NCBI GenBank assembly: GCA_946185535.1
Contig: CAMHJX010000003.1
Location: 62,001-126,000 of the forward strand
Source: an uncultured Bacteroidales bacterium
GTDB lineage: Bacteria; Bacteroidota; Bacteroidia; Bacteroidales; F082
Direction of reading: 5' to 3'
Length of the DNA: 64,000 nucleotides
Under the pieces are notes generated by a model. It was given only the letters and a program-made list of their open reading frames with translations. It made no database searches and was not told the origin of the DNA. This document shows positions 1 through 64,000 of this stretch, piece by piece. Position numbers and translations under genes: made by a program. Positions within the stretch are counted from its first letter, which is position 1. Every line of letters starts with the position of its first letter.

Positions 1-176
1 GCGGCAGAGGTGCCGAGGCGTTGGGCAAGCTCTTTCTGCGTCATGCCTTTGGCTTTCAGAGCATCTTCAATTTCGTCGGCAATATGGAAAGACCATTCCA
101 TTTGCTGCCTTAAATCTTTTGGAGTCGCTGCCAATGCCTCATGGAAATGCTTTGCTCCTGATACATCTTGTTTCAT
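1..176 (-). CDS. XRE-family helix-turn-helix regulator (partial, 3' end outside window)
   Basis: The first 58 codons of a minus-strand gene are visible; its stop lies beyond the window edge. Residues from about 35 onward (DALKAKGMTQKELAQRLGTS) are the first helices of a Cro/C1-type HTH, so it is a small DNA-binding regulator, probably the antitoxin half of a HigBA/RelBE-like pair. Its ATG overlaps the stop of the upstream permease gene in an ATGA arrangement (176-173), which implies translational coupling. A metal permease is an odd partner for an XRE antitoxin; the expected partner is a short toxin gene. See the finding on the permease tail. Confidence 0.75.
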   Translation of the reverse strand, partial: MKQDVSGAKHFHEALAATPKDLRQQMEWSFHIADEIEDALKAKGMTQKELAQRLGTSA

Positions 177-802
177 AGGTCGTATTCTTTATCGTCAACA
201 CCAATTATTTCTGTTTTCTCAATGCGCAGGAAGAAATCGTCGGGCACGAAAACCGTGATCAGTCCCGAGATGACCAAGCCCAGCACGAGCCATCGACCGA
301 TGTCCTGGATCATGTCCACGAAGCCATATCGCAAAGCCTCCAGACACTTCTGCCAAAAACTGAGTTTCGGCTTGTCTTCAGCCTGCTTTTGTATGGCTTC
401 GTTAGGCTCATTGCGCGTGGCCATAGTCACCATGCCACCACCAAACAAAGCCGTGACAAGCGCCGCCACAGGTCTCAGGATGGCGAAGGGAACGCCCAAC
501 AGCGAAGCCGTGGCCAAAATGGAATCGACACCCGTTTGTGGCGTGGCAATCAGGAACGAGGTGGTGGCACCTTTCGAGGCCCCTTCTTTCCGCAACGACA
601 TGGCCGTAGGGATCACGCCGCATGAGCAGAGGGGAAGCGGCACACCGAGAAGCGCCGCCCAAATGACGCTGCTGAAGCTGTTTTTGCCAAGATAACGCCG
701 ATACAGGCTGGCTGGCACAAACGAGTGCAGCAACCCCGCAAAAGCGAATCCCAGCAGCAGATACGGCGACATCTCATTGACTAAAGCCCAAATTTCACGC
801 AT
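173..802 (-). CDS. SO_0444/ArsP-like permease, C-terminally truncated
   Basis: 209-residue membrane protein. The N-terminal 125 residues carry the signature of the SO_0444-type Cu/Zn (ArsP_1/UPF0718) permeases: LCSCGVIPTA with the paired cysteines, then FLIATPQTGVDS. Family members are usually well over 300 residues and repeat this half-domain; here the second half is missing. After a transmembrane segment near residues 165-188 the protein ends with a polar tail (IEKTEIIGVDDKEYDL) that does not look like permease sequence. It overlaps the next gene by ATGA. Probably a non-functional remnant or a fusion made by deletion; a naturally short half-transporter is less likely. Confidence 0.7.
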   Translation of the reverse strand: MREIWALVNEMSPYLLLGFAFAGLLHSFVPASLYRRYLGKNSFSSVIWAALLGVPLPLCSCGVIPTAMSLRKEGASKGATTSFLIATPQTGVDSILATASLLGVPFAILRPVAALVTALFGGGMVTMATRNEPNEAIQKQAEDKPKLSFWQKCLEALRYGFVDMIQDIGRWLVLGLVISGLITVFVPDDFFLRIEKTEIIGVDDKEYDL

Positions 803-828
803 GGTTGCAATCCTTCTATAATTGACTG

Positions 829-836
829 CAAAGGTA
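829..836 (-). promoter_or_regulatory. Bacteroidota -7 box (TACCTTTG) for the permease gene
   Basis: On the minus strand TACCTTTG matches the TAnnTTTG -7 consensus and lies 26 bases upstream of the permease ATG at 802. No clear -33 TTG is seen. Confidence 0.55.
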
Positions 837-845
837 CAAAAATGA

Positions 846-1445
846 TTAATTCAATGCTTCGGCAGACTTTTTCATCGCACGCTCGGCCAGTCGCATGGCG
901 AGCATGGCGATGGGTATGGTCAATGCCATGACGACAATCAGCATTGGGAGGTTGTCGATGATGGGTTTCATCAGCTCGTCATAACCCACAGGCATCTCTT
1001 CGATAGCAGCGGCAAGCGAGCCTTCGGTGTCGGTCCACCAATGAAGGGTGTAGGCAAAAAACGAGAAAGCGAAGGGAACAAAGCTCCAGCGGACACCTTT
1101 CAGCGTGTCGTAGCCTTTCATCTTTCTGAGAATCTCGGCCAATGCGGTCAGAACAACCGTTCCAATGATGTAAGCCAGATCCGCTTCGCCCGCTATCAAG
1201 AACAGGACGAAGATGAAGCCGTTCAGGGCTGTTGCCGCCCCGAAGCCACGGATGAGGGTGCAGGTATAGAGGTAGATAAAGGCGGACACCAGCGGCAACA
1301 CTGCGCCGATATATGCATAGCATGCAGGGTGGATGGCGCCACTTGCAGCACCCAAAATGAACAAGGCCAAATAAGCGATGGCCATAAGGAAGACTTTTAA
1401 TACTGTTTTCATAGGTTTAAGTAATTGTTCAAAATTATTCGACAT
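846..1445 (-). CDS. MptD-family putative ECF transporter S component
   Basis: 199-residue hydrophobic protein with five or six membrane segments. Length and pattern (a Gly/Ala-rich first helix, an ALAEILRKMKGYDTLKG stretch, a C-terminal helix ending in a basic tail) fit the Trep_Strep/MptD group of predicted energy-coupling-factor substrate-binding subunits. Such proteins bind a small molecule and work with ECF ATPases, none of which is nearby. The longest frame starts at 1445; ATG at 1412 (MKTVLKVF) is an attractive alternative because the sequence just upstream of it resembles that upstream of the methyltransferase start at 3088. The substrate cannot be deduced. Confidence 0.6.
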   Translation of the reverse strand: MSNNFEQLLKPMKTVLKVFLMAIAYLALFILGAASGAIHPACYAYIGAVLPLVSAFIYLYTCTLIRGFGAATALNGFIFVLFLIAGEADLAYIIGTVVLTALAEILRKMKGYDTLKGVRWSFVPFAFSFFAYTLHWWTDTEGSLAAAIEEMPVGYDELMKPIIDNLPMLIVVMALTIPIAMLAMRLAERAMKKSAEALN

Positions 1446-1457
1446 TATTATAAGTTT

Positions 1458-1540
1458 CTTAGCTGTAAGCTATCAGCCGTCAGCTATCAGCTCGGTAGTA
1501 CCGTGGCTGACTGCTGATGGCTGATTGCTGACGGCCAAAT
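1458..1540. repeat. Palindromic intergenic repeat, CTGATAGCTGACGGCTG family
   Basis: An imperfect inverted repeat: a left arm built from GCTATCAGCCGTCAGCTATC and a right arm of its approximate complement (GGCTGATTGCTGACGGCC), separated by a short GTAGTACC-containing loop. A related hairpin recurs at about 29650-29735. It lies between the 103-bp promoter cassette at 1579 and the ECF-component gene, so it should be transcribed in that gene's leader. Confidence 0.75.
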
Positions 1541-1578
1541 TCTCTTGCCTTTTATGTAAACCAATTCTACCCATCTAC

Positions 1579-1681
1579 TTTCTTTTAGTTGTTTGACACT
1601 GCAAAGTAATGGCCATTTCAAAAACCGCGAAATCCCAATTGATGGGTAATGTCAAGTGATCTTATCCCAAGTTTCGATGAT
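1579..1681. repeat. 103-bp direct repeat, copy A, with minus-strand promoter
   Basis: Identical to 3092-3194 except for one base (A at 1598, G at 3111). Each copy contains, on the minus strand, a -7-like TTACTTTG box (forward CAAAGTAA, 1602-1609 here) and a near-palindrome CCCAATTGATGGG, plus two TCCCAA motifs that may be regulator sites. Copy A faces the ECF-component gene and copy B the methyltransferase gene, so two transcription units share one control region. Confidence 0.85.
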
Positions 1682-1688
1682 TGAAGTC

Positions 1689-2279
1689 TCAATGCGCAAA
1701 AACAAACCCCCAATAGCATCTTACACCCTTAGGCATTTTGATGTTTGAAACAGGGATAAGCCTGTCAACCTTCAAAGTCAGGTGGACGGCTTCGGTAAGG
1801 GCATACTCCACGCCGATGTTGGGATTCACAAAGAAAAACGACTCATTATGCAGAAAGGCATTTGGTTCCGCTTCCCAGTCGTCAGCTGAGCCTTCAAACA
1901 TCAGCAGCGAAGAGGCTTTCCCTCCACCGATAGTGACACCCGCATAAGGTTGCCATCGCCCGAATTGCCAATAGACATCGGCCAGCAGTCCGCCCCAACT
2001 GGTTCGGATATAACTGCCGTTGTGCATTTGTTTTAAGGTACTGACATAGCCCTCGCCACCCAAACGGAAATGATTGCCAAGATGGTAACGGAGTACTCCG
2101 CCGAGGCCGAAGGTCATTCCTTCCGCTTTATAGTTTAAGGCGGTTAGGTCGCCATGCAGGTAACCCGTGTGTACCATCATGCCACCGTCGAAACGCTGGC
2201 GGTTTTGGGCTTGGTTTTGTGTGAACGGGATGATGATTAACAGAAAGGATAAAATAATATATTTCAGCAGTCTTTTCAT
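1689..2279 (-). CDS. Outer-membrane beta-barrel protein
   Basis: Starting at the ATG at 2279 gives 196 residues with a signal peptide (MKRLLKYIILSFLLIIIPF, cleavage after about QNQAQ), followed by alternating aromatic/polar beta-strands (YHLGNHFRLGGEGYVS, WQPYAGVTIGGG, NPNIGVEYAL) typical of small 8-stranded outer-membrane barrels. The start is fixed by an ATGA overlap with the stop of the upstream methyltransferase gene (2279-2276), so the two are translationally coupled. No specific family is recognised; a structural or sensory role in the outer membrane is inferred. Confidence 0.7.
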   Translation of the reverse strand: MKRLLKYIILSFLLIIIPFTQNQAQNRQRFDGGMMVHTGYLHGDLTALNYKAEGMTFGLGGVLRYHLGNHFRLGGEGYVSTLKQMHNGSYIRTSWGGLLADVYWQFGRWQPYAGVTIGGGKASSLLMFEGSADDWEAEPNAFLHNESFFFVNPNIGVEYALTEAVHLTLKVDRLIPVSNIKMPKGVRCYWGFVFAH

Positions 2280-3088
2280 TTCTTTCCTTTCAGAATCGCC
2301 GACCCGCTCAGCCCCATCCATTTGGCTTCCCATGGGGTCATAAACATGCCGTTGGTGGTGTCAATGAGTTCAACCTCTGCATAGCCCAAGTCTTTCAGCT
2401 TCTTGACAAAAGCCTGCATGTCGCCATATTTGAATCGAGAGAAAATGTCATGAATGGCGAAGGTGCCGCCTTTCTTCAACACACGCAGGGTTTCCAACAA
2501 AATGGCTTGTCGGTCGCGGCTCGGGATGTTATGATAGACATAGTTGCTGGTCACCGCATCGAAAGTCTCGTCGGCAAAGTCGAGTTTCAAAGCGTTGCCT
2601 TGGGCGAAATGGGTATTGCTCGTACCCTCGGCCTGTGCGTTTTGTTCGCATAAGGCAAGGCTATAGGAAGCATATTCTTTGCCCCAGCGGTCGATGCCGA
2701 ACATCTCGGATTTTGGATTGCGTTTGGCGCAAGCGATGGCTAACGCACCGCTACCACAGCCCACATCGAGACCTTTGCCGCCTTCAGGAAGGGTGACATA
2801 AGCGGCAACGCCGTCAATGATCTGTTTCGACATCTGACGCTTGCCGTTGTAGGAGAAGGCACGATGCAACAGCCACATCCAAAGGGTCACCAAAGCCAGC
2901 ACGATGGCGAGCACAAGGAAAACGATTTTCAGGACAGTCTTCAACGTTCCGGCGGCAAGCAGTCCGCTCACGCCAAAGACCAGGAATAACAACAGGCAGG
3001 TCAATGTGCCGCCCAAAGTCCCAAGGATCATGCCTTTAGGCATCCAGTTTTTGTAGTTGGGTTTCATTTTCTTTACTGCTGTTTTCAT
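2276..3088 (-). CDS. Membrane-anchored class I SAM-dependent methyltransferase
   Basis: 270 residues. Two hydrophobic segments at about 21-46 and 50-75 anchor the protein; the rest is a Rossmann-fold methyltransferase with motif I GLDVGCGSGALA, a D of motif II in FGIDRW, and a post-motif LLETLRVLKKGG typical of UbiE/Methyltransf_11 proteins. The C-terminal EAKWMGLSGSAILKGKK is close to that of other small membrane methyltransferases in this phylum. Transcribed from the 103-bp cassette at 3092-3194 and coupled to the following beta-barrel gene. The substrate is unknown; a lipid or quinone-like acceptor would fit the membrane anchor. Confidence 0.75.
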   Translation of the reverse strand: MKTAVKKMKPNYKNWMPKGMILGTLGGTLTCLLLFLVFGVSGLLAAGTLKTVLKIVFLVLAIVLALVTLWMWLLHRAFSYNGKRQMSKQIIDGVAAYVTLPEGGKGLDVGCGSGALAIACAKRNPKSEMFGIDRWGKEYASYSLALCEQNAQAEGTSNTHFAQGNALKLDFADETFDAVTSNYVYHNIPSRDRQAILLETLRVLKKGGTFAIHDIFSRFKYGDMQAFVKKLKDLGYAEVELIDTTNGMFMTPWEAKWMGLSGSAILKGKK

Positions 3089-3091
3089 AGG

Positions 3092-3194
3092 TTTCTTTTA
3101 GTTGTTTGACGCTGCAAAGTAATGGCCATTTCAAAAACCGCGAAATCCCAATTGATGGGTAATGTCAAGTGATCTTATCCCAAGTTTCGATGAT
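3092..3194. repeat. 103-bp direct repeat, copy B, promoter region of the methyltransferase operon
   Basis: Second copy of the cassette at 1579-1681 with one substitution. The minus-strand -7-like box is at 3115-3122, 27 bases upstream of the ATG at 3088. The similarity continues into the start region: both downstream genes have CTGTTTTCATAGGTTT (forward) around an ATGAAAAC start. Confidence 0.85.
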
Positions 3195-3203
3195 GTTTGA
3201 AAA

Positions 3204-3242
3204 TAACCGCCGCAAAGGTTGAGAGAACCCTTGCGGCGGTTA
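3204..3242. terminator. GC-rich hairpin, bidirectional terminator-like
   Basis: Near-perfect inverted repeat: TAACCGCCGCAAAGGTT, a short GAGAG loop, then AACCCTTGCGGCGGTTA. A diverged copy lies at 15235-15272, so this is also a dispersed element. On the minus strand it follows the small frame ending at 3266 by about 24 bases. Confidence 0.7.
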
Positions 3243-3265
3243 AGTTTTCAAAGCTGACGGGGATA

Positions 3266-3412
3266 TTAGTCCATAGCAGCGATTTCGCTTTCGCGGATAA
3301 TCACATCGGCAATAACCTCTGTCTCATCTGCTGGTTTGATTGTCTTGTTAGTATTCTGCTCGTTCCGACGTGCAATGTTATCAGGGAAAATCCTGTGTAT
3401 GTCAAACCGCAA
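3266..3412 (-). pseudogene. Small protein-like frame without ATG start, possible gene remnant
   Basis: A minus-strand frame is open from a stop at 3427-3425 down to the stop at 3268-3266. Its end reads like real protein (KPADETEVIADVIIRESEI) and it is followed at the right distance by the hairpin at 3242-3204. There is no ATG; the first usable codon is TTG at 3412, just after a CATTTTTG box that is one base from the promoter consensus. It may be a 3' remnant of a lost gene or a short non-ATG gene. The rest of 3243-3527 shows no convincing gene on either strand. Confidence 0.28.
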
Positions 3413-3578
3413 AAATGTTGTTCTTTAAGAACGAAAAAAAATCCGCAACTCCAAGCCTTCGCCTGAATTGCGGAACATCTTTCATAAACCACTTTTTTAG
3501 TATGTAATCAACGATGAAGGTAGTATTTTGTCAACAATAGCGGTGAAGAGAATAGTACAATTATTCACAATAAACCAG

Positions 3579-3586
3579 TATCTTTG
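3579..3586 (+). promoter_or_regulatory. -7 box (TATCTTTG) for the GNAT gene
   Basis: Exact TAnnTTTG match 17 bases upstream of the ATG at 3603. It rules out the longer frame starting at 3528, because that start would lie upstream of the promoter. Confidence 0.65.
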
Positions 3587-3602
3587 CCAAAATTATCCAT
3601 GT

Positions 3603-4046
3603 ATGCAAAATCTCATCATCAGTCCAATCACTATTGAGCATTTGAGCCAATATGGTGCTATTTATGCGGCGGCGTTTTCGGGCGAGCCCTGGAACGACAA
3701 CTGGTCGGTGGAAGACGCCACCATCCATGTCCGCGAACTGCTTGAAAGCCAACAGCATTACGGCTTGGAATGCATTATAGATGGAGAAGTGACAGGCTTC
3801 ATTTTGGGCACTTCCATGCTGTTCCACTATGGCCGCACCTTCGAGATCAACGACCTGGCCGTGGCACCCCAATACCAACGACAAGGCATCGCTAGCCAAT
3901 TGCTGGAGCAATGCCTCACCGACCTCAAGGCGCAAGGCATTGTGGGTTTCCATCTCATAACCGCTCGCGAAGGTGTCTTGCCCGCTTTCTATGCAAGATT
4001 CGGTTTCAAGAAAGAGGAGCGGGTGATGCTGATGGGGATGGAGTAA
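3603..4046 (+). CDS. GNAT-family N-acetyltransferase
   Basis: 147 residues. The acetyl-CoA binding motif A is clear: INDLAVAPQYQRQGIASQLLEQC, with the Q/RxxGxG/A pyrophosphate loop as QRQGIA, and motif B FYARFGFKKEER near the C terminus. Length is typical of single-domain GNAT enzymes. The substrate is not predictable. The start at 3603 is chosen because the -7 box at 3579-3586 lies just upstream. It has its own promoter, and the next gene has another overlapping its 3' end. Confidence 0.8.
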   Translation: MQNLIISPITIEHLSQYGAIYAAAFSGEPWNDNWSVEDATIHVRELLESQQHYGLECIIDGEVTGFILGTSMLFHYGRTFEINDLAVAPQYQRQGIASQLLEQCLTDLKAQGIVGFHLITAREGVLPAFYARFGFKKEERVMLMGME

Positions 4047-4059
4047 TCAAAAAAAGATA

Positions 4060-4067
4060 TATCTTTG
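4060..4067 (+). promoter_or_regulatory. -7 box (TATCTTTG) for the 4089 gene
   Basis: Exact -7 consensus, 14 bases after the GNAT stop and 21 bases before the ATG at 4089; identical to the box at 3579. Confidence 0.6.
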
Positions 4068-4088
4068 CCCCGTCGAAAGTTGGCAGAA

Positions 4089-4403
4089 ATGAAGCGATAC
4101 AAAAATAAGATAGCGTTATTCCTATTGGCCGTCTATCTGCCAATGTGGCTGCTGTCGTCGTTTCATGTCCATGCTTATCCCTTGAAAGCTGCCGATGCGA
4201 TTGAAGAGCAACATTCGTCGATAATGGATGAAGACGGATGTTTGCTTTGCCAGTTCCATCAACTAGCTTACGAGGAATCTCCACAAGTGGTTGTGATGGT
4301 CAACCTGCCGGAAACCAAGGTGGAGCCTATTCCTATGGTTCATGATGTTGCTTCAGCTTTCGAACAACCATTCTCATCGCGCGCCCCACCTGTCTTGTTG
4401 TAA
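4089..4403 (+). CDS. Small membrane/periplasmic protein with HxH and CxxC motifs
   Basis: 104 residues from ATG 4089. One N-terminal hydrophobic segment (IALFLLAVYLPMWLLSS) acts as signal or anchor and is followed by SFHVH, then a CLLCQFHQ cluster near residues 57-64. Closely spaced His and Cys residues suggest metal or redox chemistry in the periplasm. The gene is 50 bases upstream of a TonB-dependent receptor and probably co-transcribed; short His/Cys-rich proteins often precede metal receptors in this phylum. No family is assigned with certainty. The promoter at 4060-4067 and the hydrophobic start favour 4089 over the upstream codons. Confidence 0.6.
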   Translation: MKRYKNKIALFLLAVYLPMWLLSSFHVHAYPLKAADAIEEQHSSIMDEDGCLLCQFHQLAYEESPQVVVMVNLPETKVEPIPMVHDVASAFEQPFSSRAPPVLL

Positions 4404-4453
4404 ATACCAGAGAATCAATTTACTGTATTTATAACTTAACAACAAGACTAAAA

Positions 4454-6547
4454 ATGAAAAAATCATTATTTATAGCCTTGTCATTGGCGTATGTATTGCC
4501 AATGACGGCTCAGAGTTTGCCTGACTCTACCGATATGTTTTTCAGGCATTTGGAATTGAAAGAAGTAACAGTAACAGGTGCCGTGGGCGACATGAAGATG
4601 AAAGAGACGCCTATGCCTATCGTAGTGCTTCAAGCCAAAGAACTGCATCAGTTGTCGTCCACCAATCTGATTGACGCCATCGCCAAACAGCCAGGCGTAT
4701 CACAAATCACCACGGGAAGTGGAATCTCAAAGCCCGTCATCCGTGGGCTAGGCTACAACCGCATCGTGGTTGTTAACGACGGCATTCGCCAGGAAGGCCA
4801 GCAATGGGGCGACGAACATGGCATTGAAATCGATGCCAACGAGGTCGGCTCGGTGGAAATCCTGAAAGGTCCCGCCAGCCTCATGTATGGCTCCGATGCC
4901 ATGGGCGGCGTGTTGGTATTCAAAGGGACTCCTACCCTACCCGAAGGCAGCATTAAAGGTAAGGTAAACGCCGAATATCAAACGAATAACGGCCTGTTGG
5001 GAGCATCGTTCAACCTCGCTGGAAACCAAAAAGGATTTACTTGGGATGCCCGATTCAGCGAAAAGCACGCCCATGCCTACAAGAACCGTTTTGACGGCTA
5101 TGTGCCCAACTCCCAATTCGGTGAGCGAGCCTTCTCATTGAAAGCTGGACTGATGCGCAACTGGGGCTTCTCCAACCTGAAATTTGGTTATTACAACCTC
5201 ACTCCAAGCATTGTGGAAGGCGAACGCGACACGGTTACTGGCGAATTGATCTCCGAGGAAGGCGACCTGCTTTCTTACCGTCATGGCCTACCCTATCAGC
5301 GGGTGTATCACTACAAAGCGGTTTCGGAGAGTTTCATTAATCTGTCATCTGGATACCTAAAGGTGATTGCAGGCTATCAGCAGAACCGTCGCAAGGAGTT
5401 TAAGGAGTCAGCCGACGAATATGGCCTGTATCTGCAACTGCACACGCTGAACTATGATGTCCGTTATGTCTCGGAAGAGAAAGCGGGCTGGAAGTTCTCG
5501 ACAGGACTGAATGGCATGGGACAGAAATCCATCAATCTAGGCGAGGATTATCTTATCCCCGATTACGCCTTGTTCGACGCAGGCGTGTATGCAACGGCAT
5601 CCAAAATGTTAGGGCGATGGAATCTCAGTGGTGGACTTCGCTTCGACTACCGCTATTTGGCCGCAAAAGGTCTGATCGAAGACGACGAGGTGCGTTTTGA
5701 GGACTTTACACGACATTTTCAAGGTATCACGGGCAGTTTGGGAGCGACATGCGAAGTCACGGAAAGGCTTGACCTGAAATTCAATCTTGCCCGAGGCTAC
5801 CGTGCACCTAACATCAGCGAGTTGGCCTCTAATGGCGAACACGAAGGATCGTTGAGGTATGAGATTGGAAACCATAACTTTAAGCCAGAATATAGTTGGC
5901 AGGCCGACTTGGGACTGAATTATGCCACGCGCTATTTTGAGTTGAATGCCGCTGTGTTTGCCAACCACATCAGCAACTACATCTTTCTGCATCGTATCGA
6001 CAGTATCATCGAGCCTGAGCTGATGACTTTCGCCTATGCGCAGGGCGAGGCAATGTTGATGGGCTTCGAGGCAGGTTTTGACATTCATCCTTTCCATGCC
6101 CTTCATATTGGGTCGTCGTTTTCTTATGTCAACGCTCAGTTGCTGCACCAACCCGAAGAAATGCGCTGGCTTCCAATGACACCTGCACTGCGCCTTTCGG
6201 CAGATGTGAAATACGAAATCACGCACGACAGCAAGGTATTCAACAATGCCTATCTTGCAGCCCGCATGGACTGGTGCTTGGAACAGAATCATTATTATGC
6301 AGCCTACGACACCGAGACGGCCACCCCCTCCTACCTCTTGCTTGGGCTTTCAGCCGGAACCGATGTCTTGATCAAAGGCAAGAAAGTCGCTGAACTGGCA
6401 TTGATTGTCGACAACCTCTTGGATGTGTGCTACCAAGACCACTTGAGCCGCCTTAAATATTCGGATTGGAATGTCGTGACAGGAAGACGCGGCGTGTTCA
6501 ACATGGGACGCAATATCGTTTTCAAATTGACGGTGCCCATTGGGTGA
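4454..6547 (+). CDS. TonB-dependent outer-membrane receptor, likely metal or metal-chelate uptake
   Basis: 697 residues: signal peptide 1-20 (ending MTAQS), then a plug domain from about residue 38 (EVTVTGAVGD, TNLIDAIAKQPGVSQI, PVIRGLGYNRIVVVNDG, VEILKGPASLMYGSDAMGGV), then a 22-strand barrel ending in the aromatic-poor strand NIVFKLTVPIG. It lacks the N-terminal carboxypeptidase-like domain of SusC proteins and has no SusD neighbour, so glycan import is unlikely. The plug wording (QQWGDEHGIEID) resembles ZnuD/colicin-type metal receptors, and the His/Cys-rich gene upstream supports metal import. The exact ligand is not determined. Confidence 0.85.
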   Translation: MKKSLFIALSLAYVLPMTAQSLPDSTDMFFRHLELKEVTVTGAVGDMKMKETPMPIVVLQAKELHQLSSTNLIDAIAKQPGVSQITTGSGISKPVIRGLGYNRIVVVNDGIRQEGQQWGDEHGIEIDANEVGSVEILKGPASLMYGSDAMGGVLVFKGTPTLPEGSIKGKVNAEYQTNNGLLGASFNLAGNQKGFTWDARFSEKHAHAYKNRFDGYVPNSQFGERAFSLKAGLMRNWGFSNLKFGYYNLTPSIVEGERDTVTGELISEEGDLLSYRHGLPYQRVYHYKAVSESFINLSSGYLKVIAGYQQNRRKEFKESADEYGLYLQLHTLNYDVRYVSEEKAGWKFSTGLNGMGQKSINLGEDYLIPDYALFDAGVYATASKMLGRWNLSGGLRFDYRYLAAKGLIEDDEVRFEDFTRHFQGITGSLGATCEVTERLDLKFNLARGYRAPNISELASNGEHEGSLRYEIGNHNFKPEYSWQADLGLNYATRYFELNAAVFANHISNYIFLHRIDSIIEPELMTFAYAQGEAMLMGFEAGFDIHPFHALHIGSSFSYVNAQLLHQPEEMRWLPMTPALRLSADVKYEITHDSKVFNNAYLAARMDWCLEQNHYYAAYDTETATPSYLLLGLSAGTDVLIKGKKVAELALIVDNLLDVCYQDHLSRLKYSDWNVVTGRRGVFNMGRNIVFKLTVPIG

Positions 6548-6601
6548 CTTCCCCCATCCCATATCATGCCCCATCTCAGCACAATACTATGCCAAAGCCT
6601 A

Positions 6602-6622
6602 TTTGAAAGATTTTTTTTCAAA
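6602..6622 (+). terminator. Hairpin with T-run after the receptor gene
   Basis: Inverted repeat TTTGAAA / TTTCAAA around a T-run, about 55 bases after the receptor stop. Weak but well placed. Confidence 0.4.
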
Positions 6623-6638
6623 TCAGAAAAAAACCTCG

Positions 6639-6646
6639 TATTTTTG
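6639..6646 (+). promoter_or_regulatory. -7 box (TATTTTTG) for the acyl-ligase/ACP/acyltransferase operon
   Basis: Exact -7 consensus 35 bases upstream of the ATG at 6681. No other promoter is seen before 8449, so the three genes probably form one transcript. Confidence 0.6.
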
Positions 6647-6680
6647 CTGATAGAAAACACATCAAGTAAAATTTTGTTAT

Positions 6681-8198
6681 ATGTCTAATAACCAATCAAT
6701 TATTACAAACGCAGAGTATTTCCCAAACATGCTTCCCGCTGAGGAACTTGCTCAATTGAAGTTTATCCCAACATTTCCCGAATTTGTAACATGGATAGAA
6801 CAAAAGTGGTCTGACCTGCCTTGCTTATCCGACACGGTCAACACATTGAATTATAAGCAAACCTGTGACATCATTGCCCGTAAACGCGCTTTGCTGAACG
6901 AATTAGGCCTGCAAAAAGGTGACAAGGTGGCTATTCTCGACAACATTACCGTCGAGGCAGTTGAGATGTTTCTCGCCGTCACGTCGGCAGGCTATGTGGC
7001 AATCAACCTGCCTTCGCAGCTTCCTCCTCAAGCCATCGTGGGCTGCTGCATGAAGTTTGGCGTAAAGGTGTTGGCTTATGGAAAGGACTTCGCCGAGGCT
7101 GTGAATGGTGTGCCATGCAAGGCTATCGCCATCACCGATTGCGCCGACCATACCGCCCCTGTGGCTACGGTCGATAAGGACGACCCTGCCGCTATCTTCT
7201 TCACAGGTGGTACCACGGGTGCTCCTAAAGGTGCGGTCCTACCCCATCGTGCTTTGATGCGCGGTGCTTTGAATGGCGTATATGCTCCAGGTAGCCAGCT
7301 CGGTCATCACCGTTATGCCTGCGTGTTGCCCTTGAGCCATGTGTTCGGCCTCGTCCGCAGCACATTGTCCGTCCTGATGGAAGGCGGTGCCTGGTTCTCT
7401 GCTGGCAACACCAAAGAGACGATCACCAAATTCCCTGTCATTCGTCCTACCAGCCTCGTTGCCGTTCCCGGTATTTGCGAGATTTTGTTGGGTCTAGTCA
7501 AGATGTACGGAAAGCCTTTCCTGGGTGGACAATTGGGATTTATTATCTCGGGTGCGGCCAACGTTCCTCCGAAACTCATTGGTGAGTTCGACGAGTTGGG
7601 CATCCACCTCTTTGCGGGATATGGCATGACCGAAGGAGCCAATCTCACCACGGGTAATATCGATGTGAAGTCGCGTCCTACTTCAGTCGGCAAGCTCTAT
7701 CCTGAACAAGAGGCAAAAGTGGTCGATGGTGAATTGTGGTTCCGTGGCGACAATGTATTCCTCGGTTACTATGGCGACCCTGAAAAGACTGCCGAAACCC
7801 TTACCGAAGATGGTTGGATCAAGACCGGCGACCTCGTGCGCTTCGATGAGGAAGGTTACATGTACATCGTTGGCCGCATCAAGAACCTCATCATCCTCTC
7901 CAACGGTGAGAATGTCAGCCCCGAGAGCATCGAAGAGCCTTTCTACAAAGACCCGAAACTCCGCGACTGCCTCGTCAAGGAAGACGAATTGGATGGCCGT
8001 CAGGTGATTGCCATCGAGATCCTTCCCCGCATGGAGGAGTTTGGCAACGGTCCATGGGAAGAAGTGGAAGCCTATTTCAAGGATTTGGTCGGCAAAGTCA
8101 ACGCTGAGCTGCCCACGACCCACCAAGTAAGCAAAGTCACTGTGCGTAAAGAGGACTTCAAGCGTACTGGCGCCATGAAAGTCTCAAGAAACCAATAA
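6681..8198 (+). CDS. AMP-forming fatty acid:ACP/CoA ligase, candidate ceramide-pathway acyl-ACP synthetase
   Basis: 505 residues of the ANL adenylating superfamily. Visible motifs: P-loop FFTGGTTGAPKGA at about 173-185, GYGMTEGANLTTG near 315, GWIKTGDL near 377, the hinge GRIKNLI, and the catalytic lysine in GAMKVSRNQ (Lys500). It activates a carboxylic acid as adenylate and passes it to a thiol. The acceptor is probably the ACP encoded 3 bases downstream, and the GNAT-type acyltransferase after that would use the product. This order matches the acyl-ACP synthetase plus ACP of Caulobacter-type ceramide clusters; the specific acid is inferred, not seen. Confidence 0.8.
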   Translation: MSNNQSIITNAEYFPNMLPAEELAQLKFIPTFPEFVTWIEQKWSDLPCLSDTVNTLNYKQTCDIIARKRALLNELGLQKGDKVAILDNITVEAVEMFLAVTSAGYVAINLPSQLPPQAIVGCCMKFGVKVLAYGKDFAEAVNGVPCKAIAITDCADHTAPVATVDKDDPAAIFFTGGTTGAPKGAVLPHRALMRGALNGVYAPGSQLGHHRYACVLPLSHVFGLVRSTLSVLMEGGAWFSAGNTKETITKFPVIRPTSLVAVPGICEILLGLVKMYGKPFLGGQLGFIISGAANVPPKLIGEFDELGIHLFAGYGMTEGANLTTGNIDVKSRPTSVGKLYPEQEAKVVDGELWFRGDNVFLGYYGDPEKTAETLTEDGWIKTGDLVRFDEEGYMYIVGRIKNLIILSNGENVSPESIEEPFYKDPKLRDCLVKEDELDGRQVIAIEILPRMEEFGNGPWEEVEAYFKDLVGKVNAELPTTHQVSKVTVRKEDFKRTGAMKVSRNQ

Positions 8199-8201
8199 GC
8201 C

Positions 8202-8444
8202 ATGGAAAGAGAGCATATTTTCAACGAGCTGAAGGAAATCCTGAAGCTCATCAAGCCATCCGCTGATTTCAGTAAGATCAACGAGGACTCACAGCTTGTC
8301 CGCGATGTGGGCTTGGACTCACTGACCATCTTGTTGCTCAGTCTCGCCATCGAGAACAAGTTCGCTTTCAAGTTCGAAGGCAATCCCAAGTTCACCACGG
8401 TGGGCGAAGTCATAGACTTTATCAGCGCGAATTCAACCCTTTAA
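8202..8444 (+). CDS. Acyl carrier protein
   Basis: 80-residue acidic protein with the phosphopantetheine attachment motif VGLDSLTILLL; Ser40 is the attachment site. It is a dedicated ACP rather than the fatty-acid-synthase AcpP, judging from sequence and context. It starts 3 bases after the ligase stop and ends 4 bases before the acyltransferase start, so all three are translated from one transcript. Expected role: carry the acyl chain from the ligase to the N-acyltransferase. Confidence 0.9.
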   Translation: MEREHIFNELKEILKLIKPSADFSKINEDSQLVRDVGLDSLTILLLSLAIENKFAFKFEGNPKFTTVGEVIDFISANSTL

Positions 8445-8448
8445 GCCT

Positions 8449-9564
8449 ATGAGCATCCGAATCGAAAAAGTGGAAAGTCACAAACAATTGAAGAAGTTTG
8501 TGACTTTTCCACTCCATTTATATAAGAATTGTCCCAATTGGGTGCCTGCCTTGGAAGGCGACGAATACGACACCTTCAACCCCGAGAAAAACGGAGCCTA
8601 CGACTTCTGCGAGGCGGACTGCTTCTTGGCCTACCGTGGCAACGAAATCGTGGGACGCGTGGCCGCCATCATCAACCATAAGGCCGACGACGCGGAGAAT
8701 ATTGTCCGTTTCGGCTGGCTCGACTTCATCGAAGACGAGGAAGTGTTGCGCGACTTGATTGATACCGTTGCCGACTGGGGCAAACAACACGGTCGCACTG
8801 AGATGCGTGGCCCTTGGGGATTCACCGACATGGACAAGGAAGGCCTCCTGGTGGAAGGATATGAACACCTCTCCCCTTTCACTTGCCTTTATAACTTTCC
8901 TTATTATGGCGAGATGTTGGAGCGTCTCGGCTTCACGAAAGATGTCGACTGGACCCAACGGACGCTTGAGGTGAGTAAGGAACTGCCATCCATGTTCCAA
9001 TTCGCCAACCTGATTGAGGAAAGGTTCAAGGTGCATGTGGTGCAGCCGCACAGCATGAAAGAGATGGGAAACCGATACGGAAGGGAGATCTTCCACATGT
9101 ACAATGAGGCTTTCGCGCCCTTGAATGGTTTTTCGCCTTTGACCGACAAGCAGATTGATGCCTATCTGAAAACCTATGTCCCCATTCTTGACAAAGACTT
9201 TGTCGCCTTGGCCGTCGATGCCAATGACAAGCCTATTGGCTTCATTTTCTGTGTGCCTTCGCTATCCAAGGCAGTGAAGAAATCCAATGGACGACTGTTC
9301 CCGTTTGGCTTCAATAATATCCTGAAGGCCTTGAAGAAAAACGACACCCTCGAGGCATTGATCATGGGCGTGATGCCCGAGTATCAGCAATGCGGCATCC
9401 CAGTGCTATTATTCAAGTACCTTCACGAGAACTGCATCAAGCGGGGCATCGATACCATCATCATGAACCCGCAGTTGGAGGAGAATTACAAGGTGCAGTC
9501 GCTCTTCGGCGACTACAAGACCGAGCCTTTCATGCGGAGGCGTGCCTATAAGAAGTCGCTTTAG
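8449..9564 (+). CDS. GNAT-fold acyltransferase, candidate bacterial ceramide synthase
   Basis: 371 residues with a GNAT-like fold in two parts: an N-terminal segment (EADCFLAYRGNEIVGRVAAIIN, about 55-80) and a C-terminal acceptor half ending in MGVMPEYQQCGIPVLLFKYLHE, a degenerate acyl-CoA/ACP loop. Large GNAT-superfamily proteins of this kind act as bacterial ceramide synthase in Caulobacter-type pathways, N-acylating a sphingoid base. The adjoining ACP and acyl ligase supply an activated chain, and the convergent operon supplies the sphingoid base, so that function is the best inference. Its stop overlaps the convergent SDR gene by four bases. Confidence 0.65.
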   Translation: MSIRIEKVESHKQLKKFVTFPLHLYKNCPNWVPALEGDEYDTFNPEKNGAYDFCEADCFLAYRGNEIVGRVAAIINHKADDAENIVRFGWLDFIEDEEVLRDLIDTVADWGKQHGRTEMRGPWGFTDMDKEGLLVEGYEHLSPFTCLYNFPYYGEMLERLGFTKDVDWTQRTLEVSKELPSMFQFANLIEERFKVHVVQPHSMKEMGNRYGREIFHMYNEAFAPLNGFSPLTDKQIDAYLKTYVPILDKDFVALAVDANDKPIGFIFCVPSLSKAVKKSNGRLFPFGFNNILKALKKNDTLEALIMGVMPEYQQCGIPVLLFKYLHENCIKRGIDTIIMNPQLEENYKVQSLFGDYKTEPFMRRRAYKKSL

Positions 9565-10351
9565 CCGTAATAACTACCCAAAATCGCAGCAAACCATTTT
9601 GCTGGCAAAATTCGTTTTAGGAACACAGAGAGTCGTTGTTCGAAAGAAGCAACAACATAACCGTGTCTAGGATTCTTTTTCTTTAGGATGGTGCTGATTT
9701 TTCGGGCTAGTACCTGTGGCTTCAGCCCACCTGTTTCGTCATGTTCCACCTTGTCAATCGCTTTTTGATAGGCTGGATAAGCCTGAAGTGCCTCATCTTT
9801 AGTCGCTTTCTTTCGGCTGCCCGTGAAACCTGTCGAGAAGTCACCGGGGCGGATTACGGTCACAGTGATGCCAAACGGCTTGGTTTCCAGGCGCAGTGCC
9901 TCACAATAGCCTTCGATGGCGAACTTGCTAGCCGAATAGAAACCTTGAAACGGCAGCCCCATCAAGCCGCCGATGGAGCTGAGCGCAATGATTTTGCCAG
10001 AGCCGTGTTTCCTCATGTGAGGCAACACGGCATTAACGCAATGTACCAATCCCATGAAGTTGGCATCCATCTGTTCCCTAACTTCTTCCTCTGTGGCAAA
10101 CTCCAACGGTCCACCGATGCCCATGCCGGCATTGTTGACCAGCACATCAATACGGCCTTCCGCCTCTACGATTTGTTGCACCGCCTGTTGCACTGCCTTG
10201 GCATCGCGGACATCTAAACGAAGATAATGCACTTGTGGCAATGGCGTGACTTCACGGCGCACTGTCCCGTAAACGACATGGCCTTCCTGCGATAGCAAAC
10301 GGGCGGTCTCCAAACCAAAACCCGAGGATATTCCTGTGATAAAAACTACCA

Positions 10352-10352
<1 letters not shown>
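9561..10352 (-). CDS. Classical short-chain dehydrogenase, candidate 3-keto-sphinganine/ceramide reductase
   Basis: 263 residues with all classical SDR motifs: cofactor loop TGISSGFG (6-13), NNAG (73-76), catalytic Ser125/126, Tyr139 and Lys143 in YSASK, and a PG motif in VIRPGDFSTGF. The basic residues after strand 2 (RRE) suggest NADPH. It starts inside the spt stop codon (TAATG overlap at 10352), so the two are translated together. Spt makes a 3-keto sphingoid base that must be reduced, and this enzyme is well placed for that step; Caulobacter uses an unrelated extended SDR. Other ketone substrates cannot be excluded. Confidence 0.75.
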
Positions 10353-11659
<1,307 letters not shown>

Positions 11660-11684
11660 TTACACCCTGGCGCATATATGAAAA

Positions 11685-11729
11685 TCGCGGAAAAATTCCC
11701 CTGATTTTTTCAAGGAAATCTTTCCGCGA
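11685..11729 (-). terminator. Hairpin after the broken T9SS gene
   Basis: Inverted repeat TCGCGGAAAAATT / AAATCTTTCCGCGA around a T-rich loop, 25 bases past the stop of the minus-strand T9SS remnant. Confidence 0.55.
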
Positions 11730-11753
11730 ATTGGATTTGAAGGCTCTTATGCC

Positions 11754-12341
11754 TTATTCGTGCACAATCACCAAGCGTTGCGTCATTCCGTTGCTTGTCC
11801 TAACGAAATAGATGCCTTCTTGGTACTTGGCAGTCGGGATGACCAATTGCGACTCGTCGGTGTAGAAAGACTCGACTTTCTGCCCGACTACGTTGTAAAG
11901 GCTAACTTCACCAAGATTCTCACCTTGGACAGTTACGCTTTCATTGGCAGGATTGGGGAACATGGTCAGCGTCGTACTGTTTTCATTGACGCCAATGGTC
12001 ATCTCGTAAACGATGTCGACCTCGAAGTTGCCCGCCGAGGTGTTGACATACATCTTACCTTCGAAGTTCTCCTTCACAGGCACGTCGACATAGACATCAA
12101 TAATGATGGTTTGTCCTGCCGTGACAGTCATACCTTCGGTGACGTCTTAGCCATCATCCATGCAGTGTAACGCAAAGATGGGGTCGGCAGTGAAGGCATC
12201 GACGATCACATCTTCGGCAGTCATGTTGGAAATGGTCAGTTGGCCAGGCTGGTAGGTTTCACCATCGTTATAGATGTGCAAGGTCTGCGGGTTGACGGTC
12301 AGCGTGCCAGTGCAGTCGTGAGGTTGCAGGCCGTATCGTTG
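11754..12341 (-). pseudogene. 3' remnant of a T9SS-secreted protein gene with in-frame stop
   Basis: A single minus-strand frame reads through about 195 codons but is interrupted by TAA at 12149-12147 (ALHCMDDG stop DVTEGMTV). The upstream part (TGTLTVNPQTLHIYNDGETY) looks like an immunoglobulin-like domain; the downstream part ends in a canonical type A sorting domain (FPNPANESVTVQGENLGEV, YNVVGQKVESF, EGIYFVRTSNGMTQRLVIV). The N-terminal bulk of the gene is absent: protein-like sequence stops at about 12340, where an oppositely oriented gene tail begins. The product would have been exported and cleaved by the type IX secretion system. Confidence 0.7.
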
Positions 12342-12342
12342 C

Positions 12343-12465
12343 ATGGGTCGCATTGTAAGAAACTTGTTCGTTGATAATAAGCAAACCATTGATCTGCAAG
12401 GTCTTTCAAGTGGCTTTTACTTCGTGAAAGCTGGTACTGAAGTGAAAAAGGTCATGGTCAAGTAA
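12343..12465 (+). pseudogene. Tail of a second T9SS sorting domain, opposite strand
   Basis: The plus frame 12343-12465 gives 40 residues beginning MGRIVRNLF and continuing KQTIDLQGLSSGFYFVKAG up to a KKVMVK terminus. This is the last two-thirds of a type A sorting domain, without any passenger. It meets the minus-strand remnant at about 12340. The arrangement suggests a deletion or inversion that joined the ends of two T9SS genes. It is followed by a good terminator. Confidence 0.65.
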
Positions 12466-12489
12466 ACAATATAATTTGTTTCTGATAAC

Positions 12490-12521
12490 AAAAAAACCGA
12501 AAGCAGCTTTCGGTTTTTTTT
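12490..12521. terminator. Bidirectional rho-independent terminator
   Basis: AAAAACCGAAAG, a CA loop, then CTTTCGGTTTTT: a perfect stem with an A-run on the left and a T-run on the right. It serves the plus-strand remnant and the minus-strand DUF362 gene ending at 12542. Confidence 0.85.
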
Positions 12522-12541
12522 GTATCACACAGTATAAAGTT

Positions 12542-13534
12542 TCAATTTTCATTGTCTATGCTGACAATGGTGTATTTGCGTGTTCCAAGTCCAATCTGTT
12601 CGGCATACTCCACGGTATGCGTGCCGTGTTTCTTGTTGATGCGGTCCTGTAAAGGCTTAGCATCGTCGTCCTTACTGCTGATGTGGTTGAACACGAGATC
12701 GAGGCAGGCTTGGTCGAGGGCGACGGGGTCGGTGGAGGCCAAAATGCCGATGTCCTTGATGCGCGGTGCAGCAGGATGCCCGTCGCAGTCGCAGTCCACT
12801 GACATGTTGTTCATCACATTGATGTAGATGATGTCTTTGCCTTCCTGCTTGAAATAGTCATGCACAGCCTGTGCCGCAGCGGCCATCGACTCGAGGAAAT
12901 TGTCCTGATTGGCAATCGTCCATCTCGTCTTACTCTTGCCTCCAGAGTGGATGTATAGTTTCCCAGAGGTCGAGGCCACACCTATCGACTGGTTCTTCAA
13001 TACGCCACCGAAACCGCCCATGGCATGTCCTTTGAAATGCGCAAGGTTAATCATGAAATCATAGTTTTGAATGTGAGAGCCGACAATGTCGTATTGCAGA
13101 TGCTTGGTATCTTTGACGGGCAGCTGCATTTCGCCCTCCTCGTCCATGATGTCAACGGTAGCGATGTCGTTGTAGCCGCGCTCGGCAATGGCTTGGCGGT
13201 GCTTCTCTGTGTTGCCACGGTTGCCACCGTAGGCGGTGTTGCACTCCACGAGAGTACCATTCACTTTTTGTACAAGGTTTTTAATCAGCTCGGGGCGCAG
13301 GTGGTTGCTCTTCGACGACTCGCCGGTGGAGATTTTTACCGCCACACGGCCGTGAGCCTCCACACCCAAAGCCTCATAGATGCGCACCAGCCCTTCAGGA
13401 CTGATGTCAGTGGTCATATAAACCGTTGCTGCTTCGCCTTCGGTCGTGGGTGGGGCAGGTTGATGTGTTTGTGCTTGGCATGAAGCCATTCCTAATGTGC
13501 AAATCAGTGCCATAATGATAGTGCTTTTAGTCAT
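12542..13534 (-). CDS. DUF362-domain lipoprotein
   Basis: 330 residues from ATG 13534 (15 upstream codons rejected). The N terminus is a lipoprotein signal with lipobox GMASC (Cys19). The body is a DUF362 domain: VAVKISTGES near the start, MINLAHFKGHAMGGFGGVLKNQSIG in the middle, and DPVALDQACLDLV towards the end. Many DUF362 proteins are fused to 4Fe-4S ferredoxin domains; this one is not, and only a CDCDGH cluster is present. Biochemical function of the family is poorly known. The gene lies 25 bases after a flavin-reductase-like lipoprotein gene on the same strand, suggesting a periplasmic redox pair. Confidence 0.75.
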   Translation of the reverse strand: MTKSTIIMALICTLGMASCQAQTHQPAPPTTEGEAATVYMTTDISPEGLVRIYEALGVEAHGRVAVKISTGESSKSNHLRPELIKNLVQKVNGTLVECNTAYGGNRGNTEKHRQAIAERGYNDIATVDIMDEEGEMQLPVKDTKHLQYDIVGSHIQNYDFMINLAHFKGHAMGGFGGVLKNQSIGVASTSGKLYIHSGGKSKTRWTIANQDNFLESMAAAAQAVHDYFKQEGKDIIYINVMNNMSVDCDCDGHPAAPRIKDIGILASTDPVALDQACLDLVFNHISSKDDDAKPLQDRINKKHGTHTVEYAEQIGLGTRKYTIVSIDNEN

Positions 13535-13559
13535 ATTATTGTTGTTTTGTGATGTAATG

Positions 13560-14168
13560 CTATCTCTTCCAAGCTCCAATTACCTCGCCGACATATACCG
13601 TGTGGATGCCTGCATCGAAGCCGTCGTACCATTTCTTCGGTGTATCGTTGCGGAAGTCCTGCTCCGTCTGATGCCATGCCGTCATGGTCTCGCACTCGAT
13701 GACCAAGTTGGCTTCTTCGTAATAGGGCGTACCGTGTTCAGTATAGGCCACATGAAGGCCGAGGGCTGCGGCCTTGTCACCATCGCGGCCGCTGTTGCTA
13801 CCCATATACTGCCACACCTCCGGATCGTCGAACTGCATGATGGTGAAGCGTGGGTGCTTCTCCATAAACTCCCAGGTGAAGCGTCCGGGAGCCACATAAA
13901 CGGTCACTGCTGGACGGTCGTGGCCAAGGTAGTTGCCGATGCCGCCCCAACCGATGGTCATGGCGTTGCTCTCGGTGGTATCGCCCGAGCATAGGATGAG
14001 GTTCTCAGTGAACCACGTGAAGCCGTTTTTCTGGAACTCTTGCTGCACATCGAAGGCAGTCAGCTCGTTGTTTTCCTTATTCATTGTTTCATCGTTTTGT
14101 TCCTGTTGTTGAGGACTGGCACAGCCGATGAGGGCGATGCATAAAAGGGTATAAAGATATTGTTTCAT
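13560..14168 (-). CDS. Flavin reductase-like (split-barrel) lipoprotein
   Basis: 202 residues from ATG 14168 (MKQYLYTLLCIALIGCASP, lipobox IGC, Cys16). After a short acidic linker the protein has features of FMN-binding split barrels: TTESNAMTIGWGGIGNYLG and VYVAPGRFTWEFMEKHPRFTI, as in the flavin reductase family. A periplasm-exposed, lipid-anchored member is unusual, since most are cytoplasmic. Co-directional with the DUF362 lipoprotein gene downstream. The longer frame starting at 14372 runs through the divergent promoter and EamA gene and is rejected. Confidence 0.75.
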   Translation of the reverse strand: MKQYLYTLLCIALIGCASPQQQEQNDETMNKENNELTAFDVQQEFQKNGFTWFTENLILCSGDTTESNAMTIGWGGIGNYLGHDRPAVTVYVAPGRFTWEFMEKHPRFTIMQFDDPEVWQYMGSNSGRDGDKAAALGLHVAYTEHGTPYYEEANLVIECETMTAWHQTEQDFRNDTPKKWYDGFDAGIHTVYVGEVIGAWKR

Positions 14169-14193
14169 TGAAAATGATGTATTTATTGAACCG

Positions 14194-14201
14194 CAAAGAT
14201 A
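14194..14201 (-). promoter_or_regulatory. -7 box (TATCTTTG) for the flavin-reductase/DUF362 operon
   Basis: Exact consensus on the minus strand, 26 bases upstream of ATG 14168, and only 10 bases from the divergent box at 14211, so the two promoters overlap. Confidence 0.65.
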
Positions 14202-14210
14202 AACAATTTC

Positions 14211-14218
14211 TATCTTTG
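14211..14218 (+). promoter_or_regulatory. -7 box (TATCTTTG) for the EamA transporter
   Basis: Exact consensus with a TTG at 14186-14188 as possible -33 element. Only 8 bases separate it from the ATG at 14227, so the mRNA would have almost no leader. Confidence 0.65.
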
Positions 14219-14226
14219 CGCCCGAA

Positions 14227-15207
14227 ATGTTTATCGGAGAACTAATATCATTAGGCGTAGCCGTTTCGTGGACCGCCACTGCGTTGTTTGCGGAGGTGGG
14301 CTCGAAGCGCATGGGCTCGCTGCCGTTCAACACCGTCCGCATGACGATGTCGCTGGTGTTTCTTGCCGTCACGCTTTGGTTGGTGATGGGTGTGCCTTAT
14401 CCGCGTTATGCCGATGGCAGCACTTGGACATGGCTGCTACTCTCGGGCTTGGTGGGTTATGTCATCGGTGACTATTGCCTGATGCAAGGTTACATTAAGA
14501 TAGGTTCTCGTTTCGGGCAGCTTTTCATGACTTTGTCGGCACCTACGGCGGCACTCACCGGTAGATTGCTCCTCGGCGAGCAAATGCGTCCCATCGCCAT
14601 CGTTGGCATGATCGTCACCCTAAGCGGCATTGCGCTTTCGATATTGTCGAAGAGTGACAAATCCGATCATCATGCCATCCATTTCAAGTTGCCTGCAAAA
14701 GGCATCTTTTTCGCGGCAATGGCTGGCATCTGCCAAGGCTTCGGCTTGGTGCTCAGCAAAGTGGGATTGACGCATTACAACGCCGCTCTCGCTGCCGCTG
14801 GCATCTCAGGCGATTCGGTCTTTGCCAACGCCGTGCTGCCAATACCCATTAGCATCAGCATGTCATTTGCGGCAACCACCATCCGTGCTTACATCGGACT
14901 GGTGGGCTTTTTCCTAGCGTTGGTGTTGTTTAACAAAGACGGACTTGCCCAGTTGCGTCATGCTGTGAGTGACCGTAAAGCGATGTGGTGCGTGCTGGCA
15001 TCCACTATATTCGGACCTTTCATCGGAGTCAGCGCGTCGCTATTGGCCACGCAATTCACCTCGGCGGGCATCGCCCAAACGCTTTTTGCGCTTACACCCA
15101 TATTGATCATCGCCCCAGCAGCCATCCTTTTCCATCAAAAGGTGACCTTACGCGAAGTCATAGGCGCTGTCATCAGTGTCGTTGGGGTTTGTTTATTCTT
15201 TGTGTAA
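14227..15207 (+). CDS. EamA/DMT-family drug or metabolite exporter
   Basis: 326 residues with ten predicted membrane helices arranged as two EamA repeats (about 1-140 and 150-325). First repeat: LGVAVSWTATALFAEVGSK, then the conserved end of helix 5 LLGEQMRPIAIVGMIVTLSG. Second repeat: FFAAMAGICQGFGLVLSKVG and REVIGAVISVVGVCLFFV. Such proteins export small metabolites or drugs; the substrate cannot be told. Divergent from the flavin-reductase operon, with overlapping promoters. The start at 14227 is supported by the -7 box just upstream. Confidence 0.85.
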   Translation: MFIGELISLGVAVSWTATALFAEVGSKRMGSLPFNTVRMTMSLVFLAVTLWLVMGVPYPRYADGSTWTWLLLSGLVGYVIGDYCLMQGYIKIGSRFGQLFMTLSAPTAALTGRLLLGEQMRPIAIVGMIVTLSGIALSILSKSDKSDHHAIHFKLPAKGIFFAAMAGICQGFGLVLSKVGLTHYNAALAAAGISGDSVFANAVLPIPISISMSFAATTIRAYIGLVGFFLALVLFNKDGLAQLRHAVSDRKAMWCVLASTIFGPFIGVSASLLATQFTSAGIAQTLFALTPILIIAPAAILFHQKVTLREVIGAVISVVGVCLFFV

Positions 15208-15234
15208 CCTCAAAAAACCGCATCGCAATAAATG

Positions 15235-15272
15235 CAAAACCGCCGCAGAGGTATAACCCTTGCGACGGTCAG
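15235..15272. terminator. GC-rich hairpin related to the one at 3204
   Basis: AAACCGCCGCAGAGGTTATA-like left arm (with small differences) and ACCCTTGCGACGGT right arm, imperfectly paired. It lies between the convergent EamA and small CxxC gene ends. Its sequence matches the 3204-3242 hairpin, marking a dispersed terminator-like repeat. Confidence 0.6.
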
Positions 15273-15296
15273 ATTCATCAGAGTCGAGGTATCGTT

Positions 15297-15482
15297 TTAT
15301 TGATACTTGGTGAATTGATATTTTTCTCTCAGTTCGGCCTGCTTTTCAGGCGATACGGAGGTGATGTAGGACTTCCAGCCTGGACAGAAGTTGATATGCC
15401 AGCGCCAAAAGCGTCCCATCAGTGATTTGGGCTTCGCATCGTAGTGCGCGCGAATCTTGCAGTTTTCACAAGGGTGTGCCAT
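15297..15482 (-). CDS. Small CxxC protein, conserved-looking, unknown function
   Basis: 61 residues from ATG 15482: MAHPCENCKIRAHYDAKPKS, then a basic/aromatic middle (GRFWRWHINFCPGWKSYI) and a charged end. CENC plus a later Cys suggest a zinc or thiol site; no signal peptide. It starts 4 bases after the stop of the glutathione-peroxidase gene and is surely in the same transcript. Proteins of this size and pattern occur beside other Bacteroidota genes, but no function is known to me. Confidence 0.65.
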   Translation of the reverse strand: MAHPCENCKIRAHYDAKPKSLMGRFWRWHINFCPGWKSYITSVSPEKQAELREKYQFTKYQ

Positions 15483-15486
15483 AGCC

Positions 15487-16110
15487 TTATTTGAGCATGT
15501 TTTCAATTTCAGCCTCCATGTCCTCGGGCTTCGCCACAGGAGCGAAACGCTTGATGACACTGCCGTCTTTCGAGATGAGGAACTTGGTGAAGTTCCAGCG
15601 CACACCTCCTTCTTCACGACCCTCAGATTTGCTCAAGCCGTCGACAAGTTTCATTGTAGCCTTGTCTTTCAGTCCGTGGACTTCTTCGGTCGGTACTTGC
15701 TGTGTCAGATACTTGAAAATCGGGTGGGCGTTCTCGCCGAAGACATCGATTTTCTTCATCAGCGGGAAGGTCACGCCGTGGTTGAGGCGGCAGAACTCAG
15801 CGATTTCTTCATCGGAGCCGGGTTCTTGGTGCTTGAATTGGTCGCAGGGGAAGCCGAGAATCACCAGACCTTGGTCTTGGTACTTCTTGTAGAGGGCTTC
15901 TAAGCCGTCGTATTGGGGAGTGAAACCGCATTTCGAGGCGGTGTTGACAATCATGAGGACCTTGCCCTTGTATTGGGCCATGTCCACTTCTTCGCCCTTG
16001 TTGTTCAGGGCCTTAAAGTCATAAATCGTAGCCATTTCTTTAGTGTTTTGTGCATAGACGGTCGTCATGAGAAACAGAGCGACAACTATGCTAGTGATGG
16101 TTTTGTTCAT
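15487..16110 (-). CDS. Glutathione/thioredoxin peroxidase (GPx family), exported
   Basis: 207 residues: a signal peptide (residues 1-20, ending TVYAQ) followed by a complete GPx domain. The peroxidatic Cys61 sits in NTASKCGFTPQY; the resolving Cys lies in GFPCDQF; the Trp/Asn of the active site are in GGVRWNFTKFLI. The Cys (not selenocysteine) form with a second Cys normally uses thioredoxin. It reduces hydroperoxides, here probably in the periplasm. The gene is followed by the small CxxC gene and preceded by ferritin-like and OhrR-type genes, forming an oxidative-stress group. Confidence 0.9.
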   Translation of the reverse strand: MNKTITSIVVALFLMTTVYAQNTKEMATIYDFKALNNKGEEVDMAQYKGKVLMIVNTASKCGFTPQYDGLEALYKKYQDQGLVILGFPCDQFKHQEPGSDEEIAEFCRLNHGVTFPLMKKIDVFGENAHPIFKYLTQQVPTEEVHGLKDKATMKLVDGLSKSEGREEGGVRWNFTKFLISKDGSVIKRFAPVAKPEDMEAEIENMLK

Positions 16111-16125
16111 TGAGCTATTTTTATT

Positions 16126-16178
16126 GACTTCGAGACTTCGGGGGGCAGTTCCTCCCGTAGTCCCGCAGTCTCGAGTCT
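16126..16178. repeat. Palindromic intergenic repeat, GACTTCGAGACT family
   Basis: Inverted repeat with arms GACTTCGAGACTTCGGG and CCCGCAGTCTCGAGTC between the GPx and ferritin-like genes. It resembles the GTCTCGCGTCTCG-type element at 57016-57088. Confidence 0.6.
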
Positions 16179-16180
16179 TA

Positions 16181-16636
16181 TTACATTTGTTTAATCAGCC
16201 AGTTTTGGTAGCCGATTTTCTCAATGAGGTCGAGTTGGGTCTCGCTCCAGTACATGTCTTCCTCTTCGTCCTTCAGGTATTCCTTCATAATATCGAAGGT
16301 GGTGACATCCTCGCAAAGGTCGTTCATGCACTTGAGGAGGAAGTCGATGCCTTCCACTGAAACCTGATGGTCGCATTTGATGTATTCGCAAGGGTCGGTA
16401 AAGAGTTTGCCTTCGGGACGCATTTCGTGTTTCAGCTCACCGCCGAGGTCGAGGAGGCGACCGATGAACTTGTCGACCCAGCCCATTTCCTCGTCGTGGT
16501 GACCCATGTATTTGGCACCGAGTTTCTCAAAGCCTTGGTCGGCGAAGACCTTGCCTTGCAGTTTGTGGCCGAAAGCCTGATTGGAGAGGTTGGTTACGAA
16601 AAACTGTAACGCGTTGATTGATTTCTGTTTGTCCAT
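16181..16636 (-). CDS. Ferritin-like/bacterioferritin-type di-iron protein
   Basis: 151 residues, all-helical, with the Glu/His pattern of ferritin-like proteins: YMGHHDEEMGWVDKFIGRLLDLGG near residues 43-66 and a second helix pair with DEEEDMYWSETQLDLIEKIG near 122-141. The first helix has fewer acidic ligands than bacterioferritin, so iron storage versus another di-iron role is open. The gene lies between GPx and the OhrR-type regulator, all on the minus strand, which supports a peroxide/iron protection role. Confidence 0.7.
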   Translation of the reverse strand: MDKQKSINALQFFVTNLSNQAFGHKLQGKVFADQGFEKLGAKYMGHHDEEMGWVDKFIGRLLDLGGELKHEMRPEGKLFTDPCEYIKCDHQVSVEGIDFLLKCMNDLCEDVTTFDIMKEYLKDEEEDMYWSETQLDLIEKIGYQNWLIKQM

Positions 16637-16663
16637 GATTAATGTTGTTTAATTGTTGGTTGT

Positions 16664-17125
16664 TTATTTGTTTAATTGTTTGTTTGTTTGTTTAAGTCCT
16701 TCGATGAGTTTGTCTAGCGTGGGGATCATCTGGGAGATTTCTTCTACTGAACCCTCATTCTTGATGATATCAGCACTGAGACATTCGGGGATGTGTTTGG
16801 CTTGCTCGCGCATTTCGATGCCTTTTTTCGTCAACGAGACAATGCGTTGGCGGGTGTCTTCCTTGCCTTTGGTGCGTTTGACCAACCCCGCTTTCTCCAT
16901 ACGCTGTAGGAGCGGCGTGACAGTATTGGTTTCCAACACCAGCTTGTGCGCGATGTCGTTCACCGGTTGCTTGTCCTGTTCCCACAACACTAATAATACA
17001 AGGTATTGGGGATAGGTGATGCCAAGCGGGTCAAGATAGGGATGATAAGCCCCCATCGTGAGTCGCGCTGCCGTGTAAAGCCGGAAGCAAAGTTGATTGT
17101 CCAATTTGAGTTGATCGTATTCCAT
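16664..17125 (-). CDS. ohrR: OhrR-type MarR-family peroxide-sensing regulator
   Basis: 153 residues. The N terminus reads LDNQLCFRLYTAARL, with Cys13 in the position of the redox-sensing cysteine of OhrR, followed by DPLGITYPQYLVLLVLWE and the winged helix with recognition segment ETNTVTPLLQRMEKAGLVKR. OhrR represses organic-hydroperoxide genes until the Cys is oxidised. Two palindromes in the upstream region (17139-17187) look like autoregulatory operators. Likely targets are itself, the following ferritin-like and GPx genes and perhaps the divergent nitroreductase. The 3' end carries a slip-prone run of TTTG tetranucleotides (forward, about 16665-16692). Confidence 0.8.
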   Translation of the reverse strand: MEYDQLKLDNQLCFRLYTAARLTMGAYHPYLDPLGITYPQYLVLLVLWEQDKQPVNDIAHKLVLETNTVTPLLQRMEKAGLVKRTKGKEDTRQRIVSLTKKGIEMREQAKHIPECLSADIIKNEGSVEEISQMIPTLDKLIEGLKQTNKQLNK

Positions 17126-17138
17126 TGCACAAATTTAT

Positions 17139-17187
17139 ATCGTTCACGATGCAAAAGTACACATTATTTTTATATCGCAAGCGATAT
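17139..17187. promoter_or_regulatory. Two palindromic operators around the ohrR promoter
   Basis: Operator 1 ATCGTTCACGAT (17139-17150) and operator 2 ATATCGCAAGCGATAT (17172-17187) are both inverted repeats sharing ATCG/CGAT ends, centres 35 bp apart. The minus-strand -7 box TACTTTTG (17152-17159) lies between them, so operator 1 covers the start of transcription and operator 2 the -33 region. This is the geometry of a repressor site; OhrR is the obvious candidate. Confidence 0.6.
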
Positions 17188-17219
17188 TTTTGATTTTTTT
17201 TCGAAAAAAGAAAAATTTG

Positions 17220-17227
17220 TATCTTTG
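17220..17227 (+). promoter_or_regulatory. -7 box (TATCTTTG) for the nitroreductase gene
   Basis: Exact consensus 22 bases upstream of ATG 17249; it fixes the start well inside the longer open frame that begins at 17006. Confidence 0.65.
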
Positions 17228-17248
17228 CGACCTGTAAATGAATTCATT

Positions 17249-17920
17249 ATGACACTACAAGAAGCTATCGTTGCCCGCCACTCGGTGAGGCAATACTTGG
17301 AAAAACCTATCGAATCTGATAAGGTCGCGCAACTGCAGGCCTTAATTGACGAATGTAATAAGGAAGGCCGACTGCACCTTCAGTTGGTCACCAACGAACC
17401 GAAAGCCTTTGCCAGCGGAATGGCGAAATACGGCGGGTTTAAAGGGGTCCGCAACTATATCGCCGTTGTCGGGCCTAAAGGCGAAGATGTGAAACTTGGT
17501 TATTATGGCGAGAAAGTGGTGCTGCTGGCCCAGACCCTCGGCCTGAACACTTGTTGGGTGGGCATGTCGTTCAAAAAACAGCCCGACCAATACCAGGTGC
17601 TTGATGGTGAATCCTTGGTGGCAGTAATCGCTTTGGGTTATGGTGCCAATCAAGGCAATGCTCATCCGCAAAAGAAGGGCATCGAGCATTTCTGTCATGT
17701 TGAAGGTGCCATGCCCGAATGGTTCCGTCGGGGCATGGAAGCCGTTTTGCTGGCGCCCACTGCCGTCAACCAACAAAAGTTCGAGTTCATTCTGCATGAA
17801 GGCAACCGCGTGGAAGCCAAGGCAAAGTTCTCATTCATCGGATATGCTGCTCTTGACTTGGGCATCGCCAAGTGCCATTTTGAGATTGGGGCAGGGGAGG
17901 AGAACTTCAGTTGGGCATGA
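17249..17920 (+). CDS. Nitroreductase-family flavoprotein (TM1586-like)
   Basis: 223 residues from ATG 17249. The N terminus MTLQEAIVARHSVRQYLEKPI is the classic start of FMN-dependent nitroreductases; the middle (YYGEKVVLLAQTLGLNTCWVGMSF) and the second half (MEAVLLAPTAVNQQKFEFILH) match the fused two-lobe TM1586 subgroup. It would reduce nitro or quinone compounds with NAD(P)H. Divergent from ohrR across the operator region, so possibly peroxide-regulated. The 81 upstream codons are rejected because they cross the promoter and operators. Confidence 0.8.
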   Translation: MTLQEAIVARHSVRQYLEKPIESDKVAQLQALIDECNKEGRLHLQLVTNEPKAFASGMAKYGGFKGVRNYIAVVGPKGEDVKLGYYGEKVVLLAQTLGLNTCWVGMSFKKQPDQYQVLDGESLVAVIALGYGANQGNAHPQKKGIEHFCHVEGAMPEWFRRGMEAVLLAPTAVNQQKFEFILHEGNRVEAKAKFSFIGYAALDLGIAKCHFEIGAGEENFSWA

Positions 17921-17938
17921 TAGCCATTACAAATTCTT

Positions 17939-18769
17939 TCAAAACGCAAACTCATACCCCGCGCCAATCCAGCCTCTGAAGCCTGTCTCTTTGGTATAGG
18001 ACTTCAGTTTGGTACCTTCGGCGTTGGCGTCCACTTGTTTTTCCATGAGGTAATCGCACAAGATATAGAAATTCAAAGTGCTGCGCTTGTCCAATCTGAT
18101 ATCTGTGCCTATTGAGCCTCTCAGACGGTTGACGTACCCTCCGTTGAAGCCCTTCAAGAACCAACCTGGTTCGCCTTCTTCGGAATAGGCGTCCAAAGTG
18201 ACATAGACTGTGCCGTCGTAAGCCGCTTCAATGACAGGTGCGTTTAAGTAGTTGCGTACCTCGAAATAGGCATAGGGTTGTACTTTGCCAAAACCTTTGT
18301 ACAATGCCTTCACACGGCTTTTCAGTGTCAAGGCGTTCTGCGGATTTTGGTACACGTTGAAGTCACCCGTGCGGCGTGTCACTTGAAAACGCTCTTTCAG
18401 CGAGAAGTTCCAGTTGCCGTAATGTATGGTGCCCGTGACATCGGCCAACAGCCTGTGGCGCGGGTTCTTGAACGACTCGGAATTGGCGCCATAACCATTG
18501 ATGAGTGCATAGCCCAACCCCAGTTTGATATTGGGATGCACTTTGTAGCTCAAGGCCAATGTGGTTTGCAGCCTATCAAGACTGCCGAAGTTGTTGTCGA
18601 AACGTACCTCTTCCTCAAGGGAAATGTGCAGGCCGCGTGTGATTCTCTTGTCAAGGCTCAAGGAAACTCTGCCGCCAAATTCAGGGGCGAGGGCGACATC
18701 GGTTTGGGCTGTTGCCAAAATGGGGAACAATATCCCCAGCATCAATATGATAATCTGTTTGCTTTTCAT
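17939..18769 (-). CDS. DUF2490 outer-membrane beta-barrel protein
   Basis: 276 residues with a signal peptide (1-21, ILATAQ) and regular beta-strands: RITRGLHISLEEEVRFDNNFGSLDRLQTTLALSYKVH, FSLKERFQVTRR, GYVNRLRGSIGTDIRLD, ending in GWIGAGYEFAF with a C-terminal Phe. This matches the DUF2490 family of outer-membrane barrels, whose function is unknown. It is followed within 20 bases by the convergent nitroreductase end and preceded by the secreted beta-helix cluster, from which it is separated by a short A/T-rich tandem repeat. Confidence 0.75.
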   Translation of the reverse strand: MKSKQIIILMLGILFPILATAQTDVALAPEFGGRVSLSLDKRITRGLHISLEEEVRFDNNFGSLDRLQTTLALSYKVHPNIKLGLGYALINGYGANSESFKNPRHRLLADVTGTIHYGNWNFSLKERFQVTRRTGDFNVYQNPQNALTLKSRVKALYKGFGKVQPYAYFEVRNYLNAPVIEAAYDGTVYVTLDAYSEEGEPGWFLKGFNGGYVNRLRGSIGTDIRLDKRSTLNFYILCDYLMEKQVDANAEGTKLKSYTKETGFRGWIGAGYEFAF

Positions 18770-18800
18770 AACTCTAAACTCTAAACACTAAACTCTAAAC
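18770..18800. repeat. Short tandem repeat (CTAAACT units)
   Basis: About four heptamer-like units of ACTCTAA/ACACTAA fill the gap between the DUF2490 start and the stop of the carbohydrate-binding lipoprotein gene. Confidence 0.6.
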
Positions 18801-20522
18801 TTAAAAAGGACCATGGCCGCCGCCACCAGGGCCACCACCACCTCCATTGCCGCCCGTGTAGGACGATAGACTGACGGAATTGCCGCCACTGACGGAAGCA
18901 TCCATGTAAAACATACCCTCAAAGCATTCTGTTCCGCCCGCAACATTTACGTTGGATTGCAAGGTAGGGGAGGAACCTCCCGAGACAACCAGAGGCGTCC
19001 CTCCGCTTGCTGGGGTCTTGAAGGCGTAAGTCGTTGAACCAACGGTCAAGCCATACCAAGTGTTTTGTGACCATGATGTGGCCGAATAGCAACTCTGTGT
19101 AAGCGACGAACCGCTCTCCAAGCCGCCAATGGCGATGAGTGTGCCACCGGTGAGATACATCTTGTAGCCGCCTTCGGTGTTGGCGTCGATGGCCACTTCG
19201 GGCGAGGTGGTTCCCGTCACGAAGATCACGCCGCCTTTGAGGTAGAAATTGCCGTTGGCATCGAAGCCGTCGTTGCCTGCGCTGTAGCCGTAGACGTAGC
19301 CCCCGCTGATGGTGAAGTCGCTGCCCGAGTTGATGGCATCATCGGCTTGCGAGATAGCCACCACCTCGCCATCGGTAATGGTGATGCTGCCTTTGGCCTC
19401 AATGGCTTCGTGTGATGAGCTGTTGAAGGTCACTTGTCCACCCGTAAACAAAAGGTTGCCATCGCATTTGATGCCTTTGGCCGCAACGCTTTCGGTGCTG
19501 CTGTTGTTGCTACCGCCAGGGAAATCGCCGCCGCCATTCGAGCCGTAGTTGCTTCCTTGGGCGTAGATTTCAACGGTGCCACCGTCGAAATAGCCATTGC
19601 CGTCACAGCTGATGCCCTTGCCGCCAGTGCCCGTGTTGGTGATACTGAGAAAACCGTCGTTCATCCTGAAATAGCCGTCGGCCTTGATGCCAGCCGAGCC
19701 GGTGTATTCGCCGTCTTCGTCGTCGTAGGCCGTGCCCCCCGAAACGTTGATGGTGGTTTGGCCTCCGTTGATGATCACATAGCCATCCGTGCTGAGTCCT
19801 TTTTTCATGTTTGCCGAGGTGCTCACGGTGAGTGTGCCGCCCGAAACGATGATGTAATCTTGGCCGCGCATTCCGTGTCCGGCTGAGGAGATGACGTCAA
19901 CCGTCCCCGATTGGAAATGCAGATAGTCGTCGGAAACGATGCCGTTTTTGCCCGTGGCTACCACGTTGAGGCTGCCGTCGCCGCAGAAGATGAACTGGCC
20001 TTCGCCAAACATGGCCGCCTTTTCGTCTTCGGTCGAGGGCGTGTCGGTGTAGGAGGTGCCGTCGGCAAGATAGCTGTCGCCCGTCAGCTTGATGAAGGTG
20101 CGCTTCCCCTTGTTCGGGTCCGACTGTGGGCCTTGCACGTTAATGGCCGCGCCGTTGGGGTTGGTGATGTGGGCGCCGTTGAGCGTAATGCCTTGCCTGT
20201 TGGAGCTATACAACTTGAAGAAGCCGTCCGTGGTCGTCCCCGAAAGCTCATACATCACGTATTCTTCGCCGCTGTAAACAATGGTCACGTCATTGCCGTT
20301 GATGGTGACCGTGAAGTCGTCGGTCGTGCCTTCAACAGCGGCGTCGCCGTTCGTGGAAAACACGACGCTGACCGTTTGCGCAAAAGTGGTGTTGGCGATG
20401 TCGTCGTCGGCCGTGTCGGTCGCAATCGGGTCAATCTCCACGATGTTGTCCTTTTGGCAGCCTGAGGCGAGCAAGGCCAAAATGCCGAAAAGCAGCGCGA
20501 GTTTTAATGTTGGTCTATTCAT
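18801..20522 (-). CDS. Cthe_2159-type carbohydrate-binding beta-helix lipoprotein
   Basis: 573 residues. Lipoprotein signal with Cys22 (LLASGCQKDN). From about residue 85 to 500 the protein is a run of short beta-helix turns with Asp/Gly-rich loops, such as GKNGIVSDDYLHFQSG, GGKGISCDGNGYFDGG, AAKGIKCDGNLLFTGG and NDGFDANGNFYLKGG, as in the calcium-binding Cthe_2159 family that binds acidic and cellulosic polysaccharides. It ends in a Gly/Pro-rich tail (GGNGGGGGPGGGGHGPF). Likely surface-exposed glycan-binding protein; it has a paralogue at 23885-25873. Catalysis is not expected. Confidence 0.8.
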   Translation of the reverse strand: MNRPTLKLALLFGILALLASGCQKDNIVEIDPIATDTADDDIANTTFAQTVSVVFSTNGDAAVEGTTDDFTVTINGNDVTIVYSGEEYVMYELSGTTTDGFFKLYSSNRQGITLNGAHITNPNGAAINVQGPQSDPNKGKRTFIKLTGDSYLADGTSYTDTPSTEDEKAAMFGEGQFIFCGDGSLNVVATGKNGIVSDDYLHFQSGTVDVISSAGHGMRGQDYIIVSGGTLTVSTSANMKKGLSTDGYVIINGGQTTINVSGGTAYDDEDGEYTGSAGIKADGYFRMNDGFLSITNTGTGGKGISCDGNGYFDGGTVEIYAQGSNYGSNGGGDFPGGSNNSSTESVAAKGIKCDGNLLFTGGQVTFNSSSHEAIEAKGSITITDGEVVAISQADDAINSGSDFTISGGYVYGYSAGNDGFDANGNFYLKGGVIFVTGTTSPEVAIDANTEGGYKMYLTGGTLIAIGGLESGSSLTQSCYSATSWSQNTWYGLTVGSTTYAFKTPASGGTPLVVSGGSSPTLQSNVNVAGGTECFEGMFYMDASVSGGNSVSLSSYTGGNGGGGGPGGGGHGPF

Positions 20523-20612
20523 GGCTGAAAATGTTTTGGGTTTGGTTTGCTTTCATTGGAATAACGATTATAATGATGAAAAAGTATCTTTATGCCATTG
20601 CAAAAAACAGGA

Positions 20613-20645
20613 AAATGGAGGGCTTGCCGTTAGGCTCACCCTCCC
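20613..20645 (-). terminator. Terminator-like hairpin after the beta-helix gene
   Basis: GGAGGGCTTGCCG and the complementary CCTCCC end form a stem; on the minus strand it is followed by a T-rich run. It lies 63 bases past the stop at 20708 and probably separates that operon from the lipoprotein gene at 18801. Confidence 0.5.
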
Positions 20646-20707
20646 GTAAAAAATTAGTACGACTATAGAATGAAAATGAGTGGCTTGTCGACTGCCAAAA
20701 ATAGCAA

Positions 20708-22048
20708 TCAACGGAGTTTGATGAGTTTTTTCCCGTTTTGAATGTAAACGCCTTGGAAACCGTCAGGCAAGGATTTGCCGAGGCAGCGACCATCAATAGT
20801 ATAGATGTTGCCATCATTGAAGGTAGTTTCCGTTTCGTTCTCTTCGATTCCCGTCCCTTCATTGATGGTGCCATTACCTGACAGACTGGTATAGGTCAAT
20901 GTGTAGCCATTGGTGTTGATGGTGCCGTTGTTGACGATGGCGCAGACCGAGGTGTTGGCCGTCAGGTTCCAGGTGGCGCCGCTGTTGACGGTCACGTTGG
21001 CCGTGTAGCCCGCGTCGTACTTCACCTGGCCGCTGTAGGTGCCGTTTGAAAGTACAAGGGTGCCGATGGCGCCATTAGTGCTCCATTGGTCGTCGTCCAT
21101 GACGTACATAAGAATGCCGCTGGGCACGTTGATGGTGCAGTTGTCGAGCGTGCAGGTGGCGGTGACGGCCGTGGCCACTTCGAGCAAAGGAGCGCTGGCG
21201 TCGGTCATGGTCAGCGAAGTGCCGATGATGGTCATCACGGGGTTGTAGCCCGAGGCGTCGCCGCTGCCGCTTTGCATCATCAACAGGCCGCGTTCGCTAC
21301 TGCCGCTGGTCATGGTGCAGTTGGTCATGATGATGCTGTTGTCGCCTTCAATGACAGCCATCTCGCCTTGTGCCGATGTGCCGGTCAGGTTGGTGGCCGA
21401 CATGGTGCCCGTCGAGTAGATGACTGCCGACCTCGAGCCGTTGGCCGTAGCCGTGCCGCCCGTCACGCTGACGGTGCCGCCGCCACGGTCGGTGGCGATG
21501 GTGGAGCTGGTCTGGCTGTTGGTGGTGATGTCAACGTTGGTGGCGATGATGGTGCCGTTGTAGGTGGCATGAAGGCCGCGCGACACACTGCTATTGTTGA
21601 CGATGGTGAGGCCATCCACATAAATGGTAGCGCCGTTGGTGGCAAACACGGCGTTGGCACCCTGCGAGTTGGAGGTCAGCGTGCCCCCCGTGATGTGGAT
21701 GATGGAGTTCGCACCTGCTGTGGTGCTCTCGTAGTTGGTGCTACTGGCGGCTCCGGCGTAGATGGTCGAGTTGTTGCCGTAGAAGCTCGAATTGTCGCCC
21801 GAAGAGCCGTCGCCGGTCTTGGCGTAGGTGCAGTTGTTCAGGTACAATGTGCCGTTGCTCACTTGCACGGCGTTGTAATACTGCGTGGAGCAATCGTAAG
21901 TCTGGTTGTCGAGCGTGACCGTTGAGCCATTGCTCAAAACGTAGGTGGCTCCTTGCGGATACTTTGGTGATGTGTCGCCTGGTGGCTGGGCCAGTAGGCC
22001 TGCGCTGAAGCAAAGGGCCAGCGCTAATGCGAAAATGTATCTTTTCAT
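20708..22048 (-). CDS. Secreted Thr/Asn-rich beta-helix protein with T9SS-like C terminus
   Basis: 446 residues: signal peptide 1-20 (AGLLAQ), then about 350 residues of Thr/Ser/Asn/Gly-rich parallel beta-helix turns (TIYVDGLTIVNNSSVSRG, IIMTNCTMTSGS, LVLSNGTYSGQ) and a C-terminal module ending YTIDGRCLGKSLPDGFQGVY and a KKLIKLR terminus, the pattern of a T9SS-type sorting domain. It resembles adhesin-like or pectate-lyase-like scaffolds without recognisable catalytic residues. Part of the minus-strand cluster that starts at 26268; 23 bases separate it from the esterase gene upstream. A surface or secreted glycan-interaction role is inferred. Confidence 0.65.
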   Translation of the reverse strand: MKRYIFALALALCFSAGLLAQPPGDTSPKYPQGATYVLSNGSTVTLDNQTYDCSTQYYNAVQVSNGTLYLNNCTYAKTGDGSSGDNSSFYGNNSTIYAGAASSTNYESTTAGANSIIHITGGTLTSNSQGANAVFATNGATIYVDGLTIVNNSSVSRGLHATYNGTIIATNVDITTNSQTSSTIATDRGGGTVSVTGGTATANGSRSAVIYSTGTMSATNLTGTSAQGEMAVIEGDNSIIMTNCTMTSGSSERGLLMMQSGSGDASGYNPVMTIIGTSLTMTDASAPLLEVATAVTATCTLDNCTINVPSGILMYVMDDDQWSTNGAIGTLVLSNGTYSGQVKYDAGYTANVTVNSGATWNLTANTSVCAIVNNGTINTNGYTLTYTSLSGNGTINEGTGIEENETETTFNDGNIYTIDGRCLGKSLPDGFQGVYIQNGKKLIKLR

Positions 22049-22071
22049 TGTTGGCTATGTTTGTTGATTTT

Positions 22072-23844
22072 TTATTCAATGACAAGTTTTTGTACCGCGC
22101 TGCCTGATTTCACGTAATATACGCCGGCGGCAAAGCCATCGGTGCTGAAGGAGGCTTTCTCCTCAACGCCGTTGATTTGCTTGATCACTTGTCCCATTCC
22201 GTTGTAAATCAATACGTTGCCAGTGGCTTCAATCGTGACAAGATCCTTGGCTGGATTGGGGTAGACTTTCAGGTTTTCGTTGGTCGTCGTTTGTTCGGCT
22301 ACACCTGTCGCTGCGGCACATTCTTCCACCCAACTGATGAAATTGTCGGAGGCACTGCCCGAGTCTTCGGCCTCGGTGTGGCCTTTGTTCCAGATGGTCT
22401 CAAAGTCAACGCTTGTCACGTCGCTGCGGTTTTGCAGGGCAAGGGCGAGGTCGATTTCGGTGCAAAGGGGCGCGTCGCCTTGGGTAATGCCTGTGCGGAT
22501 GCGCCAGTATTTGGCCACCGTGGAAGTGCCCGAACCACCACCATTATAATAGGTGTCGTTGTCGATTAGGTAGTACAGCGGCGAATACATCATCAGCCTT
22601 TCTTCCACAGTCTTCCCGACAGCATCCACATTGCTTGTGGCAAGGTCGGCGCTGAAGTCGGAATAATAGGAAGAAGCATATTGTTGCACCAACTCGGCGA
22701 GGAACTTGTCGAAGTGACCCGCAGTGCCTGCAATGCCGAAGAGCGTATTTTCGGCTTGGCCTTTCTGGTCGTAGTCGTCGAAGGCACCGAGACCTTTGGT
22801 TGCGGTCTTGTGCGCTGCGGCAAAGCTGTAGAGCGCGGTAGCGTCGGTGGTGCTGTAGGTGCTGACGCTGGCTCCGTTGTAGGTATTGTAGCGCGTCACA
22901 GCATCGTTGATGACTTCCATCACGTATTCATAGTAGGAGCCACTTTGGTAGTAGCCGTTGTCGGTGGCCGAAAGGGTCAGGGTCGCGCCCGAAGTGGGGT
23001 GCTTGAAACCGATGGCGTTGACATATTCGGCAAACTCGGCGGCCAAGCCTTTGCTGATGTTTTGGTCGGCACTGCCAAGGTTGCTGCGCGTCAGGCCCAT
23101 GTTCCATTCGTAGGCGGCATCGCCTTGGTCGAGGTTGGTGATAGGACACCAGCACATGCTGCCGCAAACGTTGTCGTCGTAGCCCGTCTTGGCACCGATG
23201 GCAGCCATGTAGTCGTCGTAGAGGCTGTTGTTGCCCGAAGCGCCCAACAGCGAGCTTTGTGCGCCTCCGCCACTATGTCCGAAGGTGAAAATGCGGTCCA
23301 CATTGCCAGGCACGGCCTGCTGTTCCGCCTTGAGATAGCGGAAATAGCGGATGGCGGCCTTCATGTCGGTCACGCCGAGGGGCGCACCATGGTCGCGGCC
23401 ACGGCAACCCGCCCAAAGATAAACGAAGCCTTTGGCGGTATAGGTGGCCACCGACGAGGAGTAGCCGCTTGGTGCCGACTGTGCGGAATAGCCCGATGTG
23501 TTCACGGGGAACACGATGGGAGCCGTCGCCGAAGTGTATCCGTTCACCGTCGCCGTCGTGTTGACGGTGCAGGTGTAGGTGCCATCGCCATTGGCCGTGG
23601 CATCCATGTAGGCACCCGGGACGAAAATGCCCATCTGTTCGTAGCTTTCAGCGGCGGGCGAGGCGCAATAGAACAGGCCGACGATGTAATACACGTCGCT
23701 CGACGAGTTGTATTGCCAAAGGCCATTGATGGCCGTGCCGAAGTCGTAGGTTGTCGAGGCTCCCGAGCTGCCGCCGCCCGGTTGGGCCATGCAGCCGAAG
23801 CCAAGTCCTAAAAGGGCTGTCAGAAGGAGAATCTGTTTTTTCAT
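22072..23844 (-). CDS. Tannase/feruloyl-esterase-like alpha/beta hydrolase with T9SS domain
   Basis: 590 residues from ATG 23844. Signal peptide to about residue 20 (GFGCMAQ), then an alpha/beta hydrolase with nucleophile Ser191 in FGHSGGGAQSSLLGASG, an oxyanion region VYLWAGCRGRD, and late acid/His candidates (APLCTEIDLAL and NKGHTEAED near residue 490). Large insertions and the GASGN continuation fit subtype A tannase-like esterases. The last 75 residues are a type A T9SS domain (VYPNPAKDLVTIE, AAGVYYVKSG). A secreted esterase that removes aromatic or acyl groups from plant material fits the neighbouring carbohydrate-binding proteins. Substrate is inferred. Confidence 0.7.
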   Translation of the reverse strand: MKKQILLLTALLGLGFGCMAQPGGGSSGASTTYDFGTAINGLWQYNSSSDVYYIVGLFYCASPAAESYEQMGIFVPGAYMDATANGDGTYTCTVNTTATVNGYTSATAPIVFPVNTSGYSAQSAPSGYSSSVATYTAKGFVYLWAGCRGRDHGAPLGVTDMKAAIRYFRYLKAEQQAVPGNVDRIFTFGHSGGGAQSSLLGASGNNSLYDDYMAAIGAKTGYDDNVCGSMCWCPITNLDQGDAAYEWNMGLTRSNLGSADQNISKGLAAEFAEYVNAIGFKHPTSGATLTLSATDNGYYQSGSYYEYVMEVINDAVTRYNTYNGASVSTYSTTDATALYSFAAAHKTATKGLGAFDDYDQKGQAENTLFGIAGTAGHFDKFLAELVQQYASSYYSDFSADLATSNVDAVGKTVEERLMMYSPLYYLIDNDTYYNGGGSGTSTVAKYWRIRTGITQGDAPLCTEIDLALALQNRSDVTSVDFETIWNKGHTEAEDSGSASDNFISWVEECAAATGVAEQTTTNENLKVYPNPAKDLVTIEATGNVLIYNGMGQVIKQINGVEEKASFSTDGFAAGVYYVKSGSAVQKLVIE

Positions 23845-23884
23845 TTTATTGTGTTTTAATTGGTTAATACTTACCATCTTGATT

Positions 23885-25873
23885 TCATTTCCCTGGTCCA
23901 GGGCCTGGACCGCTGCCGCCAGTGTATTCAGAGAGTGAGACGTTGGAACCGCCGCTCACGGTGGCATTGAGGTAGCACTTGTTGTCGAAGATGCTCGTGC
24001 CGCCGCTCACCGTCACGCCGCTCTTCAGCGTCGGGGTCGATGAGGCCGAAACCACCATCGTCGAGTTGTTTTGGCCACCGCCGGGACCTCCGCCTCCTGG
24101 GCCGCTACCGCCACTCACTGTTGGGGTATAGAAAGCAATGGTCGTGCTGCCGTAGGTCATGGAGTACCAAGTCTCACCGCTCCACGACGAGGCTTGGTAG
24201 CACGTCTGCGAGAGCGAGCTGCCTTGCTCCAACCCACCGATGGCGATGAGCGTGCCGCCCGTGAAATAGAGTTGCTTCTGTTCCTCGCTGTTCACGTCGA
24301 TGGCGACTTCGGGCGAAGACGCGCCGATGGCATACACCAACCCGCCTTGCAAGTAAAGGTTTCCGTTGGAATCGATGCCGTCGTTGTCGGTGGCGCGGGC
24401 ATAGACGTAGCCTCCGTCGATGGTCATGTCTTGCGCGGAGTTGATGCCGTCGTCGTGGGCGTTGACGGTGATGTAGCCTCCGCTGATGTTGAGGTAGTTC
24501 TTGCTCTCGATGCCCTCGGCATTGTTGCCGCTCGTGGTGACGTTGACCGTGCCGCTGCTGATGACGAGGCCGCCGCTATAAGTGGTCGAATTCCCCGACG
24601 TGTCTTTCACCCCCGCCTTGATGCCTTTGGGCGAAGAGTAATAATCGCTGTCGATTTGGTCGGTGTCGCCAGTGTAGTTGTGGTTTTCGGTCGTGCCGTT
24701 GCTGTAATACAGCCCGCCCGAAGTCTCAACGGTTACCGTGCCGCCCGTGATGGTCATCACGCCATCGCATTTCATGCCTTTGCCGCCCGAACCAGTGGCC
24801 GTGACAGAAACCGTCCCTCCGCTGATGTTCAAGTTGCCGTCGGCACTCAAGCCGCAAGCCGCCTTGGTCTCAAGGTCGTCCTCGTCCCAGGTGCCGTTGC
24901 CGCTCATCGTGGCGTTGATGGAAGCCTCGCCTGAGACATAGATGTCGCCTGCACTCTTGATGCCTTTGGCAGCAAGCGCCGAACAGTTGATGGTGATGGT
25001 GCCGCCTTCGATATAGATGTTGCCCGAGTCCTCGTCCTCATGGTCGGTGGTCATGCCGGTCGAGGTGTCGCCGTCGAGGTCGGCTTGGATGCCGTCGTCG
25101 CCGGTGCCGCTGATGCTGACGGTGCCGCTTTCCATCAGGAAATACTCGTTGCACGAGATGCCGTCGCCCACCGCCGAGGTCACGTTGATGGTGGCGTTCT
25201 TGATGCTCACATATTCGCCCGCCTTGATGCCGTGCTTCACGTTGCCCACGATGTTGAGCGTGCCATACTGCTTGAACTCGGCATGGCCTTTCACATAGAG
25301 GCAACCCTTTTGCGAGCCGCTTGCCGCATCGACGAGCGTGTTTGTAGTGCCCGTGATAACTTTCACGTTGATGCGTTTTCCGTTTTGGATGTGGACGGCT
25401 GCTCCGCTATACACGGGTATCGCATTGGTTAGCGTAAGTCCGTTCAGTTCGATGGTGGCCTTGTAAGAGCCTGACATATAGAACTCGCCATCGCTTGTGG
25501 TGCCCGAAAGCGTGTAAGTGATTTCTTGCGCAAGGTCGTCGCTTTGCGCTATCGAGACGTGCGCCCCGCTTTGCGTGACGGTCAAGTATTGGGCAATGTT
25601 GCCCGCCACGGCAATCGTTGCAGAAGTGCCATTGTAGACGATGGCTACCGCATTGTCAGTCACCTCCGTAGCATCGACATACATTCCGTCGATTTCGCTC
25701 AAGGCAAAGGTTTTGTTGATGATGGTCAGCGAGTCGCCGTCATAAAAGGTCATGTCGCCCGTTTGTGTTGACGGGAACTGGTAGGTCACATTGCCCACTT
25801 TCACGTTCAATGTCTGTGCATTGGCGGCCATTGCCAGCGCGATTGCCGCTATAATTAATAATGTACGTCTCAT
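23885..25873 (-). CDS. Large Cthe_2159-type carbohydrate-binding beta-helix protein
   Basis: 662 residues, signal peptide 1-19 (MAANAQ). It is a longer paralogue of the lipoprotein at 18801-20522: the same sequence blocks recur (VSGGYVYxxxxxNDGxDxNGN, GGLVYAIGASSPEVAIDVNS, TGGTLIAIGGLEQGSSLSQTCYQ), with about 12 beta-helix turns carrying Asp-rich calcium-like loops (GDDGIQADLDGDTS), and the same closing SLSEYTGG followed by a Gly/Pro-rich end. It has no lipobox and no T9SS domain, so surface attachment is unclear. Its ATG overlaps the stop of the upstream gene (ATGA, 25873-25870), so the two are coupled. Confidence 0.75.
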   Translation of the reverse strand: MRRTLLIIAAIALAMAANAQTLNVKVGNVTYQFPSTQTGDMTFYDGDSLTIINKTFALSEIDGMYVDATEVTDNAVAIVYNGTSATIAVAGNIAQYLTVTQSGAHVSIAQSDDLAQEITYTLSGTTSDGEFYMSGSYKATIELNGLTLTNAIPVYSGAAVHIQNGKRINVKVITGTTNTLVDAASGSQKGCLYVKGHAEFKQYGTLNIVGNVKHGIKAGEYVSIKNATINVTSAVGDGISCNEYFLMESGTVSISGTGDDGIQADLDGDTSTGMTTDHEDEDSGNIYIEGGTITINCSALAAKGIKSAGDIYVSGEASINATMSGNGTWDEDDLETKAACGLSADGNLNISGGTVSVTATGSGGKGMKCDGVMTITGGTVTVETSGGLYYSNGTTENHNYTGDTDQIDSDYYSSPKGIKAGVKDTSGNSTTYSGGLVISSGTVNVTTSGNNAEGIESKNYLNISGGYITVNAHDDGINSAQDMTIDGGYVYARATDNDGIDSNGNLYLQGGLVYAIGASSPEVAIDVNSEEQKQLYFTGGTLIAIGGLEQGSSLSQTCYQASSWSGETWYSMTYGSTTIAFYTPTVSGGSGPGGGGPGGGQNNSTMVVSASSTPTLKSGVTVSGGTSIFDNKCYLNATVSGGSNVSLSEYTGGSGPGPGPGK

Positions 25874-26268
25874 CTCACTACGATTTTAATGGTGGCCGAC
25901 TTCGATTTCAGCAAATAAATGCCGGTTTTCAGATGGGTGGTGGCTTCTTGCGCTTTGGCGAATTTCCCCAGATGGGCACCCGTCACGGCGAAAACGTCAA
26001 CTTCGCCGCCGTCGGGCGAAAACATCTCCTCAACGCCTGTCACGCTTTCAGAGAAGAACATTTTGCTCAATTCCGCAAGGGCAAAGGTTTGCGACCCCTC
26101 GCTGTTTGTCGCTACCAGATTGCTGCCACTGACATCGATGGTCAGCGACTCGACGGCCATGGCGTGTACGGTTCCGTCCGTGGTCTGGAAAACCAGGTAC
26201 GGATAATCGTAAGCCCGCGCAGCAAGCGAGGCCACGATGATGAATAATGTCAATAATGCTTTTTTCAT
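25870..26268 (-). CDS. Small secreted protein with T9SS-like C-terminal domain
   Basis: 132 residues: signal peptide (to ARAY, about residue 19), a short domain with a repeat of LTIDVSGSNLVATNSEG type also seen in the N-terminal 60 residues of the next gene (TFALSEIDGMYV versus TFALAELSKMFF), and a sorting-domain-like end (VFAVTGAHLGKFAKA, LKTGIYLLKSKSATIKIVV). It is the first gene of the cluster, directly behind a -7 box at 26306, and its stop overlaps the next start. Function unknown; probably a secreted accessory of the carbohydrate-binding partner. Confidence 0.7.
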   Translation of the reverse strand: MKKALLTLFIIVASLAARAYDYPYLVFQTTDGTVHAMAVESLTIDVSGSNLVATNSEGSQTFALAELSKMFFSESVTGVEEMFSPDGGEVDVFAVTGAHLGKFAKAQEATTHLKTGIYLLKSKSATIKIVVR

Positions 26269-26305
26269 TTGGTTGTAGTTTTGTGAATTTTATATGAAAA
26301 TTGTG

Positions 26306-26313
26306 CAAAAATA
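26306..26313 (-). promoter_or_regulatory. -7 box (TATTTTTG) of the beta-helix/esterase cluster
   Basis: Exact consensus on the minus strand, 38 bases upstream of ATG 26268. The AraC gene is divergent from it. Confidence 0.55.
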
Positions 26314-26401
26314 TAATCATGCGCAAAGGTGAACATTAACACATTGGCTACAATATTTGGCAAAAAATCCGATTACATTGATTTGTATTGAAAGAAATCA
26401 G

Positions 26402-26409
26402 TATTTTTG
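26402..26409 (+). promoter_or_regulatory. -7 box (TATTTTTG) of the AraC gene
   Basis: Exact consensus with TTG elements at 26383-26390; only four bases separate it from ATG 26414, implying a leaderless or nearly leaderless mRNA. Confidence 0.6.
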
Positions 26410-26413
26410 CCAC

Positions 26414-27265
26414 ATGAAAGATCAACAATCAGCACTTCATCCATTGTTATCCAATCTTCGAAAGATTAAGGATGAGGGCATCGTGGTCCTTGACAATGTC
26501 AGGGGGTTGCCCACTGGCGACAAACCGTTTGTATCACCCGATTATGTCATCTGCATTGGCCACAGGGGACAAATACAACTCAAGTACGATGACCAACCCG
26601 ACTATTCAGAGAGACAAACAGTAGGTGTGATTTTCCCTAACCACAGTGTGAGCATGGTGAGCAAAACCGATGATTACCTTGCCACTTTGATAGTTGTCGA
26701 TGCTTCGGTACTGAACGATCCCATGCTGCAAATCATCAACCAGATGCGTTACCGCTATGAACTGCACCCCTGCGTGAAACTCGACAAGCATGAATACAGG
26801 ATGATAACGGATGTAGTGGAGGGGATGCGTGAAATCAAGCGCCTCGAACTCCCTGATAAACGGATGTTGATGACCCGTTTGCTGGAATTCTTACTGCGTT
26901 TGCTCAGCCAATACCGCAAAAACAAACTGAATGAGACCACTTCCAATAAGCGCGTTAGTATGCAGTTTCATTCTGACTTGACACAACATTTCCGCAAACA
27001 CCATGATGTGGGTTTTTATGCTGAACGAGCTTGTCTAACACCTAAGTATTTCAGTGCAGTTGTCAAGCAGGAAACAGGCCACAGTGCTGCCTATTGGATT
27101 CGCGTCAAGATCATCGCCGAGGCTAAGATGCTACTGCATATACGTAACGACCTCTCCGTACAGGCTATTGCCGACATGCTGGGTTTTGGCGAGCAGTCTA
27201 CTTTCAGTCGCTATTTCAAGAATGAAACAGGTATGTCGCCTACTGAATTCCGAGAGTTGGATTGA
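26414..27265 (+). CDS. AraC-family transcriptional regulator
   Basis: 283 residues from ATG 26414 (the 19 upstream codons cross the promoter). The N-terminal 180 residues form a cupin-like sensing domain (GQIQLKYDDQPDYSERQTVGVIFPNHSV). The C-terminal AraC domain has two helix-turn-helices: VGFYAERACLTPKYFSAVVKQETG and SVQAIADMLGFGEQSTFSRYFKNETGMSP. No signal peptide or membrane segment. It diverges from the secreted beta-helix/esterase cluster and is the natural candidate to regulate it, possibly in response to a plant-derived compound; this is inference from position. Confidence 0.85.
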   Translation: MKDQQSALHPLLSNLRKIKDEGIVVLDNVRGLPTGDKPFVSPDYVICIGHRGQIQLKYDDQPDYSERQTVGVIFPNHSVSMVSKTDDYLATLIVVDASVLNDPMLQIINQMRYRYELHPCVKLDKHEYRMITDVVEGMREIKRLELPDKRMLMTRLLEFLLRLLSQYRKNKLNETTSNKRVSMQFHSDLTQHFRKHHDVGFYAERACLTPKYFSAVVKQETGHSAAYWIRVKIIAEAKMLLHIRNDLSVQAIADMLGFGEQSTFSRYFKNETGMSPTEFRELD

Positions 27266-27308
27266 ACATCGGGACATGGTAGTACGAATTATTGAAGGTA
27301 TTTCCTGA

Positions 27309-28376
27309 CTATAACTTACGATCGGTTTTTTTAAGCAACCGTTTTACTTGGCGGTATCGTTTATTCAACCAATTGTCAATCAAAAGATCCTCTATTTCTG
27401 GCGCATTCAAATCCACTTTTTTGCGTCTCTTTGCGAGAGAGAACCGGAGATAGGCTCCAATATGGCGCCGTTTCTTTTCATGATAGATATTGTCGAACGG
27501 AATAAGCACTGCGGAGTCCTCGATGTTGTCCATCAAAGTGTTGACTGCCGTTCCAAACATAAGCATATGGGAAGTGACGGAGATATACGCAGTAAAATTT
27601 GGAGGAATATGTACATTCCTCATTTTAGCTGCAGCCTTCAGCAGTTTATAGTCATCCATCGGGTCAGCCTTGTTTACGACCAAATCCATCAACTCGGGAT
27701 CGGAATTAGGCATGAGCGCCTGGTCGTCCCATGGACGGACAAGTTCGTCTTTGTCGCCAAAATGCTTCCATAGAAAATGATAGAGCAGGTCTCTAGTGAT
27801 ATGGTCGTAGGAAGGATAAACGGTTATCTTTCCGAAGTAATAGAGCAGATTAGGGTTCTTCATGATAATGGCTACAAGACCATCCCACAAATTGTCCATG
27901 GCAAAAATGGACTTTGCGCCATGCTTCGAACTTTGGTATTCAGGAGCCACGAAATTGCGGCCAAGCTCTATGACATGTGGCAGATATTCATCGATAAACC
28001 TCTGGGAAAAACGGAACTGATGGGAACTTGCCAAGACCGGTTGCCCCTTCTCGTCGATAACGGCATCTGAGCCAAAGATGAAACGATATCCACCAATGAT
28101 AGCCTCGTTGTCGGGGTCCCACACAATCAATTGCTTGTATGAATTCTCCATCTTGTCGTACTCATCAAGATCCAGGGCGTTTCCTGTAGCGCCTCCTGCA
28201 TCACGGAAGGTCAATTCGCGCAGCCTTCCGATTTCCGTAACCACATTGGGGGAATCTTGCCAGGTAACGATATATAGCTCGTTGTGCCCTTTGTTTGTGT
28301 CTTCCAGTTTTTTGGATTTGGTTAGTTCCGCTTTAAGCAGTTCAACAGGAACAGGATCAATGATTTTTGTACTCAT
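27309..28376 (-). CDS. glsB: GNAT/hemolysin-type N-acyltransferase, GlsB-like (glycine lipid synthesis)
   Basis: 355 residues of the OlsB/hemolysin-like acyl-ACP N-acyltransferase group: TEIGRLRELTFRDAGGATG near residues 47-65, IIGGYRFIFGSDA, VIELGRNFVAPEYQSSKHG near 140-160, and NLLYYFGKITVYPSYD. In Bacteroides thetaiotaomicron a GNAT protein of this group (GlsB) N-acylates glycine and its partner GlsA adds the second acyl chain. The pair here has the same composition, 13 bases apart with the PlsC-type gene first. Ornithine as acceptor is the alternative, but glycine is the known substrate in this phylum. Confidence 0.75.
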   Translation of the reverse strand: MSTKIIDPVPVELLKAELTKSKKLEDTNKGHNELYIVTWQDSPNVVTEIGRLRELTFRDAGGATGNALDLDEYDKMENSYKQLIVWDPDNEAIIGGYRFIFGSDAVIDEKGQPVLASSHQFRFSQRFIDEYLPHVIELGRNFVAPEYQSSKHGAKSIFAMDNLWDGLVAIIMKNPNLLYYFGKITVYPSYDHITRDLLYHFLWKHFGDKDELVRPWDDQALMPNSDPELMDLVVNKADPMDDYKLLKAAAKMRNVHIPPNFTAYISVTSHMLMFGTAVNTLMDNIEDSAVLIPFDNIYHEKKRRHIGAYLRFSLAKRRKKVDLNAPEIEDLLIDNWLNKRYRQVKRLLKKTDRKL

Positions 28377-28389
28377 AATGATAAGATTT

Positions 28390-29247
28390 TCAATCGATAG
28401 AAGAAGGCCAGGGATTAGATACTATGCCGGCCATATCAAGCATGGTTTGGTGAGCAAGATCGCGCATCCGCGCCGTCTCTTCTTTTCGGGGTGTGTTTGG
28501 GTTGGGTAGGATAGGGTCGCCCACATGGATGGTAATCAAAGGTTCGTCTTTGCTGAATAGCTTTCGCCATCCTGTGCGAGGCCTGAATGAGATCATCATG
28601 GGAATCACTGGGAGCGAATGCCGATATGCCATGTTGAAAGCGCCTATTTTGAATGGACGCAAGGGGGCATAGAATTTCCAGCTGCAGCTTTCAGGGAAGA
28701 TGTGAATCCACTGGTTGTTGGCGCACAACTCGGCCATGGCCTCGTCGAACGCTTTCAGCCCGCTGCGCTCTTCAGGGATGGCTATTCCCCCAACGGCTTT
28801 CATGATAAAACCGTCTTTTCCTCTGAAAGGTTGGGCATACATAGGAATCCATGCCTTCCTGAAACGCATCGCCTGCATGACGCTAATCATATCCCAACGA
28901 TAGACATGGTTGCACACCGTCATCACGCCATGGTCAAAAAGTTTTCGGTTTTGGCGTATTTTCTCGCGGCCTTCGATTTTGAGGCCATATCGGATTCGGT
29001 TTAAGAGGAAGGCAAGCGTCCATGCTACAAAATACATGGTAGTATTCACTATCTTGAATTTCAAAGATTTATCAAGATAGGTGTAGATCCCGTCGAAACG
29101 AATGTCCTTGAGCTCTCCGCGTATAGGCGCCATCTTCGTGAAGGGATTGTCGGCCGAAAACTCCTCAACGGGTTCAGGTACATAAACACCCTCCCTCACC
29201 TTGAAGTTTCGGTAGGCCGAACCATATGATGAATAATCTTTTGTCAT
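28390..29247 (-). CDS. glsA: PlsC-type O-acyltransferase, GlsA-like (glycine lipid synthesis)
   Basis: 285 residues from ATG 29247. The acyltransferase motif HxxxxD is NHVYRWDM (His114, Asp119) and the second motif is IHIFPESCSWKF (FPES, 184-187), followed by RPFKIGAFNMA and LPVIPM. One hydrophobic segment near 68-83 places it on the membrane. It would O-acylate the 3-hydroxy group of the N-acylated amino acid made by the next gene. First gene of a two-gene operon with a -7 box at 29284. General phospholipid PlsC is the alternative, but the N-acyltransferase partner argues for a glycine-lipid role. Confidence 0.75.
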   Translation of the reverse strand: MTKDYSSYGSAYRNFKVREGVYVPEPVEEFSADNPFTKMAPIRGELKDIRFDGIYTYLDKSLKFKIVNTTMYFVAWTLAFLLNRIRYGLKIEGREKIRQNRKLFDHGVMTVCNHVYRWDMISVMQAMRFRKAWIPMYAQPFRGKDGFIMKAVGGIAIPEERSGLKAFDEAMAELCANNQWIHIFPESCSWKFYAPLRPFKIGAFNMAYRHSLPVIPMMISFRPRTGWRKLFSKDEPLITIHVGDPILPNPNTPRKEETARMRDLAHQTMLDMAGIVSNPWPSSID

Positions 29248-29283
29248 GCCTGGTATCTCTTTCAAAAAACAGAAATGAAAATG

Positions 29284-29291
29284 CAAAATTA
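29284..29291 (-). promoter_or_regulatory. -7 box (TAATTTTG) of the glsA-glsB operon
   Basis: Exact TAnnTTTG match, 36 bases upstream of ATG 29247. Confidence 0.55.
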
Positions 29292-29338
29292 GAAAATTAT
29301 GGGAAAAATTGGGTTTTGTCGTCCATTAGATCAAATTA

Positions 29339-29539
29339 TTATTGCTTTACCATCGGTAGCTGTTTAAGTAAAAATGCATGCAAGACACTAGTGATGATGA
29401 AGCCTCCGCCATCAATGGCAAATAGATGCATGGTAGTGAACGGCAAAGGAAGTATTTGCAGAGCCACTTCTTCTATGCAGAAGAACGTGGCTGCCACTTG
29501 GCGTATAGTAGTTGTGGGGACAGGTTTAGCGTTGGCCAT
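29339..29539 (-). CDS. Hypothetical small protein
   Basis: 66 residues with a hydrophobic second half (MHLFAIDGGGFIITSVLHAF). Not recognised. It is listed because a -7 consensus (minus, 29590-29597) lies 50 bases upstream. The opposite-strand frame 29226-29552 is less protein-like. It could equally be a decayed gene end. Confidence 0.3.
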   Translation of the reverse strand: MANAKPVPTTTIRQVAATFFCIEEVALQILPLPFTTMHLFAIDGGGFIITSVLHAFLLKQLPMVKQ

Positions 29540-29589
29540 CCCGTCTAAGTAGAGTAGTGCAAGGGCTGAAAGTATTTCATATTAAAACG

Positions 29590-29628
29590 CAAAAGTAGGA
29601 AAAAAGGTGAAAGAGTGTCGTATTTTTG
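29590..29628. promoter_or_regulatory. Divergent -7 boxes
   Basis: TACTTTTG on the minus strand (29590-29597) facing the small frame at 29539, and TATTTTTG on the plus strand (29621-29628) facing the nitroreductase at 29748. The plus-strand transcript would carry the hairpin repeat at 29650-29735 in its leader. Confidence 0.5.
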
Positions 29629-29649
29629 TGTAATTTCGCGTTTCAATTT

Positions 29650-29735
29650 GGCTATCAGCAGTCAGCAATCAGCTATCAGCATGTCACCAAGGTAAGGTGA
29701 GCTGATAGCTGACGGCTGAGAGCTGAAAGCCAAAA
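29650..29735. repeat. Palindromic intergenic repeat, second CTGATAGCTGACGGCTG copy
   Basis: Left arm GGCTATCAGCAGTCAGCAAT and following ATCAGCTATCAGC, right arm GCTGATAGCTGACGGCTGAG plus GCTGAAAGCC, loop around TGTCACCAAGG. Same family as 1458-1540. Confidence 0.75.
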
Positions 29736-29747
29736 AACTTATAAATT

Positions 29748-30389
29748 ATGGCCGACGGATACCTAGAAAAACGCTATGAAGAGGTCTTTGGCAAGGGCGC
29801 CAAGAAGACCGTCGTGAAACACACTTCATTGGAAACTCTGATGGAGAAAAACCGCAGTTATCGTGGTTATGACCAAAACTTTGTGGTGAAACGCGACATG
29901 CTAGAGCGCATCGTTGCGGTGAACACAAAGATTGCCTCAGCAAAGAACCAGCAGGTGCTTCGTTTCAAGTTGGTAACCAAAGAAACGGGAGCCGACATCA
30001 TCGTGCAAAACATGAAACTAGGCGGCTTGCTGCCCGAACTACACCTCCCCTACCTTGGCACTGAGCCCGAGGCGTTTATCATCATTTGCAGCACCATCCC
30101 CGAAAACAAGTTTGTCGATATCGACCTCGGCATTGCCGCCCAGAGCATGCTGTTGAAAGCCACTGAAATGGGTTTGAACGGCATTATGATTGGTGCTTTC
30201 AACAAGGCGAAAATCACGGAAGCTTTCAATTTGCCCTATGATCCGTTGCTCATCTTAGCTATCGGAAAGGGCAAGGAAACCATCAAATTGCAACTCGTGG
30301 ATGCAGGGGAGAAACTGGCGTATTATCGTGATGAAAACGGCGTGCAGTTTGTGCCGAAGATCCGGTGGGAACAGTTGATTTTGGAGTAA
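29748..30389 (+). CDS. Nitroreductase-family protein
   Basis: 213 residues. Pattern of the FMN nitroreductase fold: LMEKNRSYRGYDQNFVV at 31-47, SAKNQQVLRFKLVT near 64, then DIDLGIAAQSMLLKATEMGLNGIMIGAFN (the central dimer helix) and LLILAIGKGKET. It lacks a signal peptide. Reaction and substrate are not predictable beyond NAD(P)H-dependent reduction with bound flavin. Its mRNA starts about 120 bases upstream and contains a palindromic repeat. A decayed copy of its last 13 codons lies 140 bases downstream. Confidence 0.8.
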   Translation: MADGYLEKRYEEVFGKGAKKTVVKHTSLETLMEKNRSYRGYDQNFVVKRDMLERIVAVNTKIASAKNQQVLRFKLVTKETGADIIVQNMKLGGLLPELHLPYLGTEPEAFIIICSTIPENKFVDIDLGIAAQSMLLKATEMGLNGIMIGAFNKAKITEAFNLPYDPLLILAIGKGKETIKLQLVDAGEKLAYYRDENGVQFVPKIRWEQLILE

Positions 30390-30395
30390 ATTTCC

Positions 30396-30481
30396 TCACG
30401 CAGAAATCGCAGAACTATATGAATTTGTCGCCGCTTTGCGCCGACACGCTTTGCGTCATTGCGAGCGTAGCGAAGCAATCC
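30396..30481. repeat. Fragments of dispersed intergenic repeats
   Basis: CACGCAGAAATCGCAGAACT (30397-30416) matches one arm of the palindrome at 54832-54918. GTCATTGCGAGCG plus TAGCGAAGCAATCC (30455-30481) is a separate short repeat. They fill the gap between the nitroreductase and the relic tail at 30531. Confidence 0.6.
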
Positions 30482-30530
30482 AGAAATTCGCTTAATTAGT
30501 TTCATTCGCCGATAAACACAACGACGAAAT

Positions 30531-30575
30531 ATGCAATTTGTGCCGATAACCAAGTGGGAGCAGTTGATTAGGAAT
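30531..30575 (+). pseudogene. Relic 3' end of a second nitroreductase gene
   Basis: The frame MQFVPITKWEQLI here parallels VQFVPKIRWEQLI at the end of the intact gene (30342-30383); most bases of the 38-base segment are the same. Everything upstream of it is gone and replaced by repeat fragments. It points to an ancestral tandem pair, one copy deleted. Confidence 0.6.
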
Positions 30576-30580
30576 AATAA

Positions 30581-30662
30581 TGCACTCATATAGTGCATTT
30601 TTTATGATTTTTTGCACTCATATAGTGCATTATTTTGAAAAAATTTGCACTCATATAGTGCA
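30581..30662 (+). promoter_or_regulatory. Array of three identical 17-bp palindromes
   Basis: TGCACTCATATAGTGCA occurs three times without mismatch: 30581-30597, 30613-30629, 30646-30662 (spacing 32 and 33 bp, about three helical turns). The arms TGCACT/AGTGCA pair perfectly around CATAT. The last copy ends 7 bases before the -7 box of the ATPase gene, thus over its -33 region. A protein bound as dimers on one face of the DNA would control the promoter. The spacers are AT-rich and unrelated. Confidence 0.85.
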
Positions 30663-30669
30663 TTTTTAC

Positions 30670-30677
30670 TATTTTTG
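30670..30677 (+). promoter_or_regulatory. -7 box (TATTTTTG) of the first DUF4143-type ATPase
   Basis: Exact consensus, 22 bases upstream of ATG 30700 and just past the third palindrome. Confidence 0.6.
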
Positions 30678-30699
30678 CATCGTCGAAACACTGAAAACG

Positions 30700-31869
30700 A
30701 TGGAAAAATTGTATGAATTCATGGAGAACCAACTTGACTTAACCACGAGTCAGTTTGTTCGTTACAAGTACGAAGCCATTCATTGGGATAACAGGATGTT
30801 AGGGCTGGTCGGGCCGCGAGGCGTGGGCAAGACAACGCTTTTCCTACAACACATCAAACATCATCATTCGTTGCGCGACACGCTCTATGTCACCGCCGAC
30901 CACCTTTATTTTTCATCACATAGTCTTTTTGAAACGGCGGAAACCTTCAACAAAAATGGTGGAAAGTTTTTCTTCATCGATGAAGTTCACAAATATGACA
31001 ATTGGTCGCAGGAGCTGAAATTGATGTACGATGCTTTCCCCGACCTTCATGTCTATTTCACGGGGTCCTCCATCCTCGACATTGAAAAGGGCGAGGCCGA
31101 TTTGAGCCGTCGTGCCCCGAAATACTTGATGCAAGGGCTATCATTTAGGGAGTTTTTGGCCATTCGCCACCAAATCAATTGTCCCATTTTCAGTTTGAAG
31201 CAAATCCTGAATCACGAAGCACGGATCCCGAATGTGAAGCATCCATTGGTGTATTTTAAGGAATACTTGAAAGAAGGCTATTATCCTTTTGGCCAGGACC
31301 TTGACTTCGAGACCGAACTCAACCAAGTCATCACCCGCACCATTGAGATAGACATTCCGCAGTTTGCCAACATGAACATCGGAACAGCAAAGAAACTGAA
31401 AAAATTGATGGTGATTTTAGCCGCTTTGGTACCCTGCAAGCCGAATATGGCCAGCCTTGCAGGACAGATTCAGGCCAGTCGCAACAACATTGAGGATTAT
31501 TTGGTCTATATGGAAAAAGCGGGACTTATCGCGCAACTGAGAGACGGTACCGGCGGTTTAGGCGAACTTGGCAAAGTGGAAAAAATCTATCTCGACAACA
31601 CTAACCTAATGAACAGTTTAGGCGATGGCGAGGAAGACGCTGGCACGATTAGAGAAACTTTCTTCTACAATCAAATGCGTGTCAACCAAAAAGTTACTTC
31701 TTCTTCCCTGTCGGATTTCGACATTAAAGGTATGACCTTCGAAGTGGGTGGAAAAAGCAAAGGCAAAAGACAAATTGCAGAGGCCAAGAAAGGCTATGTG
31801 GTGAAGGATGATATTGAATACGGCTACGGCAATGTGGTACCGCTTTGGGCTTTTGGGCTGAATTATTAA
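30700..31869 (+). CDS. AAA-family ATPase with DUF4143-type C-terminal domain
   Basis: 389 residues from ATG 30700; the 40 upstream codons of the open frame lie inside the palindrome array. Walker A GPRGVGKT (38-45), Walker B FFFIDEVHK (about 91-99), sensor YFTGSS near 118, then RRAPKYLMQGLSFREFLA. The middle has a winged-helix-like segment (MASLAGQIQASRNNIEDYLVYMEKAGLI) and the end EVGGKSKGKRQIAEAKKGY is a degenerate PD-(D/E)xK-like core. This is the COG1373 architecture, common and poorly understood in Bacteroidota. A second member is at 57778. Each is preceded by its own repeat array. Confidence 0.8.
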   Translation: MEKLYEFMENQLDLTTSQFVRYKYEAIHWDNRMLGLVGPRGVGKTTLFLQHIKHHHSLRDTLYVTADHLYFSSHSLFETAETFNKNGGKFFFIDEVHKYDNWSQELKLMYDAFPDLHVYFTGSSILDIEKGEADLSRRAPKYLMQGLSFREFLAIRHQINCPIFSLKQILNHEARIPNVKHPLVYFKEYLKEGYYPFGQDLDFETELNQVITRTIEIDIPQFANMNIGTAKKLKKLMVILAALVPCKPNMASLAGQIQASRNNIEDYLVYMEKAGLIAQLRDGTGGLGELGKVEKIYLDNTNLMNSLGDGEEDAGTIRETFFYNQMRVNQKVTSSSLSDFDIKGMTFEVGGKSKGKRQIAEAKKGYVVKDDIEYGYGNVVPLWAFGLNY

Positions 31870-31872
31870 TAG

Positions 31873-31951
31873 GTTTGTAGGGCTGCCACATCGTGGCAGC
31901 CGCATAGGGTTCCCCATTATGCGGCTGCCGTGATACGACAGCCCTACAAAC
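31873..31951. repeat. Large palindromic repeat between convergent genes
   Basis: Arms GTTTGTAGGGCTGCCACATC / ...GACAGCCCTACAAAC plus inner arms GGCAGCCGCATA / TATGCGGCTGCC give a long stem over 79 bases. It can terminate both the ATPase and the convergent M56 gene. The sequence type is that of dispersed intergenic palindromes. Confidence 0.75.
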
Positions 31952-31963
31952 ACAAACAATGAT

Positions 31964-33979
31964 TTATTGCAATTTAAAAGTAATAGGCATCAAATAAGAT
32001 ACCCTTACAGGCTTGCCTTCTTGTTTCCCGGGTTTCCATTTCGGCATGGCTTTTACCACGCGGATAGATTCTTCATCACAGCCGCCACCAATGCCTCGCA
32101 GTACTTTCACCTCGGAAACACTGCCGTCTTTCTCGACAATGAAGCCGACAAACACACGGCCTGAGATTCCCTTTTCCTGAGCTTCTTTGGGATAAACGAC
32201 ATTTTGGGCCACATAATCCATCATTGCAGCTTCGCCTCCAGGGTATTGAGGCATCTCGTCAACGATTTGATAGACACCGTCTTTATCGGGTTTCATACTG
32301 GCTTTTGCTGGATTGTCTGGAAATGTTGCCGTTGATGTCTTCCAGGAATGTTCGTCATCACCCGCAATAACCGTTTTCACTGTGGTTTTGTATTCATCAT
32401 TCGTCTGCCCGAGCTTAAACATGATGGGAATCTGGTAACTCACCCTAACAGCTTCGCCTTTCTGCTTACCGGGCTTCCACTTCGGCATGTCACTGATAAC
32501 ACGAACTGATTCTTCATCGCAGCCGCCACCAATGCCTCGAAGCACTTTCACTTCACCGATGCTGCCGTCTTTCTCAACAACAAAACTGATGAATACTCTG
32601 CCTTGTATTTCCTTTTCTTTTGCTTCCTCTGGATAAACAACATTTTTACTCACATATTCCATTAGGGCATTTTCGCCACCAGGGAATTGGGGCATCTCTT
32701 CAACGATTTGATAGACGGTGTCTACTTCGGATGTGGCTATGTCAAGCAGTTGTTCAAAAAGATGTTCGGAGAGGGTGAATGTAAACGGTTCAATGCTGTA
32801 TGTTGATGTATCGCCTCTTCTTTCCGTTTCAGTAATGAAGAAATTGTTGCGAGGCGTTCCATCAGCATTGTATGAGGTGATAGTCAGTTTTTTGCATGGT
32901 TCTCCCGTCTCTGGTTGGAAACCATCCGAAGTCTCGAACTTGACATAGGTACCATCATCTTCATAAAAGATAGTGTCTTTTATTAACTGCATAGGAGCAC
33001 CATCATCATCAAAGACTTCAAATGGACTAATTGACACCTTTAAGGTATGGTCGACGGCCTTTTGTTCCTGTGCCGTCACTTTCGTGTTGGCAATCAACAA
33101 GAAAGCCAGCACCGGCAATGTAGCCAAGAGCCTCCACCAGAGGCCCTTGGCCTTTTCGTTTCTTGTAATCATCTTGATTCGTTTTTTGGTAAGGATTAAA
33201 CTAAAGTTATTGCTCATTCCGCTGAAGTCGACAGCCGTGCACTGCTGCAGGATCAGCATCATGTAGTTCTTTTTGTCCACGCCGGTGGCCACCACATCGC
33301 GGTCGGCTTGGTATTCGTGAAGGCTCTGCAACTCCTTCTTGTACAGATAGATGAAGGGGTTGAACCATTGCAGGATCATCATCACCTCGGCGAAGAGGAT
33401 GTCCCACGAATGGTGGTGGGCGATGTGGCTCATCTCGTGCCGCATGATGTCAGGATCCACATTTTCGTTGGGGAAGAAGGCATAGCGGAAGAAGGAGAAC
33501 GAGCCTTGCTCCTTGCCCGTGAACACCGCTGTAAAACCGTCCATCTTACGCTTTGGCGATCGGATGATGAGCGCCACAAGCCTCCCCAACTTGATGAGGA
33601 ACAACAGTGTCATCACGCCAACACCTATTAAATAAATGCCACCAATGACTTGCCACACACTAAAACGCGAAGGCGTGGCATTGGTTGTTACCGTCACTTC
33701 GGGCAACACGGGCTGACCATCGGGCGTGACGATGACCTCATTGAGCATGATTCCGTTAAAAAGCTGTTGTTTCAAAGTCGCCATCTGTGGCACTTCAATT
33801 CCCGAGAGCAAACCGAGCAAGGGCATGGCCAAAGCCAGCAGCATACTCGTCAGCAGGAAATAACGGTTAAAATACAGCCGGTTGCTGTTGCGGAACAACA
33901 GGCGATACACCAACCAAAGCACGGCTACGGTGGCTGCGATAGGTAGCAGATGACCGATGATTAATTCTTGTGCGTTCAT
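31964..33979 (-). CDS. BlaR1-like M56 metallopeptidase with two TonB C-terminal domains
   Basis: 671 residues. N-terminal half: membrane helices at about 8-26, 40-60, 110-132 and a zinc site HEMSH (181-185) with a later Glu in LHEYQADRD, then another helix near 290-308. C-terminal half: two copies of a TonB C-terminal domain, each reading VYQIV(E/D)EMPQ(F/Y)PGGE, then GRVF(I/V)(S/G)F, EVKVLRGIGGGCDEES and PKWKPGKQ. The peptidase would cleave the BlaI repressor encoded 3 bases upstream; the periplasmic TonB domains suggest sensing of, or energy coupling to, outer-membrane receptors. The duplicated domains are still very similar at the DNA level, implying recent duplication. Confidence 0.85.
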   Translation of the reverse strand: MNAQELIIGHLLPIAATVAVLWLVYRLLFRNSNRLYFNRYFLLTSMLLALAMPLLGLLSGIEVPQMATLKQQLFNGIMLNEVIVTPDGQPVLPEVTVTTNATPSRFSVWQVIGGIYLIGVGVMTLLFLIKLGRLVALIIRSPKRKMDGFTAVFTGKEQGSFSFFRYAFFPNENVDPDIMRHEMSHIAHHHSWDILFAEVMMILQWFNPFIYLYKKELQSLHEYQADRDVVATGVDKKNYMMLILQQCTAVDFSGMSNNFSLILTKKRIKMITRNEKAKGLWWRLLATLPVLAFLLIANTKVTAQEQKAVDHTLKVSISPFEVFDDDGAPMQLIKDTIFYEDDGTYVKFETSDGFQPETGEPCKKLTITSYNADGTPRNNFFITETERRGDTSTYSIEPFTFTLSEHLFEQLLDIATSEVDTVYQIVEEMPQFPGGENALMEYVSKNVVYPEEAKEKEIQGRVFISFVVEKDGSIGEVKVLRGIGGGCDEESVRVISDMPKWKPGKQKGEAVRVSYQIPIMFKLGQTNDEYKTTVKTVIAGDDEHSWKTSTATFPDNPAKASMKPDKDGVYQIVDEMPQYPGGEAAMMDYVAQNVVYPKEAQEKGISGRVFVGFIVEKDGSVSEVKVLRGIGGGCDEESIRVVKAMPKWKPGKQEGKPVRVSYLMPITFKLQ

Positions 33980-33982
33980 GGC

Positions 33983-34399
33983 TTATTTCCTTTCTGAGGC
34001 GATAGCCTCGTCGATGGCTTTTCTCATTTCTTCCAGTTCCTCGACGCTGAAGTTCTCCTTTCTGGCGAAGGCCGAAACGAGGTCGAGATACGAATTGTTG
34101 AAGTAGCGTTCCACCACGCTACCGAGGTAGCGATGTGAATACTCCTCCTTGCTGATGGCGGGGCTATAGCGATGCGCGCGGCAGAAGGTCTCGTGTTTCA
34201 CGAAGCCCTTGTTTTCCAAAATTTTGATAATGGAAAGCACCGTGTTGTAGGCCGGCTTGGGTTCGGGGTAAGCTGCCATAATCTCATTGGCGAAGCCCTG
34301 TCCGATGTTCCAAATGACCTGCATCACTTGTTCTTCCGCTTTGGTCAACTCCTTCATTCTGATGGAGTTTTCCTCGATATTTTCTTTCTTTCTAGCCAT
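33983..34399 (-). CDS. BlaI/MecI/CopY-family transcriptional repressor
   Basis: 138 residues from ATG 34399. Winged-helix BlaI fold: LTKAEEQVMQVIWNIGQGFANEIMAAYPEPKPAYNTVLSIIKILENKGFVKHE, with the recognition helix in AYNTVLSIIKIL, then a dimerisation half ending SVEELEEMRKAIDEAI. It is cleaved by the M56 partner in related systems. The stop is 3 bases from the M56 start, so they are co-translated. A 16-bp palindrome (34458-34473) over the -33 region is the likely operator, and the same palindrome precedes the LRR lipoprotein gene at 35701. Confidence 0.85.
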   Translation of the reverse strand: MARKKENIEENSIRMKELTKAEEQVMQVIWNIGQGFANEIMAAYPEPKPAYNTVLSIIKILENKGFVKHETFCRAHRYSPAISKEEYSHRYLGSVVERYFNNSYLDLVSAFARKENFSVEELEEMRKAIDEAIASERK

Positions 34400-34430
34400 T
34401 TTATCCTCCGTTTCTAAAGGTTTAACGCTG

Positions 34431-34473
34431 CAAATATACAGAATATTTTGATTGTACAACTATTTTTTTAGTT
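34431..34473 (-). promoter_or_regulatory. Promoter and predicted BlaI operator of the blaI-M56 operon
   Basis: Minus-strand -7 box TATATTTG at 34431-34438; palindrome AACTATTTTTTTAGTT at 34458-34473 (AACTA, six bases, TAGTT) covers the -33 position. It is matched by the site at 35749-35764. Confidence 0.65.
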
Positions 34474-34523
34474 ATTTTATTGTATTTTTGATGAAAAAAA
34501 TGTAAGTCGTTGTTTTTCCATCA

Positions 34524-34655
34524 GATTCCCTTCGGGAATGGAGTTGAGATATTGTTTATTATGCGGCGGCATGAACAAGTTGACTGTTAGTAAACTCCAC
34601 AAGCCGCCGCGTGTAGAATAACGAATGAACTCCATTCCCTGCAAGGGAATCTCAA
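34524..34655. repeat. 130-bp complex inverted repeat (possible MITE or structured RNA)
   Basis: Outer arms AGATTCCCTTCGGGAATGGA and ...TCCATTCCCTGCAAGGGAAT pair with each other, and each also contains its own small hairpin (ATTCCCTTCGGGAAT; ATTCCCTGCAAGGGAAT). Inner arms GCGGCGGC / GCCGCCGC close a central loop. It lies between the LRR gene end and the blaI operator. It holds no open frame. Confidence 0.7.
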
Positions 34656-34687
34656 TAAGTCGATTATGTAAGATAATATCATGATTT

Positions 34688-35701
34688 TCAATAGGCTAGA
34701 TTGATAGTTTTACCTGCTTTGATGAGTCGCATTTTTTCTTCGTCGGACAGGTTGAAGTCGTTGTCGCGAAGAATGAGTATCTCCATGTCGGGTTTCTCCA
34801 CAAGTTCCCACGGGAAGCGCTCCAGCAGGTTGTGTTCGCAGTCGAAGTCTTTCAGTGATTTCATCTTCGACAAGTCAGGCAGAGTCAGCAGATGGTTGAA
34901 ACCGATCCCAAAACGCTCGATGGAATCCATCTCCGTAATCCACTCAGGAATGAAATGCAATTCATTGTGGTGGATATAAAAATACTTCAAGCGTTTCAGG
35001 TTGCGTAAGGTGTCTGGGATTTCCTCGATTTGGTTGAACGACAGGAAAAGTTGTTGAAGGTTATCCATGTCGCCAATGAAATCTGGGATTTCCGTGATTT
35101 TGTTCTTATAGAAATCCAGGTGTTTCAAGTTTTTGAAACCGGCCAATTCATCCGGGATGGATTCGAACGCGTTGTCATAGAAAATCAAGTATCTGGCTTG
35201 TTTTAGTTCTGCAAACGACTTGGGCAAGGTGCTGAGTTGGTTCTTTGACAGGTTAAGGCTTTCGCATCGTAGCACACCAACATTGTCTGGGAGTTTCTTG
35301 ATGCCATTGCCTGCCAACAGAACATCTTCTACTTTCGACAGTCGACGGATATCCCGTCTTTTCAAATTCAGTTTGTTGAAGTTCAAGTTGATTTCCTCAA
35401 GGCTATCCAGCGAGCTGAGCCATCTGGGGATGTGTCGGATTTGGTTCCCTTCCAAGTTCAGCCTTTGCAGATGCTTGCAACGCTTGATGCTCGAAGGAAT
35501 TCGGTCGAGACCACAGTTGGTCAGCGAGAGCACCTCGATTTTATTGTCTTTGGGAATGTCAAGATATTGTATTTCGGCCTTGATTGCTTCAAATACGACC
35601 GCCGAATCAGGAACATAAGTCACATACTTGGCTCGTTGAGTCGCGCATGAGGTGAATAATCCCATCATCATTAATAATACTATGTGTCGTTTGATAGCCA
35701 T
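34688..35701 (-). CDS. Leucine-rich repeat lipoprotein
   Basis: 337 residues. Lipoprotein signal with Cys19 (GLFTSCATQ). From about residue 50 to 320 there are around eleven LRR units of 22-23 residues of the bacterial LPxxLxxLxxLxxLxLxxN type (IPRWLSSLDSLEEINLNFN, LPKSFAELKQARYLIFYDN, IPDTLRNLKRLKYFYIHHN). Such proteins usually bind other proteins at the cell surface or in the periplasm. Its upstream region shares the -7 box and the AACTA-N6-TAGTT palindrome with the blaI operon, so it is likely part of the BlaI regulon. Confidence 0.85.
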   Translation of the reverse strand: MAIKRHIVLLMMMGLFTSCATQRAKYVTYVPDSAVVFEAIKAEIQYLDIPKDNKIEVLSLTNCGLDRIPSSIKRCKHLQRLNLEGNQIRHIPRWLSSLDSLEEINLNFNKLNLKRRDIRRLSKVEDVLLAGNGIKKLPDNVGVLRCESLNLSKNQLSTLPKSFAELKQARYLIFYDNAFESIPDELAGFKNLKHLDFYKNKITEIPDFIGDMDNLQQLFLSFNQIEEIPDTLRNLKRLKYFYIHHNELHFIPEWITEMDSIERFGIGFNHLLTLPDLSKMKSLKDFDCEHNLLERFPWELVEKPDMEILILRDNDFNLSDEEKMRLIKAGKTINLAY

Positions 35702-35721
35702 TTTGTTTTGTCTTGACGCTG

Positions 35722-35764
35722 CAAATATATAGATTGTTTTGAATTTACAACTAAAAAAATAGTT
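35722..35764 (-). promoter_or_regulatory. Promoter and predicted BlaI operator of the LRR lipoprotein gene
   Basis: Minus-strand -7 box TATATTTG (35722-35729) and palindrome AACTAAAAAAATAGTT (35749-35764), at the same 27-base offset as in the blaI promoter; the surrounding GACGCTGCAAATATA also matches. Confidence 0.65.
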
Positions 35765-35906
35765 TATTTATTGCATTTGTCGGTGAAAAATTTTTATGTC
35801 ATTGATTTTCAATAGATTTTAAAATGATTTTATTTGGATTTCTTGCGAAGCAATTCTAAAAACCTACTTTTTTGAAAAAAATTGGCTCTGTTTCATGAAT
35901 TATTCC

Positions 35907-35914
35907 TATTTTTG
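35907..35914 (+). promoter_or_regulatory. -7 box (TATTTTTG) of the tRNA gene
   Basis: Exact consensus 16 bases before the mature tRNA 5' end; TTG at 35882-35884 may be the -33 element. Confidence 0.6.
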
Positions 35915-35930
35915 CAGCCGCATTTGAGAA

Positions 35931-36006
<76 letters not shown>

Positions 36007-36007
36007 G

Positions 36008-36037
36008 CAAAAGAGTTTCGGAAACGGAACTCTTTTT
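36008..36037 (+). terminator. Rho-independent terminator of the tRNA
   Basis: AAAAGAGTTTCG / CGGAACTCTTTT stem with a GAAA-type loop and T-run, starting two bases after the tRNA. Confidence 0.85.
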
Positions 36038-36083
36038 TGTTGCCCAAAAGCGACATAATCCTCTTCGATTCGTGGATTTTCTC

Positions 36084-36091
36084 TATCTTTG
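36084..36091 (+). promoter_or_regulatory. -7 box (TATCTTTG) for the DUF4175-type gene
   Basis: Exact consensus, 13 bases upstream of ATG 36105; it excludes the longer frame from 36072. Confidence 0.6.
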
Positions 36092-36104
36092 CAGGTTATT
36101 TAAT

Positions 36105-39100
36105 ATGGCTATGTTTGCACCAAACAAATTGATAGAGAAAATTGAAGGCTTCACGCGGAAGTACTACCTCAACCGCTTGATACAAGGCGTGTTGGTGGGT
36201 GCCGTGCTTTGGATTGTCTTTTATCTGCTCATCAATGGGTTGGAGTATTTCTCTTGGTTCCCGCCCAAAGGTCGCTTCGTGCTCTTCCTGTTTTTGCTGG
36301 CTGGTAGCGGTTTTGTTTTGGTGTATCATTTTCTTATTCCGCTTGTTAACCTCATCCGATTCCGAAAGAAGATGTCGGTGGAACAAGCCTCGGTGCTGAT
36401 TGGTAAGTTTTTCCCTGAAATCAAGGATAAGCTGTTGAACACAATACAGTTGAGCCATCAGATGGAGGCATATAAAGGTAATGTCGGCCCTTCGACAGGC
36501 TCAGGGACCTTAACTTCAACGGGCTCAGGGACCTCTGAAGACAATGCCCTGTTGGCAGCTACCATCGAGCAGCGTAGTGCCCGCCTCTCCCCTATCCGCT
36601 TTTCTGATGCCGTCGACTTGCGAAGTAACTTGAAGTATCTCGGCATCTTTTTCGGTTCGCTCCTTATATTAATTGCCTTGATGGTGTTTCTGCCTTCGTT
36701 TGCTGTGCACCCCACGCAGCGCATCGTCAACTACGAGCAGCATTTCGAGAAGCCCCTCCCCTATCAGGTGGAAATTGAACAGGACGAGATTGAGACCACC
36801 CAAGGCAAGGAAGTGAAGTTCAACATCCGCGTTACGGGCGACCGTATCCCCGATGCCTTCTATGTGAAAAGCGAACTGGGTCAACAACTGATGACCAAAG
36901 GCTCGGCCAACGATTTCAGTTACACTTTCAAGAACCTCTTCAACGATTTGACCTTTAATGTCATCGGAGGCGAATACACTAGCCGTCCATTGCATATCAC
37001 GGTGCATCCCAACCCTACCCTACTCTCCTATCGCTGCGAGTTAAACTATCCCTCTTATATACACCGCACCAACGAGACCTTGGATGCCAAGACGCGACTC
37101 ATCGTCCCGCAAGGCACAAAACTCACCTTTAGCTTTACTACCCGAGACACTGAGCATATTTCCGTCACCCGCGATTCACTGACCACCGACTTGACCGCAA
37201 CCGATGACAATTTTGAATACCAATTCGTAGCGGCACAGTCCACCAAGTTTGAAGTGCAGGTGCAAAACGCTTGGAACAATAGTATTGAGCCCCTCCCCTT
37301 CTCTATTGATGTGTTGCCTGATGCCTATCCCGACATCCGTGTGGAGTCGTTCGATGAGCAACTCTCCACCGATGTGTATTACTCGGGTCTTGTCACCGAT
37401 GACTATGGTTTCAGCAAACTCACCTTCAACTGCATTGTCAAGGAACCTGTCGAAAAGAAAATCGTCAAGCCGGTCGCGTTGGATCTCAAGCAGACCCGCA
37501 CCTCCTTCTTCTACAGCTTCAACATGGATAGCCTGGGCATTATGCCGGGACAAAATATGGAAGTCTATTTCGAGGTATGGGATAACGACGGTTTCCACGG
37601 ACCCAAGTCGAAGCGCTCGGAAACTTTTACCTATTATAAACCTTCCGAAAACGCCTTAGACAGCATTGCTGACCAGCAATCGGAAGACATCATGGAACGC
37701 CTGCAGGAGAAGTCACAAGAGGCTGACAAGTTGCAAGATGAAATCGAAAAGATGCTGCAAGACCTTATCCAGAAGAAGGATTTGGACTGGTCAGACAAGG
37801 AAAAGATGAAAGACCTGCTCGAAAAGCAACAAAAGATTCAAGACGAATGGAACAAATTGCAAGAAGAGCAGAAAAACCTCGAGGACTTCATGAAAGAGCA
37901 TGACTTGGGCAACGAAGACCTCATCAAGAAGCAAGAGCAAATCAACAAACTTTTCGATGAAGTGATTCCCGAAGAGTTGAAAAAGATGATGGAGCAGATC
38001 GACAAGTTGCTTGAGGAAATGCCGCGCGAGCAGATGCAACAGATGATTCAAGACATCAAGAAAAACAATCAGTCGATGCAGGAACTGCTCGACCGTAATT
38101 TGGCGCTTCTTGAACAGCTGAAGATGGAGAAGGACCTCAACGATTTGGCCAATAAATTGGACAAACTAGGAGAGGAGTTGAAAAACCAAGAGGCTGAAAA
38201 TCAGAATAAAGCAGGGGAGGAGAGCGACCAAAAATCGGCCGAGGAAGCCAAAGAGGAATTCGACAAGATGATGGAAGAGCTTGATAAACTGTTGGAGAAA
38301 AACCAAGATCTGCAACAGCCTTTCGACATGCAGAAAGATGAGGAGATGCAAGAAAGCATCGACCAAGACCTGCAAGATGCCATGCAAAACGAGCAGAACA
38401 GTCAACAACAACAATCACAGCAGAAGAAGCAGAATGCCGGTCAAAAGATGCAGCAGATGGCCAACCAGATGATGATGCAAATGCAGATGCAAGGCATGCA
38501 ACAAATGGCAGAGGATGCCCATTTGCTGCGCATTTTGCTCGAAAATGTGGTCCATGCCTCGCACGAACAGGAAAACTTGATGATCGAAATTGGCAAGATG
38601 CGTTCCGATGACCCGTCTTTGGTTGAAAAGATTATCCATCAAAAGGAAGTGGCCGACAATTTCATTATGGTTCGCGACTCGCTGCGCAGTATGGCTTTGC
38701 GCCAGCCATCGATTCAAAATTTTGTCTTTGATGAGCTGCATACCATTGAGAATCAGACCGAAAACGCAATGAAATATCTCAATGACTTAAAACTTTCGCA
38801 AGCCGTGCGCCATCAGCAGACTGCCATGATGTCGATGAACAATTTGGCGTTGATGTTGGCTGAGTCATTGGAGAATATGGAGAACAGTATGGATGCCATG
38901 GGTATGCCGATGTCGTGTCCTATGCCCAAGCCGGGTCAAGGACAGAGCATGCAAAAGATGCAGCAGTTGCAGCAACAGTTGAGCGAACAATTACAGAAAA
39001 TGCAGCAACAAATGGAATCAGGGCAGCAGACACCTAACTCAATGAGTGAGGAATTTGCCCGTATGGCTGCCGAGCAGGAAATGTTGCGTCAAGGTATGCA

Positions 39101-39470
39101 GCAGATGCTTAATGATATGAAAGAAAACGGGCAAATTGGCGATGATGGCTTGAATGAGATTATCAAGGATATGGAGAAGTTGGAGGAGGAGTTGGTGAAC
39201 AAAAAGATCAACCGTCAGATGATTGAGCGCAGCCAAAGAATCGAGTCCAGAATGTTGGAATCGCAGAAGGCGCAGGAGAAACGCGAGCAGGAAGAGAAAC
39301 GCAGGTCAAACGAGTACAAAGGTTCGCATTTCGACCGTAGGATAGATGAATATCTTTATGAGCAGTCTCTCAAGAAAAACCAGGAATTTCTGCGTAGCAA
39401 TCCCATCGAATATGCTCCTTTCTACAAAGATAAGATTAACGAGTATTACTTGAAGAAAAACACGCATTAA
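36105..39470 (+). CDS. DUF4175-type membrane protein with long coiled coil
   Basis: 1121 residues from ATG 36105. Three N-terminal membrane segments (about 25-45, 52-78, 180-200), a beta-rich middle region of about 350 residues, then from residue 520 a long Glu/Lys/Gln/Met-rich coiled coil (LQDEIEKMLQDLIQKKDLDW; MMMQMQMQGMQQMAED) to the end. This is the layout of DUF4175 proteins, a Bacteroidota family of unknown function. A dispersed repeat has inserted in frame near residues 127-143 (GPSTGSGTLTSTGSGTS), in the loop before the third membrane segment. It ends one base before the YbeY gene and is likely co-transcribed with it. Confidence 0.75.
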   Translation: MAMFAPNKLIEKIEGFTRKYYLNRLIQGVLVGAVLWIVFYLLINGLEYFSWFPPKGRFVLFLFLLAGSGFVLVYHFLIPLVNLIRFRKKMSVEQASVLIGKFFPEIKDKLLNTIQLSHQMEAYKGNVGPSTGSGTLTSTGSGTSEDNALLAATIEQRSARLSPIRFSDAVDLRSNLKYLGIFFGSLLILIALMVFLPSFAVHPTQRIVNYEQHFEKPLPYQVEIEQDEIETTQGKEVKFNIRVTGDRIPDAFYVKSELGQQLMTKGSANDFSYTFKNLFNDLTFNVIGGEYTSRPLHITVHPNPTLLSYRCELNYPSYIHRTNETLDAKTRLIVPQGTKLTFSFTTRDTEHISVTRDSLTTDLTATDDNFEYQFVAAQSTKFEVQVQNAWNNSIEPLPFSIDVLPDAYPDIRVESFDEQLSTDVYYSGLVTDDYGFSKLTFNCIVKEPVEKKIVKPVALDLKQTRTSFFYSFNMDSLGIMPGQNMEVYFEVWDNDGFHGPKSKRSETFTYYKPSENALDSIADQQSEDIMERLQEKSQEADKLQDEIEKMLQDLIQKKDLDWSDKEKMKDLLEKQQKIQDEWNKLQEEQKNLEDFMKEHDLGNEDLIKKQEQINKLFDEVIPEELKKMMEQIDKLLEEMPREQMQQMIQDIKKNNQSMQELLDRNLALLEQLKMEKDLNDLANKLDKLGEELKNQEAENQNKAGEESDQKSAEEAKEEFDKMMEELDKLLEKNQDLQQPFDMQKDEEMQESIDQDLQDAMQNEQNSQQQQSQQKKQNAGQKMQQMANQMMMQMQMQGMQQMAEDAHLLRILLENVVHASHEQENLMIEIGKMRSDDPSLVEKIIHQKEVADNFIMVRDSLRSMALRQPSIQNFVFDELHTIENQTENAMKYLNDLKLSQAVRHQQTAMMSMNNLALMLAESLENMENSMDAMGMPMSCPMPKPGQGQSMQKMQQLQQQLSEQLQKMQQQMESGQQTPNSMSEEFARMAAEQEMLRQGMQQMLNDMKENGQIGDDGLNEIIKDMEKLEEELVNKKINRQMIERSQRIESRMLESQKAQEKREQEEKRRSNEYKGSHFDRRIDEYLYEQSLKKNQEFLRSNPIEYAPFYKDKINEYYLKKNTH
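36486..36532. repeat. Dispersed repeat inserted in frame in the DUF4175-type gene
   Basis: GGCCCTTCGACAGGCTCAGG (36486-36505, continuing GACC) and a second, shorter unit TTCAACGGGCTCAGGGACC (36514-36532). The same element is at 51324-51347 (inside the GH106 gene) and 63937-64000 (intergenic). Confidence 0.85.
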
Positions 39471-39471
39471 T

Positions 39472-39945
39472 ATGATTAGATTCAGCACATTGGATGTGGA
39501 GATGCCGCCCATTGACCCACAGCGCGTCAAGGCTTGGATTGGTGAGGTTGTCGAAAAGCATGGCAAGACGGTAGGGGAGCTGTACTACTATTTTTGCAGC
39601 GATGAGAAACTGCTTGAAATTAATAAAGAGCGTCTTGGCCATGATTTCTACACAGACATTGTGACCTTCCCGTTGACGGAATGCGAGACGGTACTTTCGA
39701 GCGAATTCTGCATCAGTATCGACCGCATAAAAGAGAATGCTGAGACCTTTGGCCGAAGTTATGAGAGTGAGTTGCATCGTGTCATTATCCATGGTGTATT
39801 GCATCTTATCGGTTTCGATGACTTGACGGATGAAGAGGAGAAAGAGATGAGAGAGCAGGAAGAAATATCTTTGGAATTATATAAAACTATGGATAATGAT
39901 TATGGCTATGACCACCCCAACTGTAAAAGTGGTCATTGTCAATAG
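39472..39945 (+). CDS. ybeY: Endoribonuclease YbeY (rRNA maturation)
   Basis: 157 residues. The zinc motif HGVLHLIGFDD (His107, His111, Asp117) corresponds to the HGxLHLxGYDH of YbeY; the third His is Asp here. Upstream conserved parts are also present (LLEINKERLGHDFYTDIVTFPL). YbeY is a single-strand RNase needed for 16S rRNA 3' end maturation and ribosome quality control. A His-rich extension (YGYDHPNCKSGHCQ) closes the protein. It begins one base after the DUF4175-type gene stop and lies upstream of mnmG. Confidence 0.9.
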   Translation: MIRFSTLDVEMPPIDPQRVKAWIGEVVEKHGKTVGELYYYFCSDEKLLEINKERLGHDFYTDIVTFPLTECETVLSSEFCISIDRIKENAETFGRSYESELHRVIIHGVLHLIGFDDLTDEEEKEMREQEEISLELYKTMDNDYGYDHPNCKSGHCQ

Positions 39946-39993
39946 CCATAGTCAAACAATGTAAAAAACAGAAAATCAAAGTATTAAAAATAA

Positions 39994-40009
39994 TGTTTCC
40001 CGTGAAACA
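39994..40009. promoter_or_regulatory. parS-like site upstream of mnmG
   Basis: TGTTTCCCGTGAAACA differs from the parS consensus TGTTTCACGTGAAACA at one base (position 7). A second one-mismatch site follows mnmG at 41901. ParB is not encoded in the window. Confidence 0.6.
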
Positions 40010-40019
40010 CTGACACAAA

Positions 40020-41894
40020 ATGTATTTCGAACCTTATGATATCATCGTTGTAGGCGCGGGTCACGCGGGCTGTGAGGCAGCGGCGGCAGCGGCTAATATG
40101 GGCAGCAAGGTATTGCTTATTACCATGGATTTACGCCTGATGGCTTCTATGTCGTGCAATCCCGCTATGGGTGGCATTGCCAAGGGACAAATTGTCCGCG
40201 AAATCGATGCCATGGGTGGTTATTCTGGCATTGTCAGCGACCGTACTATGATCCAATTTAGGATGCTCAACAAGTCGAAAGGTCCCGCTATGTGGAGTCC
40301 AAGGTGCCAGAGCGACAAGATGATGTTTTCGGCCGAATGGCGCAGTATGTTGGAAAAGACGCCCAATGTCGACTTTTGGCAAGACACGGTGATAGGGCTT
40401 CTTTTTGACGGCGACCAAGTGAAGGGTGTTAAGACGATGATGGGTGGCGAGATTGAAAGTAAGGCGGTCATCCTTACCAATGGCACTTTTTTGAACGGTT
40501 TGATTCATATCGGTGAGCAGCATTTCTCTGGAGGCAGAATGGGTGAGGTGGCCAGTCACGGCATCAGCGAACAGCTCAAAGAAATCGGTTTTGAGGTCAA
40601 ACGCTTAAAGACGGGAACGCCAGTCAGAATCGATGGGCGAACGATAGATTTCAGCAAACTCGTTGAGCAAAAAGGTGATGATGAAGTGGTGGGTTTTTCC
40701 TATACTGAGCCCTTTAAAATCTCTAAACAAAGAAGCTGCTGGATAGCGCATACTTCATTAAAAGTACACGAAACACTTCGAAAGGGGTTCAAATATTCCC
40801 CTATGTTCAATGGTAGAATCCGAGGTGTTGGACCAAGGTATTGTCCCAGCATTGAGGATAAAATTGAGCGTTTTTCGGGAAAAGACAGCCACCAGCTCTT
40901 TGTTGAACCTGAGGGGTGGAATAACGAAGAATACTATCTTAACGGCTTTAGTTCCTCACTGCCGGATTATATCCAATATGAGGCATTGCGGCAGATTGTG
41001 GGCTTTGAAAATGCCAAAATCTTTCGTCCTGGGTATGCCATTGAGTACGACTATTTCCCGCCGGAACAGTTGTATCATTCTTTGGAAACAAGACGAATTC
41101 ATGGCCTCTATTTCGCTGGACAAATCAACGGAACGACTGGATATGAAGAAGCAGCATGTCAAGGATTGATGGCGGGTATAAATGCGAGTTTGGCGTTACA
41201 GGATAAACAACCTTTGGTTTTGTCAAGAACTGAGGCTTATATTGGCGTGCTCATCGATGACCTCATCACTAAAGGTGTTGATGAACCATATCGAATGTTT
41301 ACGAGTAGAGCAGAATATCGCATCTTATTGCGCCAAGATAACGCCGACTCGAGGTTAACGGAGATGTCGTATAAACTTGGTTTGGCCAAAGAAGATAGGT
41401 ACCAAAAGTTGTTGCAAAAACAACAAAGGGTGAATGAGATTATGAGTTTTCTTAGGGAACACTATGTTTATCCTGAACAAATCAATGGCTTGTTGGTGGA
41501 AAAAGAGAGTTCGCCAATTGACCAAAAAGTGAAGATGGCATATTTATTGTTGAGACCTCAAATCGGTTTGTCGGAGATGGTGGCTCATATCGATTCTTTG
41601 AAATCCTATTGCTCTGGTGAAGATAGGTTTGAAAAAGAATGTTTGGAAGAGGCTGAAATCTTGATCAAATACGATAGTTATTTTCAAAAGGAGAACGAAT
41701 TGGCAGAGAAACTAAACCGTTTGGAGTATGTGAAGCTTCCCAAGGATTTTGATTTCCACAGTTTGCAATCCTTATCGTACGAATCACGGGAAAAGCTAAA
41801 CCGATACCATCCTGAAACCTTGGGTCAAGCCTCAAGGATAAGTGGAATTTCACCTGCCGACATCAATGTGTTGGCCATATTTTTAGGAAGATAA
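40020..41894 (+). CDS. mnmG: tRNA uridine-5-carboxymethylaminomethyl modification enzyme MnmG (GidA)
   Basis: 624 residues, the normal length. FAD-binding GAGHAGCEAAAAAA near the N terminus (12-25), SCNPAMGGIAKGQIVREIDAMGG, the LKTGTPVRIDGR motif, GLYFAGQINGTTGYEEAACQG and the C-terminal PETLGQASRISGISPADINVL are all characteristic. With MnmE it forms cmnm5U34 in tRNA wobble positions using FAD and tetrahydrofolate. In many bacteria gidA lies near the replication origin; the two parS-like sites around it here agree with that. Confidence 0.97.
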   Translation: MYFEPYDIIVVGAGHAGCEAAAAAANMGSKVLLITMDLRLMASMSCNPAMGGIAKGQIVREIDAMGGYSGIVSDRTMIQFRMLNKSKGPAMWSPRCQSDKMMFSAEWRSMLEKTPNVDFWQDTVIGLLFDGDQVKGVKTMMGGEIESKAVILTNGTFLNGLIHIGEQHFSGGRMGEVASHGISEQLKEIGFEVKRLKTGTPVRIDGRTIDFSKLVEQKGDDEVVGFSYTEPFKISKQRSCWIAHTSLKVHETLRKGFKYSPMFNGRIRGVGPRYCPSIEDKIERFSGKDSHQLFVEPEGWNNEEYYLNGFSSSLPDYIQYEALRQIVGFENAKIFRPGYAIEYDYFPPEQLYHSLETRRIHGLYFAGQINGTTGYEEAACQGLMAGINASLALQDKQPLVLSRTEAYIGVLIDDLITKGVDEPYRMFTSRAEYRILLRQDNADSRLTEMSYKLGLAKEDRYQKLLQKQQRVNEIMSFLREHYVYPEQINGLLVEKESSPIDQKVKMAYLLLRPQIGLSEMVAHIDSLKSYCSGEDRFEKECLEEAEILIKYDSYFQKENELAEKLNRLEYVKLPKDFDFHSLQSLSYESREKLNRYHPETLGQASRISGISPADINVLAIFLGR

Positions 41895-41900
41895 TAGAAT

Positions 41901-41916
41901 TGTTTCACATGAAACA
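41901..41916. promoter_or_regulatory. parS-like site downstream of mnmG
   Basis: TGTTTCACATGAAACA differs from the parS consensus at one base (position 9, A for G). Its last A is the first base of the next gene's ATG. Confidence 0.6.
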
Positions 41917-42803
41917 TGAATAAAGAGATGAACAACAAATGTCCATGGTGTGGCTCCGACAAGGCGCAAATCAATCTTTGGTTGAAAGATGAATTCCTTT
42001 CGAAAGAAGACTTTCATATTTGTGAATGTCTGAATTGTGGCTTGCTCTATACCATGCCTCGCCCGAGTAAAGATAAGATTGGTGAGTATTATAAATCGGA
42101 AGAGTATTATAGTCATCAAGAAAACAAGAAAGGTTTTATACCAAAAGTATACGAGGCGGTTAAAAAGATCAATTTAAAGCACAAATACAAGCTTGCTTCA
42201 AATGGATTGAAAGTCGGAAAAGTATTGGATGTCGGTTGTGGAGTAGGCGACTTTTTGCATACTGCTGAAATGCATGGATGGGAATGTACTGGTGTGGAAC
42301 CTTCTGAAGACGCTAAAGTCATTGCCCAGAAACGGATGAATGGCAAAATCATTTCAAGTGAAGATTTGGAAAACATTCCGGAAGGATTTTTTGATTTGAT
42401 CACGATGTGGCATGTTCTTGAACATGTGGACGATTTGAGGTGGCAAGTCGAGCAATTGCGACGCCTCGTTAAACCTAAGGGGCGAGTTGTAATCGCTTTG
42501 CCGAATTACAAATCATACGATGGACAGTATTACAAAGAACTTTGGGCCGCATACGATGTGCCGCGACATCTGAACCATTTCAATAAGACCACTTTAACCA
42601 AAATATTCAAGGCAAGTGGTATGGAACTAGTCAAGATTGATAAACTGAGATGGGATGCCTATTACATTTCATATATGAGTGAACAATACAAGTTGCATTC
42701 ATTGCCGTTGGCTAGAGGAGTGTATCGAGGATGGATCTCAAATTGCAAGGCCAAGCGTTCAGGAGAGTGGTCTAGTCTGGTCTATATTTTTGAGAAGAAG
42801 TGA
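41916..42803 (+). CDS. Class I SAM methyltransferase with N-terminal zinc-ribbon
   Basis: 295 residues. Four cysteines in CPWCGSD and CECLNCGLLY (about 9-44) form a zinc ribbon. The methyltransferase core follows: VLDVGCGVGDFL (motif I, near 105), TGVEPSEDA, and DLITMWHVLEHVDD, with LVKPKGRVVIALPN. This layout is common among sugar or lipid-linked methyltransferases (Methyltransf_23). A second ATG at 41928 is possible. The gene starts inside the parS-like site, 6 bases after the mnmG region; function in envelope polysaccharide is plausible but not shown. Confidence 0.8.
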   Translation: MNKEMNNKCPWCGSDKAQINLWLKDEFLSKEDFHICECLNCGLLYTMPRPSKDKIGEYYKSEEYYSHQENKKGFIPKVYEAVKKINLKHKYKLASNGLKVGKVLDVGCGVGDFLHTAEMHGWECTGVEPSEDAKVIAQKRMNGKIISSEDLENIPEGFFDLITMWHVLEHVDDLRWQVEQLRRLVKPKGRVVIALPNYKSYDGQYYKELWAAYDVPRHLNHFNKTTLTKIFKASGMELVKIDKLRWDAYYISYMSEQYKLHSLPLARGVYRGWISNCKAKRSGEWSSLVYIFEKK

Positions 42804-42958
42804 GGAAATTGAAAATTTGCCCATTTTTAGCCCGTTTAAGCCATTTTTCGTTATTTTTGAATAAATTATACATTTGACCACTTGAAAACCCAATATAAAC
42901 GACTTTTTATAACTCGCACAATATCAAAGGAATTCTTGAGTTTTAACAAATAGACACG

Positions 42959-45946
42959 ATGAAAAGTAAAAGAATACAAAGAATCGGTTTCTTATTATGT
43001 GCTGTTGGCATTGTTTTGATGCTTGCGCTTTGGTTGTTCTTTTACCTTTCCCTAAAACCTGCTTTTTTGAACCGTAGCCTACAAAATTCTGTTTTAGGCA
43101 TGGACAAGGAAATGCAGTTACAAATCGAAAATGGACTTAATCATGATGAATTGGAGAAAAGCCAGACAGGTTTGACTGTTTTTAGGAATGATACCATGGT
43201 GTTTTGGAATCGTAACGATGTTGACCCGAAATTGCTGAAGCGTAATGTCGTTGTCGGACACGATACTATCTGTCCTTTATTCTCAGGCAACTATTATGTT
43301 AAATCCTATGTGGGTGAGAATCTGACCTATTATGTTTTCAAATTAGTCAACACTACTTATCGGATTGATAATCCTTATTTTGCGAATGAATCACCTTGTC
43401 TCCCCAAATTCATAGATGCTAATATCAGTGTTTTTGATAATACCGTAGGAGAGCCTCTTATAAATGCATCGGGCAAAATCTTGGCTAAATATCAATTTAC
43501 GGACCAGCCAAAACTAAAAGAGCCTTTCAGGTTTCTATGGCCTTTACCTCTCATTTTACTCGTGATTGTGGGTCTGATTTTGGCCTATGTAGAGCTTGGT
43601 AAGGAACCGAAGTTGCGAAAAGGTTCTCATATTGTTGAAATCGGAATCGTTATCATTCTTTTGGTTTCTTTGATCGGTACCTATATCTATTATCGAGTTG
43701 GGGTCAGAAAAGAAAACAAGCAGATGCAGCAACAAGCCCAGACTCTGATGCAGAAACGCGATATGGCTTTTGAGAGCAGTTATACAAATTTTGTCCAACA
43801 GTTGCAGGCTAATACCACTTTGAAAGACATGCTGTTTGCTGAAAACAATGTGTTGGTTGATCTCATTCTCGGCTATTCCAAGTATCAGCTCTTTGATGAG
43901 ACGATGAAAGCCTATTCTGCAACGCTGACGATTTGCGCACCAGGCGAGGAAATCACCATACAACCTGAAGGTTTCGTCACCGAATGTGATAGCTTTTTCC
44001 GCGACAAGTTGGCCAACAACAAAAACGAAAGGGTAGGGGACAACCTCTTTTTTATGGATTATTATACCTTGGATCCCAATTATTTAGCTCGAATTGATGT
44101 TTCAAAAGATACCTTGAAGAAAGCCCTTTATCTTGAGTTTTATAAGCCTATGGTACCCGAGGGTTTTGGCTTTCCACAACTCCTACAACAATCCAATAGT
44201 CAGACCTCATACGATTATTCGGTGGCTAGTTATCGAGGGAACTTATTGGTTTATAAATATGGTAAATATGTCTATCCCAGTTTTCTTAACAGCCTGAAAG
44301 TCAAAGACCACGATTTTAGTTACAGCAGCAAATACAAGCATTACGCCATCATTGATGGTGAGAATAATGCCTTGGTCATCAGCACACCGACCAAAGGCTT
44401 TTCGCAAAAGACAGCACCGTTTGCCCTGTTTTTCTTAGGTCTTTCCTTGCCTTTTGTCCTTATCGTTTGGCTGACAAGGCCTAGAGAGCATCGGAAATGG
44501 CGCGATATGAGTTTCCGTCGGCGCTTGCAGACTGTGGTTTTGTTGACTCTGGGCATTTCGTTCGTTGCCATCGGTCCCGTATCGGTGCTTTATATGCGTA
44601 CGCTCTACAACCAGAAAACCACCGATGCTCAGTTTGAGACCACGCGAACGCTTTCGCTTGAGATGCGCAACGACCTTGACTTTGCCACTCAAATGCAAAC
44701 GGCGTCGAAAGCAGCTTGGACTGACATTTTGCAGCATTATGCCAATATCTTTTTCACGGATTTGAATCTATACCAACTCAACGGTGAACTATTGGCCACC
44801 ACCCGTCCCGAAATCAATGAACTCTATTTGCAAGCGCCTGTGATGAACGCCGAGGCTTACCATAGTTTGAACCACAACAAAGACCTTTATTTCACGCATG
44901 AAGAACATCTCGGAAAAGGCAAATACGAATCGGCCTACATACCTCTGACCGATGCCAATGGTAACACTTTGGCCTATCTCAACACACCATATTTCTCAAG
45001 TTCCACCGACTTGCACGATGAGATCCGATACTTCATTCTAACTTATCTCAATATCATCATTGTACTGCTGGGTGGTGCTTTGGTTGTCATCCTTCTCATC
45101 ACACGAAGCCTTACAAGACCTTTAACATTGATTCAGAATAAATTAGGAAACATCAAAATTGGCCAAAAAAACGAACTTATCGAGTGGAAAGGCAATGACG
45201 AAATCGGTGCTTTGGTGAGGCAGTACAACCACCTTATTGTGGAATTGGAAAAGAGTGCAGCCGAGCTGAAGCGTACCGCAGCCGAATCAGCTTGGAGAGG
45301 CGTGGCACGACAGGTGGCACACGAAATCAAGAACTCGCTCACACCAATGCGTCTCAGCGTGCAACTATTGCAACGCAACATCGATAATGGCAAAGCTACG
45401 CCAGAGCAGATCCAACGTACGACCAACACGCTTATCGAACAGATCGATGCCCTTTCAGACATAGCATCATCATTCTCTCGCTATGCCAAGTTGCCCGAGA
45501 ACCATCCAGCACCTTTGGATTTGGCCGAACTGGTCCAAAACGTCGTAAGTCTTTACGACAATGCCGAAAACATTGAATTCCACTACGATTTCGACAAGAC
45601 TAAAGACCACACTTATAACGGCGACAAGACCAACCTGAACAGCGTAGTCGGCAACCTCATCAAGAATGCCACACAGGCCATAGGCTCGAAGCCCGATGGA
45701 CGAATTGATGTCAGCCTTAAGAACACCAAGACAGCTTTCATCATTAGCGTGAAAGACAATGGCAAAGGCATCAAGGAAGAGGATAAGAGCCAGATATTCC
45801 TGCCCAACTTCACCACTAAGTCAGGTGGCTCGGGTGTGGGTCTCTCGTTGAGCTACAATATCGTTCAGGCCGCTGGTGGGATGATTTCCTTCGAAAGCCA
45901 GGAAGGGGAGGGGGCGGAGTTTGTTATTGAATTACCGAAAAATTGA
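42959..45946 (+). CDS. NtrY-like sensor histidine kinase, orphan
   Basis: 995 residues. Five or so membrane helices (about 11-33, 195-213, 225-247, 485-505, 520-545 and 690-712), two extracytoplasmic sensor regions, a HAMP segment after TRSLTRPLTLIQNKLG, then the kinase core: H box ARQVAHEIKNSLTPMR (His788), N box NLIKNATQAIG, G1 DNGKGI, F/G2 NFTTKSGGSGVGLSLSYNIV. No response regulator lies nearby, so the partner is elsewhere. Large size and topology match the NtrY-type ATP-binding proteins of Bacteroidota. The signal is unknown. Confidence 0.85.
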   Translation: MKSKRIQRIGFLLCAVGIVLMLALWLFFYLSLKPAFLNRSLQNSVLGMDKEMQLQIENGLNHDELEKSQTGLTVFRNDTMVFWNRNDVDPKLLKRNVVVGHDTICPLFSGNYYVKSYVGENLTYYVFKLVNTTYRIDNPYFANESPCLPKFIDANISVFDNTVGEPLINASGKILAKYQFTDQPKLKEPFRFLWPLPLILLVIVGLILAYVELGKEPKLRKGSHIVEIGIVIILLVSLIGTYIYYRVGVRKENKQMQQQAQTLMQKRDMAFESSYTNFVQQLQANTTLKDMLFAENNVLVDLILGYSKYQLFDETMKAYSATLTICAPGEEITIQPEGFVTECDSFFRDKLANNKNERVGDNLFFMDYYTLDPNYLARIDVSKDTLKKALYLEFYKPMVPEGFGFPQLLQQSNSQTSYDYSVASYRGNLLVYKYGKYVYPSFLNSLKVKDHDFSYSSKYKHYAIIDGENNALVISTPTKGFSQKTAPFALFFLGLSLPFVLIVWLTRPREHRKWRDMSFRRRLQTVVLLTLGISFVAIGPVSVLYMRTLYNQKTTDAQFETTRTLSLEMRNDLDFATQMQTASKAAWTDILQHYANIFFTDLNLYQLNGELLATTRPEINELYLQAPVMNAEAYHSLNHNKDLYFTHEEHLGKGKYESAYIPLTDANGNTLAYLNTPYFSSSTDLHDEIRYFILTYLNIIIVLLGGALVVILLITRSLTRPLTLIQNKLGNIKIGQKNELIEWKGNDEIGALVRQYNHLIVELEKSAAELKRTAAESAWRGVARQVAHEIKNSLTPMRLSVQLLQRNIDNGKATPEQIQRTTNTLIEQIDALSDIASSFSRYAKLPENHPAPLDLAELVQNVVSLYDNAENIEFHYDFDKTKDHTYNGDKTNLNSVVGNLIKNATQAIGSKPDGRIDVSLKNTKTAFIISVKDNGKGIKEEDKSQIFLPNFTTKSGGSGVGLSLSYNIVQAAGGMISFESQEGEGAEFVIELPKN

Positions 45947-45966
45947 AATAGAGTTAATATAAAGCG

Positions 45967-45974
45967 TAATTTTG
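45967..45974 (+). promoter_or_regulatory. -7 box (TAATTTTG) for the flippase gene
   Basis: Exact consensus, 28 bases upstream of ATG 46003. Confidence 0.5.
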
Positions 45975-46002
45975 CGTTTTTGAAAGACCAAAAGCAATCC
46001 AC

Positions 46003-47496
46003 ATGGCAGAAAACAAATTAGGTTCCTTGGCGAAGCAAACCGCCATTTATGGCTTGAGCAGCATCATCGGCAGGTTCTTGAATTACCTGCTGGTGCCCAT
46101 ACACACACATAGAATGGCAGCCGAATCCGGAGGATACGGCATTGTCACCAACTTGTATGCCTATACAGCCTTGCTCCTTGTCCTGCTTACTTTTGGTATG
46201 GAAACCACCTTTTTCCGGTTCTCCAACAAGGAGAATGTCAACCCCAATAAGGCTTTTTCTACCGCTGGACTTTCTGTCGGCTTAGTCTCCCTGGTTTTCC
46301 TCATTCTGGTATCGTTGTTCCTGAAACCCATTGCCGGAGCCTTGGATTATGCCTTGCATCCCGAATTTGTGGAAATTATGGCCATCATCGTGGCCTTCGA
46401 TGCTTTCCAGTCCATCCTTTTTGCTCGGCTTCGTTATGAGAATCGCCCCCTCAAGTTCATGACACTGAAGCTCTCTTTCATCATCATGAGTTTGTTGCTG
46501 AACTTGTTCATTTTCTATCTGGCGCCCTACTTGAAAGAACACTATCCCTCCATGATGGAATGGTACCATGCCAGCTATCAGGTGGGTTATATTTTCATCG
46601 CCAACTTGATTTGCACCGTGTTGGTCACTTTAGGATTTATTCCCGAAATCAAGAAACTGCGCACTGGCATCGACCGTGACTTGTTGAAAGAAATGCTGAA
46701 ATATACTTGGCCCATTCTGCTTTTGGGTTTGGCTGGCATTCTCAACCAAGTGGCTGACAAGATTGTATTCAAGAAAATCGTCCCCGGTCTGGAGGGTGAG
46801 GAACAACTCGGCATCTACGGTGCTTGCGTCAAGATAGCGATGATTATGGCGATGATCACGCAAGCCTTCCGTTATGCTTACGAGCCTTTTGTCTTTGGTG
46901 GCAAGCGCGACACCGCCGACAAAGAGACCCAAGCCAAGGTGATGAAATACTTCATTATCTTCACGCTGCTGGCTTTTCTTGCCGTGGTGATGTATATGCC
47001 TTTATTGAAGTATCTCGTTGGGTCAGATTATCATGAAGGATTGCGAGTGGTTCCCATCGTGATGATGGCCGAAATCTTCATGGGCATCTATTTCAACCTT
47101 TCGTTTTGGTACAAGCTCACCGACCAGACTTGGTGGGGAGCCATCTTCAGTGCTATTGGTTGCGCAGTGTTGCTGGCCATTAACTTTATCTTTGTGCCTA
47201 AATACGGCTATATGGCTTGCGCTTGGGGCGGTTTTGCGGGCTATGCCACCTGTATGGTGCTGTCCTATTTCGTTGGGCAGAAAAAGGCTCCTATACCATA
47301 CGATTTGAAGTCGGCATTCCTTTATTTTGCTATTGCCTTAGCTTTGTATTTCGCGCAAAAGTACATCCACATCGAAAACAATGTTTGGACCTTGGTCGTC
47401 AACACAGGGTTGTTGTTGGTGTTCTTCGCGTTCATCTGTTGGAAGGAGAAGGATTTGGTGAAGGGCGTTTTAGGATGGATTAAGAAGCGGATATAG
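46003..47496 (+). CDS. Polysaccharide/O-antigen flippase (MATE-like Wzx family)
   Basis: 497 residues with about 14 membrane helices. N-terminal LAKQTAIYGLSSIIGRFLNYLLVPIHT is the usual start of Wzx/PST proteins; the second half keeps PIVMMAEIFMGIYFNLSFWYK and a C-terminal KEKDLVKGVLGWIK. It would move lipid-linked oligosaccharide repeat units across the inner membrane. No other polysaccharide-synthesis genes are adjacent, although the methyltransferase at 41916 could belong to the same process. Convergent with the GH28 gene, 9 bases apart. Confidence 0.85.
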   Translation: MAENKLGSLAKQTAIYGLSSIIGRFLNYLLVPIHTHRMAAESGGYGIVTNLYAYTALLLVLLTFGMETTFFRFSNKENVNPNKAFSTAGLSVGLVSLVFLILVSLFLKPIAGALDYALHPEFVEIMAIIVAFDAFQSILFARLRYENRPLKFMTLKLSFIIMSLLLNLFIFYLAPYLKEHYPSMMEWYHASYQVGYIFIANLICTVLVTLGFIPEIKKLRTGIDRDLLKEMLKYTWPILLLGLAGILNQVADKIVFKKIVPGLEGEEQLGIYGACVKIAMIMAMITQAFRYAYEPFVFGGKRDTADKETQAKVMKYFIIFTLLAFLAVVMYMPLLKYLVGSDYHEGLRVVPIVMMAEIFMGIYFNLSFWYKLTDQTWWGAIFSAIGCAVLLAINFIFVPKYGYMACAWGGFAGYATCMVLSYFVGQKKAPIPYDLKSAFLYFAIALALYFAQKYIHIENNVWTLVVNTGLLLVFFAFICWKEKDLVKGVLGWIKKRI

Positions 47497-47505
47497 GTCA
47501 CTAGG

Positions 47506-48981
47506 TTATTTTCGCTCAAAAACGGTTTCTTTTGTTTCGCTATCAGGTTCTGTCACACTAAGATTGCTGATATTATGGTTGTTAACATCATCCATCACGA
47601 TGGCTGTGCGGTAGTCTTTTTTCAGTGCGGTCAGTTTGATGTTATGCATGGCCAAGCCATCGACATGGCGGATGAAGAAGCCCCAGGCAGGAAGCTCCAT
47701 GTGTTGCGAGAACTCGGGATAGGCTTTGGGCATCTCGGGCACTTTGTCCAACTCGTCAAGGCCGACATGGGCATAATGTGGGTCGCCACCACCAGGGAAG
47801 ACAATCTCAATGTTCTCCAATTTGACATTTTTGATCTTGCTGTCTTTCAGTCCGATGATACCACAAGGTGAGATGTTGCGCGGCAGGTCTTCGATGGGAC
47901 CTTCGTATTCGTAGCCCGCATCGGGCTTGGTGGCGGCTACCTCGCAGTAAAGGTTGCGGATGGTGATGCCGTCCATGAAGCTCTGTTTGTCGCGACGGGC
48001 ACCTATGTTGAGGTAGATGGCATTGCCCACATTGGTAGCATAGAGTGAGTCTACAAGGATGTTCTCACATATACCGCCGTCGACGCTCTGTATGGTGATG
48101 GCACTGCGGTAGGTGTCGTATACAACGTTATCGATGATCTTCACATTTTTGAATCCGCCTGCGCCCATGGTGCCGAACTTGATGCCGCTGGCGCTGCTAC
48201 GGGCGGTGCAGTGACGCACTTCGATGTTTTGGCACAACTTCTTGACACTATGCGACTTGAGACAGATGGCATCATCGCTCGCGTCGATGTAGCTGTTGGT
48301 TAAGAGGAAGCCGTCGCAGTCCACGATGTCGATGCCGTCGTTATTCCAGAAGGCAGTGCTTTGGATGCGCACATTGTTGACTTTGACATTTTCGCATTGG
48401 TCGTACATGGTGACCCAATTGGCGGCATTGCGGAAGGTTACATTGTCGACTTCCACATTCTTGCACTCCCTGAAAATCAGCAGTCGGGGACGGAATCCCT
48501 CGCCAACACGGTCGTTGCTCAGCTTGTCTTTCATGAGGCCTTTGTGTACGAGGTCGGTGCAATTGTTGCCCAATTCTCGCCCTTGTCCCTCAATGACGCC
48601 ACCACTGTTATAGACGCCGATGAGTCGGATGTTTTCGACGCCTTCGGCGAGGATGAGGCCGTGGTCGTTGGTGGCGTTGAGGCGGTCGTAGTCGAAGGGG
48701 TTGGTGCTGCCCACGAGTACTGCACCTTCCATCAGTTCAATGGTGACATTGGACTTGAGATGGATGCTGCCTGTCAGGTAGCGGCCTACCCAGAAACGCA
48801 GGGTGCCACCGCCTTGTTCAGCAATCCAGTCGATGGCGAATTGGATGCTACGGGTGTTCATGGTCACGCCGTCGCTGCGGATACCGAACTTGGAGGCGTT
48901 GTAGATAGGTTTTGGCTCTTGTGCGATGGTTTGGAGGGCCATCAGTAGGGAGAGGCAGAGGGTTAGGAGGTGTTTTTTCAT
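47506..48981 (-). CDS. Glycoside hydrolase family 28 (polygalacturonase-like)
   Basis: 491 residues, signal peptide 1-21 (LQTIAQ). Parallel beta-helix with GH28 motifs: FWNNDGIDIVDC (Asn213, Asn214, Asp215) and DASDDAICLKS (Asp236, Asp237), the catalytic Asp triad. The GHG motif of fungal enzymes is replaced by SASGIKFGT, as in many Bacteroidota GH28. It would hydrolyse galacturonic-acid linkages of pectin or rhamnogalacturonan. It follows the GH106 gene by 67 bases on the same strand, making a likely pectin-degrading operon. Confidence 0.85.
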   Translation of the reverse strand: MKKHLLTLCLSLLMALQTIAQEPKPIYNASKFGIRSDGVTMNTRSIQFAIDWIAEQGGGTLRFWVGRYLTGSIHLKSNVTIELMEGAVLVGSTNPFDYDRLNATNDHGLILAEGVENIRLIGVYNSGGVIEGQGRELGNNCTDLVHKGLMKDKLSNDRVGEGFRPRLLIFRECKNVEVDNVTFRNAANWVTMYDQCENVKVNNVRIQSTAFWNNDGIDIVDCDGFLLTNSYIDASDDAICLKSHSVKKLCQNIEVRHCTARSSASGIKFGTMGAGGFKNVKIIDNVVYDTYRSAITIQSVDGGICENILVDSLYATNVGNAIYLNIGARRDKQSFMDGITIRNLYCEVAATKPDAGYEYEGPIEDLPRNISPCGIIGLKDSKIKNVKLENIEIVFPGGGDPHYAHVGLDELDKVPEMPKAYPEFSQHMELPAWGFFIRHVDGLAMHNIKLTALKKDYRTAIVMDDVNNHNISNLSVTEPDSETKETVFERK

Positions 48982-49048
48982 ACTATGTCTTACTATGTTG
49001 TTTTGCTAATGGCAGGGGTTAACACCGCCTGCTTAATGTCTGGCGCCC

Positions 49049-51970
49049 CTACGGGGCTGGGTTATGATATAATCTGACTGGTCCTAGCAAGCCCATGGGT
49101 TGCAAAGGTTGGTCTCTTTTGGGATGGTTCACATATATCCAAGTGGTCGGGTTCTCCTCTCGGCTGAGGGTCTTGAGGTAGTTGCCCATGGTGGTGGTCG
49201 CGCGGACTTCAAGGTCATTTTCGCCTTCTTGGAGGTAATCTGTGATATCGTAGATTCTACGACCAAAATACTGTACACCAGCAGATTGTTCGTTAACGAA
49301 CACTTCGGAAACACCTTCCACGAGGCCTAGATTTAGGATTGTAGAGACGGTGTGCACACCGTCTCTACCGCAGTTGATGGTTTTGTGATAAACGATGGTT
49401 CCGCAGAAATGCTGGTACGCCTCGTTATCCTTCAGGTCGAACAAGGTGTCGAAATGTGCACTGATTGTATCATTTAAGAGGCTATGGCACAGGGTCACAT
49501 CCCAGTTGTCTGAGATGTCGGTAGCGGGTAAAGTATCGGTAATGGTGTGGAGTGGTTGCCAGATGGGGAGGTCGATAGGCGCAGATTTTTCGAACACGAC
49601 AAGTACCATCTCCACAGGACCCAAGTCAAAGGTATAGCTGCCATCCTTGTCAAGAGGCAAGGCATAGCGTTTGCCCGTTTGCAAATCCCAAATCTGGGCT
49701 TGTCGCTTGTGAGTCAATGCTTTGCTGAAGGTGATTTTGGTTTGATGTGCGTTGTAACGATGGCTGTTGCTCAACAGAATCAATTCGCTGCCGTTGTCAG
49801 TGGTATAGCGGTTTTGCATGACAAATGGGTCGGGATTCTTGATTTCAAGGTAATACGGCAATTTTTGGACGTGCAGAAGGCTGTCGTACCAAGGAATGAG
49901 GCCTTCTTTGGGTGGCTCTACGACGACAAATTGTTCCTTGTGCTGCATCACCTTGTCCATAGTGGCCTTCACAAGGGAATCATTTTTTTGATGGTTGCCT
50001 GGCCTTCCTAACGATTGGTAAGGTATCGTGTCGATGCATACAATCTTGCCGCCCGATTCCACAAACTCCAGCAGTCGATGTGCAGTTTCAGGGTGCAGGC
50101 TCTCCACATCAATAAGCATTAAAGTGTTGTATTTGCGCTTGTTGAAACAGAGGTTGCCTTTTTTGATGTTCGACTGGTTGATGATATTTTCGCTCACATA
50201 GTCCACGCCTCCACCGCATTTGTTGATGGCTTCCCAAATCAAGGTCTTGTAGGGCGCACGAGTGGTGTTGGGGAAGGGCTCGTTCTGCATCCCGATGGTG
50301 CTCCACATGTCGTTTTCGGGATTAAGGATGGCGATATCGGCGTAATATGTGCCATGTTGAAGGGCGTAAGAGAGCCGTGCCTTGTAATCGTTGTAGTACT
50401 TGAAATACGGCCACCAGTTGTTGTTTTCGCTGTAGTAGGCACCATAGCGTACCCAGCCGGGGAAATTGGCTTCAAGATTAGGTGAGTAGTTGAAGCCGTG
50501 AAAAACGCTGTGGGTCACGCCCGACATGGCCGATTGGTCGCCTCCAATCTTCAGCTGCTCAAGCGTCATGTTAAAGACGGTGTAGGTGTTGGTCATCTCC
50601 TCGCAGCTGACGGTGCGGTTACCGGCGAGATGTGCTGCTGACGACACGAACTTGTTGACCATGGTGTAGGCACGACCGCGTCGGTAGTCGGTTTCCGACA
50701 TTTCCTCACCGGGTTTGTGTTTTAGCCAGTTGGTGGTCCACGACTCGCCCTCAGGGATGTCGTAGCCCATGGCATTCTCCAAGGGATAGAAGCCGCGACC
50801 GTAAGCTTGGGCACGGGCTTTCACTCCTAGTTGGTGGCACCAATGCAAATAGGTGCTGGTGAAGCGTTCCTGCATCAGCTGGGCCTTAAAGTCTTCGAAA
50901 TCGTATCGCGCGCGTTGGATTTCATGTTGGAAGGCTTCTGTGACGGGTATTACAGGGTCATAGTTGATTGCGCTGCCCATCGAGCCGATCTTGAAGAGGA
51001 TAAAAGGCAACCATTTCGTGATGTCATAGCCGTAACGCTTTTCGAACTCCTCGGCCATGTCGGAGGTCCAGTTGGCGCCTTCGAGCTCCATGCTGTCGGT
51101 GAAGAGGGCTCGGATGTTGCCTTTCAGCGGTCCGATTTGTGTCTCGATTTTGTCCGACATGTTGTAAAGGTAACGGTTGACTGCCTCAGTATTGAAATGG
51201 TCGAGCACGGGACCAGCTGCCCCTGGTGCGCCGTTGATGACTTCCAAGAAACCGTTGATCTTCACCAAGGCGGCCAAAGTGTAGTTTCCTTCTGGTACTT
51301 CGATGATGATTATACTGTCAACCGGCCTTTCGACAGGCTCAAGGACCTTGCTTTGCGTTGTCCAAATGGTAATCCCCTCATCAACACTTGAAGCTGGATT
51401 TGGATAAAGTTTCAGCGACATCAGCTCTTTGATGTTTCCCTTGTATGGCGAACTTACCTTGGGCATGGCTTTCTCGCAGAGGCTGTCACGAATGATGGTC
51501 AGCGTTGTGGGTCCTGTCACTGTTTCAGCATAGTTGACCACGATTTGCGCCCGTTCATCTTCATTGAGGAACTCGGCTCCAAAAGGCCAACCCGAGCCAA
51601 CAAGTAGGTCGCAGGTCATGTCGAGTTGTTTTGCTTCATCGAAGCATACCTTGAGCATGTCAATCCACTCGGGGCTGAGCCATTGCAAAGAAGGTTTTCC
51701 GAGGCTGTCGCAGTAGGTAGGGAAGGCGATGGGGTTGATCTCCACGCCACCGATGCCAGCCTCTTTCAAGAGGCGCATCTCACGCACGAGTTCGTCGGCT
51801 TCCACTTTGTCGCCGTTCCACCACCAGCGCACAAAAGGATGGTATTCCGAGGTGGGTTGCTGAAACGCCTCGTATAGTTGCTCGGTTGTCAGTCCGTCGG
51901 TTTTCGGCTGGCATTGGTAGAGGACAAGGGCAAAGCCCAGTAGTAAGATAAGGAGTTTCAGCAGCTTCAT
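49049..51970 (-). CDS. Glycoside hydrolase family 106 (alpha-L-rhamnosidase)
   Basis: 973 residues, lipoprotein-like signal with Cys20 (LVLYQCQPK). The N-terminal domain PFVRWWWNGDKVEADELVRE, KEAGIGGVEINPIAFP and LLVGSGWPFG are GH106 signatures, followed by long beta-domains with a C-terminal galactose-binding-like module. It removes alpha-L-rhamnose from rhamnogalacturonan or other rhamnosides and pairs with the GH28 gene. Two dispersed repeats sit in frame: VLEPVERPVD near residues 207-217 and RDGVHTVST near 868-876. The frame is intact. A -7 box (TAAATTTG, minus, 51993-52000) lies upstream. Confidence 0.85.
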   Translation of the reverse strand: MKLLKLLILLLGFALVLYQCQPKTDGLTTEQLYEAFQQPTSEYHPFVRWWWNGDKVEADELVREMRLLKEAGIGGVEINPIAFPTYCDSLGKPSLQWLSPEWIDMLKVCFDEAKQLDMTCDLLVGSGWPFGAEFLNEDERAQIVVNYAETVTGPTTLTIIRDSLCEKAMPKVSSPYKGNIKELMSLKLYPNPASSVDEGITIWTTQSKVLEPVERPVDSIIIIEVPEGNYTLAALVKINGFLEVINGAPGAAGPVLDHFNTEAVNRYLYNMSDKIETQIGPLKGNIRALFTDSMELEGANWTSDMAEEFEKRYGYDITKWLPFILFKIGSMGSAINYDPVIPVTEAFQHEIQRARYDFEDFKAQLMQERFTSTYLHWCHQLGVKARAQAYGRGFYPLENAMGYDIPEGESWTTNWLKHKPGEEMSETDYRRGRAYTMVNKFVSSAAHLAGNRTVSCEEMTNTYTVFNMTLEQLKIGGDQSAMSGVTHSVFHGFNYSPNLEANFPGWVRYGAYYSENNNWWPYFKYYNDYKARLSYALQHGTYYADIAILNPENDMWSTIGMQNEPFPNTTRAPYKTLIWEAINKCGGGVDYVSENIINQSNIKKGNLCFNKRKYNTLMLIDVESLHPETAHRLLEFVESGGKIVCIDTIPYQSLGRPGNHQKNDSLVKATMDKVMQHKEQFVVVEPPKEGLIPWYDSLLHVQKLPYYLEIKNPDPFVMQNRYTTDNGSELILLSNSHRYNAHQTKITFSKALTHKRQAQIWDLQTGKRYALPLDKDGSYTFDLGPVEMVLVVFEKSAPIDLPIWQPLHTITDTLPATDISDNWDVTLCHSLLNDTISAHFDTLFDLKDNEAYQHFCGTIVYHKTINCGRDGVHTVSTILNLGLVEGVSEVFVNEQSAGVQYFGRRIYDITDYLQEGENDLEVRATTTMGNYLKTLSREENPTTWIYVNHPKRDQPLQPMGLLGPVRLYHNPAP
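49341..49368. repeat. Perfect 28-bp palindrome inside the GH106 gene
   Basis: GTAGAGACGGTGTG followed by its exact reverse complement. Encodes RDGVHTVST in the minus frame. It is of the GTAGAGACG palindrome type and has no relation to the GH106 fold. Confidence 0.85.
51324..51347. repeat. Dispersed CCTTTCGACAGGCTC repeat inside the GH106 gene
   Basis: GGCCTTTCGACAGGCTCAAG plus GACC, two mismatches from the unit at 36486; encodes VLEPVERP on the minus strand. Confidence 0.8.
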
Positions 51971-51992
51971 TGTGTTAGGTGCATTGAAGCAG

Positions 51993-52000
51993 CAAATTTA
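51993..52000 (-). promoter_or_regulatory. -7 box (TAAATTTG) of the GH106-GH28 operon
   Basis: Exact consensus, 22 bases upstream of ATG 51970. Confidence 0.55.
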
Positions 52001-52080
52001 GGAAAATAATTGAATTTCATGTTTTTCTCTTGCAATATCCAAGACTTTCCTGTTTTATAATTCTATGACAAGATCCGCAA

Positions 52081-52374
52081 TTACAAATGCCGCTCGAAAT
52101 CCATCCGTTCGTGAAGGATTCGAACGATTTCCACGCCATCTTCTACGAGAATGTAGAAAATCAGGTGTTTGTATATGTGATGACCATATAGACCTGGCAT
52201 GATTTCCTGGTATTCCTTGTCCAAATAGGTAGGACGGTTTGCGATATCTTGACAGGCTTTTACCAGCTCGTGATAGTAAAAGTCAGCTTGGTCCTCTGAC
52301 CAAGTCTCAAGCGTGTACAACCAGATGGAATCCAGGTCTTCTACCGCTTTGTTAGACAGGTGAAATTTAGCCAT
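52081..52374 (-). CDS. parE: ParE/RelE-family toxin
   Basis: 97 residues: FHLSNKAVEDLDSIWLYTLETWSEDQADFYYHEL, then GLYGHHIYKHLIFYILVEDGVEIVRILHERMDFERHL, the ParE pattern with the conserved Tyr and the closing RILHxRMD. ParE toxins poison gyrase. The start (52374) overlaps the stop of the upstream antitoxin gene by 8 bases, the normal antitoxin-first order. The pair sits between the pectin glycosidases and GH97. Confidence 0.9.
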   Translation of the reverse strand: MAKFHLSNKAVEDLDSIWLYTLETWSEDQADFYYHELVKACQDIANRPTYLDKEYQEIMPGLYGHHIYKHLIFYILVEDGVEIVRILHERMDFERHL

Positions 52375-52615
52375 TACGACGGGCGGATTTCAGTTGTTTC
52401 AAATGTTCTTCGGGATCAAAGTCCTCGCATACTCCACTATCAATACCTTCTTGGATGGCAGCTCTCAAATACTCCATTTTCTTTTCTCTTTCCTCCAAAA
52501 GCCGAAGGCCTGCCCGGACTACCTCACTGGCATTGTTATATCTTCCGCAGAGAATGCTGTTCTGAATAAACTCCTCATAATGAGGACCCAAGGATGCTGT
52601 TACTGTTCTGCTCAT
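52367..52615 (-). CDS. parD: ParD-type (RHH) antitoxin
   Basis: 82 residues from ATG 52615. N-terminal ribbon-helix-helix MSRTVTASLGPHYEEFIQNS, then YNNASEVVRAGLRLLEEREKK, the ParD signature, and an acidic C-terminal tail that would bind ParE. Overlaps the toxin gene by 8 bases. An upstream perfect 19-bp palindrome (52639-52657) sits on the promoter and is the probable autorepression site. The longer frame to 52702 begins with GTG and crosses that operator. Confidence 0.9.
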   Translation of the reverse strand: MSRTVTASLGPHYEEFIQNSILCGRYNNASEVVRAGLRLLEEREKKMEYLRAAIQEGIDSGVCEDFDPEEHLKQLKSARRNG

Positions 52616-52634
52616 AGTGATTTGTTTTATGCCG

Positions 52635-52657
52635 CAAATGTAAGAATATTTCTTACA
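52635..52657 (-). promoter_or_regulatory. parDE promoter and 19-bp palindromic operator
   Basis: Perfect palindrome TGTAAGAATATTTCTTACA (52639-52657) overlaps the minus-strand -7 box TACATTTG (52635-52642), 20 bases upstream of the parD ATG. Binding by ParD would block the promoter. Confidence 0.75.
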
Positions 52658-52738
52658 ACATAGGAAAAAAACTGAGTTTTTTCCAAAATCGATAAAAACC
52701 ACAACTTTGGAAAAAACTCAAATTCTTTAAAGGTCTTA

Positions 52739-54727
52739 TTAGAATACCATCACGGCACCGCCGCCTTTGGCGAGATGCACTTTCACCTTGTTGCCCCACA
52801 CTTGGGCTTGTTCAGAAACATAGTCTTTGGCCACACGGTTGGCATTGGGACCATCGCGGAAGATATGTCCCGACTTGGCGCCGAAGTTGGGCAGCACGCT
52901 GAGGTCGATTTCAATGTCGCGTTCTTCCCAGTTGGTAATGGCACCCACATACCAGTGGAAGTCCTTGCGACGGGCGATGACGAGGTATTCGCCCACCTTG
53001 CCGTCGAGCACCATGGTCTCATCCCAAGTGGTGGGAACGGAAGCGATGAATTGGGTGCATTCATCTTCTTTCATGTAGTTGCTCGGACTGTCGCAGAGCA
53101 TGTTGAAAGGTGACTCAAAGATCACATATTCTGCAAGCTGACGGCAGCGCGTGCCTTGACTCATCGGCTCGGTATAGATGGCGGCGAAGTTGTTCTTGTT
53201 GGCGTTTTTCATCGCGCCTTGGGTGTAGTCGAGCGGACCGGCCAACATGCGGATGAAGGGGATGGTGACTTCGTTGGTGACAAGGTCGCTCTCGTTGTCC
53301 CACTTGGCTTGTTCGAGGCCATACACGCCCTCGTGGTTGAGCACATTGGGATAGGTGCGGTTGAGGCCTGTGGGTTTGTAGGCACCGTGGAAGTCGATGA
53401 AGAGGTGGTGACGGGCGGCGGTTTCGGCCATGCGGTAGTAGAAGTCGACGATCATCTGGTCGTCGCCGTCCATGAAGTCGACCTTGAAACCTTTCACGCC
53501 CATGTCGGCATAGTGTTGGCAGACGCGCTCCATGTCCTTGTCGATGGCGGCATAGCCCATCCAAAGCACGATGCCCACATTGCGCTCGGCGCCATAGTCC
53601 ACCAGTTCCTTGATGTCGATTTCGGGCACTACTTGGAAGAGATCTGCTTTTTTGTTGACGGCCCAGCCTTCGTCCAAAATGACATATTCGATGCCGTATT
53701 GGGAGGCGAAATCGATGTAGTACTTATAAGTGTCGTTGTTGATGCCTGCCTTGAAGTCGACACCATAGATATTCCAAGCGTTCCACCAGTCCCAAGCCAC
53801 CTTTCCAGGCTGGATCCACGAGACATCACTAATGCGATTGGGTGAGGCTAAGAGATAAACCAAGTCGTTGTCGGCCAACTCTTTGTCGTTTTCCGAGATG
53901 GTGATGATGCGCCAAGGGAACGAACGTTTACCCTCCACTTTGGCGATGTAGTTCTCGCGTTCCTTCACAATCCATTGCAGGTTGTTGTGGCCGCCTTGCT
54001 CGCGGGTCTTGGGATAGGGCGCGTGGACGGCGGAGAGTCCGTTTTTGCCGTTGGCGTTACGTAGATACAAGCCGGGGAAGTCCTCCAAGTCGGCTTCGGT
54101 AATGACGGCTTTTTTCCCGTCCTTGAGTTCGACCAGCAAAGGCAGAAAAGCGAGCTTTTCGGGGTCCATCTGGTTGAGGCTGATGTGGGAGTAGGTGTTC
54201 TCAAAAGAGTTGTAGAACTGTTGGTCGATGAGTGGACCTTCTTGTCCGGCACGCCTTAAAACATACGGGATAAGGCCTTGATAATCCTTGTCAAAGTTAA
54301 AATCTGCGGTCTCGTTTTCTATGATGATAGGCTTACGGAAGTCGGTCTCAAAACGGTATGCCACACCAGCATCGTAGGCGCGGAAGACAACTTTGTAGTT
54401 GCCTTTGAAGGTTAGTGTCAGTTCCTCGTAGACTTCAGGGATTTCGGCTTTTTTGTATAGGGGTGAGGTTAAAGGCTGGTTGACCGAGCGCGTTTTGGCG
54501 CTTTTCACGACAGGTTTTGTGCCAAGCGTGGTGCCATCGGTGAGTTTCATCCCTATGGGCGAGGGCGTCAATACGCAGGTGTTTCCATGCATGACGGAAT
54601 AGGTGAGTTGCTCACCCACTTCAATGGTGACGGTGATGTCCTTGTCGGGCGATTGCAAGGTGTATTGCTTTTGGGCAAAGGCGCTAACGCAAAGCATAAG
54701 GAGCACAGAGAGGAGGAGTTTTTTCAT
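52739..54727 (-). CDS. Glycoside hydrolase family 97, probable retaining alpha-galactosidase
   Basis: 662 residues, signal peptide 1-18 (SAFAQ). GH97 features: N-terminal beta-sandwich, (beta/alpha)8 barrel with WIQPGKVAWDWWNAWN, YGIEYVILDEGW and MGVKGFKVDFMDGDDQ, and a C-terminal beta-domain. The Asp in KVDFMD (residue 417) matches the nucleophile of the retaining GH97 alpha-galactosidase subgroup, whereas inverting SusB-type enzymes lack it. It would act in the periplasm on galactosides. A -7 box TATTTTTG lies at 54749-54756. It is separated from the GH106-GH28 operon by parDE. Confidence 0.9.
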   Translation of the reverse strand: MKKLLLSVLLMLCVSAFAQKQYTLQSPDKDITVTIEVGEQLTYSVMHGNTCVLTPSPIGMKLTDGTTLGTKPVVKSAKTRSVNQPLTSPLYKKAEIPEVYEELTLTFKGNYKVVFRAYDAGVAYRFETDFRKPIIIENETADFNFDKDYQGLIPYVLRRAGQEGPLIDQQFYNSFENTYSHISLNQMDPEKLAFLPLLVELKDGKKAVITEADLEDFPGLYLRNANGKNGLSAVHAPYPKTREQGGHNNLQWIVKERENYIAKVEGKRSFPWRIITISENDKELADNDLVYLLASPNRISDVSWIQPGKVAWDWWNAWNIYGVDFKAGINNDTYKYYIDFASQYGIEYVILDEGWAVNKKADLFQVVPEIDIKELVDYGAERNVGIVLWMGYAAIDKDMERVCQHYADMGVKGFKVDFMDGDDQMIVDFYYRMAETAARHHLFIDFHGAYKPTGLNRTYPNVLNHEGVYGLEQAKWDNESDLVTNEVTIPFIRMLAGPLDYTQGAMKNANKNNFAAIYTEPMSQGTRCRQLAEYVIFESPFNMLCDSPSNYMKEDECTQFIASVPTTWDETMVLDGKVGEYLVIARRKDFHWYVGAITNWEERDIEIDLSVLPNFGAKSGHIFRDGPNANRVAKDYVSEQAQVWGNKVKVHLAKGGGAVMVF

Positions 54728-54748
54728 GTTGGTATAGTTTTATGCAGG

Positions 54749-54756
54749 CAAAAATA
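54749..54756 (-). promoter_or_regulatory. -7 box (TATTTTTG) of the GH97 gene
   Basis: Exact consensus on the minus strand, 22 bases upstream of ATG 54727. Confidence 0.55.
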
Positions 54757-54780
54757 AAGATTTTTGCCACACTTCACAAA

Positions 54781-54812
54781 AAAAGCCACCGAAATCGCTT
54801 TCGATGGCTTTA
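54781..54812 (-). terminator. Terminator-like hairpin upstream of GH97
   Basis: AAAGCCACCGAAA / TTTCGATGGCTTT stem with TCGC loop; on the minus strand it is followed by a T-rich run. It would end transcripts from the gene at 54947. Confidence 0.65.
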
Positions 54813-54831
54813 ATGATGCCTCTTTATTTGG

Positions 54832-54918
54832 CACGCAGAATCCGCAGAACTATATGAAACGCGAAGCGACGCGAAGTTTGCCTCTGGCAGGTTCAGCGTA
54901 TTCTGCGATTTCTGCGTG
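54832..54918. repeat. Palindromic repeat, CACGCAGAAATCGCAGAA family
   Basis: Arms CACGCAGAATCCGCAGAAC and TTCTGCGATTTCTGCGTG separated by about 50 bases; a one-arm fragment is at 30397. Confidence 0.7.
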
Positions 54919-54946
54919 AGAAATAATTCATCCGGCAGGCTGTAGG

Positions 54947-56245
54947 TTATAGTTTAATCTCGACGCCGATGCTCCTGAACTTGTCCGTCGTAATCCCTGG
55001 CTTGTACTCGGGCAGAAGGTTAGTGAAGACCCGAATGCCGTGAAAGATGCCTATCAAGTTGGTGTTGAAACTGACACCCATTTCCAGTTTCCAGGGGTTG
55101 AAGAGTTGCGGGGCTTCGGTACCGACCCAGCCTTCCCAGTTGCTCGACTGGTCGCGGGTGTTGAGTAGTCCCATCATCCGGCGTCCGAAGAAAGCATCCA
55201 CCGAAAAACTGTTGTTTCCAGTTTTTCCGAGATAGTAATGAAACTCAACGGGGATGCCAAGATAAAAGCTCATGAGCATGTTTTTTTGAATCGGTGTCTG
55301 TCCATCGATGCACTCCAAGCCGCCATCATCGGTCAATTTCACTTGATGGTCCAAATACTGGTAATTCAACATGGCTGCCAAGCCGGTGTTCAACCCTAGG
55401 TGCTTGCTGAACCTAAATCCTGTTTGCAACTCCCATGAAAAGGTTCTTGTGTCGGTATGTCTGAAAGGACTCTCAAAATCAATGGGATTAGGGTCAGAGC
55501 GATCGCCTATTGTGGCTCTGAAAGAAATCGAATTGTTCCAAATCTTACGGTGTTCGGTGTATGTTATTTCGCCGTCGACTTCTTTGGTCTTGATTACCCT
55601 CACATCTGTTTGCTGATAAGGCCAATTATTAGTTGCCTCATAATCATACAATGTAATTTTGCCTCGTAGGATATCGCTGCCGTATTGAAAATTTCCTTCA
55701 TAAGTATTCACCACAGCATCACCTTCACCCGAAATGGTATCAATAGTCAATTGGGCTTGGTCCCAAATCTTCATACCTGGCGAGTTTTCCGGATTGGGAA
55801 TGTGATAATGCCGGACATGAAAACTTGAATACATGCAAAGGTTGAGGTTGGTCCAGTCCTCCGGTACAGATGCTGCGGAGGCAACGACATAATCCGCCTC
55901 AGCCGTAGCATTGTTCAAAAGGTTGATTTGCCCGAAGGTCATGGGACCTTCAATCTCCACCACGGTGCCTCGGGGCAACTGTGTGTTTTCAAGGATGGTC
56001 AAGGTTGAGTCTTTGACATTGCAGAGCTGCACATTGTAGGCCCGTGCCGCCAAATCATCTTCGGTGATGATGGCCACGCGGTAGCCGCTGTCGGCCTCGT
56101 GGTGAATGAGATGGACATTCCATCCTGAATAGATTTCCAGCTCGTTGATGCGCTGGTTGATGTTTTGCTCGATGGCGACTTCTTCCTGGGCGAAGCCTAT
56201 CTGTGCAGCCAAAAGAATGGCTAATGATAAATAGATGCGTTTCAT
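54947..56245 (-). CDS. Outer-membrane protein with DUF2807-like head and beta-barrel
   Basis: 432 residues from ATG 56245 (the longest frame begins with TTG at 56254). Signal peptide to about residue 20 (IGFAQ). Residues 25-190 show the alternating beta pattern of GIN/DUF2807 adhesin-like heads (YRVAIITEDDLAARAYNVQL, FGQINLLNNATAEADYVVAS); residues 215-432 are barrel strands ending IGVEIKL. Its gene is the last of a sigma factor, transmembrane protein, outer-membrane protein set and starts 12 bases after the middle gene, so it is probably their target or sensor. Function unknown. Confidence 0.65.
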   Translation of the reverse strand: MKRIYLSLAILLAAQIGFAQEEVAIEQNINQRINELEIYSGWNVHLIHHEADSGYRVAIITEDDLAARAYNVQLCNVKDSTLTILENTQLPRGTVVEIEGPMTFGQINLLNNATAEADYVVASAASVPEDWTNLNLCMYSSFHVRHYHIPNPENSPGMKIWDQAQLTIDTISGEGDAVVNTYEGNFQYGSDILRGKITLYDYEATNNWPYQQTDVRVIKTKEVDGEITYTEHRKIWNNSISFRATIGDRSDPNPIDFESPFRHTDTRTFSWELQTGFRFSKHLGLNTGLAAMLNYQYLDHQVKLTDDGGLECIDGQTPIQKNMLMSFYLGIPVEFHYYLGKTGNNSFSVDAFFGRRMMGLLNTRDQSSNWEGWVGTEAPQLFNPWKLEMGVSFNTNLIGIFHGIRVFTNLLPEYKPGITTDKFRSIGVEIKL

Positions 56246-56257
56246 GATTTCCAAGTT

Positions 56258-56965
56258 TTAATTGAGTTTGATTTCCAAGGCCAGCGATCCGTTTTTCATG
56301 TTCGGGTCTTGCGGCTGACCGAATAAGGTCCTGTCTTCCATGACAGGTTTGGTGAAGAATTCGGGGTCCTTCTGACATTCGTAGCACACCAGGTTGAGGC
56401 TCCGGATGACTCTCCGCTGGGGCTTTTGAACGGCTGAAGGCGTTTCGTTTTCAGTGGGTATGGTGTTGGATCCAATATTCGTAGTGTCATGGGGCTCCGT
56501 CGGCTTGACCTCGGCAAGCATGGGCTGTTCGACCACTTCTTCGATGATTTGTGTCTTTGGCTTCTCTTTCTTCATCGGGGCGTTTTGTGGGACGACGGGT
56601 GTCTCTTCTGCCAAAAATGTTTCGTTAGCAACAGGTCGTTCAAACACGGCATCGTTCGCCTCGGTCTTGCCGGAATCAACGGTTTTTGTTTCTTCAACAA
56701 GGATTTTCTGTTCCATCTCGGGTTGCTGTTTCGCGCTTGGTTTGACGAGCAGCCAAAGCAGCAGGCATGCCGCTGCCGCGCCCATGGCCCACCAAAGCGG
56801 AATGAGTTTTCTATGCTTGTGCGGCATGGCAACCGTCTTTTCCTCATCGGCAAGACGGTCAATCAGGTCTCCAAGTTCCTTTTGTCGGCGGGCGTTCTTC
56901 CCGTGTTCTTCCAGACTGTCGAGCAGCTGGCGGACTTCCTCGTTCATTTCGTTTTCAGTATTCAT
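56258..56965 (-). CDS. Single-pass membrane protein, candidate anti-sigma partner
   Basis: 235 residues. N-terminal cytoplasmic stretch of about 53 residues rich in charged helix residues (EEVRQLLDSLEEHGKNARRQ), one membrane segment (about 54-74, IPLWWAMGAAAACLLLWLLV), then a Pro/Glu-rich periplasmic region with two conserved-looking Cys (NLVCYECQKDPEFF). Topology and position directly after a sigma-factor gene and before an outer-membrane protein gene fit an anti-sigma factor or transducer, but no anti-sigma domain is recognisable by eye. Co-transcribed with its neighbours. Confidence 0.55.
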   Translation of the reverse strand: MNTENEMNEEVRQLLDSLEEHGKNARRQKELGDLIDRLADEEKTVAMPHKHRKLIPLWWAMGAAAACLLLWLLVKPSAKQQPEMEQKILVEETKTVDSGKTEANDAVFERPVANETFLAEETPVVPQNAPMKKEKPKTQIIEEVVEQPMLAEVKPTEPHDTTNIGSNTIPTENETPSAVQKPQRRVIRSLNLVCYECQKDPEFFTKPVMEDRTLFGQPQDPNMKNGSLALEIKLN

Positions 56966-57015
56966 CCTTGTTCCTGTTTATAACTGTTCAATGTTCAATA
57001 ATAACTATAACATTT

Positions 57016-57088
57016 GACGCGGGACACGGGACTTCGGGACACGGGACAAACCAAACGTCTCGCGTCTCGCAGTCTCGCGTCTCGTGTC
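57016..57088. repeat. Palindromic repeat, GTCTCGCGTCTCG family
   Basis: GACGCGGGACACGGGACTTC-type left arm and CGTCTCGCGTCTCGCAGTCT-type right arm around CAAACCAAA. It lies between the sigma-factor gene end and the membrane-protein gene start; related to 16126-16178. Confidence 0.6.
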
Positions 57089-57099
57089 TAATATCTAAT

Positions 57100-57591
57100 T
57101 TACAGTTGCTCATCTTTATGCTGTTTTATGGCTTCACGTAACGACTTGTAGGCGCGCGACAGCGTTGCATACACATGGGTGCTACTCATGCCCGTCGCCT
57201 TCTCGATTTCTTCCACGCTGAGGCCATCCTCATATTTCATCAAGATGGCATCGCGTTGGCGCTGGGGCAGTTGCTCGACGAGTTTTCGGGCCAGTCGGTA
57301 GCGTTCCTCGGTGTCGTCCTGTGGTGGCTCGGCAAGCATCAGGCTCTCTGTATCGATGGGTACCGTGGGCTTCTGTTTCCTAAGCAGGTCGATGCTGCGT
57401 CGCTTCACGATGGTCAGGCTCAACTTTTCCATGTCCTGACTTTTCATCGTCGCGCGTTGTTCCCAGAGTGTGATGACGGCTTCTTGAACGGCATCCGCTG
57501 CGCTGTCGGCATCACCGACGATGCTCTCGGCGGTCCGCTGCAATCGGGGTTGCAGTCGCAGGATGTCTCGTTTGAACTCTTCGGTCGTCAT
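57100..57591 (-). CDS. ECF-type sigma-70 family RNA polymerase sigma factor
   Basis: 163 residues from ATG 57591. Region 2: RTAESIVGDADSAADAVQEAVITLWEQR and MEKLSLTIVKRRSIDLLRKQKP; region 4: VEQLPQRQRDAILMKYEDGLSVEEIEKATGMSSTHVYATLSRAYKSLREAI, with the HTH in the last part. Length and two-domain structure fit ECF sigma factors. The next genes encode a transmembrane partner and an outer-membrane protein, so this looks like a cell-surface signalling set. A hairpin with perfect 11-bp arms lies 5-41 bases upstream of the start. Confidence 0.85.
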   Translation of the reverse strand: MTTEEFKRDILRLQPRLQRTAESIVGDADSAADAVQEAVITLWEQRATMKSQDMEKLSLTIVKRRSIDLLRKQKPTVPIDTESLMLAEPPQDDTEERYRLARKLVEQLPQRQRDAILMKYEDGLSVEEIEKATGMSSTHVYATLSRAYKSLREAIKQHKDEQL

Positions 57592-57595
57592 TACC

Positions 57596-57632
57596 TTCGG
57601 TCGTTTGCTATTATATCGTGGAAACGACCGAA
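57596..57632 (-). promoter_or_regulatory. Inverted repeat in the leader of the sigma-factor gene
   Basis: TTCGGTCGTTT (57596-57606) and AAACGACCGAA (57622-57632) pair perfectly around a 15-base A/T-rich loop. It ends 5 bases from the ATG, so it would hide the ribosome-binding region if formed in RNA, or be an operator if recognised in DNA. Confidence 0.6.
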
Positions 57633-57667
57633 ATCTTACATTTTTTTGGAAAAAACTCAGCAAACTT

Positions 57668-57779
57668 CGGAAAAGTGTATATTTCGACCTGTAGTTTTTT
57701 CGGAAAAGTGTATTTCTTTTGTTGCTATTTATGCGGAAAAGTGTATTTTTGCAGGTGAAAAATTATAGGAAAAGTGTAT
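57668..57779 (+). promoter_or_regulatory. Array of four 13-bp repeats with exact 33-bp period
   Basis: CGGAAAAGTGTAT at 57668-57680, 57701-57713, 57734-57746 and (with A as first base) 57767-57779. All three intervals are exactly 33 bp; spacers differ. The third copy runs into the -7 box, and the last two bases of the fourth are the first two bases of the ATG. The repeats are not palindromic. Copy four supplies an AGGA-type ribosome-binding stretch. Confidence 0.88.
57744..57751 (+). promoter_or_regulatory. -7 box (TATTTTTG) of the second DUF4143-type ATPase
   Basis: Exact consensus, overlapping the third repeat copy; 26 bases upstream of ATG 57778. Confidence 0.6.
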
Positions 57780-59127
57780 GTTAAGAAGAAAAGTTCAAAC
57801 AGAAATCGCTGAATATCTTGATAATGGGTCTGAAAAGATACTGATTCTCGATGGAGCACGACAGATAGGAAAGTCCTATATCATTAGACATGAAGGGAAA
57901 AAGCGTTTCAAGAATTACATCGAGATTGATTTGTATGAGGATAAGAAAGGCGACCGGCTTTTTGAAGGTACCCGTAATAAAGAAGACTTTTACCTCCGGC
58001 TCAGCACCATTGCCGGCAACCGATTGGGTGAGAAATCAAACACATTGGTGTTTTTGGATGAGATACAAGCCTATCCCGACATGCTCACCCTTTTGAAATT
58101 CTTGCGTCAAGATGATAGGTTTACTTATATCGTCAGCGGTTCGCAGTTGGGGATTGCGTTAAACGAGACGCTTTCAAAGCCTGGTGGGAGAATCAAGGTG
58201 GTGAAAATGTTTCAGCTTGATTTTGAGGAGTTTCTATGGGCTAACAATGTAGGAGAAGAGTTTATCAATCATGCACGACAGAGTTATATGCAAAGAGTCT
58301 CATTGGACGAACCGTTGCATAATCGAATGATGGACTTGTTCAAAAAATATCTATTGGTCGGGGGGCTACCTGATGCCGTGAACAAGTTCATAGAGACACA
58401 TAATATTGTCGAAGTGAGATCGGCACAAAAGGATGTCTATGAACTTTACAAGGGCGATGCGAGCCAGTACGACAAAGAACGGAAATTGGTCATTGAGCGC
58501 ATATATGAGTTGGTGCCCTCCTATCTTGAGAACAAAAAGAAACGGGTTCATTTCAACCAGATAGAGAACAAGAAACAGGCAAGAGCATGGCAGTATCAAG
58601 CTGAGTTTGAGTATCTTGTGAAAAGCGGTATCTGCAACGAGGTGAAGGCCGTCTCCAACCCAAGGTTCCCGCTTGTGGAATCGGAGAGCAAGAACCTGCT
58701 GAAACTGTATCTGAACGATGTGGGGCTGTTGACGCGGCTTCTTTATCAGTATAGTATTTCCGCCATCATGAATGATGAAAAAAGCGTTAACTTGGGTTCG
58801 GTATATGAATCGGTGGTGTGCAGCGAACTTGTTGCACACGGCTTCCCGCTGTTCTATTATGACAATAAGAAAAAAGGCGAGGTTGAGTTCCTTGTAAACG
58901 ACTATGACCTGCTTTCGGTGGTTCCTGTCGAAGTGAAGTCGGGGAAGGATTACAACATACATGCCTTGTTGGATGCTTTTGTCTCTACACCGGACTATCA
59001 CATCAAGCAGGGCTTTGTGTTATCAAACGAACGAGAAGTCACACAAAACGGGAAAGTGACTTACCTTCCCGTTTATTTTGTCATGTTTTTTATTCCCTCA
59101 ACGCCACCTGAAAAGATGATAGTGTGA
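57778..59127 (+). CDS. AAA-family ATPase with DUF4143 (PD-(D/E)xK-like) domain
   Basis: 449 residues. Walker A LDGARQIGKS (24-33), Walker B LVFLDEIQ (90-97), sensor YIVSGSQLG near 119, then the family's FQLDFEEFLWAN. The middle holds a winged helix (VHFNQIENKKQARAWQ...) and the C terminus the nuclease-like core: YYDNKKKGEVEFLV and VVPVEVKSGKDYN (the D/E...ExK pattern, near 360-385). It differs from the ATPase at 30700 in sequence, but the architecture (COG1373) is the same, and both follow iterated repeats. Physiological role unknown. Confidence 0.85.
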   Translation: MLRRKVQTEIAEYLDNGSEKILILDGARQIGKSYIIRHEGKKRFKNYIEIDLYEDKKGDRLFEGTRNKEDFYLRLSTIAGNRLGEKSNTLVFLDEIQAYPDMLTLLKFLRQDDRFTYIVSGSQLGIALNETLSKPGGRIKVVKMFQLDFEEFLWANNVGEEFINHARQSYMQRVSLDEPLHNRMMDLFKKYLLVGGLPDAVNKFIETHNIVEVRSAQKDVYELYKGDASQYDKERKLVIERIYELVPSYLENKKKRVHFNQIENKKQARAWQYQAEFEYLVKSGICNEVKAVSNPRFPLVESESKNLLKLYLNDVGLLTRLLYQYSISAIMNDEKSVNLGSVYESVVCSELVAHGFPLFYYDNKKKGEVEFLVNDYDLLSVVPVEVKSGKDYNIHALLDAFVSTPDYHIKQGFVLSNEREVTQNGKVTYLPVYFVMFFIPSTPPEKMIV

Positions 59128-59176
59128 TTTTTAGTGCAAGCGCTTTCGATGGCTTAGGAGTAACTATGAAGTATGT

Positions 59177-59779
59177 TTAGAACCGATGCTCATAACCCAT
59201 TGTAAGAAAGGTACCGAAGAAACCTCCATAAAAAGAGGATTGGCCTTTTTCGGTTACATGGTTGGCACATAATTGACTTTGCATGCCTATACGGAGACGA
59301 TCATTTTCGGATAGTCGTATACGACCGCCCAATTCCACTTCTGGGCCTATACCAAAGTTGATAGTCTCGTTGGCATCATAGCGTGTGTTCGTCGCGCGTT
59401 CCACAAAAAGTCCTGCATTGACATAAAACCATTTATGTGTGAATTCGGCACGCACGGGAACGCGGATGAAATGCCGTAGTCCTTCCCTGTGGTCGTCTGG
59501 AATAATATAACCGCCTTCGGAAAAGCCCCATCGGTAATTATACTCAACACCAGCCAGCAACGACCAATGCTCGTTGAAACTGACTTTGGCGTCCACTCCT
59601 GCATTCGCGTGATAGACCTCATCTAATAGTCTTACCGAACCATCCAATACATATCCTATTTTTGTATAAGGAATAATCGACCATTCTTTCGTGTCCTGTG
59701 CCTTTGCCGTAAAGCAGCAAAGGAAAGCGATGGCCATTGTGGCCAAAATCCGCTTATTGAAACTTTTTATCGTTTTCAT
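59177..59779 (-). CDS. Outer-membrane beta-barrel protein
   Basis: 200 residues from ATG 59779. Signal peptide with CFTAKAQ cleavage (about residue 28), then barrel-like strands (NEHWSLLAGVEYNYRWG, WFYVNAGLFVERATN, NFGIGPEVELGGRIRLSEN) ending GYEHRF with terminal Phe. Family OMP_b-brl-like; function unknown. A -7 box TACTTTTG (minus, 59806-59813) precedes it. Convergent with the ATPase gene; 49 bases separate the two stops. Confidence 0.7.
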   Translation of the reverse strand: MKTIKSFNKRILATMAIAFLCCFTAKAQDTKEWSIIPYTKIGYVLDGSVRLLDEVYHANAGVDAKVSFNEHWSLLAGVEYNYRWGFSEGGYIIPDDHREGLRHFIRVPVRAEFTHKWFYVNAGLFVERATNTRYDANETINFGIGPEVELGGRIRLSENDRLRIGMQSQLCANHVTEKGQSSFYGGFFGTFLTMGYEHRF

Positions 59780-59805
59780 AGTTGTATGATTTTGAATTGC
59801 ACTGA

Positions 59806-59813
59806 CAAAAGTA
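59806..59813 (-). promoter_or_regulatory. -7 box (TACTTTTG) of the beta-barrel gene
   Basis: Exact TAnnTTTG match, 27 bases upstream of ATG 59779; it rejects the longer frame to 59866. Confidence 0.55.
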
Positions 59814-60031
59814 TGCAAAAAAATGCTTGTCAAGGGGTTTTCGGGAGGCCTAAAAATTCTGTCCATGCTTTTTTTGATTGTAAAATCTTATTTCTTTGAC
59901 AATCAACAATATGAATACGATATGGACAAAATTTTGTCCCTATAAAAATTAGTAAAGAAAGGAATCAGATGGCTTTAAACTGTGTTCCAAGCATCACATT
60001 TCAAGGTCTTTGGTGGCTTTATCCATATAAT

Positions 60032-60064
60032 AAAAGCCATCTAACGGTAACATTAGACGGCTTT
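60032..60064 (-). terminator. Terminator-like hairpin after the DUF1573 gene
   Basis: AAAGCCATCTAA / TTAGACGGCTTT stem with CGGTAACA loop, 26 bases beyond the stop at 60090; a TGGCTTTATCC copy upstream may extend it. Confidence 0.65.
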
Positions 60065-60089
60065 AAGATCACCAAATAATTACTTTAGA

Positions 60090-60548
60090 TCAGTTCTTGT
60101 TGACGGGAGAACCGTTGCCGAAACCGTTTGTCTTCTCAGGGAGGACTTCGGTGGTTTGGTCTAGCACTCGGCCCTTGATGCGAAGCACAACTGTGGGATT
60201 GTTGACGGCGTTGGAGGTCACGGTCACAGTCTTGTTGATGATGCCGGGACGGTTGGTGCGGTAGGTCACCTTGATGATGTCTGACTCGCCTGGGAGGATG
60301 GGTTCCTGAGGCCAGGAAGGGATAGTGCAGCCGCAACTTGACTTTGGTTTCTGAATCAGCAGGGGCTCGTTGCCTGTGTTGGTGAAACGGAATTCGCATT
60401 TGCCGTTGCCGTTGAAAGGCACATCGCCATAGTCGTGAACGACTTTCTCAAATTCGATTTCAGGACCGCTCTGGGTCTTTGCGTCTTGCGCCTTGGCCGC
60501 TCCTGCCATAAGGAGCATGATGCCAAGCAGATAAATCATTTTCTTCAT
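60090..60548 (-). CDS. DUF1573-domain secreted protein
   Basis: 152 residues: signal peptide to about 20 (GAAKAQ), then the DUF1573 Ig-like domain (FEKVVHDYGDVPFNGNGKCEFRFTNTGNEPLLI, PKSSCGCTIPSWPQEPILPGE, VTSNAVNNPTVVLRIKGRV). The CGC motif after PKSS is conserved in the family. Periplasmic role unknown, widespread in Bacteroidota. Monocistronic between two hairpin-bounded gaps. Confidence 0.9.
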   Translation of the reverse strand: MKKMIYLLGIMLLMAGAAKAQDAKTQSGPEIEFEKVVHDYGDVPFNGNGKCEFRFTNTGNEPLLIQKPKSSCGCTIPSWPQEPILPGESDIIKVTYRTNRPGIINKTVTVTSNAVNNPTVVLRIKGRVLDQTTEVLPEKTNGFGNGSPVNKN

Positions 60549-60771
60549 TTTGTTATGATTTTAAAATGTGAATAATAAGTGATTTGTGTTTTAGGGTGAT
60601 ACTTTGTTTTACACTTCGTAATGGAAATGATGCTGCGAAACTACCGCCTTTGTCAAGCGGTCGGACAAACATTCCAAACAAATCTGAGTATAAATCAATG
60701 TAAAATACTGAAAACTAATACGATAGTTCAATGCCTATTCCGAACATTATTTGGAAAAAGTCCAGGTTTTT

Positions 60772-62184
60772 TTAACCTTCTTCCATCTTTTTCCGTCGGC
60801 GCCCGCGTATTTTATCCACCATATTGACGGTGGTTCCAAGGTAATCCGCTTCCTCTTGGCGCGAGAGTTTGAAATAAGAGAGGATGTAGGATTTCCGCTC
60901 GTCCTCGTCCAAGTCGGGGTATTTCTGCTGAAGGGTTTCCACAAGCTCTGGGTAAAGCTGGTCAACCACTTCCAGCATGGCTTCCCAATGGTCTTTGTCG
61001 TCATAAACGGAGGTCTCCAAATCCTTGAGAAGATTGGCTTTTTTGTTGCTGTTCAGATAATTGTCCAACAACAACATGATACGCTGTTCCTTCATCAAAG
61101 CCTCCGAAAGGCGGTCGGCATAATCCTGTTGGATTTGCTCATGCTCGGCGTGCTTTTGTGCCAAGTCTTTGTTCTGCTGCTTGAAGTGGAACAGCTCGGC
61201 ATTGATTTCGGCCTCGCGCTTGCGTCGCCTTGCCAAGCGGATTTGCGAAACCAACAACGCAGCCAAGACCAAAATCGCTACCAAACTGACAATGACGATG
61301 ATGCGTTGCTTGATGATGATTTTCCGATTCAACTCGTTCTGCATCACCTCGCTGTCGTATTTATGGCTGATAAGTGCAAGATTGTTCTCCTGTTGCTCTA
61401 TTTCTTTTAGATTGTTGCCTTCTTCGTACAAACATCCATATTTGCAAGCGGTTTCATAATCGCCGAGTTCTTCGGCATAATCGGACAAGACACCGTAATA
61501 GAACCAAGTATCCTCGTTAGGCTCTGTTTGGGACACAAGTTCCTCCAAACGGCTGTAATAATAATCAGCAGAATCCAAGTTGCCGGACTCATAGAAGATG
61601 TTCCCCATGTCATGATAATAATACATCAGCAAGTTGTCGTCAGCATCTGCAATCGAAGCTTGCCAAAACTGGCTAAGGTAGTTGGCCGACTTTTCGTAAT
61701 CCCCCGCATTGAAATACATGACATGAAAGGCTGACAAGCAGTCGCGCTTTGCTTCCAATGACCCGCTTTGTTCGGCATACTCTAGGGCCTGATCCAAATA
61801 ATATGCTGAACTATCAAATTGTCCATGGTACTGATAGAAATCGCCCAACTCCCTCAATGCCTCGGCTCGGTCGGCATAGTCTTCGCCAAAGCCCTCGGCA
61901 GCAGCCTTCAACAACGAAACAACTTCTTCTTTGTCAGCATAGTAGCCCAAGCATTGCGCAATATGATACCGTGCATGAGCCACCGTCAGAGTTTGATTCG
62001 CCATAAGGCCGTAATGCTCCGCTTCTTTAAACAAGCGCATGGCCTCCACCTTTTTGCCTGAATCCAACTGAATACGAGCGTTTTCCAAGGCATCTTGGGC
62101 AGTTTGCTTCACATCACGGGATGTAGGATGGCAAGCCGCCAACAATGTGACAAGGAAAAACAAAACCAGATGATGCAGTTTCAT
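60772..62184 (-). CDS. TPR-containing membrane regulator with C-terminal LuxR-like HTH
   Basis: 470 residues from ATG 62184. Lipoprotein-like signal (LLAACHPT, Cys18), five or six TPR units between about 25 and 265 (FDSSAYYLDQALEYAEQSG, LDSADYYYSRLEELV), one membrane helix near 295-318 (IIVIVSLVAILVLAALLVSQI), a coiled coil, then a C-terminal domain with DLDEDERKSYILSYFKLSRQEEADYLGTTVNMVDKIRGRRRKK, an HTH-like end. This is a Bacteroidota one-component regulator of the TPR-TM-HTH type. A -7 box (minus, 62190-62197) is only 5 bases from the ATG. Gap 62185-62455 otherwise holds nothing notable. Confidence 0.8.
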   Translation of the reverse strand: MKLHHLVLFFLVTLLAACHPTSRDVKQTAQDALENARIQLDSGKKVEAMRLFKEAEHYGLMANQTLTVAHARYHIAQCLGYYADKEEVVSLLKAAAEGFGEDYADRAEALRELGDFYQYHGQFDSSAYYLDQALEYAEQSGSLEAKRDCLSAFHVMYFNAGDYEKSANYLSQFWQASIADADDNLLMYYYHDMGNIFYESGNLDSADYYYSRLEELVSQTEPNEDTWFYYGVLSDYAEELGDYETACKYGCLYEEGNNLKEIEQQENNLALISHKYDSEVMQNELNRKIIIKQRIIVIVSLVAILVLAALLVSQIRLARRRKREAEINAELFHFKQQNKDLAQKHAEHEQIQQDYADRLSEALMKEQRIMLLLDNYLNSNKKANLLKDLETSVYDDKDHWEAMLEVVDQLYPELVETLQQKYPDLDEDERKSYILSYFKLSRQEEADYLGTTVNMVDKIRGRRRKKMEEG

Positions 62185-62189
62185 GGGGA

Positions 62190-62197
62190 CAAAAATA
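62190..62197 (-). promoter_or_regulatory. -7 box (TATTTTTG) of the TPR regulator gene
   Basis: Exact consensus, five bases upstream of ATG 62184, implying little or no leader. Confidence 0.5.
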
Positions 62198-62455
62198 AAC
62201 AAGATCTCGTTTCAGCATCACAAAACTACCACTTTTGACAAGCGGTTGAAAGGGCAGTCCAAACTTTTTCAAGGTTTTTGAAATGTAATAATTTGTAAAT
62301 GAATTAGTTGAAAGTTTATTCGTTCCAAACTTTTTTCGGTGAAAGTTCAAGGATTTTGGATTAAAGTGTTGGTAACAGACAGCAATTTCTGAAGAAAAGT
62401 GTTGCTAAAAAAGCATCGGCAAACTCTCCAAGGTCCTTTGCCTTTACGCGTGTTT

Positions 62456-63919
62456 TTAATTCTTCCAGAATCCCCTCGAAAGCAAAGTAATCAGCGAGAA
62501 CAGTTCCACCCTGCCAAGGATCATCATAAGCATGAGTATCCATTTGGAGGCCAAGGGGAAAGCAACATACGAGCCGCCAGGTCCCACCTGCCCGATACCC
62601 GTGCCTACATTGCTCAAAGTGGCTATCGACGCGCCTATGGCGGTGTTGAAATCAGTCCCCGTGAAGAGTAAAACGACGACCCCTATAAGGAAAACGAGAA
62701 AATAGATGAAAATGAAGGATACATTCTTATAAACACCGCTGGTCGAGATGGACTTCCCGTTGACTTTCACGGGCAGCACGGCATTGGGGTGGATGATACG
62801 CTTCAACTCCAACACTGAGTTTTTAACGAAAATCAGATGACGGAAAATCTTGACACCGCCAGCCGTGGAGCCTGAGCAACCACCGATGAACATCAGCAAG
62901 AACAAGATAATCCATAGGAAAACAGGCCATGCTGTATAATCGCTAATGAAAAAGCCTGTGGTGGTGAATGCGGAGATGACGCTGAAGAACGATTCGCGGA
63001 AAGCAGTACCAAAGCTCTTGTTGCAACCGAACAGCAGTACCAGACCGATACCGATACCTAAGAAAATGGTATAAAGCAAGAAAGTCTTGAACTCTTGGTT
63101 TTTTAGGATGGCGAACGACTTCCAACTCATCGAAAGCAAGAGCAACGAGAAGTTGCAGCCCGACAGTACCATGAAGACGCTTACCACGACTTGGGAATAG
63201 TTGGAAAAGGCACCGAGACTCTCTGTCCGTGTAGAGAAGCCGCCCGAACTGATGGTACTCATCGAATGGCAGAGTGCATCATAGAAGTCCATGTCGCCGA
63301 AATAGAGTAGTACGGTTTCCAGCAGGGTGAAAAACAGATACATTCCCCAAATACGCCTCACGGTATGCATAATGCGGGGATGCAACTTGTCGTAGTTGAT
63401 GCCATTGATTTCGGCCACAAAGAGTTGCATGCCACTCATGCTCAGATAAGGCAAGATGGCGATGGTGAACACGATGATGGCCAAGCCGCCAATCCATTGC
63501 GTCATGCTGCGCCAGAGGAGGATGTCTTTCGGGATAGATTCGATGCGGGTGAGGATGGTGGATCCCGTGGTGGTGAAGCCCGACAAGGCCTCGAAGAAGC
63601 CATCCGTGAAGTTGGGCACACTCTTGCTGAGCAAGAATGGCATGGCTCCGAAGAGTGAGAGCACGAGCCAAGAGATGCAGACGACATACACGCCGTCGCG
63701 TGAACTGGTCTTGTCGTTTTTGTGGTTGCGCGTGGCAATGAGCAGGATGAAACCTGTCAGCAGGGTGATGAGAGCCGAGAAGGGCATACTGAAGGCATAC
63801 AGCCCGTGGTGGAGATAAGTCACGGGGAGTACCGTCAGCATGAAGAAACCTTCGATGAGCAGCAACTGGCCTTCAATGCGGAGGACTAAAGGATGGTTTA
63901 TTTTAGTTTTCCACTTCAT
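62456..63919 (-). CDS. trkH: TrkH-family potassium uptake membrane protein
   Basis: 487 residues with the four pore-loop motifs of TrkH/KtrB channels: ALSGFTTTGST near 112, MSTISSGGFST near 220, ISAFTTTGFF near 315 and TLSNVGTGIG near 445, each followed by a membrane helix. Length is standard. It is the K+ translocating subunit; the TrkA partner would be expected next door but lies outside the window. A dispersed palindromic repeat begins 18 bases upstream of the ATG. Confidence 0.92.
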   Translation of the reverse strand: MKWKTKINHPLVLRIEGQLLLIEGFFMLTVLPVTYLHHGLYAFSMPFSALITLLTGFILLIATRNHKNDKTSSRDGVYVVCISWLVLSLFGAMPFLLSKSVPNFTDGFFEALSGFTTTGSTILTRIESIPKDILLWRSMTQWIGGLAIIVFTIAILPYLSMSGMQLFVAEINGINYDKLHPRIMHTVRRIWGMYLFFTLLETVLLYFGDMDFYDALCHSMSTISSGGFSTRTESLGAFSNYSQVVVSVFMVLSGCNFSLLLLSMSWKSFAILKNQEFKTFLLYTIFLGIGIGLVLLFGCNKSFGTAFRESFFSVISAFTTTGFFISDYTAWPVFLWIILFLLMFIGGCSGSTAGGVKIFRHLIFVKNSVLELKRIIHPNAVLPVKVNGKSISTSGVYKNVSFIFIYFLVFLIGVVVLLFTGTDFNTAIGASIATLSNVGTGIGQVGPGGSYVAFPLASKWILMLMMILGRVELFSLITLLSRGFWKN

Positions 63920-63936
63920 TACATTATTTCTAGTTC

Positions 63937-64000
63937 GGCCCTTCGACGGGCTCAGGGACCTTAACTGGTCGAAAAAGCGAAGGTCGTTGAGCTTGTCGAA
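63937..64000. repeat. Dispersed palindromic repeat, full copy, running off the window
   Basis: GGCCCTTCGACGGGCTCAGG with GACCTT, then AAGGTCGTTGAGCTTGTCGAA as the complementary arm. This copy shows both arms, so the elements at 36486 and 51324 are single-arm or partial forms of the same family. Confidence 0.8.

Follow-up and report, generated by a model that had tools for sequence, protein, structure and literature searches.

A 33-bp-spaced repeat array as the probable self-recognised operator of an AAA_14/DUF4143 ATPase-nuclease gene

The ATPase-nuclease gene starting at position 57778 of the window, which is the whole 64,000-nucleotide stretch of DNA analysed here, from a gut-type Bacteroidales bacterium, is preceded by four copies of a short direct repeat. 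We propose, with a probability of about 0.7, that these copies form an operator array which is bound by the winged helix of the downstream ATPase itself and through which the gene is autoregulated. The array, its tracking of the protein across homologous loci, its link to the recognition helix and its near-fixed phase to the promoter box were all computed directly.

At this locus, the invariant 12-mer GGAAAAGTGTAT occurs four times at steps of 33/33/33 (Table 1). A preliminary description had reported four copies of a 13-mer 33 bp apart. The spacing is right and CGGAAAAGTGTAT is exact at 57668, 57701 and 57734, but the fourth copy at 57767, AGGAAAAGTGTAT, agrees at only 12 of 13 bases, an A replacing the C at the first base. 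As that description also stated, the third copy meets the promoter, since it runs into TATTTTTG, which we take to be a Bacteroidetes -7 box (consensus TAnnTTTG), and the fourth lies on the start codon, its last two bases being common to the ATG at 57778. A TTG placed 19 bp 5' of the box is a possible -33 element, on the consensus that we assume. In the 3.67-Mb assembly (93% complete), the 13-mer CGGAAAAGTGTAT has three occurrences, all at this locus, and the 12-mer has five, of which four are at this locus, for a chance expectation of about 0.4 per assembly (both strands, equal base use assumed). Exact 12-mer searches found no other array of the motif elsewhere in the assembly and no copy at the 3' end of the gene. 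Tandem Repeats Finder reports a second array of the window, at 30581, and misses the one at 57668, presumably because its spacers have diverged.

Table 1. Positions of the array, the promoter elements, the genes and the protein domains in the window
Feature	Positions	Strand	Basis
Divergent ECF-type sigma factor, not part of the system	57100..57591	-	
Array copy 1, GGAAAAGTGTAT	57669..57680	+	sequence, exact 12-mer
Array copy 2	57702..57713	+	sequence, exact 12-mer
TTG, possible -33 element	57722..57724	+	sequence, inference
Array copy 3, overlaps the predicted -7 box	57735..57746	+	sequence, exact 12-mer
TATTTTTG, predicted Bacteroidetes -7 box	57744..57751	+	sequence, assumed consensus
Array copy 4, overlaps the start codon	57768..57779	+	sequence, exact 12-mer
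ATPase-nuclease gene, 449 aa: AAA_14 + winged helix + DUF4143, PD-(D/E)XK-like; PADLOC PDC-S01	57778..59127	+	
AAA_14 ATPase domain, residues 19-153	57832..58236	+	
DUF4143 match, residues 227-389	58456..58944	+	
Winged-helix recognition helix, residues 268-282	58579..58623	+	AlphaFold2, co-change, residue-base rule
Second array, TGCACTCATATAGTGCA x3 at 30581, 30613 and 30646 (steps 32, 33)	30581..30662	+	
Second AAA_14+DUF4143 ATPase gene, 389 aa from ATG 30700 (most likely start)	30700..31869	+	

According to Pfam, the 57778 protein contains an AAA_14 domain (E=7.6e-23, 81.4 bits against a cut-off of 27) and a DUF4143 domain (E=4.5e-20, 72.4 bits against a cut-off of 28.1). It retains the P-loop and the PD-(D/E)XK-like residues, a signature that we assign to E344, E370 and E385-x-K387. 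G26, A27, R28, Q29, G31, K32, E344, E385 and K387 are invariant across 65 alignment rows, and position 370 is E in this protein and D in most homologs. An AlphaFold2 model (pLDDT 88.8) contains a helix at 270-282, which in our reading is helix 3 of a winged-helix domain lying between the ATPase and the nuclease-like region. The predicted model thus has a nucleotide-binding domain followed by a winged helix, the STAND-type arrangement. We take the archaeal ATPases 2qen and 2fna to be STAND-type proteins and, together with CED-4 and the plant NLRs, to be among the closest known systems. The PADLOC profile PDLC04792 (PDC-S01) matches across residues 1-439 with E=6.6e-173; PADLOC matches to Csm2, CasR and mad8 (E 0.005-0.04) were taken as chance. 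NCBIfam gave no match for the 57778 protein and only weak matches, below cut-off, for the protein of the second gene at 30700. No solved structure for the protein or its profile was found by sequence, and the fold matches of a structure search barely cover the DUF4143 part, so that they give no statement on its fold. The nearest homolog, at 88% identity, comes from an uncultured Bacteroidia MAG, among the matches listed from named genomes, where very near records may be absent.

To place the array among the genes of its host genome, which has 19 DUF4143 and 35 AAA_14 matches, 28 of the 35 AAA_14 genes were examined: 19 with DUF4143, one further gene (L035) and eight that we label "MJ-type" and that have no DUF4143 match. 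An unsupervised repeat detector was run on the 200 bp upstream of these genes and of 150 control genes. Upstream repeats might be passive, arising as slipped tandem repeats, as ends of mobile elements or as an artefact of A/T-rich upstream DNA, and A/T-rich intergenic DNA does yield chance repeats, with 9/150 controls at a score of at least 5 (16/28 AAA_14 genes at the same score). At a score of at least 8, however, arrays were found at 10/20 AAA_14/DUF4143 genes against 2/150 controls (Fisher p=2.6e-9). The divergence of the spacers but not of the motifs, described below, and the lack of a 12-mer copy at the 3' end of the gene also speak against a passive origin, which we consider extremely improbable. 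CRISPR arrays have long near-identical repeats, unique spacers and cas genes nearby; a CRISPR array is disfavoured here by the conserved unit of only 12-13 bp.

Of the 173 genomes of the host's family, 116 encode a homolog of the 57778 protein (E to 1e-30). We took 110 homologous loci, 30 that were delivered and 80 that we chose from the matches listed, and ran the detector on 260 bp upstream, compared with 200 bp for the control genes. An array (score of at least 5) is present in 108 of them; the exceptions are L078, which stops at a contig edge, and L159, which has no clear array. In these 108 loci, 276 of the 282 copy-to-copy steps are 32 or 33 bp (33 bp in 214, 32 bp in 62). Across 532 copy pairs, agreement within a locus is 87-100% at each of the first 11 motif bases and falls to 29-43% at spacer offsets 17-24, the motif flanks also agreeing less than the motif. 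Since the motif is kept while the spacers diverge, the pattern points to selection rather than recent duplication. Exact tandem pairs of the 57778 motif were found in 12 of 99 genomes of the genus, ten of them at the homologous gene; another, at L209, lies at a contig end with the first 42 residues of the gene. At one locus (L207, G093:C115), the array is followed by only about eleven codons that by eye resemble the start of the ATPase gene; by eye, this looks like a remnant from which the rest of the gene was lost.

The arrays hold a near-fixed position relative to the promoter. A TAnnTTTG box lies between -70 and -12 in 93 of the 108 loci, and on the 33-bp grid its phase is 7-10 in 69 loci, 18-21 in 22 and other in 2, so that 91/93 fall in two phases about one helical turn apart (Rayleigh p ~3e-6 at an 11-bp period, for the 21 of 26 clusters with a box). 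Part of this regularity is built in for promoter-type arrays, because the 3' end of the motif supplies the TA of the box. We called far-type the 45 of 108 loci whose closest copy found by the detector is upstream of -40. An overlap between the box and a detected copy is seen in 34 of the 48 box-bearing near-type loci and in 0/45 far-type loci; a GGAAAA-like core occupies the next grid position in 13/45 of the latter. Simple steric repression does not fit the far-type loci, where activation or looping is possible.

Each array unit consists of a near-constant GGAAWA and a variable half which tracks the protein tree. The variable halves include GTGTA, GCGTA, GTCAC, GTCCC, TTCCC, ATGAC, CGCAG and GTGGT, further GTCGA, CGGAC, AGCAT and GTGTC, and others. 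Two loci carry an identical variable half in 98% of 59 pairs at a protein identity of at least 95%, in 65% of 124 pairs at 85-95% and in 60% of 95 pairs at 75-85%. The proportion is 6% of 151 pairs at 65-75%, 1% of 627 at 60-65%, 4% of 1863 at 55-60% and 7% of 463 at 50-55%. The co-variation of repeat and protein subfamily that the preliminary description had proposed as a check was thus found in these 108 loci, and again in 53 held-out divergent loci (below). Its claim of a private repeat for each member is right for the arrays seen in the host genome, each of which has its own word, whereas in relatives the word follows the clade. We infer that each pair of protein and array acts independently of its paralogs. 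An additional selection for insulation between paralogs is not claimed: none of 105 within-genome pairs has an identical variable half, but on average their motifs differ no more (distance 0.491) than those of identity-matched pairs between genomes (0.517).

Such tracking would also arise if another regulator, for example the sigma factor or a host repressor, read the array and the ATPase co-varied by linkage only. The arrays adjoin the gene, so some correlation is expected from descent alone, and the sigma gene is divergent to the 57778 gene. On the other hand, a sigma gene adjoins only 6 of the 30 homologous loci tested, and the ATPase keeps its array where the neighbour is a different gene. 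As a separate observation, two 7-bp tandem repeats (GACACGG and CGTCTCG) lie at positions 57016-57089, in the gap that separates the sigma gene from a gene with its end near 56965.

Because linkage alone would give a correlation, we used a tree-based co-change test, in which changes are placed on the protein tree and scaled by branch length. Motif changes fall on 40 of 214 branches. The top-ranked residue is Arg269 (codon 58582-58584), with nine of its ten changes on motif-change branches where 3.7 are expected, and residues 267-277 form the top 11-residue window of 424. By permutation, co-change is significant for the N-terminal half of the recognition helix (p=0.0012) and for the whole helix (p=0.0045), as well as for an ATPase loop at residues 123-137 (p=0.0007). 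The linker helices 198-228 gave p=0.067 and the other parts of the winged helix p=0.14-0.19, and no co-change with the motif was detected for the AAA domain (p=0.61) or the nuclease region (p=0.83). For the maxima over the whole protein, the largest window gave p=0.012 and the largest single residue p=0.22, short of significance. The test replaced a column-wise partial correlation whose top stretch differed between clades, being the recognition-helix stretch 261-275 in the distant clade and, in the close clade, 323-337 for all close pairs and 208-222 for close pairs at 60-97% identity. The ATPase loop (58144-58188), modelled with lower confidence, co-changes as strongly as the recognition helix and may be a second DNA contact.

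At the level of single bases, Arg269 is associated with xxGTx, a variable half with GT as its third and fourth bases: it is present in 48 of the 52 loci with Arg and in 0/56 others, counting as not-GT one of these 56 (L149) whose bases there are undetermined. After clustering at 75% identity, the counts are 12/1/0/13 (p=2.7e-6, the best of 2216 residue tests), and at 65% identity 10/1/0/6 (p=0.0006, still the best). The formulation as xxGTx, like the register in which the variable half is read, was settled after the residue table had been viewed. The rule, being worded post hoc, needed new data, and only the held-out test is clean.

The held-out set consisted of the best 80 of 582 loci from a scan of named genomes, with the rule fixed beforehand, and includes loci of Clostridia, Ruminococcus, Butyrivibrio, Treponema, Fibrobacter and Succinivibrio MAGs. 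Among these best 80 of 582, 73 of the 79 assessable loci carry an array at a score of at least 5 and 6/79 fall below. Removal of 20 loci whose protein is at least 75% identical to one already used left 53: 24 with Arg and GT, 3 with Arg without GT, 1 with another residue and GT, and 25 with neither. The rule therefore predicted 49/53 correctly (Fisher p=9e-11, shared ancestry inflating such p-values), or 48/52 when L298, whose undetermined bases were counted as not-GT, is left out. By clusters, 31/34 are as predicted, and at a 90% identity cut 53/58 loci are. Arg269 ranked first of 2179 residue predictors in this set, followed by column 240 (p=3e-8). The failures comprise seven Arg269 loci with CGCA(G/C), four from training and three held out; a Cys269 locus with GTGTA (L309); and, at the 90% cut, an Arg locus with GTGGG whose protein is 86% identical to a training protein (L324).

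That one residue predicts bases in held-out proteins of several phyla, and that co-change is concentrated in the recognition helix plus one loop and is absent from the equally linked nuclease region, argue against a separate regulator, and we hold this alternative to be improbable. From these comparisons of natural sequences, each protein very probably reads its own private array.

Seven plasmid relatives were also fetched, six from 61 records and one from 528, and their arrays judged by eye. Those of Prevotella, Vescimonas (Bacillota; two clear copies) and Collinsella (Actinomycetota) combine Arg269 with GTGTA or GTGTC arrays, and that of Agathobacter has Arg with a different 33-bp array. By the same inspection, the Ruminococcus albus relative has no array, the Phocaeicola one has two distant copies, and the Desulfosarcina one, which belongs to another subfamily, has no clear array. 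Clostridia, Treponema, Fibrobacter and Succinivibrio MAGs contain homologs at 55-61% identity (L277-L343), the majority with arrays. This suggests that gene and array were transferred together, with MAG binning errors as a possible contribution.

In the mechanism that we propose, each array unit would serve the AAA_14+DUF4143 protein as a single site, bound by its winged helix. GGAAWA would be the half common to the family, and the N-terminal end of the recognition helix, with Arg269 and its neighbours, would read the variable half. Sites about three DNA turns apart would place several ATPase protomers on nearly the same side of the double helix, allowing cooperative binding. A shared word with drifting spacers, and joint switches of word and helix, are as selection on a protein-DNA pair predicts. 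Copy 3 on the predicted -7 box and copy 4 on the start codon would shut off the gene's own transcription, which would keep a potentially harmful ATPase-nuclease low. Since copies overlap the predicted box and the ATG, the 57778 protein probably controls and represses itself through the array; we infer direct binding, and repression over activation, from this arrangement. Alternatively, the array might primarily be a DNA ligand or address of the ATPase-nuclease, serving as an assembly platform, an autoinhibitory tether or an activation switch, with transcription secondary. The phase tied to the promoter box in 91/93 loci points to transcription instead, motif and nuclease region show no co-variation, and the genome has no second array of this motif, so that we find this alternative unlikely.

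The other arrays of the host genome do not share a single design. Words with steps near 33 are TGCCTATAACCA, TGGAAAAAAGCA, AAAACGGACAAA and ATTACCTTGGAT, and those with 23-bp steps are TAAAACACCGAA, CAAATAACCAAA and CCAACTCTCCAA; 23-bp direct repeats, about two helical turns, were observed at four AAA_14 genes (L029, L040, L041 and L042). None of the eight MJ-type genes reached a score of 8; by eye, three of them (L045, L050 and L052) have inverted repeats upstream. Some members of the AAA_14/DUF4143 family have no clear array. The preliminary description had pointed to a similar case at 30581 with an unrelated motif, and both points hold: an array with steps of 32 and 33 bp precedes an AAA_14+DUF4143 gene, and its unit is a palindrome unlike the 57669 array in sequence. 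In 30 loci compared by eye, the palindromic TGCACTnnnnnAGTGCA is kept, with variants, at 79-98% identity and altered in more distant loci, so that repeat and protein co-vary in this family too. The two ATPases are nevertheless related proteins, and the gene type does not make them the two independent cases that had been claimed. Nor is a 33-bp period general for the ATPase family, in which 33-bp direct, 33-bp palindromic and 23-bp arrays and single palindromes occur according to subfamily. For example, among 30 GPRQ-type DUF4143 genes from across the phylum (L173-L202), 15 of the 19 assessable have one palindrome of 31-43 bp just 5' of the start codon, compared with 1/60 controls, which were sampled from the host genome.

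Our searches of open-access papers returned no title, abstract or passage that describes these arrays. Plasmid iterons are short direct repeats with helical spacing, read by the winged-helix Rep initiator of the adjacent gene and autoregulatory. Unlike in iteron systems, many such ATPase genes occur per genome, each with its own word. Another comparison is RptR, a separate alpha-helical protein of 9 kDa, which is the repressor of a phage-defence island and represses its own promoter via three direct repeats overlapping the -10 box; these are 9 bp around the 6-bp palindrome TAGCTA, and the accessible part of the source describes the site as highly conserved (PMC12255303). As in that part of the RptR account, the promoter repeats overlap the box, the context is one of candidate defence and self-repression is proposed. 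In contrast to what it describes, the putative binder is the 449-aa ATPase-nuclease itself rather than a small separate repressor, and the unit GGAAAAGTGTAT is 12-13 bp, non-palindromic, spaced at 33 bp and different in word from member to member. The 57778 array does not consist of 9-bp repeats with TAGCTA, and the small separate repressor of that system is not part of the arrangement.

The suspected role of the family is anti-phage. In the accessible parts of two accounts, PDC-S01 is an ATPase fused to a PD-(D/E)XK member and a candidate defence system, most such candidates awaiting validation, and ranks as the fourth most common defence across prokaryotes (PMC12988326, PMC13356809). The 57778 protein matches PDC-S01 profiles, which makes a defence role a candidate function judging by sequence, and those parts of the accounts describe no upstream array or self-recognition (PMC12988326, PMC13356809). 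A similar domain set is found in arCOG03166, an "AAA+ superfamily ATPase fused to HTH and RecB nuclease domains" called likely defence, for which the accessible text mentions no promoter repeats (PMC4158269); we would place both in the same family. The accessible part of a paper containing DUF4143 (PMC4406477) has only a Thermus gene in an expression table.

The protein family is among the most frequent bacterial and archaeal defence candidates, and its ligand and control are not given in the accessible parts of the PDC-S01 accounts. Every array-bearing member comes with a candidate DNA ligand. A defence role could be put to the test if the protein does read its own array, the question being what releases the protein. 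It is conceivable, although we would not expect it, that these proteins are DNA-addressed, NLR-like ATPase-nucleases, each held in check at its own promoter by a private self-array that its recognition helix decodes in a simple way, and set free when infection disturbs this binding. More than 100 natural protein-site pairs also display the switching of winged-helix specificity while the family spreads across phyla, and the array gives a cheap marker for finding these ATPase genes in annotation and for placing their start codons correctly.

Three motif-specific tandem patterns and a palindromic pattern gave no matches in IMG/VR. With three looser patterns, 13 distinct loci were found, two of them (L266 and L268) with an array and an ATPase and one (L265) with an orphan array; the remaining ten have no ATPase match in the DNA examined and by eye resemble coding sequence, single pairs or unrelated repeats. 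L265 (IMGVR_UViG_3300028591_000138) is a viral contig of 100,721 bp with DNA polymerase and homing-endonuclease genes, and a family profile search of the record found no ATPase, an empty result that proves little. Its array of four copies of a family-type motif at 33 bp (2913-3024) lies between convergent genes. The units at 2913, 2946, 2979 and 3012 read GGAAAAAGTG followed by GTC, GCA, GCA and TAG; units 2 and 3 are followed by identical spacers, which marks part of the array as a recent duplication. This array could be a decoy or a remnant; if infection does release an array-held ATPase, phages would gain from decoy arrays of this kind.
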